A stretch of 41,550 nucleotides of DNA from the NCBI GenBank assembly GCA_018065695.1, contig JAGHST010000029.1:1-41550 (forward strand), given 5' to 3'. Positions 1 to 41,550 of the stretch are shown in pieces. Positions within the stretch are counted from its first letter, which is position 1, and each line of letters begins with the position of its first letter. The notes under the pieces were generated by a model. It did no database searches. It had not been told where the DNA came from and saw nothing but the letters and a program-made list of their open reading frames with translations. This DNA is from Candidatus Cacconaster caballi. Lineage in GTDB: Bacteria; Bacteroidota; Bacteroidia; Bacteroidales; UBA932. A program made the position numbers and the translations under genes.

Positions 1-140
1 CCTCAGCCGCAGACAGCAAGTTATTTGCGGAGCAAATGACGCAGATGGCGAGAATGGACGCTGTTCGGCCGCAAGTCAACCCATTCATATTCACTCGTCC
101 AGACGGATGAATTTGGCGGAGGCTGGGCGGCAGAGGAGGT

Positions 141-317
141 GCGGCAGAGGCTGGCTACGGAAGGATGCATAGCGGGAAGGGCCGCGAAAGGATGCCGGAT
201 GCGAGTGAAAAATGTCTGTGGGCCGGTTATAGCCGGGGGACCCGCAGACATCACGAAGCAGACGAGCAACTTTCAGGCCCTGAAGCTCCGCATCCGCCCA
301 TAGCCAGCCTCTGCCGC
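141..317. repeat. 17-base perfect inverted repeat pair
   Basis: GCGGCAGAGGCTGGCTA at 141-157 is the exact reverse complement of 301-317, with 143 bases between the arms. A partial direct copy of the left arm (GGCTGGGCGGCAGAGG) lies just upstream at 121-136. No transposase gene is nearby. It may be part of a dispersed intergenic element, but only one copy is visible in this window. Confidence 0.6.
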
Positions 318-340
318 TGCAAAGTGCAGCGGCACAGAGG
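308..340. other. Strong intergenic hairpin
   Basis: GCCGCTGC (313-320) and GCAGCGGC (326-333) form a perfect 8-bp stem with a five-base loop AAAGT. The stem extends by five pairs, CCTCT (308-312) with AGAGG (336-340), after a two-base bulge. No T-run follows on either strand, so a simple intrinsic terminator is not supported. Confidence 0.6.
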
Positions 341-548
341 GAGTAGCGGCAATGAACGGGTCGAGGAGGCATCGAATCATCTTCCCGGCCACTTTGGGCT
401 GGCTTACGACTTGTTCACGCCGTCCCTGGCTTCTTCGCCGATACCGCAAGGGCGTTTGACTCCACCAGGCGCATCACGGAATCGTTGAAGGATATGTCAA
501 TATCCTTAAAGCAGGCAAAAGAGTGATGTATGGTCGCGCCTCTGGTTA

Positions 549-1808
549 CTATGACTTCTTTTCAAGAGTCAAAATGAATTCTTTCATGAGGGGAACTTTC
601 TTCATCGCTGATTTGAAGAGAGCCAGCTGGTTTCTGGTACGTACCAGATTATGCTCGGGATACATGATTCTGTAATATGTATCGCCATTGAGATAATCTG
701 TGAAGAAACGGACTGCCTGCATATACGGAAACAAGCATGCTGCATAAGGAAGATTCTCCTTCTCAATCGGGGTCAAGAATGATGAGGCAGACTCCAGATA
801 GCCTTCTGTAAACGCCTTGAAAATTTCCATATTGAAGCCGACATTACTCACGTTTGGATCATCCTCTGCCACAAAGTTGGCCGCTGTCCGCAGGAAATCA
901 CCGTAATCGCTGAAAATGAAGGAGGGCATCGTCGTATCCAGATCGATAACGCAGATGACATTGCCGTCAGCATCAAAAAGCATATTGTTAACTTTGGTGT
1001 CACAGTGGCAGATGCGTTTAGGGAGCTCTCCTTCACGGTACAGACGCTCACTTTTACACATTTCATCAGCATAATCAAGCAGAGTCCCGAGAATATCCTT
1101 TGCCTCCTGATCAGAAAGCCGGCCGGCCGCGTCAGCCTTGGCAGCATCCTTCAACTGGTTCACCCTGAGTTCGATGTTGTGAAAATCCGGTATTGTTTCT
1201 CCTATCCGGTACGGAATATCCGTCAGAAGAGATTCGAAATTTCCGAACGTTTTTCCACAGATTCCGGAATATTCCGGAGTTACTGACTCATATGTAAAAG
1301 AGTTACTGATGAATTCAGATACTCTCCAGAATTTCCCGTTCCGGAAGCAATATGTGGCGGAGCCGTCTTTAAGCGGCAGGAATTTCAGCGTTCTCACCCC
1401 TTTGCTGCGCAGATAGTCCGTAATGGTTTCCAAATTGCGCTGGAGCAACTCTACATCTTTGAAAACAGCATTGTTTATCCGCTGAAGGACATAATCCGGG
1501 CCCTCTCCTGCAGTAGTGGCCAGGTATGTATCATTGATAAGCCCGTTACCAAGAGGTTTGATACTCTCTATTTCCCCTTTGATGTCGAAACTGGAGACAA
1601 TCTGTCGGAGGTCCGTTGAAGGTACAAGAGTTCCGGAGGATTCCGACCCGTGGAAATCGGGCGTTTCATCATTATGCCCGATAAGAAATCCTGCTTCAGT
1701 ACAATCCGGGGATTTCTCCTGCCGGTCTATGCACGGCACAACATCACCGGCAGAAGCTTCAATCTCTTCAAAGCCGGACACATAGGGAACAATCAATGGT
1801 TTTGTCAT
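549..1808 (-). CDS. Phosphotransferase of the N-acetylhexosamine 1-kinase type
   Basis: A 419-residue aminoglycoside-phosphotransferase-fold kinase. Members of this Bacteroidetes branch resemble NahK, which phosphorylates N-acetylhexosamines at C1 with ATP in the cytoplasm. The ATP-binding N-lobe contains GNGLINDTYL. The catalytic loop HCDTKVNN has His268, Asp270 and Asn275 of the Brenner motif HxDxxxxN, and Asp289 in IDLDT is the metal-binding Asp. The family core seems to begin near residue 67 (DLRQIVSSF), so the first roughly 65 residues are an unusual extension. There is no internal Met between residue 1 and the core, so ATG at 1808 is the only reasonable ATG start. The gene stands alone, downstream of the ribosomal block and separated from it by a hairpin. 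The exact sugar substrate is inferred. Confidence 0.8.
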   Translation of the reverse strand: MTKPLIVPYVSGFEEIEASAGDVVPCIDRQEKSPDCTEAGFLIGHNDETPDFHGSESSGTLVPSTDLRQIVSSFDIKGEIESIKPLGNGLINDTYLATTAGEGPDYVLQRINNAVFKDVELLQRNLETITDYLRSKGVRTLKFLPLKDGSATYCFRNGKFWRVSEFISNSFTYESVTPEYSGICGKTFGNFESLLTDIPYRIGETIPDFHNIELRVNQLKDAAKADAAGRLSDQEAKDILGTLLDYADEMCKSERLYREGELPKRICHCDTKVNNMLFDADGNVICVIDLDTTMPSFIFSDYGDFLRTAANFVAEDDPNVSNVGFNMEIFKAFTEGYLESASSFLTPIEKENLPYAACLFPYMQAVRFFTDYLNGDTYYRIMYPEHNLVRTRNQLALFKSAMKKVPLMKEFILTLEKKS

Positions 1809-1872
1809 AAAAATTTACTGCAATTTCCGCAACTTGTCGAATATATTTCAAAAATATGTTTACGCCCAGATG

Positions 1873-1880
1873 CAAATGTA
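1873..1880 (-). promoter_or_regulatory. Candidate -7 element for the kinase gene
   Basis: On the minus strand this reads TACATTTG, matching the Bacteroidetes TAnnTTTG box, 64 bases before the ATG at 1808. A second match, TATTTTTG, lies closer at 1849-1856. Neither has a clear TTTG at the ideal 20-base spacing, so which one is used is open. Confidence 0.35.
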
Positions 1881-1912
1881 ACAATAAATTCAATACATTG
1901 CGCCGGCAACAG

Positions 1913-1947
1913 AACAAGGGTCGGCTCCGTAGGAGTCAACCCTTGTT
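1913..1947 (-). terminator. Hairpin after rpsC, probable transcription end of the ribosomal block
   Basis: AACAAGGGT (1913-1921) pairs perfectly with ACCCTTGTT (1939-1947), with additional CTCC/GGAG pairing inside. It lies about 45 bases past the rpsC stop codon. The following T-run is weak on the minus strand, so it may act as a terminator or as a 3'-end stabilising structure. Confidence 0.55.
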
Positions 1948-1992
1948 CAGATATCAATGTCGGCACGAGGCCGAAAACAGTGTCGGAAAGTA

Positions 1993-2766
1993 TTATTCTT
2001 CCTTGCGAGGACGGCGTTCGCCGTTGCCGCGTGGGCGACGGTCTGAGCGGCCTCCGCGAGAGCGACGGTCACCACCGCGATGCTCACCCTGGCCTGCGCC
2101 CTGTGCTGCGTTTGCAGCTACGCCTGCGTTAGGGGAAAGATCACGCTTGCCGTAAACCTCACCGTTGCAAATCCATACCTTTACACCGAGGACGCCTACT
2201 TTGGTGTGAGCCTCTGCAAGTGCATAGTCGATGTCTGCACGGATGGTGTGGAGAGGAGTACGTCCCTCTTTGAACATTTCGCTTCTTGCCATTTCAGCAC
2301 CGCCTACACGGCCGCTGATCTGCACCTTGATGCCCTCGGCACCCATACGCATTGTGGATGCGACAGCCATCTTGATGGCGCGACGGTAAGAAACACGACC
2401 TTCAACCTGACGTGCAATGTTGTTGGCAACGATGTTGGCGTCAACTTCAGGACGTTTCACTTCGAAGATGTTGATCTGGACTTCCTTGTTGCAGATTTTC
2501 TTGAGCTCTTCCTTCAGCTTGTCAACTTCCTGACCGCCCTTGCCTATGATGACACCCGGACGGGCTGTGTTGATGGTGACGGTTATGAGCTTGAGTGTAC
2601 GCTCGATAACAATCTTTGAAAGAGATGCTTTTGCAAGACGTGCGGTAAGGTATTCACGAATCTTCGAATCTTCGAGAATTCTGCTTGGATATTCACCATA
2701 CCAGTTGGAGTCCCAACCACGGATGATACCTATACGGTTGCTGATAGGATTGGTTTTCTGTCCCAT
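1993..2766 (-). CDS. rpsC: 30S ribosomal protein S3
   Basis: S3 sits at the mRNA entry side of the small subunit head. The start [18 protein letters not shown] is the standard S3 N terminus. The KH domain (around residues 45-115, with [13 protein letters not shown]) and the S3 C-terminal domain follow. At 257 residues it is longer than the E. coli protein because of a Gly/Arg-rich tail from about residue 208 (repeated RGG, DRR and RPR units), as is common in Bacteroidetes. It starts one base after the rplV stop codon. It is the last gene of the block; rplP, which normally follows, is absent. Confidence 0.97.
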
Positions 2767-2767
2767 A

Positions 2768-3202
2768 TTACTTTGCCTCCTCTACTGATGGTTTTTCTTC
2801 TTTCTTCTTGGCAGCCACGATAATGGTTATGTGGTTTGAACGCTTGCGGATGCGTGCTGCACGACCCTGAGGGGCTGTGCGGATGCGCTTCAGCTGGCGG
2901 CCACCGTCCACCATAACGGTCTGGACGAATACATTACCGTTCTCCAATTCCTTGCGGGATTCTTCATTCTTTGCCTCCCAGTTTGCAATTGCGCTGCGGA
3001 GGAGCTTCTCCATACGGATAGAAGCCTCTTTCTTCGAATAGTGAAGAATATCCAAGGCGTGGTTAACTTCTACACCTCTGATGATGTCTGCAACGAGACG
3101 CATTTTCTGAGGCGAGGTAGGAACATCATTCAGCTTTGCGATAGCTGTCTGCTTCTTTATTTCTTTAAGCCTTTCGGCCATTTCTCTTTTACGAGCTCCC
3201 AT
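2768..3202 (-). CDS. rplV: 50S ribosomal protein L22
   Basis: L22 lines the peptide exit tunnel with its long beta-hairpin. The core [19 protein letters not shown] and the hairpin/tail [18 protein letters not shown] are diagnostic. It has 144 residues, with a basic N-terminal extension ([17 protein letters not shown]) and an acidic/basic C-terminal tail beyond the E. coli protein. It lies 21 bases downstream of rpsS and is almost fused to rpsC, which implies co-transcription. Confidence 0.97.
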
Positions 3203-3223
3203 TGTAATCTTTGCTTTTAATTA

Positions 3224-3490
3224 TTAACGATTACCGGAGTGACCTTTGAAGGTACGTGTAGGAGCGAATTCTCCTAACTTGTGACCAACCATATTCTCTG
3301 TAACATAAACAGGAACAAACTTGTTTCCATTATGAACAGCGATTGTGTGTCCGACAAAGTCCGGTGAAATCATGCTGGCGCGAGACCAAGTCTTGATGAC
3401 TTCTTTCTTCATACTGCCATCGTTCATGGCAAGTACTCTTTTTTCCAGTGCGTCCTGAATGTAAGGACCTTTTCTAAGTGAACGACTCAT
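3224..3490 (-). CDS. rpsS: 30S ribosomal protein S19
   Basis: An 88-residue protein of the small-subunit head, working with S13 near the A-site finger. [19 protein letters not shown] and the end [14 protein letters not shown] are typical and full length. It lies between rplB (22-base gap) and rplV (21-base gap). Confidence 0.97.
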
Positions 3491-3512
3491 AATCTAAATA
3501 AGTTTAATTCCG

Positions 3513-4337
3513 TTATTTCTTTCTTCTTTCAATGATGAACTTGTTGGAAGTCTTCTTAGGGTTACGAGTCTTGTATCCCTTAGCTGGGAGACCCTTGCGT
3601 GAGCGTGGGTGACCACCGGATGCGCGGCCTTCACCACCACCCATAGGGTGATCCACAGGGTTCATTACGACACCGCGGTTGTGAGGTCTGCGACCCAACC
3701 AGCGTCTGCGGCCTGCTTTGCCGTGTGACTCCAAGTTGTGTTCTGAATTGGAAACCGTACCAACGGTTGCGCGGCAAGTGGTCAGGACCATTCTTGTCTC
3801 ACCTGAAGGGAGACGGAGAACAGCGTGACCGCCTTCACGTGCGGTAAGCTGAGCGAAAGCACCGGCGCTGCGAGCCATTGCGGCACCGCAACCGGGACGA
3901 AGCTCGATGTTGTGTACGAGAGTACCGAGCGGAATTTCTGATAGAGGAAGAGCGTTACCTATTTCAGGAGCTACACCGGAACCGGAAGCGATCGTCTGAC
4001 CGACTTTGATGCCGTTAGGAGCTATGATATAACGTTTTTCACCATCGCCATAAACGACCAGGGCAATGCGTGCACTGCGGTTAGGGTCGTATTCGATTGT
4101 CTTTACTACAGCGGTGTAGTCGTCCTTGTCGCGAAGGAAGTCGATTACACGGTACATTTTTTTGTGACCACCGCCGAGATAGCGCATTGTCATCTTACCC
4201 TGATTGTTGCGTCCGCCTGTGCCGCGAAGCGGTTTGAGGAGGCTCTTTTCAGGGGTAGTGCAAGTGATGTCATCAAAAGCGCTGATGACCTTATTTCTGG
4301 TACCGGGAGTTACCGGTTTGAATTTACGTACTGCCAT
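3513..4337 (-). CDS. rplB: 50S ribosomal protein L2
   Basis: L2 is an essential 23S rRNA-binding protein close to the peptidyl-transferase centre and at the subunit interface. It has 274 residues, the usual length. Visible hallmarks are the [22 protein letters not shown] region near the N terminus and the C-terminal block [20 protein letters not shown] with the conserved functional His. It begins five bases after the rplW stop codon. Confidence 0.98.
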
Positions 4338-4342
4338 GGCCT

Positions 4343-4633
4343 TTAAATGTTGCTATAGAAATCTATCTTGTCATCTCCGGCCAATGTTACAAACGCCTTC
4401 TTGATGTGGTTTGTACGGCCTGTCTGCAAACCGTCCTTGGTATAACGGCTCTTGCGTTTTCCGTGGTAGTTTACAGTATTCACGTCTTTTACTGAAACAC
4501 CATACATCTGTTCTACCGCTTTGCGGATTTCAATCTTGTTGGCATCGCGATCGACGATGAAACCGTAACGGTTCAATTTGTCGCCCTGAACCGTCATTTT
4601 CTCAGTTACGAGTGGCTTAATCAAAATACTCAT
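4343..4633 (-). CDS. rplW: 50S ribosomal protein L23
   Basis: L23 binds 23S rRNA at the exit tunnel rim and is the docking site for trigger factor and SRP. It has 96 residues. [11 protein letters not shown] and the central [20 protein letters not shown] are characteristic. It sits between rplD (12-base gap) and rplB (5-base gap). Confidence 0.97.
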
Positions 4634-4645
4634 GGTCGTAAGGTT

Positions 4646-5272
4646 TTATTTACGTCTTTCTGCCAATATATCCTGAACTCCGTCAACGAGTACCAGGTGG
4701 TTCGCATCCACGATGGTATAGGTGTTGATTTCGTCCACGGTGATGACTTTCACCTCAGGGAGATTGCGAGACGACAGATAAATGTTGTTTGAATTTTCAG
4801 GAAGCACTACAAGAGTCTTTCTTCCGTTGGCTTTGAGATTGTCAAGGATCTTGATGAATTCCTTGGTCTTCGGAGCCTCCATTGCAAACGGCTCGACCAT
4901 TGTTATGGCCTTGTTCTTAGCCTTGTAGGAAAGAGCTGAGAAACGGGCGAGCTGTTTGAGCTTCTTGTTGAGCTTGAAGGAGTAATCGCGTGGTTTAGGA
5001 CCGAAGGCATTGCCACCGCCAACATAGATGTTGGACTTGATGCTGCCGTGACGTGCTCCTCCGCCGCCTTTCTGGCGACCCATCTTCTTGGTGCTGAAAG
5101 CAACCTCGCTGCGGTCTTTGGTCTTGTGTGTACCCTGACGCTGATTTGCGAGATACTGCTTGCAATCGAGATAAATAGCGTTATCGTTCGGCTCGATGCC
5201 GAAGATTGCATCTTCAAGCTCTACCTGCTTGCCTGATGCTTCACCGTTGATTTTCAATACATCAAGTTTCAT
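4646..5272 (-). CDS. rplD: 50S ribosomal protein L4
   Basis: L4 belongs to the L4/L1e family and reaches into the exit tunnel with a long loop. At 208 residues it has family length. The loop RQGTHKTKDRSEV...GGGARHGSIKSNIYVGGG corresponds to the tunnel extension, and the fold then continues with KTLVVLPENSNN. In enterobacteria L4 autoregulates the S10 operon; no equivalent leader structure is evident here. The gap from rplC is five bases. Confidence 0.97.
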   Translation of the reverse strand: MKLDVLKINGEASGKQVELEDAIFGIEPNDNAIYLDCKQYLANQRQGTHKTKDRSEVAFSTKKMGRQKGGGGARHGSIKSNIYVGGGNAFGPKPRDYSFKLNKKLKQLARFSALSYKAKNKAITMVEPFAMEAPKTKEFIKILDNLKANGRKTLVVLPENSNNIYLSSRNLPEVKVITVDEINTYTIVDANHLVLVDGVQDILAERRK

Positions 5273-5277
5273 AACGC

Positions 5278-5901
5278 TTAGTCCTCCAGAATTAAATAAG
5301 AACCTTTGGCTCCAGGAACGGAACCTTTCACAACTACAAGATTGTTCTCAGGGATAACCTTGATAACCTCGAGGTTGAACACTTTCACGCGGTCACCGCC
5401 CATATGGCCGGCCATACGCATACCCTTGAAAACTCTTGAAGGCCAAGATGATGCGCCCATAGAACCAGGGTGACGAAGTCTATCGTCCTGACCGTGGGTC
5501 TGACCACCTACGCCCTGAAAACCGTGGCGTTTCACAACGCCCTGGAAACCGTGACCCTTTGAAGTGCCGGTGACGTCAATCCATTTGATACCTTCAGAAA
5601 GGTCTGCGACTGTCACTACATCTCCGAGCTTGAGTTCCTTCGGGAAATCATTGGCGAACTCTACGAGTTTGCGCTTAGGAGTGGTTCCTGCCTTTTCAAA
5701 GTGTCCCTTAAGGGGCTTGCTGGCGTGCTTTTCCTTGATTTCGTCATAGGCAAGCTGTACAGCGGCATAACCATCTTTTTCAACTGTACGGATTTGCGTA
5801 ACAACACACGGACCAGCCTCAATAACAGTGCATGGAAGATTTTTTCCCTCGGCACTGAAAACGGAAGTCATTCCGATTTTTTTTCCAATTAATCCAGGCA
5901 T
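5278..5901 (-). CDS. rplC: 50S ribosomal protein L3
   Basis: L3 is an early-assembly 23S rRNA-binding protein whose loop approaches the peptidyl-transferase centre. It has 207 residues. [15 protein letters not shown], the central [18 protein letters not shown] and [17 protein letters not shown] are the typical blocks. It is the first gene of the block and has its own good promoter. In most Bacteroidetes rpsJ (S10) lies immediately upstream; here the upstream neighbour is a divergent peptidase gene. Confidence 0.98.
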
Positions 5902-5963
5902 TTGGTTGTTAATTTGGTGTAAATAAATAAGTTAAATACTTCTCGCCCATTTTAGGCGGGCTG

Positions 5964-5995
5964 CAAATATACGGCAATATTTTTTATAAACCAAA
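5964..5995 (-). promoter_or_regulatory. Bacteroidetes-type promoter of the ribosomal block
   Basis: On the minus strand TTTG (5995-5992), a 20-base spacer and TATATTTG (5971-5964) match the -33/-7 consensus of the primary Bacteroidetes sigma factor. Transcription would begin near 5957 and leave a leader of about 55 bases before rplC. Confidence 0.75.
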
Positions 5996-6003
5996 TAAAA
6001 TCA

Positions 6004-6011
6004 TAACTTTA
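6004..6011 (+). promoter_or_regulatory. Weak -7 element for the S9 peptidase pair
   Basis: TAACTTTA is one base off TAnnTTTG and lies 25 bases before the ATG at 6037. The spacer-matched -33 region is only a T-run. It is divergent from the rplC promoter in the same 135-base intergenic region. Confidence 0.35.
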
Positions 6012-6036
6012 CACCCTATTCAAATATGCTTGTGTT

Positions 6037-8853
6037 ATGAGAAGATTGTTTTTGATTTCATTGTTCGCGGCCCTGACCTTGTCAGAGGCATTTGCCCAGA
6101 AACCGGCTCTCGACCATTCGGTCTATGACAGTTGGAAGAGTATCGGCCGTATCTCCATTCCCGACGGCGGCGACTGGGCCATCTATACCGTAAGTCCGCA
6201 GGAGGGGGATGCCGTGCTGCACCTTTATAATATCAGGAGCGGAAAGGAGTACGCTCTCGACTGCGTTTCCTCGGCCGCCCTTTCCAAAGACGCAAAGAGA
6301 GCCGTTTTCAGGATTTCTCCGAAATTCAGCGAAACAAGGCAGGCGAGAATAGACAAGAAAAAAGGCGACGAGATGCCTCAGCCGTCTCTCGGCGTCCTCA
6401 ATCTGGCAACGGGGAGGATAGATACCATTGCACGCGTCAAAGAGTTCAAACACAGTGAAATATTGGGAAATTACGTAGCCTTCAAGAAGGTGGCGGCACC
6501 AAAATCCGCAACCAAGAAGAAAAGCGGAGAGAAAAATGACAAGCCGAAAGATACTTCCGACGATTCATATCTGTACGTCCTGAACATCGCAACGATGGCC
6601 ATCGACAGCATCAAAGCCGCAGACTCCTACGGATTTGCCGAGGAGGGAGACCGCCTTGCATATATCACCTCTCCGGGAAAGAAAGACAGCACCACCGTCA
6701 GAGGCATCTTCATCTACAATCCCGTGCAGAAACTCTCCATCGAAGTGCTTTCCGGAGAGAAGAAGGCTTTTTTCTCCGGGATACATTTCGACAAAAAAGG
6801 TGAAAGGCTCGCTTTCTATGCCAATCTCGACACTGCAAAGGATGCTTCCAAAACCCCGGACCTCTATCTTTATGCCGGCGGAAAGGCGGAAAAAATCTTT
6901 GCGGGCGACAGCAAATCGCTTCAGAAGGGATGGCGCATCAGCAGCGACGCTCCGGTAAGATTCTACGACAACTATCTCACATTCGGCACCCAGCCGTTTC
7001 CTAAGGAAAAAGATACTACTCTGGTGGATTTCGAACAGGCCCGTCTGGATATCTGGGTATGGAACGAGGACTACATCCAGCCTGTTCAGAAAAGCAGACT
7101 GAAGCAGGACCTCAAACGCAGCTATCTTGCCAAAGTGCAGTACGACGGCACCTGCTTCGCGCAGATTGCGGACCAGGATATCCCATACGCTTCCATCGAT
7201 GAGAAGAATACTCAGGATTTCATCCTTGCCGCCTGCGACAAGCCTTACAGAGTGAAGAGCCAGTGGGATACGGATCCTTGCGAAGACATTTACCGGATTA
7301 ATCTGCTTGACGGCAGCCGCAAGCTTCTGGAGACCGCCGCACCATACGGAAGATTCAGTGTTTCCCCCAACGGAGCATATTATGTAGCCTTCAACGCGGA
7401 CGACCGCTGCTGGTATATGGTGGAGGCAGCCACCTGCAGGAAGACAAATCTGACAGAAAAACTCGGAGCCGTTTTCTTTGACGACGAAGATGACCATCCT
7501 CAAAAACCCGGCTCGAACGGCTACTGCGTATGGTCTGAAGACAACCGTTTCTTCTGGATAAGGGACAAGTACGATTTCTGGCAATTCGATCCTTCAGGGG
7601 CCAAGGCTCCTTTCAGAGTGACCGGAGGAAGAGATGCCGAAATCACATATGATTTTGCCGATAGAGCCTACGACGAAAGCGGCCGCAACCGCTTCAGAGA
7701 GGTCAGAACCGACCGTCCGGCCTGGTTCACCACATTCAACCACAAGACAAAGAAGACCGGTGTCGCCCGTCTTGACCTGCAGCGCAAGGGAGCAAAAGCG
7801 GAAAATCTGACTGAAGGCCCATACACCTACGCCAACCTTGCCGTCAGTGCGGGGAAAAAGCCTCTGGTCGTCTTCTCGAAAGGCAATTTCGAAGAGGGAG
7901 GCAATCTCTTCATCACGGCGGATGCGTTCAAATCGCAGAGGCAGCTTTCCGACATCAATCCGCAACAGAAAGATTTCAACTGGGGAACGGTGGAACTCGT
8001 AAGCTGGAATGCCGCTGACGGCACACCGGCCGAAGGGCTTCTTTTCAAGCCGGAGAACTTCGACCCTTCAAAGAAGTATCCAGTGATGATCTACTTCTAC
8101 GAACGCAACTCCGACAATCTGTATATGGTAAGGAATCCCGCCCCCAGCGCATCTACCGTCAACATTCCTTACTTTGTCAGCAATGAATACCTCGTATTCG
8201 TGCCGGACATCCGCTACAAGAACGGACACCCGGGAAAGAGCGCCCTCAACTTCATAATGCCGGGCTGCGACATGCTCTGCAGGTATCCTTGGGTCGATGG
8301 CGACAATATGGCCATTCAGGGCCAGAGTTGGGGCGGCTATCAGGTTGCCTATATGATTACTCAGACAGGACGTTTCAAGGCTGCCGGAGCCGGTGCTCCC
8401 GTCAGCAATATGACCAGCGCCTACGGAGGAATCCGCTGGGAAAGCGGCCGTGCGCGTACAATGCAGTATGAAAAAGGCCAGAGCCGTATCGGCAAGGACC
8501 TTTGGGAGGGATTCGACCTCTATTACGAGAATTCCCCTCTGTTCTTCGTGCCTAACGTAACGACTCCGGTGCTCATAATGCACAACGATGCGGACGGGGC
8601 TGTGCCTTGGTGGCAGGGTATCGAATTCTTCAACGGTCTGCGCCGCTGCGGCAAACAGGCCTGGATGCTCCAATACAACGATGAAGCCCACAACCTCAGG
8701 GAGCGCCGCAACAGAAAAGACCTCAGCCGCAGGCTCGAACAGTTCTTCGACCACTTCCTGAAAGGCAAACCGATGCCTGTATGGATGGCAAAAGGTGTGC
8801 CTGCAACAGAAAAGGGCATATCATACGGATTTGAATATATTGAATGCGAATAA
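6037..8853 (+). CDS. Periplasmic S9-family prolyl oligopeptidase-like peptidase
   Basis: A 938-residue exported serine peptidase. A signal peptide with cleavage after AFA (about residue 20) precedes a long beta-propeller-like region (about 40-640) and a C-terminal alpha/beta-hydrolase domain. The catalytic triad is readable: Ser764 in GQSWGGY, Asp853 in HNDADGAVP and His885 in NDEAHNL. S9 enzymes cleave short peptides, often after Pro or Ala, so a role in digesting imported peptides in the periplasm is likely, but the specificity cannot be read. A low-complexity Lys/Asp-rich insert lies around residues 155-175 (KSATKKKSGEKNDKPKD). A second S9 gene starts two codons further on, so the two are probably co-transcribed. 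Confidence 0.88.
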   Translation: MRRLFLISLFAALTLSEAFAQKPALDHSVYDSWKSIGRISIPDGGDWAIYTVSPQEGDAVLHLYNIRSGKEYALDCVSSAALSKDAKRAVFRISPKFSETRQARIDKKKGDEMPQPSLGVLNLATGRIDTIARVKEFKHSEILGNYVAFKKVAAPKSATKKKSGEKNDKPKDTSDDSYLYVLNIATMAIDSIKAADSYGFAEEGDRLAYITSPGKKDSTTVRGIFIYNPVQKLSIEVLSGEKKAFFSGIHFDKKGERLAFYANLDTAKDASKTPDLYLYAGGKAEKIFAGDSKSLQKGWRISSDAPVRFYDNYLTFGTQPFPKEKDTTLVDFEQARLDIWVWNEDYIQPVQKSRLKQDLKRSYLAKVQYDGTCFAQIADQDIPYASIDEKNTQDFILAACDKPYRVKSQWDTDPCEDIYRINLLDGSRKLLETAAPYGRFSVSPNGAYYVAFNADDRCWYMVEAATCRKTNLTEKLGAVFFDDEDDHPQKPGSNGYCVWSEDNRFFWIRDKYDFWQFDPSGAKAPFRVTGGRDAEITYDFADRAYDESGRNRFREVRTDRPAWFTTFNHKTKKTGVARLDLQRKGAKAENLTEGPYTYANLAVSAGKKPLVVFSKGNFEEGGNLFITADAFKSQRQLSDINPQQKDFNWGTVELVSWNAADGTPAEGLLFKPENFDPSKKYPVMIYFYERNSDNLYMVRNPAPSASTVNIPYFVSNEYLVFVPDIRYKNGHPGKSALNFIMPGCDMLCRYPWVDGDNMAIQGQSWGGYQVAYMITQTGRFKAAGAGAPVSNMTSAYGGIRWESGRARTMQYEKGQSRIGKDLWEGFDLYYENSPLFFVPNVTTPVLIMHNDADGAVPWWQGIEFFNGLRRCGKQAWMLQYNDEAHNLRERRNRKDLSRRLEQFFDHFLKGKPMPVWMAKGVPATEKGISYGFEYIECE

Positions 8854-8854
8854 T

Positions 8855-10951
8855 ATGAAAAGAATCTTCATTTTCCTGACAATGGCAGCAGCAGTATCCT
8901 GCTCGGCTCCGGACAAAACAGCCGTCAAGAGCGAGCCTATCGACAAACCCGACATTCAGATTGTTGACGGACATTTCACTCCGGAAATAATGCATCAGCT
9001 CGGAAAGGTTTCCGACCCTCAGGTATCCCCCGACGGCACAAAAATCCTCTACGGAGTAAGCTACACCTCCATCACACTCAACAAGAGCAACCGCCAGCTC
9101 TATGTGATGGACATCGACGGACAAAATGTCAAAAGGCTGACACACGATGCCAAAAGCTCTTCAAACGGCAGATGGTTTGACGGCGGCAGCAAGATTGCTT
9201 TCCTGCAAGACGGCCAGATTGTCGTAATGAATGCCGACGGCACCGGCCGCAGGACGGTCAGCAGCGTCGAGGGCGGTATCAGTGAATTCAAAATCCATCC
9301 GATGGGGGACTATTTCCTCTACACCTCGGATTTCAAGGTGGCGAAGAAGTCTGCCGACATCTATCCTGATCTGGAAAAATCAAGCGCCCGCACCATTGAA
9401 GGGCTGATGTACCGCCATTGGGACCAGTTCGTGGAGAACGTTCCGCACACCTGGTTCGCTCCTTTCGACGGCAACAGCCTCGGTGAGGCCACCGATATTC
9501 TGGCAGGTCAGCCATATGAACTCCCCTCACTGCCTTTCAGTGGCATAGAACAGATTGATTTCGCACCTGACTCCCATCAGATAGCATACTCCTGCCGCAA
9601 ATTGACAGGCCGCGACTACGCATTCTCAACCAACAGCGACATATTCATCTACAATATGGAAAACGGCGTCGAGTTCAATCTCACGGAAGGAATGACCGGC
9701 TACGACACAGAGCCGGTGTGGTCACCTGACGGAAGGACAGTTGCCTGGCTGAGTATGGAGCGGAACGGATACGAAGCCGACAAATCAAGGCTCTTCATTG
9801 CTCAGATAGTTTCCGGCGAAAGAATAGAATTGAGCCGTAATTTCAAGTACAACGTCGCATCTCCGGTTTGGTCGCCTGACGGAAAGGAAATCTATTTCAG
9901 CAGCGAGGTCGAAGGCGTCAAGGAGATATGGAAGACAGACCTTAACGGCAATTTCAGCCGTGTATCCCCGGAGCACGACTGGTTCGACTTCGGCACTCCA
10001 ATCTTTGCCGGCGACAGACTCATAACAACCAACACCTCTATGATGAGACCTGCGGAAATTGTGTCCGTCTCGCTCGCCGACGGCAGCTGGCAGCAGCTCT
10101 CTCACGAAAATGACGCTGTTTTCGAACAACTTGCAACACCTTCAATGGAAGAACGCTGGATTACCACTACGGACAACAAAAAGATGCTGACCTGGGTGAT
10201 TTATCCTCCCGAGTTCGACAGAACAAAAGAATATCCTTCAATCCTTGTGTGCCTTGGTGGCCCTCAGGGCACTATCTCTCAAGGGTGGAGCTATCGATGG
10301 AACTATCGCCTGATGGCATCTCAGGGTTATATTGTCGTACTGCCTAACCGTCGCGGTACAACCGCCTTCGGGCAGGAATGGTGCGAACAGATATCAGGCG
10401 ACTACATCGGCCAGAATATGAAAGACTATTTCTCCGCTGCCGACGCTCTCAAGGCCGAACCGTTTGTGGGAAAAATGGCGGCTGTGGGGGCAAGCTACGG
10501 CGGATATTCGGTATATTACCTTGCCGGCATCCATCAGAAGAGGTTCAGCGCCTTCGTGGCCCACGCCGGAATCTTCAATCAGGAATCGATGTATATGACC
10601 ACCGAAGAGATGTGGTTCCCTGACTGGGACAATGGCGGATGCAAGCAGCCGGGTGTCTATATGGCAGGCTCTCCGTGGAGCGACAATCCTGTGGCCAGAC
10701 GCCACTATGACAATTCGCCGCACAAGCTGATAAGGAACTGGGACACCCCTATTCTCATCACTCACGGCGAACTTGACTACAGAGTGCCTGTCGAGCAGGG
10801 AATGTCAGCATTCAATACCGCCCAGATGATGGGCGTCCCGTCCAGAATGATTCTCTTCCCTGACGAAAACCACTGGATTACGAAGCCTCAGAACTCCATC
10901 CACTGGAACAGGGAGTTCTTCGCATGGCTTGACAAGTACGTAAAGCAGTGA
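8855..10951 (+). CDS. S9-family peptidase lipoprotein
   Basis: A 698-residue serine peptidase with a lipoprotein signal: MKRIFIFLTMAAAVSC has a lipobox ending in Cys16. The ATG at 8855 is chosen because it gives this signal peptide and lies one base after the previous stop codon; the longer frame from 8795 overlaps that gene without reason. WD40/TolB-like propeller repeats are visible (DPQVSPDGTKILYG, EPVWSPDGRTVAWLS, SPVWSPDGKEIYFSS), then the hydrolase domain with Ser547 in GASYGGY, Asp641 in HGELDYRVP and His673 in DENHW. This is the dipeptidyl/acylaminoacyl-peptidase arrangement. As a lipoprotein it should be anchored in a membrane and work beside the soluble peptidase encoded just upstream. 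Confidence 0.88.
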   Translation: MKRIFIFLTMAAAVSCSAPDKTAVKSEPIDKPDIQIVDGHFTPEIMHQLGKVSDPQVSPDGTKILYGVSYTSITLNKSNRQLYVMDIDGQNVKRLTHDAKSSSNGRWFDGGSKIAFLQDGQIVVMNADGTGRRTVSSVEGGISEFKIHPMGDYFLYTSDFKVAKKSADIYPDLEKSSARTIEGLMYRHWDQFVENVPHTWFAPFDGNSLGEATDILAGQPYELPSLPFSGIEQIDFAPDSHQIAYSCRKLTGRDYAFSTNSDIFIYNMENGVEFNLTEGMTGYDTEPVWSPDGRTVAWLSMERNGYEADKSRLFIAQIVSGERIELSRNFKYNVASPVWSPDGKEIYFSSEVEGVKEIWKTDLNGNFSRVSPEHDWFDFGTPIFAGDRLITTNTSMMRPAEIVSVSLADGSWQQLSHENDAVFEQLATPSMEERWITTTDNKKMLTWVIYPPEFDRTKEYPSILVCLGGPQGTISQGWSYRWNYRLMASQGYIVVLPNRRGTTAFGQEWCEQISGDYIGQNMKDYFSAADALKAEPFVGKMAAVGASYGGYSVYYLAGIHQKRFSAFVAHAGIFNQESMYMTTEEMWFPDWDNGGCKQPGVYMAGSPWSDNPVARRHYDNSPHKLIRNWDTPILITHGELDYRVPVEQGMSAFNTAQMMGVPSRMILFPDENHWITKPQNSIHWNREFFAWLDKYVKQ

Positions 10952-10955
10952 TTTG

Positions 10956-11891
10956 TTATTGATTCTGCCCCTTAGTGGCGGCCTTCTCCTTTTTTATCTG
11001 TCCTCTTGTAAGAATAACTATAGTGACAGAAAGGATGATGACCGCCACACCTATAAGTTGTATAGGGTGAAACTCCTCTTTGAAGACCAGCACACCCACT
11101 ATATAGGCTGTGATAGGCTCCATACAGCTCAACAGTGCCACCGTGGTACTGCCGACTATCTTCACTGCGTAAATCAGAATAAGGTCTGCTATCATCGTAG
11201 GGATAAGACTGAGCAGCAGGATGAGGAAGAAAGTGGTCCTGTCCGGTATTCTGCAGATATGCGGCCCGTCCATAATGAGCAGCTTCACTACGTTTATCAC
11301 GAACGCGCAGAGGAATATGTAGAACATAGCCTTCATATTCGGCACGTCCTTGGCGCGGGAATGGTTAAGGAAAACGATGTAACTGGCATAGGCCAGCATG
11401 GCGCAACCTATCACAATCACACCCTCCCACTCTATCGAGCCAGTCGAGCCGACGCCCTGCAGAAGATAGACTCCGCCTATGGCAAGGGCTGCGGCTGCAA
11501 TCACCTTCCAGGAGAGTCTTTCTTTATAGAAAATGACCATCATCAAAGCCACCAGTATAGGGAAAAGAAAGAAGATTGTGGTGGCCACGCCGCTTGGCAT
11601 ATAGTCGTATGACATCGTCAGGAAGATGGAGCAGCAGGCATAGCCGATTGAGACCAGCATCAGCGTGCGCAGATCCTTCCATCCGATTCTGAGGCTGACG
11701 CCTGAGATACGGGCTACTGCACCCATCATAACCGTAGCTATGCCGAATCTGTAAAAAAGCAGAGAATTGAGATTTACACCGCTCTCCATCGACGGTATTG
11801 AAAAGAGGGGAAGAAGGCCGAAGGTGGCCGAAGAGACTATCGCCATAAGCAAGCCGAGAGCTATACTTCCCTTTTTGATTTTTTTGTCCAT
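10956..11891 (-). CDS. DMT-superfamily EamA-type transporter
   Basis: A 311-residue inner-membrane protein with about ten hydrophobic helices arranged as two EamA repeats (roughly residues 12-150 and 160-300). Proteins of this family export metabolites or amino acids; the substrate is not predictable. Typical features are the short basic N terminus MDKKIKKGS and the end-of-repeat motif PIxAYIVGVLVFKEE (MEPITAYIVGVLVFKEEF). Its stop codon is four bases from that of the convergent peptidase gene. Its start faces the B12 operon, and the two promoters lie back to back. Confidence 0.85.
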   Translation of the reverse strand: MDKKIKKGSIALGLLMAIVSSATFGLLPLFSIPSMESGVNLNSLLFYRFGIATVMMGAVARISGVSLRIGWKDLRTLMLVSIGYACCSIFLTMSYDYMPSGVATTIFFLFPILVALMMVIFYKERLSWKVIAAAALAIGGVYLLQGVGSTGSIEWEGVIVIGCAMLAYASYIVFLNHSRAKDVPNMKAMFYIFLCAFVINVVKLLIMDGPHICRIPDRTTFFLILLLSLIPTMIADLILIYAVKIVGSTTVALLSCMEPITAYIVGVLVFKEEFHPIQLIGVAVIILSVTIVILTRGQIKKEKAATKGQNQ

Positions 11892-11898
11892 ATCATTA

Positions 11899-11906
11899 CA
11901 AAGTTA
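11899..11906 (-). promoter_or_regulatory. -7 element of the EamA transporter gene
   Basis: TAACTTTG on the minus strand is a perfect TAnnTTTG box only seven bases from the ATG at 11891. The expected start of transcription would fall almost on the start codon, suggesting a leaderless or nearly leaderless mRNA. The -33 region 20 bases upstream is T-rich but not TTTG. Confidence 0.5.
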
Positions 11907-11914
11907 AAAAATCC

Positions 11915-11946
11915 TTTGGAATATTGAAAATATCCCACTACTTTTG
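11915..11946 (+). promoter_or_regulatory. Promoter of the B12 uptake operon
   Basis: TTTG at 11915-11918, a spacer of exactly 20 bases and TACTTTTG at 11939-11946 match the Bacteroidetes consensus. Transcription would start near 11952, just before the first paired base of the riboswitch. Confidence 0.75.
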
Positions 11947-11953
11947 CATAAGC

Positions 11954-12094
11954 AATCAAAGCCAAGGGAATCCGGTGAAAGTCCGGAACTATACCCGTAG
12001 CTGTAAGTTCTGTAAGTTTCAGGCCATCTTTGCCACTGTCCGAAAGGGATGGGAAGGCGCCTGAAAAGAACAAGTCAGAAGACCTGCCTTGATT
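11954..12094 (+). ncRNA. Cobalamin riboswitch
   Basis: The closing helix P1 is AATCAA (11954-11959) with TTGATT (12089-12094). Inside are the conserved blocks of the AdoCbl riboswitch class: GGGAATCCGGTGAAAGTCCGG near 11965, CCCGTAGCTGTAA near 11994, the B12-box GCCACTGT with AAAGGGATGGGAAGG near 12031-12058, and GTCAGAAGACCTGCC near 12073. A GC-rich CCCCGGGG segment at 12112-12119 between riboswitch and start codon probably belongs to the expression platform. When B12 is plentiful such elements switch uptake genes off, here the five-gene operon that follows. Confidence 0.95.
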
Positions 12095-12145
12095 GATTTT
12101 TGGATTGGAAGCCCCGGGGTATGGGTTTCATAATTTGCAGTTTTA

Positions 12146-14131
12146 ATGCATTTAAAATATTTGGGTATTCTGTTGCCGGCGGCAGCCGCATTATGTGTTC
12201 TGCATGGTGAATGTCATGCACAGGACACTCTTGCCGTGTCAAAGATCACGGCTTCGGCGGCGGTGGCGCCGGTGCTGCAGAGCGCACCGGCCCAAAGCGC
12301 CGACCGCGCCGACATCGAACGGCTCGGAATGCAGGAACTGCACGAAGCCCTTCGCGGCTTCGCAGGAGTCAGCATCCGCGACTACGGCGGAATCGGCGGC
12401 GTCAAGACGGTGTCGGTACGAAACCTCGGCGCGCAGCACACCGCGGTGGCGTATGACGGTATAGCCATGTCCAACGCCCAAAGCGGCCAGATAGACATCA
12501 GCAGGTTCTCGCTGGACAATGTCGACCAGGTCAGCATCGTGATAGGTCAGAGCGACGACATCTTCCAGTGCGCAAGGATGCTTTCAAGCGCCGGAGCGCT
12601 CAACATCAAGACGCTCAAGCCGCGTTTCGAAGGTAAGCGCACCAATTTCAACGCTCAAATGAAGGCCGGATCTTTCAAGACATTCAACCCTTCACTTCTG
12701 CTCGAGCGGAAAATTGGGCGTAACTGGTCTGCTTCGGCAACATGCGACTGGCTCAAGACCGATGGCACATATCCGTTCGATATTAAGAACGGCAGCACCG
12801 TGGAGCATCTCAGACGCCTCAACAGCGATGTGGACCGCCTGAGAGCGGAACTGAACATATTCGGCAATGTCGGAAAGAACGGAGAACTCGACATCAAAGC
12901 CAACTGGCTGTCAGGCGAACGCGGGTTGCCGGGCTCCGTCAAACTGTACAATCCGAAAGCAAACGAGCGGCTATGGGACCGCAGCGGCCTTGCCAGCGCG
13001 GCCTACACCGCAGAGCTCGGTGCAAAATGGAGCCTCAAGAGCAGCCTCAACTATTCATACAGCTGGAACAGATATCTCGACATCAGTGAAATATACGCCG
13101 GCGGAAAAGAAGACGACAACTATACCCAGAGGGAACTTTCAGCCTCTGCGACGGTTCTATTCAAGCCGACTTCCAAAGTCCGTTTCTCACTTGCGGAGGA
13201 CCTGTCCTGCAACACTTTGGACTCCAATATCCCGGAATGTGCCTTTCCTGAGCGGTACAGCTCGCTCACAGCCCTTGCCGGGCAATGGAGGAGCGAACGC
13301 CTGACAGCCACCGCCACCCTGACCGGCACCCTCATCACCGAAAGAGTGAAATTCGGTGATGCCGCTCCGGACAGGAAGCACCTCTCCCCTTCGGTCAGCG
13401 TTTCATACAAGCTTTTCAAGGAAGCAAATTTCCGCCTCCGCGCTTCATATAAGAACAGTTTCAGGGTTCCGACATTCAACGACCTCTATTATATGCGCAC
13501 CGGAAACAGGAATCTGAGGCCTGAAAAAGCGCACCAGTTCAATCTGGGCCTGACGTGGAGCGGAGCTCCCGCAAAAGGCCCGCTGAGCTACGCCCGCTTC
13601 ACAGCCGACGGTTATTATAACTACGTTAAAGACAAGATTGTGGCGCGCCCTACCCTTTTCATCTGGAAGATGATGAATGTGGGACGTGTACAGATGGTCG
13701 GGACGGACCTTAGTGCCGAGGCCCGTGCGGACATAGCCGCCGGGCAGAGCATGGTCGCATCAGGCACATATTCCTACCAGTATGCCGTAGATATCACTGA
13801 CCCCGAATCCAAGACTTACCGCCACCAGATTCCGTACACCCCGCGCCACAGCGGCTCAGCCGCCTTCTCGTGGCAGAACCCGTGGGTGAATGCCGCCCTC
13901 ACACTGGCGGCTTCCGGCAAGAGATACGCCCTGCCGCAGAACATCGACACAAACCGGATTGACGGCTACTGCGAACTGAACCTCTCGCTGAGCCACGACT
14001 TCGACCTGAAAAGGGTGAAACTTCATCTGCAGGGCGAAATCCTCAACCTCACCGACTGCCAATATGCCGTCATCCAGTACTATCCCATGCCGGGGAGGTC
14101 TTTCCGAATCAATTTGAAAATAACCATTTAA
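12146..14131 (+). CDS. btuB: TonB-dependent outer-membrane cobalamin receptor, BtuB type
   Basis: A 661-residue outer-membrane receptor. A signal peptide ending near CHAQ (about residue 26) is followed by the plug domain (about 45-160; ELHEALRGFAGVSIRDYGG, SVRNLGAQHTAVAYDGIAM) and a 22-strand-type barrel closing with RSFRINLKITI. It lacks the carboxypeptidase-like N-terminal domain of SusC proteins, so it is the small BtuB type. The cobalamin riboswitch upstream and BtuG-, BtuF-, BtuC- and BtuD-like genes downstream identify vitamin B12 or another corrinoid as the substrate. It uses TonB-coupled energy to bring the ligand into the periplasm. Confidence 0.9.
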   Translation: MHLKYLGILLPAAAALCVLHGECHAQDTLAVSKITASAAVAPVLQSAPAQSADRADIERLGMQELHEALRGFAGVSIRDYGGIGGVKTVSVRNLGAQHTAVAYDGIAMSNAQSGQIDISRFSLDNVDQVSIVIGQSDDIFQCARMLSSAGALNIKTLKPRFEGKRTNFNAQMKAGSFKTFNPSLLLERKIGRNWSASATCDWLKTDGTYPFDIKNGSTVEHLRRLNSDVDRLRAELNIFGNVGKNGELDIKANWLSGERGLPGSVKLYNPKANERLWDRSGLASAAYTAELGAKWSLKSSLNYSYSWNRYLDISEIYAGGKEDDNYTQRELSASATVLFKPTSKVRFSLAEDLSCNTLDSNIPECAFPERYSSLTALAGQWRSERLTATATLTGTLITERVKFGDAAPDRKHLSPSVSVSYKLFKEANFRLRASYKNSFRVPTFNDLYYMRTGNRNLRPEKAHQFNLGLTWSGAPAKGPLSYARFTADGYYNYVKDKIVARPTLFIWKMMNVGRVQMVGTDLSAEARADIAAGQSMVASGTYSYQYAVDITDPESKTYRHQIPYTPRHSGSAAFSWQNPWVNAALTLAASGKRYALPQNIDTNRIDGYCELNLSLSHDFDLKRVKLHLQGEILNLTDCQYAVIQYYPMPGRSFRINLKITI

Positions 14132-14141
14132 AAATACTGAT

Positions 14142-15266
14142 ATGAAAAAGATTTTCGCATTAAGCTTCATTGCAACGGCAATGCTTTTCGCCTTCACTTC
14201 ATGCCACGAAGGTGGAGATGACCCGTTCGGTCCCGACAAACAGGAAGTCCTGGCAATCAACTACTATGTATTGAACAACGGTAACTGGGGCTCGAACGAC
14301 GCCTCCATCGGCGCAATAGACCTTCAGGCAAAGAAAATCACACCGGATGTTTTCAAAACCGCAAACAACAAGGCTTTGGGTGATGTTGCCCAGGATGCCA
14401 TAGTCTACGGAAGCAAAATGTATATTGCAGTTTACGGTTCAGCCACCGTTTTTGCCGTAAACAAATCGGACATGAAGATTGCCAAGGCCATTTCAGAAAA
14501 GAGCGCCGGCGGTGAAACACTTTCACCGAGACACTTCACAACCAACGGAGCCTTTGTCTATGTAACCTACTACGAAGGTTATGTCGGAGCCATCGACACC
14601 ACCACACTTTCGCTGAAACAACTTGTGAAAGTAGGCGATAACCCGGAAGATATCGCGTACTGCTCAGGCAAACTTTATGTTGCCAATTCGGGCGGTATGA
14701 ATTATCCGGACTACGGCCATACGGTATCCGTCATCGACGCGGCGACAATGACCGTGGAAAAGGAGTTGGAGGTCAATTTGAATCCGAACAAATTCGTCAT
14801 CAACAAGAAAAATGACCTCTACCTTCTCTCTTGGGGTGATTATGCCGCAACCCCTGCACAGCTGCAGCTGATCAACACGGCCAACCAGAGTGTCTCTTTG
14901 GTCGCAGATGTGAAGGATCCTTATGATATGGCTTTGGGATTGGATGAGAACCTGTACGTCCTCACAAGCAGTTATGATGAGAACTGGAACGCAGTCACAG
15001 ATGTTGTCATCTACAACACCAACGAGAAGAAATATGTAGGTCAGTTCAGCAGCAAGGTCACCGACATTAAAAACAAATATTCCATCAGTACCGACTACAG
15101 TCTGGGAAGCAATGCGCAAGGCGTTATCTTCATCGGCACCTCCGACTATATTTCAACCGGAGATATCTATATCTTCGATTCCATTGGGTCAGAATATGCT
15201 CATATGGATACCGGTGGTCTGAACCCTATCAAGGTGGTTCCTGCATCATTCGCTTACTACATCTAA
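14142..15266 (+). CDS. btuG: BtuG-like surface lipoprotein, cobalamin-binding beta-propeller
   Basis: A 374-residue lipoprotein with lipobox FTSC (Cys21), followed by an acidic stretch (HEGGDDP) of the kind that sends Bacteroidetes lipoproteins to the cell surface. The remainder is a repeated DUF5074/YncE-like propeller: successive blades contain phrases such as GAIDLQAKKITPDVF, AVNKSDMKIAKAI, GAIDTTTLSLKQLV and VIDAATMTVEKELEV. In Bacteroides thetaiotaomicron the BtuG family forms a lid on BtuB and binds B12 extremely tightly. Position 10 bases after btuB and before the BtuF gene fits that role. Binding here is inferred from family and location. Confidence 0.85.
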   Translation: MKKIFALSFIATAMLFAFTSCHEGGDDPFGPDKQEVLAINYYVLNNGNWGSNDASIGAIDLQAKKITPDVFKTANNKALGDVAQDAIVYGSKMYIAVYGSATVFAVNKSDMKIAKAISEKSAGGETLSPRHFTTNGAFVYVTYYEGYVGAIDTTTLSLKQLVKVGDNPEDIAYCSGKLYVANSGGMNYPDYGHTVSVIDAATMTVEKELEVNLNPNKFVINKKNDLYLLSWGDYAATPAQLQLINTANQSVSLVADVKDPYDMALGLDENLYVLTSSYDENWNAVTDVVIYNTNEKKYVGQFSSKVTDIKNKYSISTDYSLGSNAQGVIFIGTSDYISTGDIYIFDSIGSEYAHMDTGGLNPIKVVPASFAYYI

Positions 15267-15268
15267 AT

Positions 15269-16399
15269 ATGCATTCTTTTTGTGTTATTTTGATAGCAGC
15301 ATGTCTTGCTCTGTCTTCCTGCAGCCATTCAGGAAGACAGAGCGGCAGCTGCAACGCGAAGGAAGCCACCCCGCTCGAGTATGCTTCAGGCTTCAGCATT
15401 GAACGCTTTGAAGGATACACCAGAGTGTCCGTCCGCAATCCCTGGGATACACTGAAAACACTTCACAATTATATTCTTGTCGATAGAGAGCAACCTGTCC
15501 CGGGCAATCTTCCCGAGGGTACCTTAATCAAAATTCCTGTAAAAAATGCTGTCATCTATACGTCGGTCCACTCGGGGATGGCAGCCCAAATGGGGTGTCT
15601 GGAAAATGTATGCGGCGTCTGTGAGCCTCAGTATATCACATGTCAGGAAGTGCTCGACGCAATAAAAGCAGGGGCCATCGCCGACCTCGGTCTTTCCACC
15701 GCCCCCGACATTGAAAAGATTATCAGTCTCGAAGCCGAAGTGATACTTGCCTCACCGTTTGAGAACAGCGGATACGGCCCGGCCGAAAAAATCGGCGTGC
15801 CTATCGTAGAAGCGGCCGATTATATGGAAAACCATCCTCTGGGCCGCACCGAATGGATCAAATTCTACGGCCTGCTTTTCGGCGAGGAAGCCCGGGCGGA
15901 CTCGATTTTCAATGAGACGTGCCGGAACTACAACGAATTGAAAGAGATGGCGGCCGGATGCAAGGAACGGCCGACAGTGTTTCTCGAACGCAAGTACGGC
16001 GCCACCTGGGCAGTGCCCGGAGCCGACAGTTATATCGCCGTCATGCACCGCGATGCCGGCGCCGATTATATCTTCAGCAATGTCCGGGGGACCAACAGCA
16101 TCCAGATGTCGTATGAAAAAGTATTCGAACAGGCTGCAGATGCTGATTTCTGGATAATGAAGCACAACCGCGCAAGCGGTTTTTCATATTCCGACCTGAA
16201 GAAGGAATACCAACCGTATTCGAATTTCAATGCTTACAAAAATCATCGTATCTTTGCCTGCAACACTGTGGGAACGCCGTACTACGATGACATAACCCTG
16301 CATCCGGACCTTATTCTGAAAGATTTCATAAGCATATATCATCCGGAATTGCTTCCCGGTCATACGGCCAAATACTACAGACCTCTTGAAGACCGATGA
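15269..16399 (+). CDS. btuF: Cobalamin ABC transporter substrate-binding lipoprotein, BtuF type
   Basis: A 376-residue periplasmic-binding protein of the PF01497 (BtuF/FepB) class. The lipobox LSSC (Cys18) anchors it. The first lobe has IYTSVHSGMAAQMGCLENVCGV and the second VFLERKYGATWAVPGADSY; between them lies the long rigid helix typical of this class. It should collect corrinoid delivered by BtuB and pass it to BtuCD. It starts two bases after the BtuG gene and overlaps the permease gene by four bases (ATGA), so translation is coupled. Confidence 0.88.
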   Translation: MHSFCVILIAACLALSSCSHSGRQSGSCNAKEATPLEYASGFSIERFEGYTRVSVRNPWDTLKTLHNYILVDREQPVPGNLPEGTLIKIPVKNAVIYTSVHSGMAAQMGCLENVCGVCEPQYITCQEVLDAIKAGAIADLGLSTAPDIEKIISLEAEVILASPFENSGYGPAEKIGVPIVEAADYMENHPLGRTEWIKFYGLLFGEEARADSIFNETCRNYNELKEMAAGCKERPTVFLERKYGATWAVPGADSYIAVMHRDAGADYIFSNVRGTNSIQMSYEKVFEQAADADFWIMKHNRASGFSYSDLKKEYQPYSNFNAYKNHRIFACNTVGTPYYDDITLHPDLILKDFISIYHPELLPGHTAKYYRPLEDR

Positions 16400-17400
16400 A
16401 GAGAAACGCCACCATACCATACATAGGACTGGGAGCGGGACTTATCCTGCTGTTCCTTGCCAATCTCATGTACGGTTCGGTGCGCATTCCTGCATTTGAC
16501 GTGGTCAGCATCCTCCTCGGAGGAAGCCCCGGCCATCAGGCATGGTCGCACATTGTGCTGGAGAGCCGGCTTCCGCAGGCTGTCACCGCCCTTCTCGGCG
16601 GTGCCGCCCTTGCCGTCAGCGGCCTGATGCTTCAGACGCTGTTCAAGAACCCTCTCGCGGGCCCTTCCATCCTCGGCATCAGCGACGGCGCAAACCTCGG
16701 CGTGGCGATAGTCATGATCTATTTCTCCGCCGGCAGCTACCTCACCACCATATTCGCAGCCTTCATCGGCGCAGCGGTGGTGCTCCTGGTGATCATAGCC
16801 TTCTCGCGAAAAGTACGGAACAACGTGATGCTGCTCATCATAGGTATTATGATGGGGTATCTGGCATCCTCCATCATATCCATCCTCAATTTCAGGGCCA
16901 CCGCCGACAAAGTGCATCAGTATGTACTCTGGGGGATGGGCGACTTTACGGCGGTTTCCCTCGAGAAACTGCCATATTTCACTCTCTTTGCCGTGGCCGG
17001 ACTCATAGCCGCAGCTGCTCTCATAAAACCGCTGAACGCCCTTCTCCTGGGCGAATCATACGCGGCGAATCTGGGAGTTAAAGTCAGGCGGGTCAGAGTC
17101 GCCATACTTCTGGTGACGGGCATCCTGACCGCAACCGTCACCGCATTCTGCGGCCCCATATCATTCATCGGACTGGCCGTACCGCATATGGCAAGGCTGA
17201 TTCTCGGAAGCTCCAACCACAAGCAACTGTTGCCGGTCACACTCCTTGCGGGAGCTGCCATCGCGCTGCTGTGCAATCTGCTGACCATAGTGCCCGGAAA
17301 CGGACAGATGCTGCCGCTCAATGCCATCACCTCCATCATCGGTGCTCCGGTGATCATCTATGTCATCATGAACCGTAAAAACATCCAATATTTCAACTGA
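16396..17400 (+). CDS. btuC: Cobalamin ABC transporter permease, BtuC type
   Basis: A 334-residue FecCD-family permease with about ten transmembrane helices. Recognisable segments are RLPQAVTALLGGAALAVSG near the first third, GTLFKNPLA-like LQTLFKNPLAGPSILGISDG, and near the C terminus GPISFIGLAVPHMARL, which contacts the ATPase. It forms the inner-membrane channel for corrinoid uptake as a dimer. The gene overlaps both neighbours (ATGA with btuF, TGATG with btuD). Confidence 0.92.
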   Translation: MKRNATIPYIGLGAGLILLFLANLMYGSVRIPAFDVVSILLGGSPGHQAWSHIVLESRLPQAVTALLGGAALAVSGLMLQTLFKNPLAGPSILGISDGANLGVAIVMIYFSAGSYLTTIFAAFIGAAVVLLVIIAFSRKVRNNVMLLIIGIMMGYLASSIISILNFRATADKVHQYVLWGMGDFTAVSLEKLPYFTLFAVAGLIAAAALIKPLNALLLGESYAANLGVKVRRVRVAILLVTGILTATVTAFCGPISFIGLAVPHMARLILGSSNHKQLLPVTLLAGAAIALLCNLLTIVPGNGQMLPLNAITSIIGAPVIIYVIMNRKNIQYFN

Positions 17401-18125
17401 TGGAAAAGGAAGCCATCATAGTTGCCAACGGTCTGCAAATCGGCTATAAGACGAGTCACAGGAAGACAAATGTCGTGAACGCTTCGCTCGATTTCGAGCT
17501 GCTCAGCGGCGAGGTCACCTGCCTGCTGGGCCGCAACGGCGCCGGCAAATCCACCCTCATCAAGACCCTGTGCGGCATCATCAGCCCTCTCGGAGGTGAA
17601 CTTCGCATCAAAGGCGGCATCGGAATGGTGCTGACGGAAAAGACCAACGCCGGCGGACTGACGGTCTATGACCTCGTTTCACTCGGCCGCTACCGCCAGA
17701 CCGGCTTTTTCGGAGCGCTCAAGGAAGATGACCATCTGGCCATCAGAGAGTCGCTGGAGGCTGTAGGCATCGCCGACAAGAGCGGCTCCTACATGTCCGA
17801 GCTCAGCGACGGCGAGCGGCAGAAGGCAATGGTAGCGAAGGCGCTTGCACAGGAGACACCGATCATCATTCTTGACGAGCCGACGGCATTTCTTGACGTG
17901 ACCAGCCGTGTTGAAATAATGCTTCTTCTGCGCTCTCTCTCTCACGAAAAAGGCAAAGCGGTGCTGATCTCAACCCATGACCTTGACAATGCGGTCAAAT
18001 GGGGTGACAGGCTCTGGCTCATGGACAAAAAAACAGCTCTCCGCAGCGGAACGCCGGAAGAGCTGAATGCGAGCGGGACGCTCGATGAATTTTTCTACTC
18101 GCCCCTGAAAGGGCGGATGATCTGA
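17400..18125 (+). CDS. btuD: Cobalamin ABC transporter ATPase, BtuD type
   Basis: A 241-residue ABC ATPase powering the BtuC channel. Walker A is GRNGAGKST (residues 44-52), the signature is LSDGERQK, Walker B is IIILDEPT and the switch His is in STHD. It is the last gene of the riboswitch-controlled operon and ends one base before the stop codon of the convergent lipoprotein gene. No terminator is visible in that contact. Confidence 0.93.
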   Translation: MEKEAIIVANGLQIGYKTSHRKTNVVNASLDFELLSGEVTCLLGRNGAGKSTLIKTLCGIISPLGGELRIKGGIGMVLTEKTNAGGLTVYDLVSLGRYRQTGFFGALKEDDHLAIRESLEAVGIADKSGSYMSELSDGERQKAMVAKALAQETPIIILDEPTAFLDVTSRVEIMLLLRSLSHEKGKAVLISTHDLDNAVKWGDRLWLMDKKTALRSGTPEELNASGTLDEFFYSPLKGRMI

Positions 18126-18126
18126 C

Positions 18127-19770
18127 CTATCTCACCTTGATAAACTCCACGTCGAGAGCTGCTCTTTCTGCAAGAGCCGGCATCTTGGAAGCTTCCTCAA
18201 TGAAAGCCTTGGCTGCTGCCACATTGCCCTGACGAGCCTCGATAATGGCGCTTCTGTATTTGCACCTAGGGCATTTGCCGGTGTTGTTGGCCTTTGCCTT
18301 TTCGAGCTGACCGGTAAGAATATACGCGATGGTTTCGTTGCAGGTCTTCGTGCCAGCAAGTTTCTTGGCTGCAGCGTCGTATCTGCCTTTGAGAATGTCT
18401 ATGATCGCTTTGTTCTGCTTCGTGAAGCCGTTGTCACCGGCAGCATTGAACAGGTCTGCGGCTACGTCGAGTCTGCCCTCGCGCAATGCGATTACACCCT
18501 TGAGGTTGATGACGACAGGATCGTTCTGATTTGCCTTGGAAAGAATTGCGGCGGCTTCATCGTTTTGGCCGTAGTTGAGGTAAGTGACGGCGGTGTTGAT
18601 TCTGGCGGCTTCGCTGTTGTATTTGTCGACGGCTTTTCTGTAGATTGTAAGTTTGGCATCCTTGTCCTTTGCATTTGCAGCTGCACGCAGGAGAGCCTGC
18701 TCGTCAAGTACGTCGATGTTGTTGTTCACCAGGTCTGCAAGTTCTTCGGCGGAATAGTTGGTGTATTCCACAGAAGTGATGAAGCGCGCACGGCGCAGCT
18801 GAGGAAGAACGTTGCTTGCAAGAGTGGTATATACAGACGACATATTCCTGATTTCACGCTCGCGGACTGCAGGATCGCTGTACATTGAGAGTACTCGGAT
18901 GATAAGATCCTTGTCTTCTAGAGAAGAATTGTTGACCAGCTCCTGGAAGCCTGCCCAGTCCTCACCGATAGACCTTGTCGTGACATCACCGGTCTCAAGA
19001 TTTTTGGTAACCTTGCCGAGAGCCTTTGCGGCTGATTTCTCACGGTTTGAAGAGAGTTTGTCGTTCAGAGCGACGGAACCGTCCGGAGAGGCGTATGCAA
19101 CCACCTCTGTGCCGATTACCTGACGACGCTCATCGCCGGCAAGATTGGCAAGAGCTTTCTGGAACTCTTTAATGTCGCCCTTCCTGAGTTCGGAGTTGCG
19201 TACATTGGAACTGTTGATAAGATAAAGAATCTGAGATTCCACCGTCTCAGGAATAACCTCCTGATATGTATCTGCAACATAGTCGTATGCACCGTCGGTC
19301 TCAACAAGCATATAGGTGGTGTTGGCTCCGTCTGCAATCTTGATTTCACCCGGGAACACATACTCGCTTCCGTTGCAGACAACTTTTACGCGGGCCACAA
19401 GTTCGGATTTTTCCATTCCCTTGACATATTCGAAATGAACGTGCTGTTTGATGGAAGCACCTGCCTTAGGCACGGACAGATAGTTTTCCGTTATCTTTTC
19501 ACCCTGGAAAACAAACTGTTTGCCTACTGCCTCACCACCCTGATAGCGGAGAACAGGTGTTACATAGAGAGTGGCTTTCGGGAAGAAATAGCCTTCCGGG
19601 AAGTTGACTGTTACGTCTGCATCTATCTCTCCGGCAACTACTTCGAGAACTTCCGGATTGCATTTGATGCCAAGCTGGTCAACAGATTCAATCATCTTGT
19701 TGGCCTGATTGCAGGAAACAAGTGCTAGAGCGGCGACTGCCACAAGCGTGATGTTGAGGATTTTTTTCAT
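18127..19770 (-). CDS. OmpA-like/TPR lipoprotein of Bacteroidetes
   Basis: A 547-residue lipoprotein; the start at 19770 gives MKKILNITLVAVAALALVSC with lipobox Cys20, while the longer frame from 19824 overlaps the promoter. Residues about 25-170 look like beta-sandwich domains. An OmpA-like stretch follows (VVAYASPDGSVALNDKLSSNREKSAAKAL), suggesting peptidoglycan contact. The C-terminal third is helical with tetratricopeptide-like units (AVTYLNYGQNDEAAAILSKA, GVIALREGRLDVAADLFNA). A CPRC motif lies near residue 505. Cell-envelope organisation is a reasonable guess; no precise function is known to me. Confidence 0.75.
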   Translation of the reverse strand: MKKILNITLVAVAALALVSCNQANKMIESVDQLGIKCNPEVLEVVAGEIDADVTVNFPEGYFFPKATLYVTPVLRYQGGEAVGKQFVFQGEKITENYLSVPKAGASIKQHVHFEYVKGMEKSELVARVKVVCNGSEYVFPGEIKIADGANTTYMLVETDGAYDYVADTYQEVIPETVESQILYLINSSNVRNSELRKGDIKEFQKALANLAGDERRQVIGTEVVAYASPDGSVALNDKLSSNREKSAAKALGKVTKNLETGDVTTRSIGEDWAGFQELVNNSSLEDKDLIIRVLSMYSDPAVREREIRNMSSVYTTLASNVLPQLRRARFITSVEYTNYSAEELADLVNNNIDVLDEQALLRAAANAKDKDAKLTIYRKAVDKYNSEAARINTAVTYLNYGQNDEAAAILSKANQNDPVVINLKGVIALREGRLDVAADLFNAAGDNGFTKQNKAIIDILKGRYDAAAKKLAGTKTCNETIAYILTGQLEKAKANNTGKCPRCKYRSAIIEARQGNVAAAKAFIEEASKMPALAERAALDVEFIKVR

Positions 19771-19821
19771 AAGAATGTTCGTTGTTTGTGTTATTTGATT
19801 GTATTGTCGGACATAAGTATG

Positions 19822-19853
19822 CAAATATAATCAATTTTTATAACTTTGCACAA
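19822..19853 (-). promoter_or_regulatory. Promoter of the OmpA-like/TPR lipoprotein gene
   Basis: On the minus strand TTG (19853-19851), a 21-base spacer and TATATTTG (19829-19822) fit the Bacteroidetes consensus. The leader would be roughly 45 bases. The -33 element reaches to within a few bases of the divergent -7 box at 19841-19848. Confidence 0.6.
19841..19848 (+). promoter_or_regulatory. -7 element of the sigma-54 activator operon
   Basis: TAACTTTG is a perfect -7 box, with six bases to the ATG at 19855. The spacing predicts a leaderless or nearly leaderless message. No good -33 element is visible. Confidence 0.45.
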
Positions 19854-19854
19854 T

Positions 19855-21015
19855 ATGGAACTGATGCAGATAAAACAGAGATTCGGCATTATCGGCAACA
19901 GCCCCGAGCTCAACAGGGCTCTGGAAGTTGCCGCACAAGTTGCCGGCACGGACCTGTCCGTGCTCGTGACAGGCGAGAGCGGCGTTGGAAAAGAGGTGAT
20001 TCCTCAGATTATCCATCAGAACAGCCCCCGCAAACACAAAGTCTATATAGCGGTCAACTGCGGCGCCATTCCGGAAGGTACCATCGATTCCGAACTGTTC
20101 GGTCACGAGAAAGGAGCCTTCACCGGTGCCACCGAAACCCGCAAGGGCTATTTCGAAGAGGCCGACGGCGGCACATTGTTTCTGGATGAAGTTGCGGAAC
20201 TTCCGCTCAGCACCCAGGTACGCCTGCTGCGCGTGCTTCAGACCGGTGAATTCATAAAAGTAGGCTCTTCCAAGGTGCAGAAAACGGATGTCAGGGTGAT
20301 TGCCGCCACCAACATAAACCTTCCTGCAGCCATAAGCCGCGGAAAGTTCAGGGAAGACCTCTACTACCGTCTCAACACCGTCCCTATCAACATACCGCCC
20401 CTGAGAGGCCGCAAGGAAGACATACACCTTCTGTTCAAGAAATTCGCACTGGATTTTGCGGACAAATATATGATGCCCTCCGTCAGGCTCTCGCCCGATG
20501 CGCAGACGCTCCTTGAGGCATACCGCTGGCCGGGCAACATCCGTCAGCTGAAGAGTGTGGCCGAGCAGATATCCGTCCTTGAAAGGGAGAGGCAGATTTC
20601 CGCTGAAGTGCTGGGCCGGTACATCCCTTCGGACAACAGTGAAAAACTTCCTGTCAAGACATCCGAAGCCGGAGCCGACTATCTGAGCGACCGCGACATC
20701 ATCTTCAAGATTCTCTATCAGTTGAGGCTGGACGTGGATGAATTGAAGAGCCGTATGGATACGGACGCCCCATCTTCCCGGGGGAGTTTGAATCCGCTTC
20801 TGATAAGTGCCGACAGTGTCCTGACCAAAACCGCCGAGGAAGATGAAGATCAGTATCCGGATACACACGAGCAATCTCTTCAGCAGGCAAACTCCGAACA
20901 GATAAGACGCGTCCTGGAAAAGCACGCCGGCAAGCGAAAGGAAACGGCTGCCGAACTCGGCATCTCGGAAAGGACCCTGTATAGAAAAATCAAAGAACTT
21001 GGATTGAACAGATGA
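19855..21015 (+). CDS. Sigma-54-dependent transcriptional activator without a receiver domain
   Basis: A 386-residue AAA+ activator. Walker A is GESGVGKE (40-47), the sigma-54 contact loop GAFTGA (87-92) is intact, Walker B is GGTLFLDE (105-112), and arginine-finger candidates lie in [10 protein letters not shown] (165-174). A Fis-type helix-turn-helix ends the protein ([21 protein letters not shown]). There is no N-terminal receiver or other sensor domain, so activity is probably set by protein level or by an unknown partner. A variable linker with DTDAPSSRG and an acidic stretch separates AAA+ and DNA-binding parts. I start at the ATG at 19855; an upstream TTG at 19846 lies inside the -7 box. 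The next gene overlaps by four bases. Confidence 0.9.
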
Positions 21016-21527
21016 CTCTCCGCAAAAACATAAGACTCGCCTTTTTCTTTGCAGCAGCGGCACTTTCCGTGGCCGGTTGCGGCATATACTCCTTCAGCGG
21101 CACATCAATCCAGAACGACGTGAAGACCGTCTGCGTGGTTCCTGTTGAAAACAAGGCGCTCAAGATCAATCCGACACTGGCCAATTCTCTTACAGAGGCT
21201 CTCAACGACAAATACCGCAAACTCACCAATCTTGAGGCGGTGGATGACAACGGAGACCTCACTGTCGAAGCGAGCATCAGTTCATACGACGTCAAGGCTG
21301 CAGCCATCACGGCAAATGAAGTTGCCGCGCTGAACCGGCTGACGGTGACGGTGAAAGTGAAATTCACGAATTTCAAACATCCCGAGGACAATTTCGAAAA
21401 CAGTTTCGCCGCATATGAAGATTACGACTCGAGCAACTCTCTGGACTCCGTGGAAGGTGCTCTGTGCGAGACGATAGTCGAGAAACTCGTGGATGACATA
21501 TTCAACGCAACAGTGGCACAATGGTAA
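21012..21527 (+). CDS. lptE: LptE-family lipoprotein
   Basis: A 171-residue lipoprotein with lipobox VAGC (Cys23), then [11 protein letters not shown], typical of the Bacteroidetes LptE-like family. LptE is the plug of the LptD outer-membrane translocon that places lipopolysaccharide at the cell surface. The sequence alternates strands and helices as expected ([26 protein letters not shown]). Assignment rests on the family pattern and the conserved neighbourhood with the sigma-54 activator and SecG. Start overlaps the activator stop codon (ATGA). Confidence 0.8.
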
Positions 21528-22036
21528 ATCTCAGTACAGTTTCCGATTCCGAACTCCGTTGTCTGATAGACGATTATCCGTGGTTTGCGGCAGCACGCTG
21601 CGAATACGCACTCCGCACCGGAGATGATATGAAACGTGAAGGCATCTTCCTCATCTCCAGAAGCGAGTGGCGGCAGATGACCGGCAGAAAGGCCGAAGGC
21701 AGAAACGCCGTGAGGACTTCCGTCAAACCGCAATATTATGTTGCCGGAGGCGATTATTTTACAAAGGACGACTTCCGCGAACTTCAGGAGAGCGGCCTGG
21801 CTTTCGATGCCCCGGTATTCACTCCGGGTGCAACAGGGGAAGTTCCTGCAGCCGAAATTGACAAGGACATCGCCATAGATGAACTCTGCACCGAAACTCT
21901 TGCCGGAATCTATGCTCAGCAGGAGTTTTATCAAAGAGCGATAGAAGTTTACGAAAAACTTATTTTGTTATATCCGGAAAAAAGTGTTTACTTTGCATCC
22001 CTTATTGAAAAACTGAAAAATTCAAAATTATCATAA
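21521..22036 (+). CDS. Conserved Bacteroidetes protein with a TPR-like C terminus
   Basis: A 171-residue protein without signal peptide. The N-terminal part has a YPWF motif (LIDDYPWFAAARCEYAL), the middle is low-complexity and probably flexible, and the last 45 residues form a TPR-like helical pair (ETLAGIYAQQEFYQRAIEVYEKLILLYPEKS). Proteins of this shape occur between lptE and secG in related genomes. It may be an adaptor; no biochemical function is known to me. It overlaps lptE by seven bases and stops two bases before secG. Confidence 0.7.
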   Translation: MVNLSTVSDSELRCLIDDYPWFAAARCEYALRTGDDMKREGIFLISRSEWRQMTGRKAEGRNAVRTSVKPQYYVAGGDYFTKDDFRELQESGLAFDAPVFTPGATGEVPAAEIDKDIAIDELCTETLAGIYAQQEFYQRAIEVYEKLILLYPEKSVYFASLIEKLKNSKLS

Positions 22037-22038
22037 CT

Positions 22039-22377
22039 ATGCAAGCAACTTATATCATTCTCTCCATCATCATAGTGATTGCAAGCATCCTTCTCACTGC
22101 AGTAGTGCTCCTTCAGAACTCGAAGGGCGGCGGACTTGCAGCGAATTTCGCAGCAGGCAATACCACTTTCGGAGTACGCCAGACAGCAGACTTCCTTGAG
22201 AAGACCACCTGGGTGCTCGCTGCTGTGGTAATAGTCCTGAGTGTTATCGCAACCTTCGTAATCCCTACGAAGAGTGGTGCATATCAGTCACACGTGAAAG
22301 GTCAGATCGAGCAGACGGTGCCTGTGGAAGGTCAACCGGAGTTCCCGGCTACAACAGCTGCTCCGGAGGCTGAATAG
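22039..22377 (+). CDS. secG: Preprotein translocase subunit SecG
   Basis: A 112-residue small membrane protein that stimulates SecYEG-mediated export. Two transmembrane helices (about 3-25 and 54-75) flank the conserved cytoplasmic loop VLLQNSKGGGLAANFA. The Pro/Glu-rich C-terminal tail is a common Bacteroidetes extension. It closes the operon and is followed by an intrinsic terminator. Confidence 0.92.
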   Translation: MQATYIILSIIIVIASILLTAVVLLQNSKGGGLAANFAAGNTTFGVRQTADFLEKTTWVLAAVVIVLSVIATFVIPTKSGAYQSHVKGQIEQTVPVEGQPEFPATTAAPEAE

Positions 22378-22397
22378 TCAGTCTGCCTGTAGAACAG

Positions 22398-22425
22398 ACC
22401 CGAGCCGCTAAGGCCCGGGTTTTTT
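22398..22425 (+). terminator. Intrinsic terminator of the secG operon
   Basis: ACCCGAGCC (22398-22406) pairs with GGCCCGGGT (22412-22420) with one mismatch and a five-base loop, followed by a run of six T. The T-run ends two bases before the first possible queH start, so queH is read either by read-through or from a promoter further upstream. Confidence 0.85.
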
Positions 22426-22432
22426 GATGTTT

Positions 22433-22975
22433 ATGAAACTTCTTCTTCACTCCTGCTGCGCCCCCTGCTCGGGTGCCATCATAGAATCTCTCGCCAAAGA
22501 GGGAATCAGGCCTGTAGTGTTTTTCTCCAATTCCAACATAGAGAGCCGGGAAGAATATGATAAAAGACTTGCGGAGCTACAGCGCTACTGTGCTCTGTTC
22601 GACATCGAACTGGTGGATGACATCTACGACCACGAAGATTGGCTTTCCTATATAAAAGGTCTTGAAAACGAGCCGGAAAGGGGCGGACGCTGCCTGAAGT
22701 GCTTCGAATACAGACTTCGCAGAGCTGCCGATTTTGCCGCCCGGAGAGGGCTTGACACACTGACCACATCTCTTGCATCTTCCCGATGGAAGTCACTGGA
22801 GCAAGTGGACAAAGCAGGGGCCGCTGCCTGCACCGGCTATCCGTCGGTGGAGTGGTGGGGCAGAAACTGGCGCAAAGGCGGACTGCAGGAGCGCCGCACG
22901 GAGATAGTCAGGGAACAGAATTTCTACAATCAGGATTTTTGCGGCTGCGAATTTTCACACCGCAACTCCGACTAA
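22433..22975 (+). CDS. queH: Epoxyqueuosine reductase QueH
   Basis: A 180-residue DUF208/QueH enzyme that converts epoxyqueuosine to queuosine in tRNA, the non-homologous replacement of QueG. The metal- and cluster-binding cysteines are present: Cys8, Cys9 and Cys12 in [12 protein letters not shown], the CLKC pair in [12 protein letters not shown] and the final FCGCEFS. The signature EYDKRLAEL and the active-site region [12 protein letters not shown] also fit. I start at the ATG at 22433; an ATG two codons earlier (22427) is possible. Its last four bases overlap the convergent lepA end. Confidence 0.92.
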
Positions 22976-24759
22976 TCCAACTTCAGAACAGCCATAAATG
23001 CGCTTTGAGGCACCTCCACGGTACCTATCTGACGCATTCTCTTCTTGCCCTGCTTCTGTTTTTCAAGAAGTTTGCGCTTACGGGTGATGTCTCCACCGTA
23101 ACACTTGGCTGTCACGTCTTTACGCACCTGTCGGACGGTTTCGCGCGCAATAATTTTCGCGCCTATTGCCGCCTGGATGGCAACATCGAACTGCTGACGC
23201 GGAATAAGCTCCTTCAGCTTTTCGCATATCTTGCGCCCGAAATCGTAGGCGTGGTCCTGATGGATGAGCGTTGAGAGGGCGTCTGCCGGCTCTCCGTTGA
23301 GCAGGATATCGAGTTTGACGAGTTTCGCCGGACGGAATCCCACTATATGGTAGTCGAAAGATGCGTAGCCTTTGGATATTGACTTGAGTTTGTCATAGAA
23401 ATCAAAGACTATCTCGGAAAGAGGCATCTCGTAGTTGAGTTCGACTCGATCGGCCGTGAGATAGTGCTGGCTCGTGAGCGTACCGCGCTTGTCCAGGCAC
23501 AGTTTCATAATAGGACCGTAGAACTCGGAACGGGAGATTATCTGAGCCTTGATGTAGGGCTCCTCTATATGGTCTATGAGGGTTGGGGCAGGCAGCCCTG
23601 AAGGGTTGTGGACATCCATACACTCCCCCTGGGTGGTATATACCTTGTAGGATACGTTCGGCACTGTGGTGACGACATCCATATCAAACTCCCTGAAGAG
23701 CCGTTCCTGCACAATCTCCATATGGAGCAGGCCGAGAAAGCCGCAGCGGAAGCCGAAGCCCAGAGCGAGTGAACTTTCCGGTTCGAATACTAAAGAAGCG
23801 TCGTTGAGCTGGAATTTTTCGAGAGAAGCGCGCAAGTCCTCGTATTCGTCTGCGGTCACAGGGAACATTCCGGCGTAAAGCATCGGCTTGACGTCTTCGA
23901 AGCCGGCGATGGCGCTTTCGCAAGGATTATCCACGTGTGTTATGGTATCGCCCACCTTCACCTCAACGGCCGACTTGATGCCGGAAATGATGTATCCGAC
24001 CGAGCCGCACGGAATTTCCTGACGCGGGAACATCTTCATCTTCAGCGCACCTACCTCATCCGCCACATATTCCTTGCCGGTGTTGACGAATTTCACTTTA
24101 TCGCCGGTCCTGACACTACCGTTGACGACTTTGAAATAGGCGATTATGCCTCGGAACGAATTGAAAACGGAGTCGAATATGAGTGCTTGAAGCGGTGCAT
24201 CCGGATTGCCTTTGGGAGCAGGAACTCTCTCCACTATGGCCCTGAGGACTGCTTCAACGCCTTCTCCGGTGCGGGCCGAGGCGAGGAGCACATCATCCGG
24301 GTCGCAGCCGAGCAGGTCGACTACCTGGTCGCGCACGACATCCACCATTGCGGCATCCATATCGATTTTGTTCAGTACCGGAATAATCTCAAGATCGTGG
24401 TCTATGGCGAGATACAGGTTTGATATGGTCTGGGCCTGTATGCCCTGGGTGGCGTCCACCACCAGAAGCGCTCCTTCACAGGAGGCTATGGCCCGGGAAA
24501 CCTCATACGAGAAGTCCACGTGGCCGGGAGTATCGATAAGATTGAGAATATACGTTTCCCCCTCACATTCGTATTCCATCTGAATGGGGTGGCTCTTGAT
24601 GGTGATGCCTTTTTCCTTTTCCAGATCCATCGAGTCGAGTACCTGATTCTCCATATCTCTCTGCTCCAGAGTATGGGTCAATTCAAGCATACGGTCGGCG
24701 AGCGTACTCTTACCGTGGTCGATATGGGCGATTATGCAGAAGTTCCTGATGTTTTTCAT
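22972..24759 (-). CDS. lepA: Elongation factor 4 (LepA)
   Basis: A 595-residue translational GTPase, full length. G1 is AHIDHGKST (11-19), G3 DTPGHVDF, G4 NKID. Domains II, III and V and the LepA-specific C-terminal domain ([44 protein letters not shown], split here by reference only) follow. LepA acts on stalled or early ribosomes and in 30S assembly. The gene is single; its start faces a 171-base intergenic region. Confidence 0.97.
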
Positions 24760-24764
24760 ATCTG

Positions 24765-24772
24765 CGAAAATA
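24765..24772 (-). promoter_or_regulatory. Weak -7 element before lepA
   Basis: TATTTTCG on the minus strand is one base off TAnnTTTG and lies five bases before the lepA ATG. No -33 element is evident. The spacing resembles the near-leaderless arrangement of three other genes in the window. Confidence 0.25.
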
Positions 24773-24930
24773 CAAATGATTTCCTAATTTTTCAGGGAAA
24801 TGGTGTCAATCCCCGAAGACGGGATGACCTGCAAGGATGATTCGGGACAGAATCCCCCTTTTCTCATTTTCAAAACGGCTTCTCAATCATACTCTTTATT
24901 TTAGTTGCAAGATGGCCTCCTGAAACTGAA

Positions 24931-26430
24931 TTAACGGCGTACGAAGTCGCCTATAGGATCACCTATGTTGAAAGTGAGCGACTGAGCCTTGCCGCCCTTC
25001 ATCTTGAAGGTCAGGTCGAAGTTGCCCGCTCCGTCAACGTGGAACGAGAACTTGTCTGCATTCTTGTGCTTGAGAGGGCTGTCAACCTTTTTGAGCGAGA
25101 ACCAGAGTTCGCCGTTCTTTTCATATACCCTGGCCTCTCCGAAAGCATCCAGGAAATATGTGCCGATATATGCCTTTGCCGGCTGAGCCGCCACAAATTC
25201 CTCCTTCGGCTTGTCCTCCTTCTTCTCAGGACGGCTGTCCTCCTGGAAATCAACCAGATACTTGTGGGCATAGTCAGGTCCGTCCTCTATGCCGAGATAC
25301 AGGTCTATGAGCTTGCGGGCAATTCCTTCCTGAGGATCAGAAGTGCTGCCGTTGGTGGTGAGCACTGCAATGCCCATCTTGAGATCAGGCACGAATCCCA
25401 CGATGGAAGTATAGCCGTATGCAAGACCGGTGTGGCGGATGAAGCGGCATTTGCGCGACTGTTCCACCGTCCAGCCCTGTCCGTATGTGCAGACTCTTTC
25501 ATCGTTGAAGCTCGTGATGGTCTGCGGATAGAACAGGCGGTCGTGGTTCTTGCGGGAAATGATGGTGTCACCTTCAAACACACCGTGGTTGAGGTGCATC
25601 TTGAGCCAGTTGCCGAGATCGGCTGCCGTGGTCTGGACAAATGCCGCCGGAGCTACTGCGCTCATCCATACGAAACCGTCCTGGCGGTCGTCACGATAGT
25701 GAGGAACCATCTTGCCCTTATCCCAGTCGTAACGCACGTTGTAGCCGTATGCCAGATCCTTCGAAGTGAAGAAAGATTTGTTGCCGGTTGTGGAGTGGGT
25801 CATCTTCAGAGGCTTGTAGATGCGCTCCTCGATGGCGTCCTCCCATTTCATACCTGTATATTTCTCGATGATTTTTGCTGAAACCGTGTACATCTCATTG
25901 TTGTACGCATATGTGGTGCGGAAGCTGTAGGTCGGCTGAATCTGCGAGAAGATATGGTAGAGGTCGTCACGGTCGTATCCGAACATAGGAAGGTCATCCA
26001 TTGCATAAGTCTTCCATCCGGTATGATGGGTGTTGACTTCCTGTACCTGCATATTTTTGGTAGCCCATTCGTCATAGAGCTTGAAATCGGGAAGATGCTT
26101 GATGACAGGGTCGTTCCACTTCACGTCATAGTCGTCGATGACGGTGGCCAGAAGTGCGCCCGTGAAAGCCTTGGAAGTAGAGCAGATGACATACTGGGTT
26201 GTGACAGGGTCAACGTCCACACCTGCACTGTCGAGCCTGGTCTTTCCGAAGCCTTTGAGATATACGACTTCGCCGTCCTTCACTACAACGACTGTCATTG
26301 ACGGGAGATTCCACTCATCGAATGTCTTCTTACAATATTCGTCAAAGCCGGCAGGAACATTCTGGGCCTGGGCAGAGCTGCCGAGCAGCAGGGCGACGCC
26401 GAGTGTCGCGAGAAACATTAGTTTTTTCAT
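24931..26430 (-). CDS. Exported serine hydrolase of the beta-lactamase/PBP fold
   Basis: A 499-residue protein with signal peptide (cleavage after SAQA, about residue 22). The catalytic SxxK motif is STSK (Ser84, Lys87), the YxN motif is YNN in YAYNNEMY, and the third motif is HTG in RHTGLAYG. The C-terminal region (about 400-499) resembles the DUF3471 domain often attached to such enzymes. The family includes class C beta-lactamases, D-aminopeptidases and esterases; a house-keeping hydrolase acting on cell-wall peptides or esters is more likely than antibiotic resistance. It follows ispF by 21 bases and is probably co-transcribed with it. Confidence 0.85.
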   Translation of the reverse strand: MKKLMFLATLGVALLLGSSAQAQNVPAGFDEYCKKTFDEWNLPSMTVVVVKDGEVVYLKGFGKTRLDSAGVDVDPVTTQYVICSTSKAFTGALLATVIDDYDVKWNDPVIKHLPDFKLYDEWATKNMQVQEVNTHHTGWKTYAMDDLPMFGYDRDDLYHIFSQIQPTYSFRTTYAYNNEMYTVSAKIIEKYTGMKWEDAIEERIYKPLKMTHSTTGNKSFFTSKDLAYGYNVRYDWDKGKMVPHYRDDRQDGFVWMSAVAPAAFVQTTAADLGNWLKMHLNHGVFEGDTIISRKNHDRLFYPQTITSFNDERVCTYGQGWTVEQSRKCRFIRHTGLAYGYTSIVGFVPDLKMGIAVLTTNGSTSDPQEGIARKLIDLYLGIEDGPDYAHKYLVDFQEDSRPEKKEDKPKEEFVAAQPAKAYIGTYFLDAFGEARVYEKNGELWFSLKKVDSPLKHKNADKFSFHVDGAGNFDLTFKMKGGKAQSLTFNIGDPIGDFVRR

Positions 26431-26451
26431 ATCGGTTGAATTGTATTGTTT

Positions 26452-26931
26452 TTAATCTTTTGAAAGAAGTACCGTAGCGCTGGCGGCCACACCCTCTTCG
26501 CGGCCGGTGAAGCCGAGATGCTCGGTGGTAGTGGCCTTCACGCTGACGCGATCCTGGGTGATTTGCATATCTGAAGACAGCGTTTCGCGCATCTGCTGCA
26601 CATATGGAGCCACTTTCGGCTTCTGAAGCATAAGGGTGCAGTCCGCATTCACCACAGACCATCCCCTTTCGGCTATCATAGCGACGGTGCGGCGCAGAAG
26701 TATGCGGCTGTCGATGCCTTTGAATTCGTCGCTGGTGTCGGGGAAATGGAGACCGATATCGCCCAGTGATAGAGCTCCGAGAAGGGCATCACACAGAGCG
26801 TGGATTAGCACGTCTCCATCGGAATGGGCCACACAGCCCTGCCTGTGGGGGATTCGGACACCGCCAAGGGTGAGTGTAAGGCCCTCTGAAAGCCGGTGGA
26901 CGTCAAATCCGTTTCCAATTCTGTATTCCAT
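26452..26931 (-). CDS. ispF: 2-C-methyl-D-erythritol 2,4-cyclodiphosphate synthase
   Basis: A 159-residue enzyme of the non-mevalonate isoprenoid pathway, which cyclises CDP-ME 2-phosphate with release of CMP. The zinc ligands Asp10, His12 (GFDVHRL) and His44 (DGDVLIHALCDALLGA) are present, as are HFPDTSDEFKG and the C-terminal TTTEHLGFTGREEGVA. Homotrimeric in the family. Its presence shows that this organism makes isoprenoids through MEP, relevant for the AcnX genes at 35974-37719. Confidence 0.97.
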   Translation of the reverse strand: MEYRIGNGFDVHRLSEGLTLTLGGVRIPHRQGCVAHSDGDVLIHALCDALLGALSLGDIGLHFPDTSDEFKGIDSRILLRRTVAMIAERGWSVVNADCTLMLQKPKVAPYVQQMRETLSSDMQITQDRVSVKATTTEHLGFTGREEGVAASATVLLSKD

Positions 26932-26951
26932 AGCGGATAATGATTATTCTA

Positions 26952-26982
26952 CAAATTTAAAAAAATGTTAACTTTGTAACAA
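26952..26982 (-). promoter_or_regulatory. Promoter of ispF
   Basis: On the minus strand TTG (26982-26980), a 20-base spacer and TAAATTTG (26959-26952) match the Bacteroidetes consensus, with 20 bases to the ispF ATG. It interlocks with the divergent promoter for the small protein and mutL. Confidence 0.65.
26969..26976 (+). promoter_or_regulatory. -7 element of the mutL operon
   Basis: TAACTTTG lies 22 bases before the ATG at 26999, the same distance as in the prsW promoter further on. The -33 position is not well conserved. It overlaps the spacer of the ispF promoter, so the two polymerases would exclude each other. Confidence 0.55.
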
Positions 26983-26998
26983 TTAAAAAAGAGGATTT

Positions 26999-27304
26999 AT
27001 GGCCCGCATAAGTTTTTTCAGCATTCCACAGCACCGCAAGTTCAGTTATAAACCGCGCTACTGGGACCCTGCAAAAGAGCATATCAAGGAACTTGAAGAG
27101 AAATACGGATCACAGCAGAAGGAGCCTGAACGCTATGTCCCTGGCAAAGCCATACGCAAAGCCTACCGGGACGGCAGCATACAGGGCGAAACGGTCGGTG
27201 AAAGCAACAGGCTTCTCAGAAGGCTTCTGGTCTTCGCGGGCGTGATTCTGGCCTGCCTGGTGGCATATTATCTGGCTGAAGGGCTGGTTCTTATCCTGAA
27301 GTAA
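26999..27304 (+). CDS. Small membrane protein upstream of mutL
   Basis: A 101-residue protein. Residues 1-70 are hydrophilic and basic with FFSIPQHRKFSYKPRYWDP, and one transmembrane helix spans about 73-98 (LLVFAGVILACLVAYYLAE). Small proteins with the same PxHRxFxYxPRYxDP pattern occur widely in Bacteroidetes next to mutL; I know of no function. It stops 11 bases before mutL. Confidence 0.75.
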   Translation: MARISFFSIPQHRKFSYKPRYWDPAKEHIKELEEKYGSQQKEPERYVPGKAIRKAYRDGSIQGETVGESNRLLRRLLVFAGVILACLVAYYLAEGLVLILK

Positions 27305-27315
27305 CAGGCATACCG

Positions 27316-29046
27316 ATGCTGAAAGTCCTACCGCAGAACATTTCCAATCTCATTGCCGCCGGAGAGGTAGTTTCCCGTCCTTCTGCGGTGGTCAAGGAGT
27401 TGATGGAGAACGCCGTCGATGCCGGAGCCCGCTCCATAAGCGTCATCGTGCTCGATGCCGGCAAAACCCTGATACAGGTAATCGACGACGGCTGCGGAAT
27501 GAGCGCGGAAGACGCCGTGCTCTGTTTCGAGCGTCACGCCACTTCCAAGATAGACTGCGCCGAAGATCTTGAAAAAATCTCGACATACGGCTTCCGCGGG
27601 GAAGCGCTTCCGAGTATCGCCGCCATTGCGGAAGTGACGCTCAAGACTCGTCGGGAGCAGGACGAGACGGCGACAAAGGTGGAGGCTGCGGCATCCAAAA
27701 TCATATCGGCAGAGTGGGCGGCTGCACCGAAGGGTACATCCATCGCTGTGCGCAACATCTTCTACAATGTACCGGCCCGCAGAAAATTCCTGAAATCGGA
27801 CAACGTGGAACTGCGCAACATTATTCAGGAATTCACCCGCATTGCGCTGATCCGGACCGGGCTTTCCCTGAAACTCACTTCGCAGGGCAAGGAAATATAC
27901 AATCTCAAGCCTGCGCAGAACACAAAACAGCGCATACGCGACCTGTTCGGGACAAATCTGGCCAACAGCCTCGTGCCGGTCAAGGTAGATACCACCGTAG
28001 TGAAAGTGAGCGGCTTCATAGGCAATCCGGAAGATGCCGTCAAGCGTCAGGGCAATCAGTTTTTCTTCGTGAACGGCAGGTATTTCCGTTCGCCTTTCTT
28101 CCACAAGGCCGTCTGCAAGCCGTACGAGAACCTTGTTGCTCCCGACTCCACACCTGCATACTTCATCTTCCTCGAAAGCGAGCCGGAGAAAGTGGACGTC
28201 AACATCCATCCTTCTAAGACAGAGGTCAAATTCGAAGACGAGCCGGTCATATTCGAGATACTGATGGCCTGCGTCCGCGAAAGCCTCGGAAAGAACGACT
28301 TCACCCCGAGCATAGATTTCGATATGAAGGGCGCGCCGGAAATTCCTATTTTCCCTGTCGGAGGCAACGGACCGGACTTCAGACCAATCCAGCCTCCTGC
28401 AATGGGCTTTGATCCGCTGTTCAACCCTTTCAATGAGACGCGTTTCGAAAACGAAGGGCTTTTCTGCGAAGAACCCTCCTGCGAGGCGCAGGCGGACATT
28501 ATGGTGGTGCAGAAAAAATACATCGTCACGCCGGTACGCTCCGGCCTTATGATAGTCAACATCACTCGCGCCAGAGAAAGGATATTCTTCGAGAGATATC
28601 TGCAGAAGATTGTGGAGCATCTGCCGGTAAGCCAGCAGACACTTTTTCCCGTCACAATCGACCTTGGTCCGGAAGACCACCTGGTCTTGCTCCAGCAGCC
28701 GGAACTCCTGACGGAACTGGGCTTTGACATAAGAGATTTCGGCGGCAACTCGGTGGTGGTTTACGGCCTTCCCGAAAACTATCCGATGGGCGAAGCCGAC
28801 GTCAAAGACAGCATCGACGAACTGCTCTCCGCACTGAAGGACGATACCGCCACGGACGACACACGCCATCTTCTGGCTGCCAGAATGGCGAAAAGTGCCG
28901 CCAAACACGGTGCCGAGCCTGCCGGCAGGGAAGCGGCACAATTGTTGGTCGATACTCTGTTTGCGTGCCGCGAGCCGAACCTGACTCCCGACGGCCGCAA
29001 ATGTGTAACAATATTGACATTAGAAGAATTGGACAAGAAATTATGA
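27316..29046 (+). CDS. mutL: DNA mismatch repair protein MutL with degenerate endonuclease motif
   Basis: A 576-residue mismatch-repair ATPase linking MutS recognition to strand removal. The GHKL ATPase domain is intact: Glu28 and Asn32 in KELMENAVDAGA, DDGCGM, and YGFRGEALPSIAAI. The linker (about 335-390) is short and Pro/Phe-rich. In the C-terminal dimerisation domain the endonuclease motif DQHAxxExxxxE aligns with residues 415-426, NITRARERIFFE: the four first positions are changed and only the two Glu remain. The second metal-site motif near the C terminus also reads TPDGRK (557-562) rather than CPHGRP. The protein may therefore lack nicking activity. The following rhomboid gene overlaps by four bases. 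Confidence 0.93.
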   Translation: MLKVLPQNISNLIAAGEVVSRPSAVVKELMENAVDAGARSISVIVLDAGKTLIQVIDDGCGMSAEDAVLCFERHATSKIDCAEDLEKISTYGFRGEALPSIAAIAEVTLKTRREQDETATKVEAAASKIISAEWAAAPKGTSIAVRNIFYNVPARRKFLKSDNVELRNIIQEFTRIALIRTGLSLKLTSQGKEIYNLKPAQNTKQRIRDLFGTNLANSLVPVKVDTTVVKVSGFIGNPEDAVKRQGNQFFFVNGRYFRSPFFHKAVCKPYENLVAPDSTPAYFIFLESEPEKVDVNIHPSKTEVKFEDEPVIFEILMACVRESLGKNDFTPSIDFDMKGAPEIPIFPVGGNGPDFRPIQPPAMGFDPLFNPFNETRFENEGLFCEEPSCEAQADIMVVQKKYIVTPVRSGLMIVNITRARERIFFERYLQKIVEHLPVSQQTLFPVTIDLGPEDHLVLLQQPELLTELGFDIRDFGGNSVVVYGLPENYPMGEADVKDSIDELLSALKDDTATDDTRHLLAARMAKSAAKHGAEPAGREAAQLLVDTLFACREPNLTPDGRKCVTILTLEELDKKL

Positions 29047-29705
29047 ATGCTTTCGGAAGAGGAGGTTTCTGGGGAATGCTCACCCCGGTGGTCAAGAATC
29101 TGATAATAATAAATACGGTGGTCTGGATAGGAAGCGAACTGATCGGGGGAAGGATGCTTGAAGTCTTCGCGCTGTTTCCGTTCGAATCGCCGTTTTTCAA
29201 ATGGCATCAGATTGTTTCGCATATGTTTATGCACGGGGGCTTCTGGCACCTGTTCTTCAATATGTACACTCTGATGATTTTCGGAACGGTACTTGAAAGG
29301 CAGTGGGGCGACAGGAAGTTCCTGCTGTTCTATTTCGTCACCGGCATAGGAGCGGCGCTTTGCCATAACCTCGTGCTGCATCTCCAAATCGGCAGTGCAA
29401 TGGCTTCCGGGGATATTCTGGCGGCACAGACAATTATGAGAATCCCGACTGTCGGTGCATCGGGCGCCATCTATGGTGTACTGCTTGGCTACGGTATGCT
29501 TTTCCCGAACAGCGTGATGCAACTCATTTTCCCTCCTGTTGAACTGAAGGCGAAATGGTTTGTGCTCATATTCGCAGCCATCGAACTCGTGACCGGACTG
29601 ACAGGTCTTGGAGGAGGCATAGCCCACTTCGCCCACCTCGGAGGCATGCTGTTCGGACTCATACTCATACTGTACTGGAAGAAGCAAAATAGAATGTATT
29701 ATTGA
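29043..29705 (+). CDS. Rhomboid-family intramembrane serine protease
   Basis: A 220-residue membrane protein with about six helices. The catalytic Ser140 in GASGAIYG and His198 in HFAHLGG form the dyad; the HGGFWHLFFNM motif after the first helix is also typical. Rhomboids cut transmembrane helices of other proteins; the substrate is unknown. The ATG at 29043 overlaps the mutL stop codon (ATGA); the longer frame from 28965 would lie inside mutL. Confidence 0.9.
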   Translation: MNAFGRGGFWGMLTPVVKNLIIINTVVWIGSELIGGRMLEVFALFPFESPFFKWHQIVSHMFMHGGFWHLFFNMYTLMIFGTVLERQWGDRKFLLFYFVTGIGAALCHNLVLHLQIGSAMASGDILAAQTIMRIPTVGASGAIYGVLLGYGMLFPNSVMQLIFPPVELKAKWFVLIFAAIELVTGLTGLGGGIAHFAHLGGMLFGLILILYWKKQNRMYY

Positions 29706-30832
29706 TGGCAAGGACGGTAAAGGACAGTCGGAAAAAGCAGAAATACAAGAGCTACAAGCGCCCGAGACAAGGTCCTCCGGTGGGTAAGATCGTGTTCAGG
29801 GTTGTATCTTCCGTGGCTGCACTCTCGCTCGCGACGGCATATCTGTCCGTCTTCATCAATCCTACCGGATTCTGGCTTCCGATGTTCTTCGGGCTCTATT
29901 TCATCCCTCTTTTCCTGGTCAACCTCCTTCTGCTGATTGCAGGCATCTGGCGCAGGAGGCTCTCGTTTCTGATTCCTATGCTGGCACTGTTTCCGTCCAT
30001 CTTCGTCATGAATCAGTTCGCCAAGGCAGGCAACGAGGAGAAAGTCTATGGCGGGGAGAACATCAAAGTACTGTCATACAACCTTGGACGATATGAAGCT
30101 GCCTCGCGGGGAGTTTCAGTGGAAGGGGCCGTCGCCGGCATCAGGGATTTCATCCGCGAAGAAAAGGCTGATATCGTCTGCCTCCAGGAGTTCAAGGCCT
30201 CAGACACCGGATTGGTCAGAAAACTCCTTCCGGATTATCCTTACAGAGCGTATTACTTCTTCAAGGGCAAATACTATTTCGGGAACGTCACCCTGAGCAG
30301 ATATCCCATAATCGAGAACGAAGTCATAAAATTCAAGCAGAGCACCAACCTCTGTCTCGAATCCGATATCAAGGTGGGAAAGCGGCTCGTCAGCATCTAC
30401 AACTGCCATCTGGAATCCAATTCGGTTTCGTTCACAGCCCTCATCAAGAGACTGCGCAACAGAAAATTATCATCCGACGACCTGTTGGGAATGCACGAAA
30501 GAGTCAAGGAGGCCACGCTAAGGCGCGCAATTCAGGTGGATTCCGTGCTCAGAAGGGAATCCTCGACCAGCACTCCTTCCATTGTCTGCGGCGACCTGAA
30601 CGACACCCCGCTCTCCTACGCCTACCACAATCTCAGCCGGAGGAAGAAAGACAGCTTCGTGGAGGCAGGAAGCGGTTTCAGCAGCACCTACTCCAAGTTC
30701 TGGCCGCTGCTGAGGATAGATTACATACTCCTTCCGAAAGAATACAACGCCAGCCATCACGAGATAAAGCGGATACCTTATTCGGACCACTATCCCGTTT
30801 CGACCGTAATATATTTTGAAGAAAATGAATAA
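29705..30832 (+). CDS. Membrane-anchored endonuclease/exonuclease/phosphatase-family protein
   Basis: A 375-residue protein. A basic N-terminal stretch (KKQKYKSYKRPRQG) precedes three hydrophobic helices between about 28 and 105, then an EEP catalytic domain with LSYNLG, CLQEF (Glu metal ligand), GDLND (Asp/Asn) and the final SDHYP (Asp-His). The family contains nucleases, phosphodiesterases and lipid phosphatases; the membrane anchor with the domain outside is the usual Bacteroidetes form. The start overlaps the rhomboid stop codon (TGATG), and its end overlaps tsaC by eight bases. Confidence 0.85.
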   Translation: MARTVKDSRKKQKYKSYKRPRQGPPVGKIVFRVVSSVAALSLATAYLSVFINPTGFWLPMFFGLYFIPLFLVNLLLLIAGIWRRRLSFLIPMLALFPSIFVMNQFAKAGNEEKVYGGENIKVLSYNLGRYEAASRGVSVEGAVAGIRDFIREEKADIVCLQEFKASDTGLVRKLLPDYPYRAYYFFKGKYYFGNVTLSRYPIIENEVIKFKQSTNLCLESDIKVGKRLVSIYNCHLESNSVSFTALIKRLRNRKLSSDDLLGMHERVKEATLRRAIQVDSVLRRESSTSTPSIVCGDLNDTPLSYAYHNLSRRKKDSFVEAGSGFSSTYSKFWPLLRIDYILLPKEYNASHHEIKRIPYSDHYPVSTVIYFEENE

Positions 30833-31412
30833 AGAAGAAAACATTATCGACTTGGCCGAAATTGACGAGGCCGTCGAAATCCTCAGGCAGGGAGGCATCA
30901 TCCTTTACCCGACCGACACTGTATGGGGACTTGGTTGCGATGCCACCAACAGCGAAGCAGTGGAAAAGATATATGCGCTGAAGAAGCGTTCCGACAGCAA
31001 GAGCCTCATCACACTTGTTTCGGATGCCGATATGATAGGAAAATACGTGAAGGTGATTCCCGAAATAGCCGTCAACCTCATAGAAGTCAACGACAAGCCT
31101 ATGACTATCATCTATCCGGGAGCAATGGGGCTGGCAGGCAACGTAATAGCAGAGGACGGCTCGGTGGGGATACGCATTCCGCAGCACGATTTCTGCAAAC
31201 AGCTCATCCGCCGGTTCAGGAAGCCTATCGTCTCGACTTCAGCCAACATCTCCGGCGAAAGCGCTCCATCTTTCTACGAAGACATCCCTATAGAAATCAT
31301 TGAAGCGGCAGACTGGGTGGCAGACCCTGTATTGCAGGAAGGCTCCACCGGAGAACCTTCCCAAATAATCAAAGTAGGCCTCGGCGGAGAGATTCAGATA
31401 ATCCGCGGATAA
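30825..31412 (+). CDS. tsaC: Threonylcarbamoyl-AMP synthase, Sua5/YciO/YrdC family
   Basis: A 195-residue single-domain enzyme that makes threonylcarbamoyl-AMP from Thr, bicarbonate and ATP for the t6A37 modification of tRNA. The motifs GGIILYPTDTVWGLGCDA, IYALKKRSDSKSL and the C-terminal PIVSTSANISGE are diagnostic. It starts inside the end of the preceding gene, so translation is probably coupled. tsaE of the same pathway is at 38909-39322. The convergent phosphodiesterase gene ends at the adjoining base. Confidence 0.92.
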   Translation: MNKEENIIDLAEIDEAVEILRQGGIILYPTDTVWGLGCDATNSEAVEKIYALKKRSDSKSLITLVSDADMIGKYVKVIPEIAVNLIEVNDKPMTIIYPGAMGLAGNVIAEDGSVGIRIPQHDFCKQLIRRFRKPIVSTSANISGESAPSFYEDIPIEIIEAADWVADPVLQEGSTGEPSQIIKVGLGGEIQIIRG

Positions 31413-31907
31413 TCAGACTCTGGGCCACTCGCCCACTTCCATATCCCTGACCACACCCTCTTCGATTCTGAATCGGAGTGCAGTGCGGACAAGGTGGAAT
31501 CCCTGCAAGCCGGCCGCACCTGGATTCAGTACCAGCATATTGTAATGCCGGTCGTTGACTACTTTCAGTATATGTGAGTGGCCGCAGACAAAGATGTCCG
31601 GTCTGTGGGCCTCGATAAGCCTCAGGGCTCTGTAGTCATACCTGCCGGGGTAGCCGCCGATGTGCATCATCAGAACCTTCTTCCCCTCTACGTCCATCAC
31701 CTGACATACGGGATAATCGCCACGGATGTCATATCCGTCGCAGTTGCCGTAAACACCCACCAGAGGCTTCACCCTTGCAATCTGCGCCGCCGTTTCGGCA
31801 TTGCCGAAATCTCCGGCATGCCATATTGTATCGACAGGCTCGAGAAAAGCCTTGAGCTTGTCGTCGAAATGGCAGTGAGTATCAGATATGAGACCGATAT
31901 AGGCCAA
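31413..31907 (-). CDS. Metallophosphoesterase of the YfcE/MJ0936 type
   Basis: A 164-residue calcineurin-like phosphodiesterase. All metal-site motifs are visible: SDTHCH, HAGDF, GNCD, MMHIGGY, CGHSH and NPGAAG. Members hydrolyse phosphodiesters such as cyclic nucleotides or artificial substrates in vitro; the natural substrate is open. It begins three bases after the stop codon of the NagX-like gene. Confidence 0.88.
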   Translation of the reverse strand: MAYIGLISDTHCHFDDKLKAFLEPVDTIWHAGDFGNAETAAQIARVKPLVGVYGNCDGYDIRGDYPVCQVMDVEGKKVLMMHIGGYPGRYDYRALRLIEAHRPDIFVCGHSHILKVVNDRHYNMLVLNPGAAGLQGFHLVRTALRFRIEEGVVRDMEVGEWPRV

Positions 31908-31910
31908 ATT

Positions 31911-33086
31911 CTACAGCTTTATTATAATCTTCTTGCGATAGAGCACCATTGCCATTGCCACAAAGAGGGCAACCATACACAGAGCATAGAAGAGCGAAGC
32001 GAATTCGTTGTTTCCGCCGAGCCAGCTGCAGCAGCAGTTGGTATAGAACCACCCGAGGCAGTTGCGGCCGCTTCCGTCGGCTGCAGTCCAGTGGATGATA
32101 CGGCCGAATGTCTTTACGAAAATGCCGGCCATCGCAAATGCGAAGAGAGGATTCATACCCATTGCCTTGAACGGAATGAAATATCGCTCCTTGCCCCTGA
32201 CATCTATCCAATACACGAAGAAAGCAAGGCAGAGGATTGCCCAGCCGCCTGCGTAAAGCACGTATGAGCCTGTCCAGAGCGGCTTGCTGATAGGAAGCCA
32301 TATACTCCAGATGCAGCCGAGAGCAAGACAGATGACGGCAGTGGTGTAGAGTTTTGCCACGGCGTTGATTTTTGTGTCGGCATTGCGTATCATAAGGCCT
32401 ATGAAATAGCCGAGAAGGACTGTGCCTGCCCCTGAAAGAGCTCCGAGAAGGCCTTCCGGATCAAATGCCTGACCATAGCCGTGATATACGTGGGCGTCAC
32501 CCAGAAGAGCGATATCGATTTTTCCGGAGATATTGCCTTCGAGGGTTGACCAGCCGGGCTCGGTGCCAAACACCATAAGGATAATCCAGTGCAGGACGGT
32601 GACGGCCGCCAGGCCGAAGATTATCTTCTTCGGAGTCTTGAGCCAGAGTGCCAGGAATCCACCTATGATGTAACACATGGCGATGCGCTGGAGAACACCG
32701 AATATGCGGACGTTTTGCAGCCAGTACACCCAGTTCTGGGCGAATGACCAGCTCGGGTCGTGAGGCGACGTCGGGTAGAACGGAAATAGATTCAGTCCGA
32801 GACCCACAAGGAAAATGAGGACTCCGCGCACCACGAGTTTTCTTATGCTTTTTCCGTTGAGGGAATCACCGTACTTGGCGAAGGAGAACGCCATTGCGAC
32901 TCCTACGCAGAAAAGGAAGAAAGGGAAAACGAGGTCCGTAGGCGTGCAGCCGATCCACGGGGCATGTTTGAGAGGTGGGAAAATATGAGCCCATGAACCG
33001 GGATTGTTGACAAGAATCATTCCGGCGACTGTCATTCCACGAAGCACGTCGAGGGCTGCATATCTCTGTGTTTTTACTTGTGCCAT
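31911..33086 (-). CDS. NagX/DUF5009 membrane protein, acetyltransferase-like
   Basis: A 391-residue membrane protein with about ten helices, related to the human lysosomal acetyltransferase HGSNAT. The N-terminal motif RYAALDVLRGMTVAGMILVNNPG and the loop HAPWIGCTPTDLVFPFFLF are characteristic; His41 corresponds to the acetyl-accepting His of the family. Bacterial relatives (NagX) are linked to amino-sugar use as acetyltransferase or transporter. I start at the ATG at 33086 (MAQVKTQRYAAL); a frame nine codons longer would run through the promoter. Confidence 0.82.
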   Translation of the reverse strand: MAQVKTQRYAALDVLRGMTVAGMILVNNPGSWAHIFPPLKHAPWIGCTPTDLVFPFFLFCVGVAMAFSFAKYGDSLNGKSIRKLVVRGVLIFLVGLGLNLFPFYPTSPHDPSWSFAQNWVYWLQNVRIFGVLQRIAMCYIIGGFLALWLKTPKKIIFGLAAVTVLHWIILMVFGTEPGWSTLEGNISGKIDIALLGDAHVYHGYGQAFDPEGLLGALSGAGTVLLGYFIGLMIRNADTKINAVAKLYTTAVICLALGCIWSIWLPISKPLWTGSYVLYAGGWAILCLAFFVYWIDVRGKERYFIPFKAMGMNPLFAFAMAGIFVKTFGRIIHWTAADGSGRNCLGWFYTNCCCSWLGGNNEFASLFYALCMVALFVAMAMVLYRKKIIIKL

Positions 33087-33105
33087 ACAGTTTTTGATTG
33101 TTACG

Positions 33106-33137
33106 TTTCGCAAAATTACAATTATTTATTAAATTTG
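33106..33137 (+). promoter_or_regulatory. Promoter of rsmE
   Basis: TTTC (33106-33109), a 20-base spacer and TAAATTTG (33130-33137). Only five bases separate the -7 box from the ATG at 33143, so the mRNA is expected to be leaderless. Confidence 0.55.
33111..33118 (-). promoter_or_regulatory. -7 element of the NagX-like gene
   Basis: TAATTTTG on the minus strand, 24 bases before the ATG at 33086. No clear -33 element. It overlaps the spacer of the divergent rsmE promoter. Confidence 0.45.
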
Positions 33138-33142
33138 TGACT

Positions 33143-33874
33143 ATGGAATTGTTTTACTCCGCAAATGTATCTGCCGGCGGAACCACCCTCGACAGCGAGG
33201 AATCCGCCCACTGCATCAAGGTGCTCCGCCACCGCAGCGGAGACTCCATCAATGTCGTTGACGGGCACGGTATGCTCTACAGATGTACCATTCTCGACGA
33301 CAACCCCAGAGCTGTCTCTTTCAGAATTGACGAATCCGTCGAGAACTACGGCTCGCACGATTATCGTCTGCATATGGCTGTGGCCCCTCCGAAAAATCCC
33401 GACCGCTTCGAATGGTTCGCCGAGAAAGCGACCGAGATAGGGGTGGACAGCATAACCCCTCTTTTCGGCGACTATTCCGAGAGAAAGATTTTCAAACCCG
33501 AGCGCGTGGAGCGCATTCTCATATCAGCGGCGAAACAGTCTCACAAAGGCACTATTCCCACTCTCAACCCGGCAGTGAGCGTCAGGCAGTTCATTGAGGA
33601 GCATTCCTCAGACACGGGCGCACGCCTGATCTGCTACTGCGATGAGGCAGAGGGCAAGACCGATATTATGGAAGCTCTCCGCGGGGCGGACCGGGCCACG
33701 ATTATGATAGGCCCCGAGGGCGATTTCTCAAGAAGCGAGATATCTCTGGCACTCAGCAGCGGATGGAAGACGGTCTCGCTGGGCGACAGCCGCCTGCGCA
33801 TCGAAACGGCAGCCGTAACCGCCACTGCCGCAATGTACCTTCTTTCAATCGGCAAACGACAGTACAAGCAATAA
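33143..33874 (+). CDS. rsmE: 16S rRNA m3U1498 methyltransferase
   Basis: A 243-residue SPOUT-class enzyme that methylates N3 of U1498 of 16S rRNA using SAM. An N-terminal PUA-like domain (about 1-70; ESAHCIKVLRHRSGD) precedes the knotted domain with EKATEIGVDSITPL, AAKQSHKG, MIGPEGDFSRSEI and SLGDSRLRIETAA. The ATG at 33143 is the natural family start (MELFYSANV); the longer frame from 33098 covers the promoter. Confidence 0.93.
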   Translation: MELFYSANVSAGGTTLDSEESAHCIKVLRHRSGDSINVVDGHGMLYRCTILDDNPRAVSFRIDESVENYGSHDYRLHMAVAPPKNPDRFEWFAEKATEIGVDSITPLFGDYSERKIFKPERVERILISAAKQSHKGTIPTLNPAVSVRQFIEEHSSDTGARLICYCDEAEGKTDIMEALRGADRATIMIGPEGDFSRSEISLALSSGWKTVSLGDSRLRIETAAVTATAAMYLLSIGKRQYKQ

Positions 33875-33906
33875 AATAATACAAAACCAATATAATCAGC
33901 TCTTCT

Positions 33907-35961
33907 ATGGAACAAAAGTATGAAGCCCTGTTTTCACCCTGGAAGATAGGCAATGTGGAAATCAAGAACCGAATCGTAATGACCTCAATGGGCGGTACCT
34001 CCATCTTCGGATGGCTGGAACCGAACCATTTCGACAAGGAGGCCGCCAACTTTCTTCTCGAACGCGCCAGAAACAACGCCGGCCTGATTCTGCCCGGCAT
34101 AGCCCCGATCAGGGACATCATTCTGGGCAAATGGCTCTATCAGGGCAAAGGAAAATATAAGGAGCTGAAAAAGTTTATGGATGAACTGCACAAGACCGGA
34201 TGCAAGATGTTCGTCCAGCTTACCGCCGGTTTCGGCCGCAGCATGGCCATAAACGACATAATGGTAAAGGCCTGCAAGAACAAGGCTCTCGGTTTCGTGA
34301 TGAAGCCGATTCTCGATATGGACTACCTCACCGCATCCGCATCGGCCACCCCCAACCGCTGGGAGGATACCTGCTACTCGCGCCCCTTCACTAAGAAGGA
34401 AATCAACAAGATGGTCGAGGCTTTCGCCAAGACCGCGAAGCTGTGTATGGATGCAGGAGTTGACGGAGTGGAGATTCACGCAGTCCACGAAGGCTATCTT
34501 CTGGACCAGTTCACGATGAAGTACACCAACCAGCGTACCGACGAATACGGCGGAAGTTTCGAAAACTGCTACCGCTTCCCTGTAGAGATAGTCAAGGCCA
34601 TCAAGGCCGCCTGCGGCAAGGATTTCCCGGTTTCGCTGCGCTACTCTGTTGTTTCCAAGACAAAGGACTTCGGCAAGGGCGCTCTTCCGGGCGAAGAGTA
34701 TGTAGAGGTGGGCCGCGATATGGAGGAGAGCGAGAAAGCCGCACGCTATCTTCAGGATGCCGGATACGATATGCTCAACTGCGACAACGGCACGTACGAT
34801 GCCTGGTACTGGGCTCATCCGCCTATGTATATGCCGCAGAACTGCAACCTCGATGATGTAAAGCACATCAAGAAATTCGTCGATATCCCTGTCGTATGCG
34901 CAGGACGAATGACTCCGGAGGTTGCCGCCGAAGCCATCGCAGCAGGCGAGCTTGACGCAATGGGTGTGGCGCGCCAGTTCCTTGCAGACCCCGAGTGGAT
35001 AACGAAACTGATGAACGGAGACGAGGCGTCGATCAGGCCCTGCATCTGCTGCCACAACGCCTGCTTCAATATGGCCCACTACAAAGGCGTGGGCAACGAC
35101 CAGCCGCTTTCCGACAATATGGGTATGGCCCGCTGTGCGGTGAACCCCACCACGATGCAGTCGCGCAAATACAGGATTATCCCTACCGCCAGACCGAAGA
35201 AGGTCGCCGTCATCGGTGCCGGCGTAGGCGGAATGGAGGTGGCGAGAGTGCTTGCCCTCAGAGGCCACAAACCTGTGATTTTCGAGAAGTCCGACCGTCT
35301 CGGCGGAGTGTTCAACTTTGCGGCGGCTCCATCTTTCAAGGAGAAGGACAGGGAGCTTCTCAAGTGGTACGACAAGGAACTGAAGGATCTTGGCATTGAA
35401 GTGAGATTCAACACCGAGATAAGGTCGGAGGCCGACCTTGAAGGTTTCGACAGGATTGTAGTGGCTACCGGCGCGAAGGCCAACCGCCCTCCCATCAAGG
35501 GCATCGAGCGCTCCATCGAGGCCTGCAAATATCTCGGCGGGGCTGAGGTCGGACAGAAAGTCATCATCATCGGCGGAGGCCTCTCAGGCTGCGAAATCGC
35601 ATACGACCTCTATCTCAAGGGAAAGACTCCGGTGATTGTCGAGATGAAGAACGACCTTATCGCCGTGGCCGGTGTATGCCTGGCTAACAGCTCATATCTG
35701 CGAGACTTCTTCGCCCTGAACAAGGTCGAAGTCCATCTCGACACCAAACTGAAGGAGTTCACCGAAAAGGGCGTCACCGTAACCGACAAGGAGGGCAGAA
35801 CCTTCGAGATCGAAGGCGATACCGTCATCACCTCGATGGGATACAAACCGACTCCGCTGTTTGCGGGCAGCAGAAAGGTTCAGTTCGTGGGCGACTGCAG
35901 GAAGGTAGGCAACCTGCGTACCGCCATCTGGCGCGCCTGGGACGTGGCAATGAAAATATAA
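33907..35961 (+). CDS. Enoate reductase/BaiCD-type flavoenzyme (FMN, Fe-S, FAD)
   Basis: A 684-residue cytoplasmic oxidoreductase. Residues 1-370 form an Old Yellow Enzyme barrel; HAVHEGYLLDQF (191-202) and QRTDEYGGSFEN are typical of clostridial enoate reductases and BaiCD/BaiH. A cluster motif follows: Cys379, Cys382, Cys386 and Cys410. The last spacing, 23 residues, is longer than the 11-12 usual in this superfamily. FAD binding uses GAGVGG (437-442) and NAD(P) binding GGGLSG (556-561). Such enzymes pass electrons from NAD(P)H through FAD and Fe-S to FMN and reduce activated C=C bonds. It lies 12 bases before an AcnX dehydratase pair, so the double bond reduced is probably made by that dehydratase. 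Substrate unknown. Confidence 0.88.
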   Translation: MEQKYEALFSPWKIGNVEIKNRIVMTSMGGTSIFGWLEPNHFDKEAANFLLERARNNAGLILPGIAPIRDIILGKWLYQGKGKYKELKKFMDELHKTGCKMFVQLTAGFGRSMAINDIMVKACKNKALGFVMKPILDMDYLTASASATPNRWEDTCYSRPFTKKEINKMVEAFAKTAKLCMDAGVDGVEIHAVHEGYLLDQFTMKYTNQRTDEYGGSFENCYRFPVEIVKAIKAACGKDFPVSLRYSVVSKTKDFGKGALPGEEYVEVGRDMEESEKAARYLQDAGYDMLNCDNGTYDAWYWAHPPMYMPQNCNLDDVKHIKKFVDIPVVCAGRMTPEVAAEAIAAGELDAMGVARQFLADPEWITKLMNGDEASIRPCICCHNACFNMAHYKGVGNDQPLSDNMGMARCAVNPTTMQSRKYRIIPTARPKKVAVIGAGVGGMEVARVLALRGHKPVIFEKSDRLGGVFNFAAAPSFKEKDRELLKWYDKELKDLGIEVRFNTEIRSEADLEGFDRIVVATGAKANRPPIKGIERSIEACKYLGGAEVGQKVIIIGGGLSGCEIAYDLYLKGKTPVIVEMKNDLIAVAGVCLANSSYLRDFFALNKVEVHLDTKLKEFTEKGVTVTDKEGRTFEIEGDTVITSMGYKPTPLFAGSRKVQFVGDCRKVGNLRTAIWRAWDVAMKI

Positions 35962-35973
35962 TAGGAAAAAGAT

Positions 35974-37272
35974 ATGGCATATCAGTACAAAATGAAGCTC
36001 ACAGATGAGCAGAAAGCGATCCTCGAAGGGTCGCAGGGCCCGGTAAAGGCCAAAGTAATGGAGACAATCGTCAGATACGGCGATATGTTCGAGGCTACCG
36101 AACTCGTGAAGGTTACCCACGGACAGGGCCACCTCGTGACCTCATTCGGTCTGTCTCTCCTCAAACCCGTCTACAGGACAATGGATGAACTCATAGATGC
36201 AGGCCTCAAGGTCGAAGAGGGCTTCACAATGGACCCGCGTCCTGCAGACTTCAGTAACACACCCTGCTCTCTTATCGACAAACTGCTGATAAAGACAATC
36301 CTCTACGGCAAGCAGAAAGACTATGAAGAGCAGCTCCGTAAGCTCGGCCTCGTCAGGGACGATGCCTTCAGTTGCGCCTGCTACTTCGACGAGATGGGCA
36401 ACATCCCTTCAAAGGGTGACGTCCTCTCCTGGGCCGAATCAAGCGCCGTGAACTATGCCAACTCCGTGCTTGGCGCCCGGTGCAACCGCAACTCCGGAAT
36501 GATTGACATATTCGGCTCCATCATCGGTTTCGTTCCGAAGTTCGGACTGCTGACCGACGAAGGCCGCAAGGCAAAATGGAAAGTGATTGTCAAGACCGAA
36601 AAGAAACCTCTGCCGCAGATTCTCGGCTCGGCTATCGGCATCAAAGTGATGGAGGACGTCCCTTATGTGGTCGGGCTCGACAAATGGATCGGCACAGAGC
36701 TCAACGATGAATGCAAGGCATATCTGAAGGATTTCGGAGCAGCCACAGCATCCAACGGTGCCGTGGGCCTCTACCACATCGAGAACGTCACCCCTGAGGC
36801 AGTGGAGCAGGGAGAGAAACTGCTCGTGGAAGGATACAGGGAATATGTCATTGATGACGAAGAACTCGAAAGGGTTTACAAGTCCTATCCGAACATCTGG
36901 AAAAAGCCGGAGAAGGCAGGCAATCTCGCATTCATCGGCTGTCCGCATCTTTCAAAGGTGCAACTCGAGGATTGGGCGGACCGCATCATCGGTGCCGTCA
37001 AGGCCGCCGGCCGCACTAAAGTGGCCGTCGATACAGTGCTCTGCACCGCACCTCCGGTGAGGGAAGCGTTCGCCAGGAGTCCTAAATATGCGCAACTCAT
37101 CGCCACGGGAGCGAAACTCACCACCATCTGTCCGCTTATGTACACGTCGAATCCTCTCACCAAGTCAAAGAGGATAATGACCTGCTCGAACAAACTGCGC
37201 ACCTATTCCATGGCGCGCTATTTCAAGGACGACGAACTTCTCGCAATCATCTCAGGAAAAAAGGAGGACTGA
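35974..37272 (+). CDS. Aconitase X large (catalytic) subunit
   Basis: A 432-residue AcnX catalytic subunit (DUF521, PF04412). Family landmarks: LTDEQKAILEGSQGPVKAKVMETIVRYG, KVTHGQGHL, SSAVNYANSVLGARCNRNSG, IGCPHLSKVQLEDW and TTICPLMY. Candidate cluster cysteines are Cys170, Cys323 and Cys386, with Cys404 close by. Known AcnX enzymes dehydrate cis-3-hydroxy-L-proline (bacteria) or mevalonate 5-phosphate (archaea) with an Fe-S cluster. This one differs from the forms I know: GARC where GART is usual and TCSNK where TNSxK is usual, so the substrate may differ too. It is placed between an enoate-reductase-type enzyme and its small subunit, three bases upstream of the latter. Confidence 0.85.
   Translation: MAYQYKMKLTDEQKAILEGSQGPVKAKVMETIVRYGDMFEATELVKVTHGQGHLVTSFGLSLLKPVYRTMDELIDAGLKVEEGFTMDPRPADFSNTPCSLIDKLLIKTILYGKQKDYEEQLRKLGLVRDDAFSCACYFDEMGNIPSKGDVLSWAESSAVNYANSVLGARCNRNSGMIDIFGSIIGFVPKFGLLTDEGRKAKWKVIVKTEKKPLPQILGSAIGIKVMEDVPYVVGLDKWIGTELNDECKAYLKDFGAATASNGAVGLYHIENVTPEAVEQGEKLLVEGYREYVIDDEELERVYKSYPNIWKKPEKAGNLAFIGCPHLSKVQLEDWADRIIGAVKAAGRTKVAVDTVLCTAPPVREAFARSPKYAQLIATGAKLTTICPLMYTSNPLTKSKRIMTCSNKLRTYSMARYFKDDELLAIISGKKED
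37261..37267 (+). promoter_or_regulatory. Shine-Dalgarno-like AAGGAGG before the AcnX small subunit
   Basis: AAGGAGG ends eight bases before the ATG at 37276, an ideal distance. It is also the coding sequence of the last residues of the large subunit. Such motifs are unusual in Bacteroidetes; I cannot tell whether it works or is a by-product of Lys-Lys-Glu-Asp codons. Confidence 0.3.
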
Positions 37273-37275
37273 ACT

Positions 37276-37719
37276 ATGAAAGAATTCAAAGGACGCGTCA
37301 TAAACGGCGGATACTACAAAGGCGAAGCCGTAGTGTCCCATCAGGGAGTGAACACTCTTGCAACGTTCCAGAGTTCGGCACTGGCACACGCAAGCAAAGT
37401 GACCGTTGCAGACCAGAACAACCCCGACATATATCAGAAGAACATCACCGGCAAGGCTCTCTGCCTGCCTCAGACCATCGGCTCCACAACAGGAGGAATG
37501 GTGCTTCAGGTGATCTGTTCGATGGGGATAAACCCCGCCTGCATGCTCTTTTCAGAGCATATCGATTCCCTTGCGGGAGCGGGAGTGATTCTGTCTGTCG
37601 TATGGGAGAACAGCAAGCTGATTGCCATTGACCGGCTGGGACAGGAATTTCTCGACACCGTCAGGACCGGCGACACTATAGAAGTCACCGAAGACGGTAT
37701 CGTGAGAATCCTGGATTAG
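37276..37719 (+). CDS. Aconitase X small (swivel) subunit
   Basis: A 147-residue DUF126/PF01989 protein that forms the swivelling domain completing the AcnX active site. The family pattern is visible: FKGRVINGGYYKGEAVVS at the N terminus, then LPQTIGSTTGGMVLQ where the substrate-binding Ser loop (usually GSCSGS-like) lies, and DSLAGAGVILSVVW. Separate subunits mean this is a two-subunit (type II-like) AcnX. It ends three bases before the convergent namZ stop codon. Confidence 0.85.
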   Translation: MKEFKGRVINGGYYKGEAVVSHQGVNTLATFQSSALAHASKVTVADQNNPDIYQKNITGKALCLPQTIGSTTGGMVLQVICSMGINPACMLFSEHIDSLAGAGVILSVVWENSKLIAIDRLGQEFLDTVRTGDTIEVTEDGIVRILD

Positions 37720-37722
37720 GGC

Positions 37723-38886
37723 CTATTCTTCGTAGAGAAGGTACGGTTTGCGCTGGACTTTGAAGTTTTTGACGTCATCGGCCCACATGGCCTTGATTTC
37801 ATCTGCGCTGCAGCCCTGCTTTATCATTTTGCGCACATAGTCGCGTCCGATGAGAAGTTCGAAGAACGGGCGGAAGAAATGGTCGTCAAGATTGAGATTG
37901 TTGTAAGCGTCTATGACATATTCGAGGTTGATGCCTTTGGCATTGACCTCGTCTGTTGACGGGACGCTCCTCAAATCCACTCCATAACATTCCTTGTCGA
38001 GCTGAGGAGGGAACTTGGCTCCCTGGATGCTGCGCGGAGTGAAGGAGAAGGAATAGCCCTTCATATTCGGATGGCCGTACATCTGAAAAGCCTGGGAAGT
38101 ACCCCTGCCGAGGCTGACAGGTGTCGCTTCAAAATAGCAGGTGGAAGGATAGAGGTAGATGGACCTCATATCAGGGAGGTTTGGAGACGGCTTGACCGGA
38201 AGCACATACTTCGAGCGGTGGGTGTAGTTGCGGCACTTGATGACGGTCAGGTCGCACTGCTCTCCGTCGGGCAGCCACTTCTCGCCGTTTATCATCTGAG
38301 CAAGTTCGCCCAGAGTCATACCGTGACATACCGGAACAGGTATTGCGCCCACTCCCGATTTGTATTTCATATCGAGAATCGGACCATCGACATAGAATCC
38401 GATAGGGTTCGGACGGTCAAGTACGATCATCTTCTTGCCGTTTTCGGCACATACGGCCATCATTCTCTTCATCGTGGCGTTGTAGGTATAGAACCGGCAG
38501 CCCACGTCCTGAAGGTCGAATACCAGAACGTCGAAACCGTCTATGGTCTCCTGATTGAGCGAATCTCCGTAGAGCGACTTGATTGGAATGCCTGTCTGTT
38601 CGTCTATTGAGCTCTTGACTGTTTCACCTGCATCGGCAGTGCCGCGGAAACCGTGTTCAGGCGACATTATGAATACTACGTTCACACCTTTTTCCAGGCA
38701 GACGTCAAGAACGTGCTTGCCGCTGGAGGGCAAAATGCCGGTCTGGTTGGAAAGGATGCACACTCTCTTTCCCTGAAGCAGAGGGATGTACTGGTCAACG
38801 CTTTCGGCTCCGGGCATAATCCGCTCCCCGGCAAATCCGGTGACGGCGGCGAGAACAAGACTCGCAAGAAGAAGAATTTTTTTCAT
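37723..38886 (-). CDS. namZ: Exo-beta-N-acetylmuramidase NamZ family (DUF1343)
   Basis: A 387-residue exported protein; signal peptide cleaved near GFAG (about residue 20). The DUF1343 core is clear: KRVCILSNQTGILPSSG, MSPEHGFRGTADAGE, GFDVLVFDLQDVGCRFYTY, VLDRPNPIG and YPSTCYFEATPVSLGRGT. Characterised members remove terminal N-acetylmuramic acid from peptidoglycan fragments, for recycling or for scavenging from other bacteria. It follows tsaE by 22 bases. Confidence 0.9.
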   Translation of the reverse strand: MKKILLLASLVLAAVTGFAGERIMPGAESVDQYIPLLQGKRVCILSNQTGILPSSGKHVLDVCLEKGVNVVFIMSPEHGFRGTADAGETVKSSIDEQTGIPIKSLYGDSLNQETIDGFDVLVFDLQDVGCRFYTYNATMKRMMAVCAENGKKMIVLDRPNPIGFYVDGPILDMKYKSGVGAIPVPVCHGMTLGELAQMINGEKWLPDGEQCDLTVIKCRNYTHRSKYVLPVKPSPNLPDMRSIYLYPSTCYFEATPVSLGRGTSQAFQMYGHPNMKGYSFSFTPRSIQGAKFPPQLDKECYGVDLRSVPSTDEVNAKGINLEYVIDAYNNLNLDDHFFRPFFELLIGRDYVRKMIKQGCSADEIKAMWADDVKNFKVQRKPYLLYEE

Positions 38887-38908
38887 ATCTTACTAAAATT
38901 GTGGTGTT

Positions 38909-39322
38909 TCAGAAAAGAAGCGTACGGGTCTGCTCGTCCTCGACAAGAATGTTGACCTTAAGAGTCTCCTCGGGAAGAAGTTCTTCTATCATTTCAGGCC
39001 ATTCGATAAGGCAGAGACCGTCGGAGTCGAAGTATTCATAGAGTCCTATGTCCATAGCTTCGGAGAGTCTGTTGATACGGTAGAAATCAAAATGATATAC
39101 TGCTTTTCCGTCAGCGGAGGCATACTCGTTCACAATCGTGAAAGTCGGGCTGTTGACAACGTCTTCCACTCCAAGGAGGTTGCAGATGGCTGTTATGAAG
39201 GTGGTCTTGCCTGCGCCCATACCGCCGTAAAAGGCTATGATACGGCTTTTTCCGATGTGTTCGAGAAAGACCTTGGCCGCACGCTGAAGATCCCCGGTCC
39301 CATTGATTTTGATTTCTGTCAT
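38909..39322 (-). CDS. tsaE: tRNA t6A modification ATPase TsaE
   Basis: A 137-residue P-loop ATPase of the TsaBDE complex. Walker A is GGMGAGKTT (33-41), followed by NSPTFTIVNEY, HFDFYRI and LIEWPEMIEELLP. It works with the product of tsaC (30825-31412) in putting threonylcarbamoyl onto A37 of ANN-decoding tRNAs. First gene of a likely two-gene transcript with namZ. Confidence 0.93.
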   Translation of the reverse strand: MTEIKINGTGDLQRAAKVFLEHIGKSRIIAFYGGMGAGKTTFITAICNLLGVEDVVNSPTFTIVNEYASADGKAVYHFDFYRINRLSEAMDIGLYEYFDSDGLCLIEWPEMIEELLPEETLKVNILVEDEQTRTLLF

Positions 39323-39348
39323 TTCCTCTTCAAATCTCTTTATCCGGA

Positions 39349-39377
39349 CAAAAATAATAAAAAATCAGCTAATCAAA
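39349..39377 (-). promoter_or_regulatory. Candidate promoter of tsaE
   Basis: On the minus strand TTTG (39377-39374), a 17-base spacer and TATTTTTG (39356-39349), 26 bases before the ATG at 39322. The spacer is shorter than the ideal of about 20. Confidence 0.4.
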
Positions 39378-39479
39378 TATGGTTGGATTGCCCTTCCCAC
39401 GACAGGACGTTCCGATGAGGCACTATAAAACCAGCGCCCCAACTTTATATGATGTGCGGGTAAGCATCAGAAATATACC

Positions 39480-39506
39480 TTGTCAATAAAAAATCCCTTA
39501 TATTTG
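39480..39506 (+). promoter_or_regulatory. Remaining promoter of the HEPN-MNT remnant
   Basis: TATATTTG at 39499-39506 lies 22 bases before the ATG at 39529; a TTG at 39480-39482 sits 16 bases upstream of it. This indicates that ATG 39529 was the original start codon of the now interrupted gene. Confidence 0.4.
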
Positions 39507-39528
39507 CAAGCGAGTGTACTATGTGTAT

Positions 39529-40068
39529 ATGTAAGATAGAGTAAAGTATTGGTCCGATTTGTCTGATTACGATTTTGATACAGCCAAGGCGATGTTTACC
39601 ACCAGCCGCTGGCTTTACGTCGGGTATATGTGTCATCAGACCATTGAAAAGATCTTCAAAGCCTATTGGTGCACAAAATCTACACAGACTACGCCGATGT
39701 CCCATAATCTCATCAATATCGCTCAGAGTTGTGGCTTGATGTCATTATTGGATGAAGACCAGAAAATGTTCCTTAGCGAAATAATGCCGTTGAACATAGC
39801 AAAAGAGTACAAGAGGGCCGTAATGGATCAATTAGGCTCTGCTTCCGTGTACCTGTATGGTTCATATAGCAAAGGGACTGCACACGAAAACAGCGACATT
39901 GATTTGGCCGTGGTTGTTCCGCACTTGGATAGTGATTATATGTCAACTTCCGCTAAATTGTGGAGAATCACGATGGACATCAATACATTGATTGAACCGG
40001 TACTCATCGAAGAGTGCCATCCTTCTCCGTTGTACGAAGACATTCTCCGCACGGGCGTTCTCGTGTAA
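39529..40068 (+). pseudogene. Fused, interrupted HEPN-MNT toxin-antitoxin remnant
   Basis: Read from ATG 39529 the second codon is TAA; the frame then continues DRVKYWSDLSDYDFDTAKAM, the usual N terminus of a Bacteroidetes HEPN protein with only codon 2 changed to stop. The HEPN part (to about EIMPLNI) joins in frame to AKEYKRAVMDQLGSASVYLYGSYSKG, which belongs to a minimal nucleotidyltransferase (MNT). The MNT active-site motif GSYSKG with DID is intact and the C terminus is complete (PSPLYEDILRTGVLV). The end of HEPN and the beginning of MNT are therefore deleted. A TTG at 39559 could start a 169-residue product. HEPN-MNT pairs are toxin-antitoxin modules in which MNT adenylylates the HEPN ribonuclease; this copy is probably dead. 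Confidence 0.75.
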
Positions 40069-40085
40069 AGCCCAGTTTTCGCACT

Positions 40086-40119
40086 GAAAATATCATTAAT
40101 ATTTTCAATCAATTTTTTT
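40086..40119 (+). terminator. AT-rich hairpin with T-run after the MNT end
   Basis: GAAAATAT (40086-40093) and ATATTTTC (40099-40106) form a perfect stem with a five-base loop; seven T follow at 40113-40119. The stem is AT-only apart from its base, so it is a weak terminator candidate. Confidence 0.45.
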
Positions 40120-40150
40120 CGATTTTCTCATTTTCTTATCAAAGCTAGAG

Positions 40151-40195
40151 AATGCGGGCCATAATTCCTTGTTTTTGCTGTTTTTGGCCCTCATT
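40151..40195. repeat. Intergenic inverted repeat (GGGCCA/TGGCCC)
   Basis: AATGCGGGCCA (40151-40161) and TGGCCCTCATT (40185-40195) are reverse complements with one mismatch, separated by 23 T-rich bases. Function unknown; it may be a small dispersed element or a 3'-end structure. Confidence 0.45.
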
Positions 40196-40214
40196 CAATA
40201 TGAAAAATCTCTTG

Positions 40215-40261
40215 AAAACTCAGCGGAATTGAAAGGGAAATGACTATTTTCGCTGAGTTTT
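40215..40261. repeat. 11-base perfect inverted repeat
   Basis: AAAACTCAGCG (40215-40225) and CGCTGAGTTTT (40251-40261) are perfect reverse complements around a 25-base loop. The arms end in an A-run and a T-run, so it could terminate in both directions. Confidence 0.5.
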
Positions 40262-40402
40262 AAAACACGCCAATAGGCTTTCCGCGTGCACAAAACACAT
40301 ATTTCCATCAAATAATAGTGTAAATGACATCTTTCTCAAGTAATTTCAAACGAATCATACAGCGTGTAAAAGAGTTGTTTTGTAAATTCTCATACTTTTG
40401 AA

Positions 40403-40588
40403 GAATGGAAAATCGCAGCAGAAAAGGGAAACGCCTCCGCTCAATAAAAAACAGGTAAAGCTTACTATGAGGGAAACGGTGTGTCTCAAGACTATGCGTA
40501 GTCAGTTTTCTGGTATCGCAAGGCAGCAGAGAAAGGATATTCTGATGCAATAACTAAATTGAAGAAGATCGAAAAAATGATTGGTTAA
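40403..40588 (+). pseudogene. Sel1-repeat protein remnant
   Basis: One frame reads EWKIAAEKGNASAQ, a stop, KTGKAYYEGNGVSQDYA, a second stop, then SVFWYRKAAEKGYSDAITKL and a final stop at 40586. These are typical Sel1-like tetratricopeptide repeat units (AAEKGxxxAQxxLGxxYxxGxGVxQDYxxAxxWYRKAAEKG). The two in-frame stops (TAA at 40445, TAG at 40499) and the lack of a start show the C-terminal end of a dead gene. The preceding 140 bases hold nothing recognisable. Confidence 0.75.
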
Positions 40589-40632
40589 CCGAATAATAGA
40601 AAACGTATCCAGATAAGTAAATCTCATGAATT

Positions 40633-40664
40633 TTTGCTGGGGAACAATAATTTTAATAAATTTG
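40633..40664 (+). promoter_or_regulatory. Consensus Bacteroidetes promoter of the PrsW-like gene
   Basis: TTTG at 40633-40636, a 20-base spacer and TAAATTTG at 40657-40664, 22 bases before the ATG at 40687. Both boxes are perfect. Confidence 0.75.
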
Positions 40665-40686
40665 GACCAAACAACAATCTTGTGCA

Positions 40687-41400
40687 ATGGAACTCATTTA
40701 TTTACTGATAGCTGCGTTGCTTCCGGCCTTATTGCTTATATATTACATTTTCCGTAGAGACCAATTGAACCCGGAACCGAAATGGCAACTTGTAAAAGGT
40801 TTCTTCTTCGGGGTTGCATCTGCATGCCTTGTCTTGATGGTTTTTGCCGGTTGTGAAAGCCTACAAGACGAATCTCCGACTACATTGGGAAGCGCGATTA
40901 TTCAGGCTTTCTGTTATGCTGCCATTCCGGAGGAGCTGTCCAAACTCCTGATGTTGTGGCTTTTAGTACGCAGAAATAAGTTTTTCGATGAAAACATAGA
41001 CGGGATTGTTTATTCAGTGTGTGTTGGGATGGGGTTTGCGGGGGCAGAGAATATATTGTATCTGATAAGTAATTACGATTCCTGGGTATATGTAGGAATA
41101 TCAAGGGCATTAATATCAGTGCCGTGTCACTTTTTCCTTGCTGTTGTGATGGGGTATTATTATTCTCTAGCTCATTTTGGAGACGCGGGGCAAAAAAGAA
41201 AAAATCTTTGTCTGGCTATCATTGTTCCAATCTTGATTCACGGTGCGTTTGACAGTGTGTTGTCTTTTGTGAGCATTGTGCCTGTCCTAGGTCTTATCAT
41301 CACAATTTGTTTTTTTGTGTTTTTCAAGAAAATACGTCTCTTCGCTTCGGGGAGAATCGCTGAACTGTATAAAAAGGACGAGTCACATTTTCAGGGATGA
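40687..41400 (+). CDS. PrsW-family intramembrane glutamic protease
   Basis: A 237-residue membrane protein with about seven to eight helices. The PrsW/CAAX-protease-like motifs are all present: PEELSK (Glu82, Glu83, Lys86), FAGAEN (Glu121, Asn122), His148 in VPCHFF and HGAFD (His185, Asp189). In Bacillus subtilis PrsW cleaves the anti-sigma factor RsiW; the substrate here is unknown and no sigma/anti-sigma pair is in the window. The early RRDQLNPEPKW segment after the first helix is also a family feature. It has its own perfect promoter and looks intact, in contrast to the dead genes upstream. Confidence 0.9.
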   Translation: MELIYLLIAALLPALLLIYYIFRRDQLNPEPKWQLVKGFFFGVASACLVLMVFAGCESLQDESPTTLGSAIIQAFCYAAIPEELSKLLMLWLLVRRNKFFDENIDGIVYSVCVGMGFAGAENILYLISNYDSWVYVGISRALISVPCHFFLAVVMGYYYSLAHFGDAGQKRKNLCLAIIVPILIHGAFDSVLSFVSIVPVLGLIITICFFVFFKKIRLFASGRIAELYKKDESHFQG

Positions 41401-41466
41401 TGCGATATAGAGATATAAGAAAGTAAACTGAATCAATTATGAGAAAGTCCTTCTATATAACATTTT

Positions 41467-41550
41467 CTAACATATTGCAGCAGAAAGCCTTGCATTCAGC
41501 TTATCAAGAGCCCTCTGTGTACGTTCAATCTTTTTCCTGAGCAGTTCCTG
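41467..41550 (-). CDS. 3' end of an unidentified gene at the window edge
   Basis: The minus strand is open from the window edge to a TAG at 41467-41469. The 27 residues (QELLRKKIERTQRALDKLNA and on to SAAIC) are charged, helical and protein-like, similar to the end of a coiled coil. Too little is present to name it. It is convergent with the PrsW-like gene, with 66 bases between the stop codons. Confidence 0.4.
   Translation of the reverse strand, partial: QELLRKKIERTQRALDKLNARLSAAIC

Follow-up and report, generated by a model that had tools for sequence, protein, structure and literature searches.

The operon at positions 33907-37719 of the window, by which we mean the whole 41,550-nucleotide stretch of Candidatus Cacconaster caballi DNA analysed here, probably encodes a two-enzyme module for reductive dehydroxylation that would provide anaerobic gut bacteria with an electron sink. 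It combines a flavoenzyme of the BaiCD/enoate-reductase type with both subunits of a heterodimeric aconitase X (AcnX), with 12 and 3 bases between the genes; the open reading frames and Pfam matches bear out this operon, its gaps and its gene identities as described in a first-pass annotation. The direct observations behind the proposal are the operon itself, its domain content, the conserved catalytic residues, the co-occurrence of the genes and their transfer between phyla, and we infer from them that both enzymes act on a single compound, in which direction the reaction runs, that NAD(P)H is the donor, which cluster types are present and what physiological role results. The three genes are:

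33907-35961, + strand: P0001, FMN/Fe-S/FAD ene-reductase-type flavoenzyme, 684 aa (Pfam; nearest solved structures 6qkg and 1ps9)
35974-37272, + strand: P0002, AcnX large subunit, 432 aa (PF04412; AlphaFold model compared with 7cnr_A and 5acn)
37276-37719, + strand: P0003, AcnX small (swivel) subunit, 147 aa (PF01989; homologue of TK1248, 7cnr_B)

P0001 carries on a single chain an OYE domain (Oxidored_FMN, residues 8-371, E = 1.6e-56), a four-cysteine cluster motif and a FAD/NAD(P) domain (Pyr_redox_2, residues 514-653, E = 1.4e-30), which is the architecture of the 2,4-dienoyl-CoA/2-enoate reductases. By both sequence and fold, its closest solved relatives are 2-naphthoyl-CoA reductase (6qkg) and 2,4-dienoyl-CoA reductase (1ps9). 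The top NCBIfam matches are bilirubin reductase (352 bits, cut-off of 750) and BaiCD (338 bits, cut-off of 825), and because P0001 scores below both cut-offs, its sequence assigns it to the BaiCD/bilirubin-reductase kind, yet to neither equivalog. Two motifs stand out:

34477-34497, + strand: H191-A-V-H194-E-G-Y197 codons, OYE-type substrate/proton-donor motif (conserved residues)
35041-35136, + strand: codons 379-410, with four probable Fe-S cysteines, C379, C382, C386 and C410 (motif, invariance)

H191, H194 and Y197, which we take to fill the OYE-type substrate and proton-donor roles, are invariant in 16/16 aligned orthologues, and Y197 aligns with a conserved Tyr of 1ps9 and 6qkg. The four cysteines of the probable Fe-S site are likewise invariant in 16/16.

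The AcnX subunits match PF04412 (P0002, E = 4.3e-87, 292.9 bits against a cut-off of 31.5) and PF01989 (P0003, E = 7.5e-10, 38.9 bits against a cut-off of 27). The AlphaFold model of P0002 (pLDDT of 85) matches 7cnr_A (E = 3.8e-23; 27% identical as aligned by Foldseek) as well as 5acn, a mitochondrial aconitase (E = 1.1e-6). Characterised AcnX enzymes dehydrate 3-hydroxy acids (PMC8184944), and all of the AcnX catalytic residues are present and invariant in our alignments, namely S70 of the small subunit and E155, S156, K407 and Y411 of the large subunit. The window AcnX belongs to a distinct clade that, in alignments of 24 large and 23 small subunits, retains the catalytic core and the cluster cysteines: C134, C323 and C386, the three [4Fe-4S]-type cysteines of type IIb, are invariant across the clade, as is S70-T71-T72 of P0003 (23/23). 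The core and specificity positions, with A. tumefaciens (At) and T. kodakarensis (Tk) equivalents, are:

36130-36150, + strand: H53-L-V-T-S-F-G59 codons, clade-specific loop in the region of substrate-nitrogen/phosphate contacts in other AcnX
36232-36234, + strand: D87 codon (Tk Asn79, At Asn233), Asp in the clade (role of the Asn, PMC8184944)
36373-36375, + strand: C134 codon, first Fe-S ligand (Tk Cys110; alignment; ligand role, PMC8184944)
36940-36942, + strand: C323 codon, second Fe-S ligand (Tk Cys283; alignment)
37129-37131, + strand: C386 codon, third Fe-S ligand (Tk Cys342; At Cys508 in the aligned A. tumefaciens chain)
37192-37206, + strand: K407-Y411 codons (At Lys530/Tyr534, Tk Lys361/Tyr365), carboxylate and hydroxyl binding (roles, PMC8184944)
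37483-37491, + strand: P0003 S70-T71-T72 codons, S70 being the general base (Tk Ser62, At Ser70; role, PMC8184944)

The loop and D87 bear on the substrate. At Asp203 binds the nitrogen of hydroxyproline, and the D203A variant is (almost) inactive (PMC8184944). Because loop length differs, alignments disagree on the counterpart of this residue in P0002, which is V55 by HMMER, S57 by MAFFT and H53 by ungapped counting. Asp is absent from all three positions in 24/24 clade members, whereas an Asp203-type Asp is present in all 14 type I/IIa-like Bacteroidota sequences compared; H53, V55, S57, F58 and G59 are instead invariant in 24/24. Tk Asn79 contacts mevalonate 5-phosphate (PMC8184944), and the corresponding D87 position is Asp in 24/24 clade members, as well as in Rhodococcus and on a human faecal scaffold. 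It is thus very improbable that the substrate is cis-3-hydroxyproline or mevalonate 5-phosphate, both of which are disfavoured by these residue positions, even though the enzyme is an AcnX family member and Thr72 of P0003 matches At Thr72, a hydroxyproline-nitrogen contact. The NCBIfam C3LHyp dehydratase equivalog also scores just 130.7 bits against a cut-off of 700. The missing Asp speaks against the hydroxyproline-like substrate suggested by the first-pass annotation, while its view that mevalonate is unlikely is supported in part, by the YgbB (IspF) gene that it had placed in the window and that we find at 26452-26931, together with the Asn79-to-Asp replacement. The substrate is most likely a non-phosphorylated 3-hydroxy acid lacking an alpha-amino group. 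In AcnX types IIc-IIf, the landmark residues of both characterised activities are absent (PMC8184944), and PMC8184944 and PMC10040528 assign these types no function.

The main evidence for the module is what adjoins AcnX. The loci come from two short peptide patterns plus a handful of sampled groups, and counts made on them do not represent prevalence. An ene-reductase gene adjoins AcnX in 20/26 of these loci, and it belongs to one of three classes: the P0001-type flavoenzyme, a second OYE type or a fumarate-reductase-like operon. The second OYE-type enzyme (28-31% identical to P0001) lies directly upstream of AcnX in L036, L087 and L089. In L086, the first gene of an SdhCAB fumarate-reductase-like operon overlaps the AcnX small-subunit gene by 8 bases. 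Its SdhA-like flavoprotein has relatives in two further AcnX carriers (54% identity in G742; 45% over 409 residues and 40% overall in G749), whereas the best long match among the 20 AcnX-negative genomes of the same search reaches 35%. A long SdhA-like match is missing in 5/8 AcnX carriers searched, which weighs against the module. In alignment, the protein keeps the FrdA substrate-site segments QxHPT, S/T-E-x2-RGEGG, RD, HYxMGG and HGANRLGxNSL; L-aspartate oxidase, which keeps similar segments, outscores FrdA in the same search. G681 has a third gene arrangement, with AcnX large and small subunits followed by the flavoenzyme and, two genes further on (L138), a DcuC/Na+-H+ antiporter-like gene (DcuC, a weak 29.5 bits; Na_H_antiporter, 70.8 bits). 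Because three reductase classes converge beside AcnX, it is probable that AcnX forms a C=C bond that its partner reduces. The dehydrate-then-reduce idea of the first-pass annotation gains weight from the two other classes of C=C reductase that adjoin relatives of this AcnX.

The arrangement is not a chance one: in the window and 17 loci of one scan, the three genes occur in the same order and strand in 14/18, and the AcnX small-subunit gene adjoins that of the large subunit in 18/18; the flavoenzyme of L023 is cut by a contig end, and in L033, L034 and L037 it lies on another contig of the genome (73, 63 and 63% identity). The loci with this order come from Bacteroidales, Treponema/Spirochaetaceae, Christensenellaceae and one unplaced Firmicutes, and the trio is also found on a human faecal scaffold (57-63% identity). 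Two cases count against the module. L094 (G749), a contig-end AcnX fragment with a small subunit, was excluded from locus counts; no reductase was found among the genes after it. G659, a draft genome, has AcnX without a flavoenzyme orthologue, and its contig ends 61 bases past the AcnX large subunit. The three genes are found together far beyond the genus. Conservation among close relatives has to be judged with care: within the genus only 2/40 genomes carry a window-type AcnX, but the flavoenzyme orthologue occurs in the same two only, which amounts to gain or loss as a unit. Among the 100 genomes searched per protein (own included), an orthologue of either AcnX or P0001 is found in G000 and G002 only, both of which carry both, and the next best P0001 match is 34%. 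In Treponema and several Bacillota, which make up eight carriers outside the window's own phylum, AcnX is 76-82% identical to that of the window, whereas LepA reaches just 54-57%; the trio has therefore apparently passed between phyla of unrelated gut bacteria. Horse gut accounts for 10/17 named sources. This horizontal spread had gone unnoticed in the earlier annotation.

In the proposed mechanism, the AcnX large and small subunits would remove water from a free 3-hydroxy acid, with the [4Fe-4S] cluster as Lewis acid and Ser70 of the small subunit as base, giving an alpha,beta-unsaturated acid. Using NAD(P)H, the FMN/[4Fe-4S]/FAD flavoenzyme would then reduce the C=C bond of this acid to yield its saturated counterpart, consuming one pair of reducing equivalents per hydroxy acid without CoA or ATP and so acting as an electron sink. 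Candidate substrates are a hydroxy-di- or tricarboxylate (citrate/isocitrate to tricarballylate, or the malate/citramalate type) and a 3-hydroxy-3-arylpropionate. A di- or tricarboxylate, yielding tricarballylate, succinate or methylsuccinate, is possible but somewhat unlikely: the FrdA segments of the L086 partner would be expected for a fumarate-like compound, and the antiporter-like gene in G681 fits, but the clade-invariant D87 is acidic, L-aspartate oxidase outscores FrdA and the DcuC match is weak. An aryl substrate, such as 3-(3-hydroxyphenyl)-3-hydroxypropionate converted via hydroxycinnamate to phenylpropionate, is unlikely. It is suggested by the aerobe Rhodococcus opacus, in which ~5.5 kb separate a 47% identical AcnX from the gene of a 3-carboxyethylcatechol dioxygenase, part of an apparent mhp-type phenylpropionate cluster. 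Yet this is a single genome, separate regulator genes lie between its two sets of genes, and aryl specificity is not apparent in the Frd-like partner of L086. The same species counts against the module, since the annotated 33 kb surrounding its AcnX contain no OYE-type gene. FldZ, a clostridial 2-enoate reductase of P0001-like architecture, reduces free enoates with NADH, prefers cinnamate and does not accept the aliphatic enoates tested, according to PMC5882074, but P0001 is too far from FldZ-type equivalogs for a transfer of specificity.

The module could also be a branch point rather than a sequence, with AcnX mainly a hydratase. A dietary unsaturated acid, such as hydroxycinnamate or trans-aconitate, which is abundant in grasses, would then either enter central metabolism after hydration or, on reduction by the flavoenzyme, act as an electron sink. 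The same genes and residues fit either direction, AcnX reactions are reversible (phosphomevalonate dehydratase was assayed as a hydratase in PMC10040528), and the hosts are plant-eating, with citrate, aconitate and tricarballylate tabulated as ruminal compounds in PMC4392294. We nonetheless consider this improbable, as a dehydratase/reductase pair that moves as a unit is best explained if the product of one is the substrate of the other. It is a little less probable still that the flavoenzyme has only regulation or transfer history in common with AcnX, its substrate being an unrelated one. P0001-type genes without adjacent AcnX do occur in L067, L068, L069, L135, L136, L137 and L227, the first six in genomes with a clade AcnX elsewhere, which are no test since they were chosen for AcnX, and the last in a 5.2-kb record that contains no AcnX. 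In L135 and L137, these genes stand in another cluster with 2-hydroxyacyl-CoA-dehydratase-like, activase, CooC-like and CdhC-like genes (HGD-D genes are near in L135, L137 and L068, and activase in L135 and L137). On this sequence evidence, the flavoenzyme type is therefore not tied to AcnX alone. An unrelated substrate is opposed by the three different ene-reductase classes that have come to adjoin AcnX.

Returning to successive dehydration and reduction, we tentatively suggest that a third AcnX specificity and interchangeable ene-reductases form a CoA-free, ATP-free electron-sink module spreading between phyla in herbivore hindguts. The partner would be the NAD(P)H flavoenzyme, which is soluble, the second OYE type or a membrane complex resembling fumarate reductase. 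If so, the membrane partner would imply anaerobic respiration of a hydroxy acid, and herbivore and human guts would have an extra route of hydrogen disposal, free of CoA and ATP, with its enzymes named. The convergent partners also narrow the substrate hunt for AcnX types with no assigned function to 3-hydroxy acids.

When compared to known systems, the window AcnX shares with type I AcnX of A. tumefaciens (7cnp) the fold, the catalytic Ser, Glu, Lys and Tyr and the carboxylate/hydroxyl recognition residues, but differs in its two subunits, a third Fe-S cysteine, C323, that occupies the aconitase-like position, the lack of an Asp203 equivalent and an ene-reductase rather than proline metabolism as neighbour. 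Type IIb phosphomevalonate dehydratases (T. kodakarensis 7cnr/7cns, A. pernix) are likewise made of two subunits and share all three cluster cysteines (C134, C323 and C386), whereas the window AcnX is 27% identical, replaces Asn79 with Asp, has a different loop sequence and comes from a bacterium with a MEP-pathway gene. P0001 resembles FldZ, BaiCD and bilirubin reductase in its OYE domain, four-cysteine Fe-S site, FAD/NAD(P) domain and active-site Tyr; it falls far under the curated cut-offs of the latter two and is coupled to AcnX, rather than to a CoA-dependent dehydratase or Bai enzymes. The L086 partner has the SdhA/SdhB homology and substrate-site motifs of quinol:fumarate reductase, but is in one operon with AcnX, and its third protein (198 aa) has no Pfam match. 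No described system that pairs AcnX with an ene-reductase was found in the literature searched, in agreement with the first-pass annotation, which knew of none with this gene set. The reductive Stickland branch (2-hydroxyacyl-CoA dehydratase, then enoyl reduction), as presented in PMC11574389, likewise dehydrates, reduces a C=C bond and disposes of electrons. The trio differs in having no CoA transferase, radical dehydratase or ATP-driven activase (Pfam finds no HGD-D dehydratase subunits or activase within it) and in that a 3-hydroxy rather than a 2-hydroxy acid is expected. Reductive dehydroxylation is thus already known, and it is the CoA-free version with AcnX that would be new.

The flavoenzyme P0001 and the two subunits of aconitase X (AcnX) are encoded by three closely spaced open reading frames in the window:

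33907-35961, same direction as the other two trio genes, flavoenzyme P0001 ORF
35974-37272, same direction as the other two trio genes, AcnX large subunit ORF
37276-37719, same direction as the other two trio genes, AcnX small subunit ORF

These ORF coordinates bear out the gaps of 12 and 3 bases given in the first-pass annotation, and its reading of the products as an OYE/Fe-S/FAD-type flavoenzyme and the large and small AcnX subunits holds up in domain assignments and alignments to solved chains. P0001 combines an OYE domain, a site of four cysteines and a domain for FAD/NAD(P). 2-Naphthoyl-CoA reductase and 2,4-dienoyl-CoA reductase are its closest solved relatives in sequence and also in fold, the latter judged from a moderately confident model (pLDDT 72). 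The model of the large subunit (P0002, pLDDT 85) matches the fold of T. kodakarensis AcnX and, more weakly, that of mitochondrial aconitase. Elsewhere in the window (12146-17397), a TonB B12-receptor-like gene, a DUF5074 gene and genes for a periplasmic binding protein and a BtuC-like permease lie in a row, probably as a cobalamin uptake locus.

The gene-neighbourhood check proposed in the first-pass annotation bears out that dehydratase and reductase genes go together: AcnX has an ene-reductase gene next to it in 20 of 26 loci, of the P0001 type in 16. Repeat entries of one genome are not counted here, nor is L094, where an AcnX fragment of genome G749 lies at a contig end with no reductase in the genes after it. 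Across the window and the 17 loci found in named genome contigs, a P0001-type gene lies directly upstream of AcnX in 14 of 18. In three loci (L033, L034 and L037), the P0001-type gene is found elsewhere in the genome, while in L036, its place is taken by a gene for another OYE-type enzyme of 752 aa that is 28% identical to P0001. This second OYE type recurs upstream of AcnX in L087 and L089, where it is 60-61% identical to the L036 enzyme. In L088, a P0001-type fragment (72%) lies downstream of AcnX at the contig end and, because it has 87 identical bases in common with the end of L138, the two are probably one gene split by assembly. In the L086 operon, AcnX is instead accompanied by SdhC-, SdhA- and SdhB-like genes, the first of which overlaps the AcnX small-subunit gene by 8 bases. 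L085 has no adjacent reductase, with P0001-type (63%) and SdhA-like (54%) proteins encoded elsewhere in the genome, and the L084 contig ends just after the AcnX large subunit. When 100 genomes were searched per protein, own genome included, AcnX and P0001 orthologues were found in the same two genomes, and no P0001 orthologue was found in three genomes with only distant AcnX (best match 35%). Two side observations concern these neighbourhoods. In two Lachnospiraceae genomes, the P0001-type gene is directly followed by a gene for a 286-287 aa protein (L068:6927-7790 and L069:1326-2186, 90% alike), the L068 copy of which has no match in Pfam or NCBIfam. The SdhCAB-like genes of genome G742 (L166:3844-11374) lie between genes that read, by sequence, like leuB, ilvD and ilvB.

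AcnX is described as taking a proton from the carbon beside the carboxylate and expelling the 3-hydroxyl (PMC8184944). Its product would be an enoate, except where the alpha carbon bears nitrogen, and this enoate would then be reduced by the neighbouring ene-reductase. The strongest argument comes from the C=C reductases adjoining AcnX of this clade, which comprise two OYE types distantly related to each other and a fumarate-reductase type unrelated to either; the presence of three reductase classes beside AcnX therefore points to a true enoate that is subsequently reduced. FldZ-type 2-enoate reductases are described as using NADH to reduce free enoates, a reaction that classical OYEs carry out poorly (PMC5882074). 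From habitat and chemistry, we infer an electron-sink role.

Residue roles described in PMC8184944 were mapped by alignments to solved chains. The cluster ligands C134, C323 and C386, together with E155, S156, S157, K407 and Y411, are invariant in all 24 aligned large subunits, as are S70, T71 and T72 in all 23 aligned small subunits. Asp203, described as the binder of the hydroxyproline nitrogen in type I AcnX (PMC8184944), corresponds to V55, S57 or, without gaps, H53 depending on the alignment; each of these residues is invariant, and Asp stands at none of them. The Asn79/Asn233 position is Asp87 in 24 of 24 sequences, both alignments agreeing, and this residue is also kept in Rhodococcus and in a human faecal scaffold. 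The 14 type I/IIa-like Bacteroidota sequences that we compared, short fragments L009 and L019 being left out, have Asp and Asn at those two positions; their label rests on Ser replacing C323, a trait described for type IIa (PMC8184944). Because the Asp203 equivalent is never Asp and the Asn79 position is Asp87, neither known AcnX substrate is expected, and both cis-3-hydroxyproline and mevalonate 5-phosphate are disfavoured. The hydroxyproline-like substrate entertained in the first-pass annotation is thus not borne out, while its judgement that a mevalonate role is less likely is supported in part by Asp87. AcnX types IIc-IIf are described as being without the landmark residues and of unknown function (PMC8184944, PMC10040528).

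Our candidate substrate is a 3-hydroxy acid that bears neither a phosphate nor an alpha-amino group, and we commit no further. Two narrower candidates each derive from one genome. A dicarboxylate is suggested by the SdhA-like partner, which keeps FrdA segments that we take to be substrate-site residues. An aromatic substrate is suggested by the Rhodococcus AcnX, which lies near an mhp-type phenylpropionate cluster, and by the described preference of FldZ for cinnamate (PMC5882074). The conversion of L-carnitine to gamma-butyrobetaine, for which D87 and a distant AcnX (26%) near genes for a BCCT transporter and an MTTB-type methyltransferase (L091:4381-9154) could be cited, is not supported, as that AcnX falls outside the clade and the trio loci show nothing pointing to betaines; the L091 neighbourhood suggests a quaternary amine as the substrate of another AcnX clade. 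A further distant AcnX (28%, L090:770-10545) lies amid genes reading like indolepyruvate oxidoreductase subunits, an ADP-forming acyl-CoA synthetase and a ThDP enzyme, names that come from sequence reading. Rhodococcus opacus PD630 itself is an aerobic actinobacterium with both AcnX subunits (47% for the large one) and no OYE-type neighbour (L224:11536-21746, NZ_CP080955.1); its AcnX cluster is catabolic, with an MFS transporter, an SDR, a hydrolase and an LLM flavin oxidoreductase.

AcnX of the window type is found in 2 of 40 genomes of the genus, namely the window's own and G002, whose trio stretch has the same gene content as L032 (recorded as Candidatus Cacconaster equi). Sampling 395 genomes across the phylum (own included) turned up 16 further genomes with matches, all of them homologues at 27-32%. 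Named genome contigs, scanned once with two patterns of 7 residues, yielded 17 loci that are 63-86% identical, 8 of them from Bacteroidales, 3 from Spirochaetota and 6 from Bacillota, with a horse link in 10 record titles (horse faeces in 7, a horse-derived species name in 3) and goat caecum in 1. In the order of the genome carrying L034, 10 of 295 sampled genomes have matches: this genome itself (G495), six more whose AcnX is at 56-60%, and three in which the homologues reach only 27-29%. P0001-type genes (63% and 60%) also occur in L226 (MT837347.1) and L227 (MT838456.1), short records of human faecal origin that were deposited without annotation as "Bacteriophage sp."; the former holds a complete trio, the latter has no AcnX, and both read like bacterial scaffolds. 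Phage carriage was rejected: two peptide patterns found no relative in viral_contigs, and the sole AcnX match in the phage collection is the scaffold-like MT837347.1.

With the window's LepA as the yardstick for transfer between phyla, eight carriers from other phyla are 54-57% identical to the window in LepA but 76-82% in the AcnX large subunit; a ninth, G497, has AcnX at 63%, and its LepA could not be matched in full. G002, from the same genus as the window, shows the opposite order, with LepA at 92% and AcnX at 78%. G002 has two full-length LepA matches (92% and 80%, contigs C50 and C26), which may reflect assembly contamination. In our trees, the Bacteroidales sequences form one group inside a mixed Bacillota/Spirochaetota set, with support of 88/90 for AcnX and 100/99 for the flavoenzyme (L023 fragment left out). 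Clustering of neighbouring ORFs, with G002, present twice, not counted, reveals that flank genes seldom recur from locus to locus: L034 and L037 have five families in common, four further families are each common to two loci, and a PanE-like gene is common to three:

L028:9736-10740, same strand as the trio, PanE/ApbA-like gene with a 4-base overlap with the AcnX small subunit
L035:5926-6930, same strand as the trio, PanE/ApbA-like gene next to the AcnX small subunit
L022:9744-10748, opposite strand to the trio, PanE/ApbA-like gene next to the AcnX small subunit

As this gene adjoins the AcnX small subunit in only 3 of 9 Bacteroidales loci, window included, it was rejected as a fourth part of the trio. 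NamZ and TsaE, neighbours at window 37723-39322, stand side by side in 27 of the 29 loci examined within the genus (own included). A clean empty insertion site was not found via NamZ, RsmE never lying within 1.5 kb of it in the 28 other genus loci; in G002, NamZ is on contig 1 and the trio on contig 29.

A further cluster occurs in genomes G742, G583 and G495 (L135:5955-13999, L137:146-9179 and L168:2792-8382) and encodes two to three HGD-D (2-hydroxyacyl-CoA dehydratase/double-cubane-like) proteins, a BadF-type activase, a CooC-like ATPase and a CdhC-like protein (237-240 aa); a P0001-type flavoenzyme follows it in two of the three. The CdhC-like protein is found only in these three of 44 genomes searched, all AcnX carriers, and is absent from 7 Bacteroidales and 2 Spirochaetota carriers in the same search. 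The cluster was therefore dropped as an obligatory part of the trio.

Reductive dehydroxylation by a dehydratase and a reductase is already known, being described for Stickland fermentation and bile acid metabolism in PMC11574389, whose main text mentions neither aconitase nor enoate. A description of AcnX with such a flavoenzyme was not found in the literature searched, which covered subscription journals only thinly. The pairing of AcnX with a flavoenzyme of this kind would thus be the new element.
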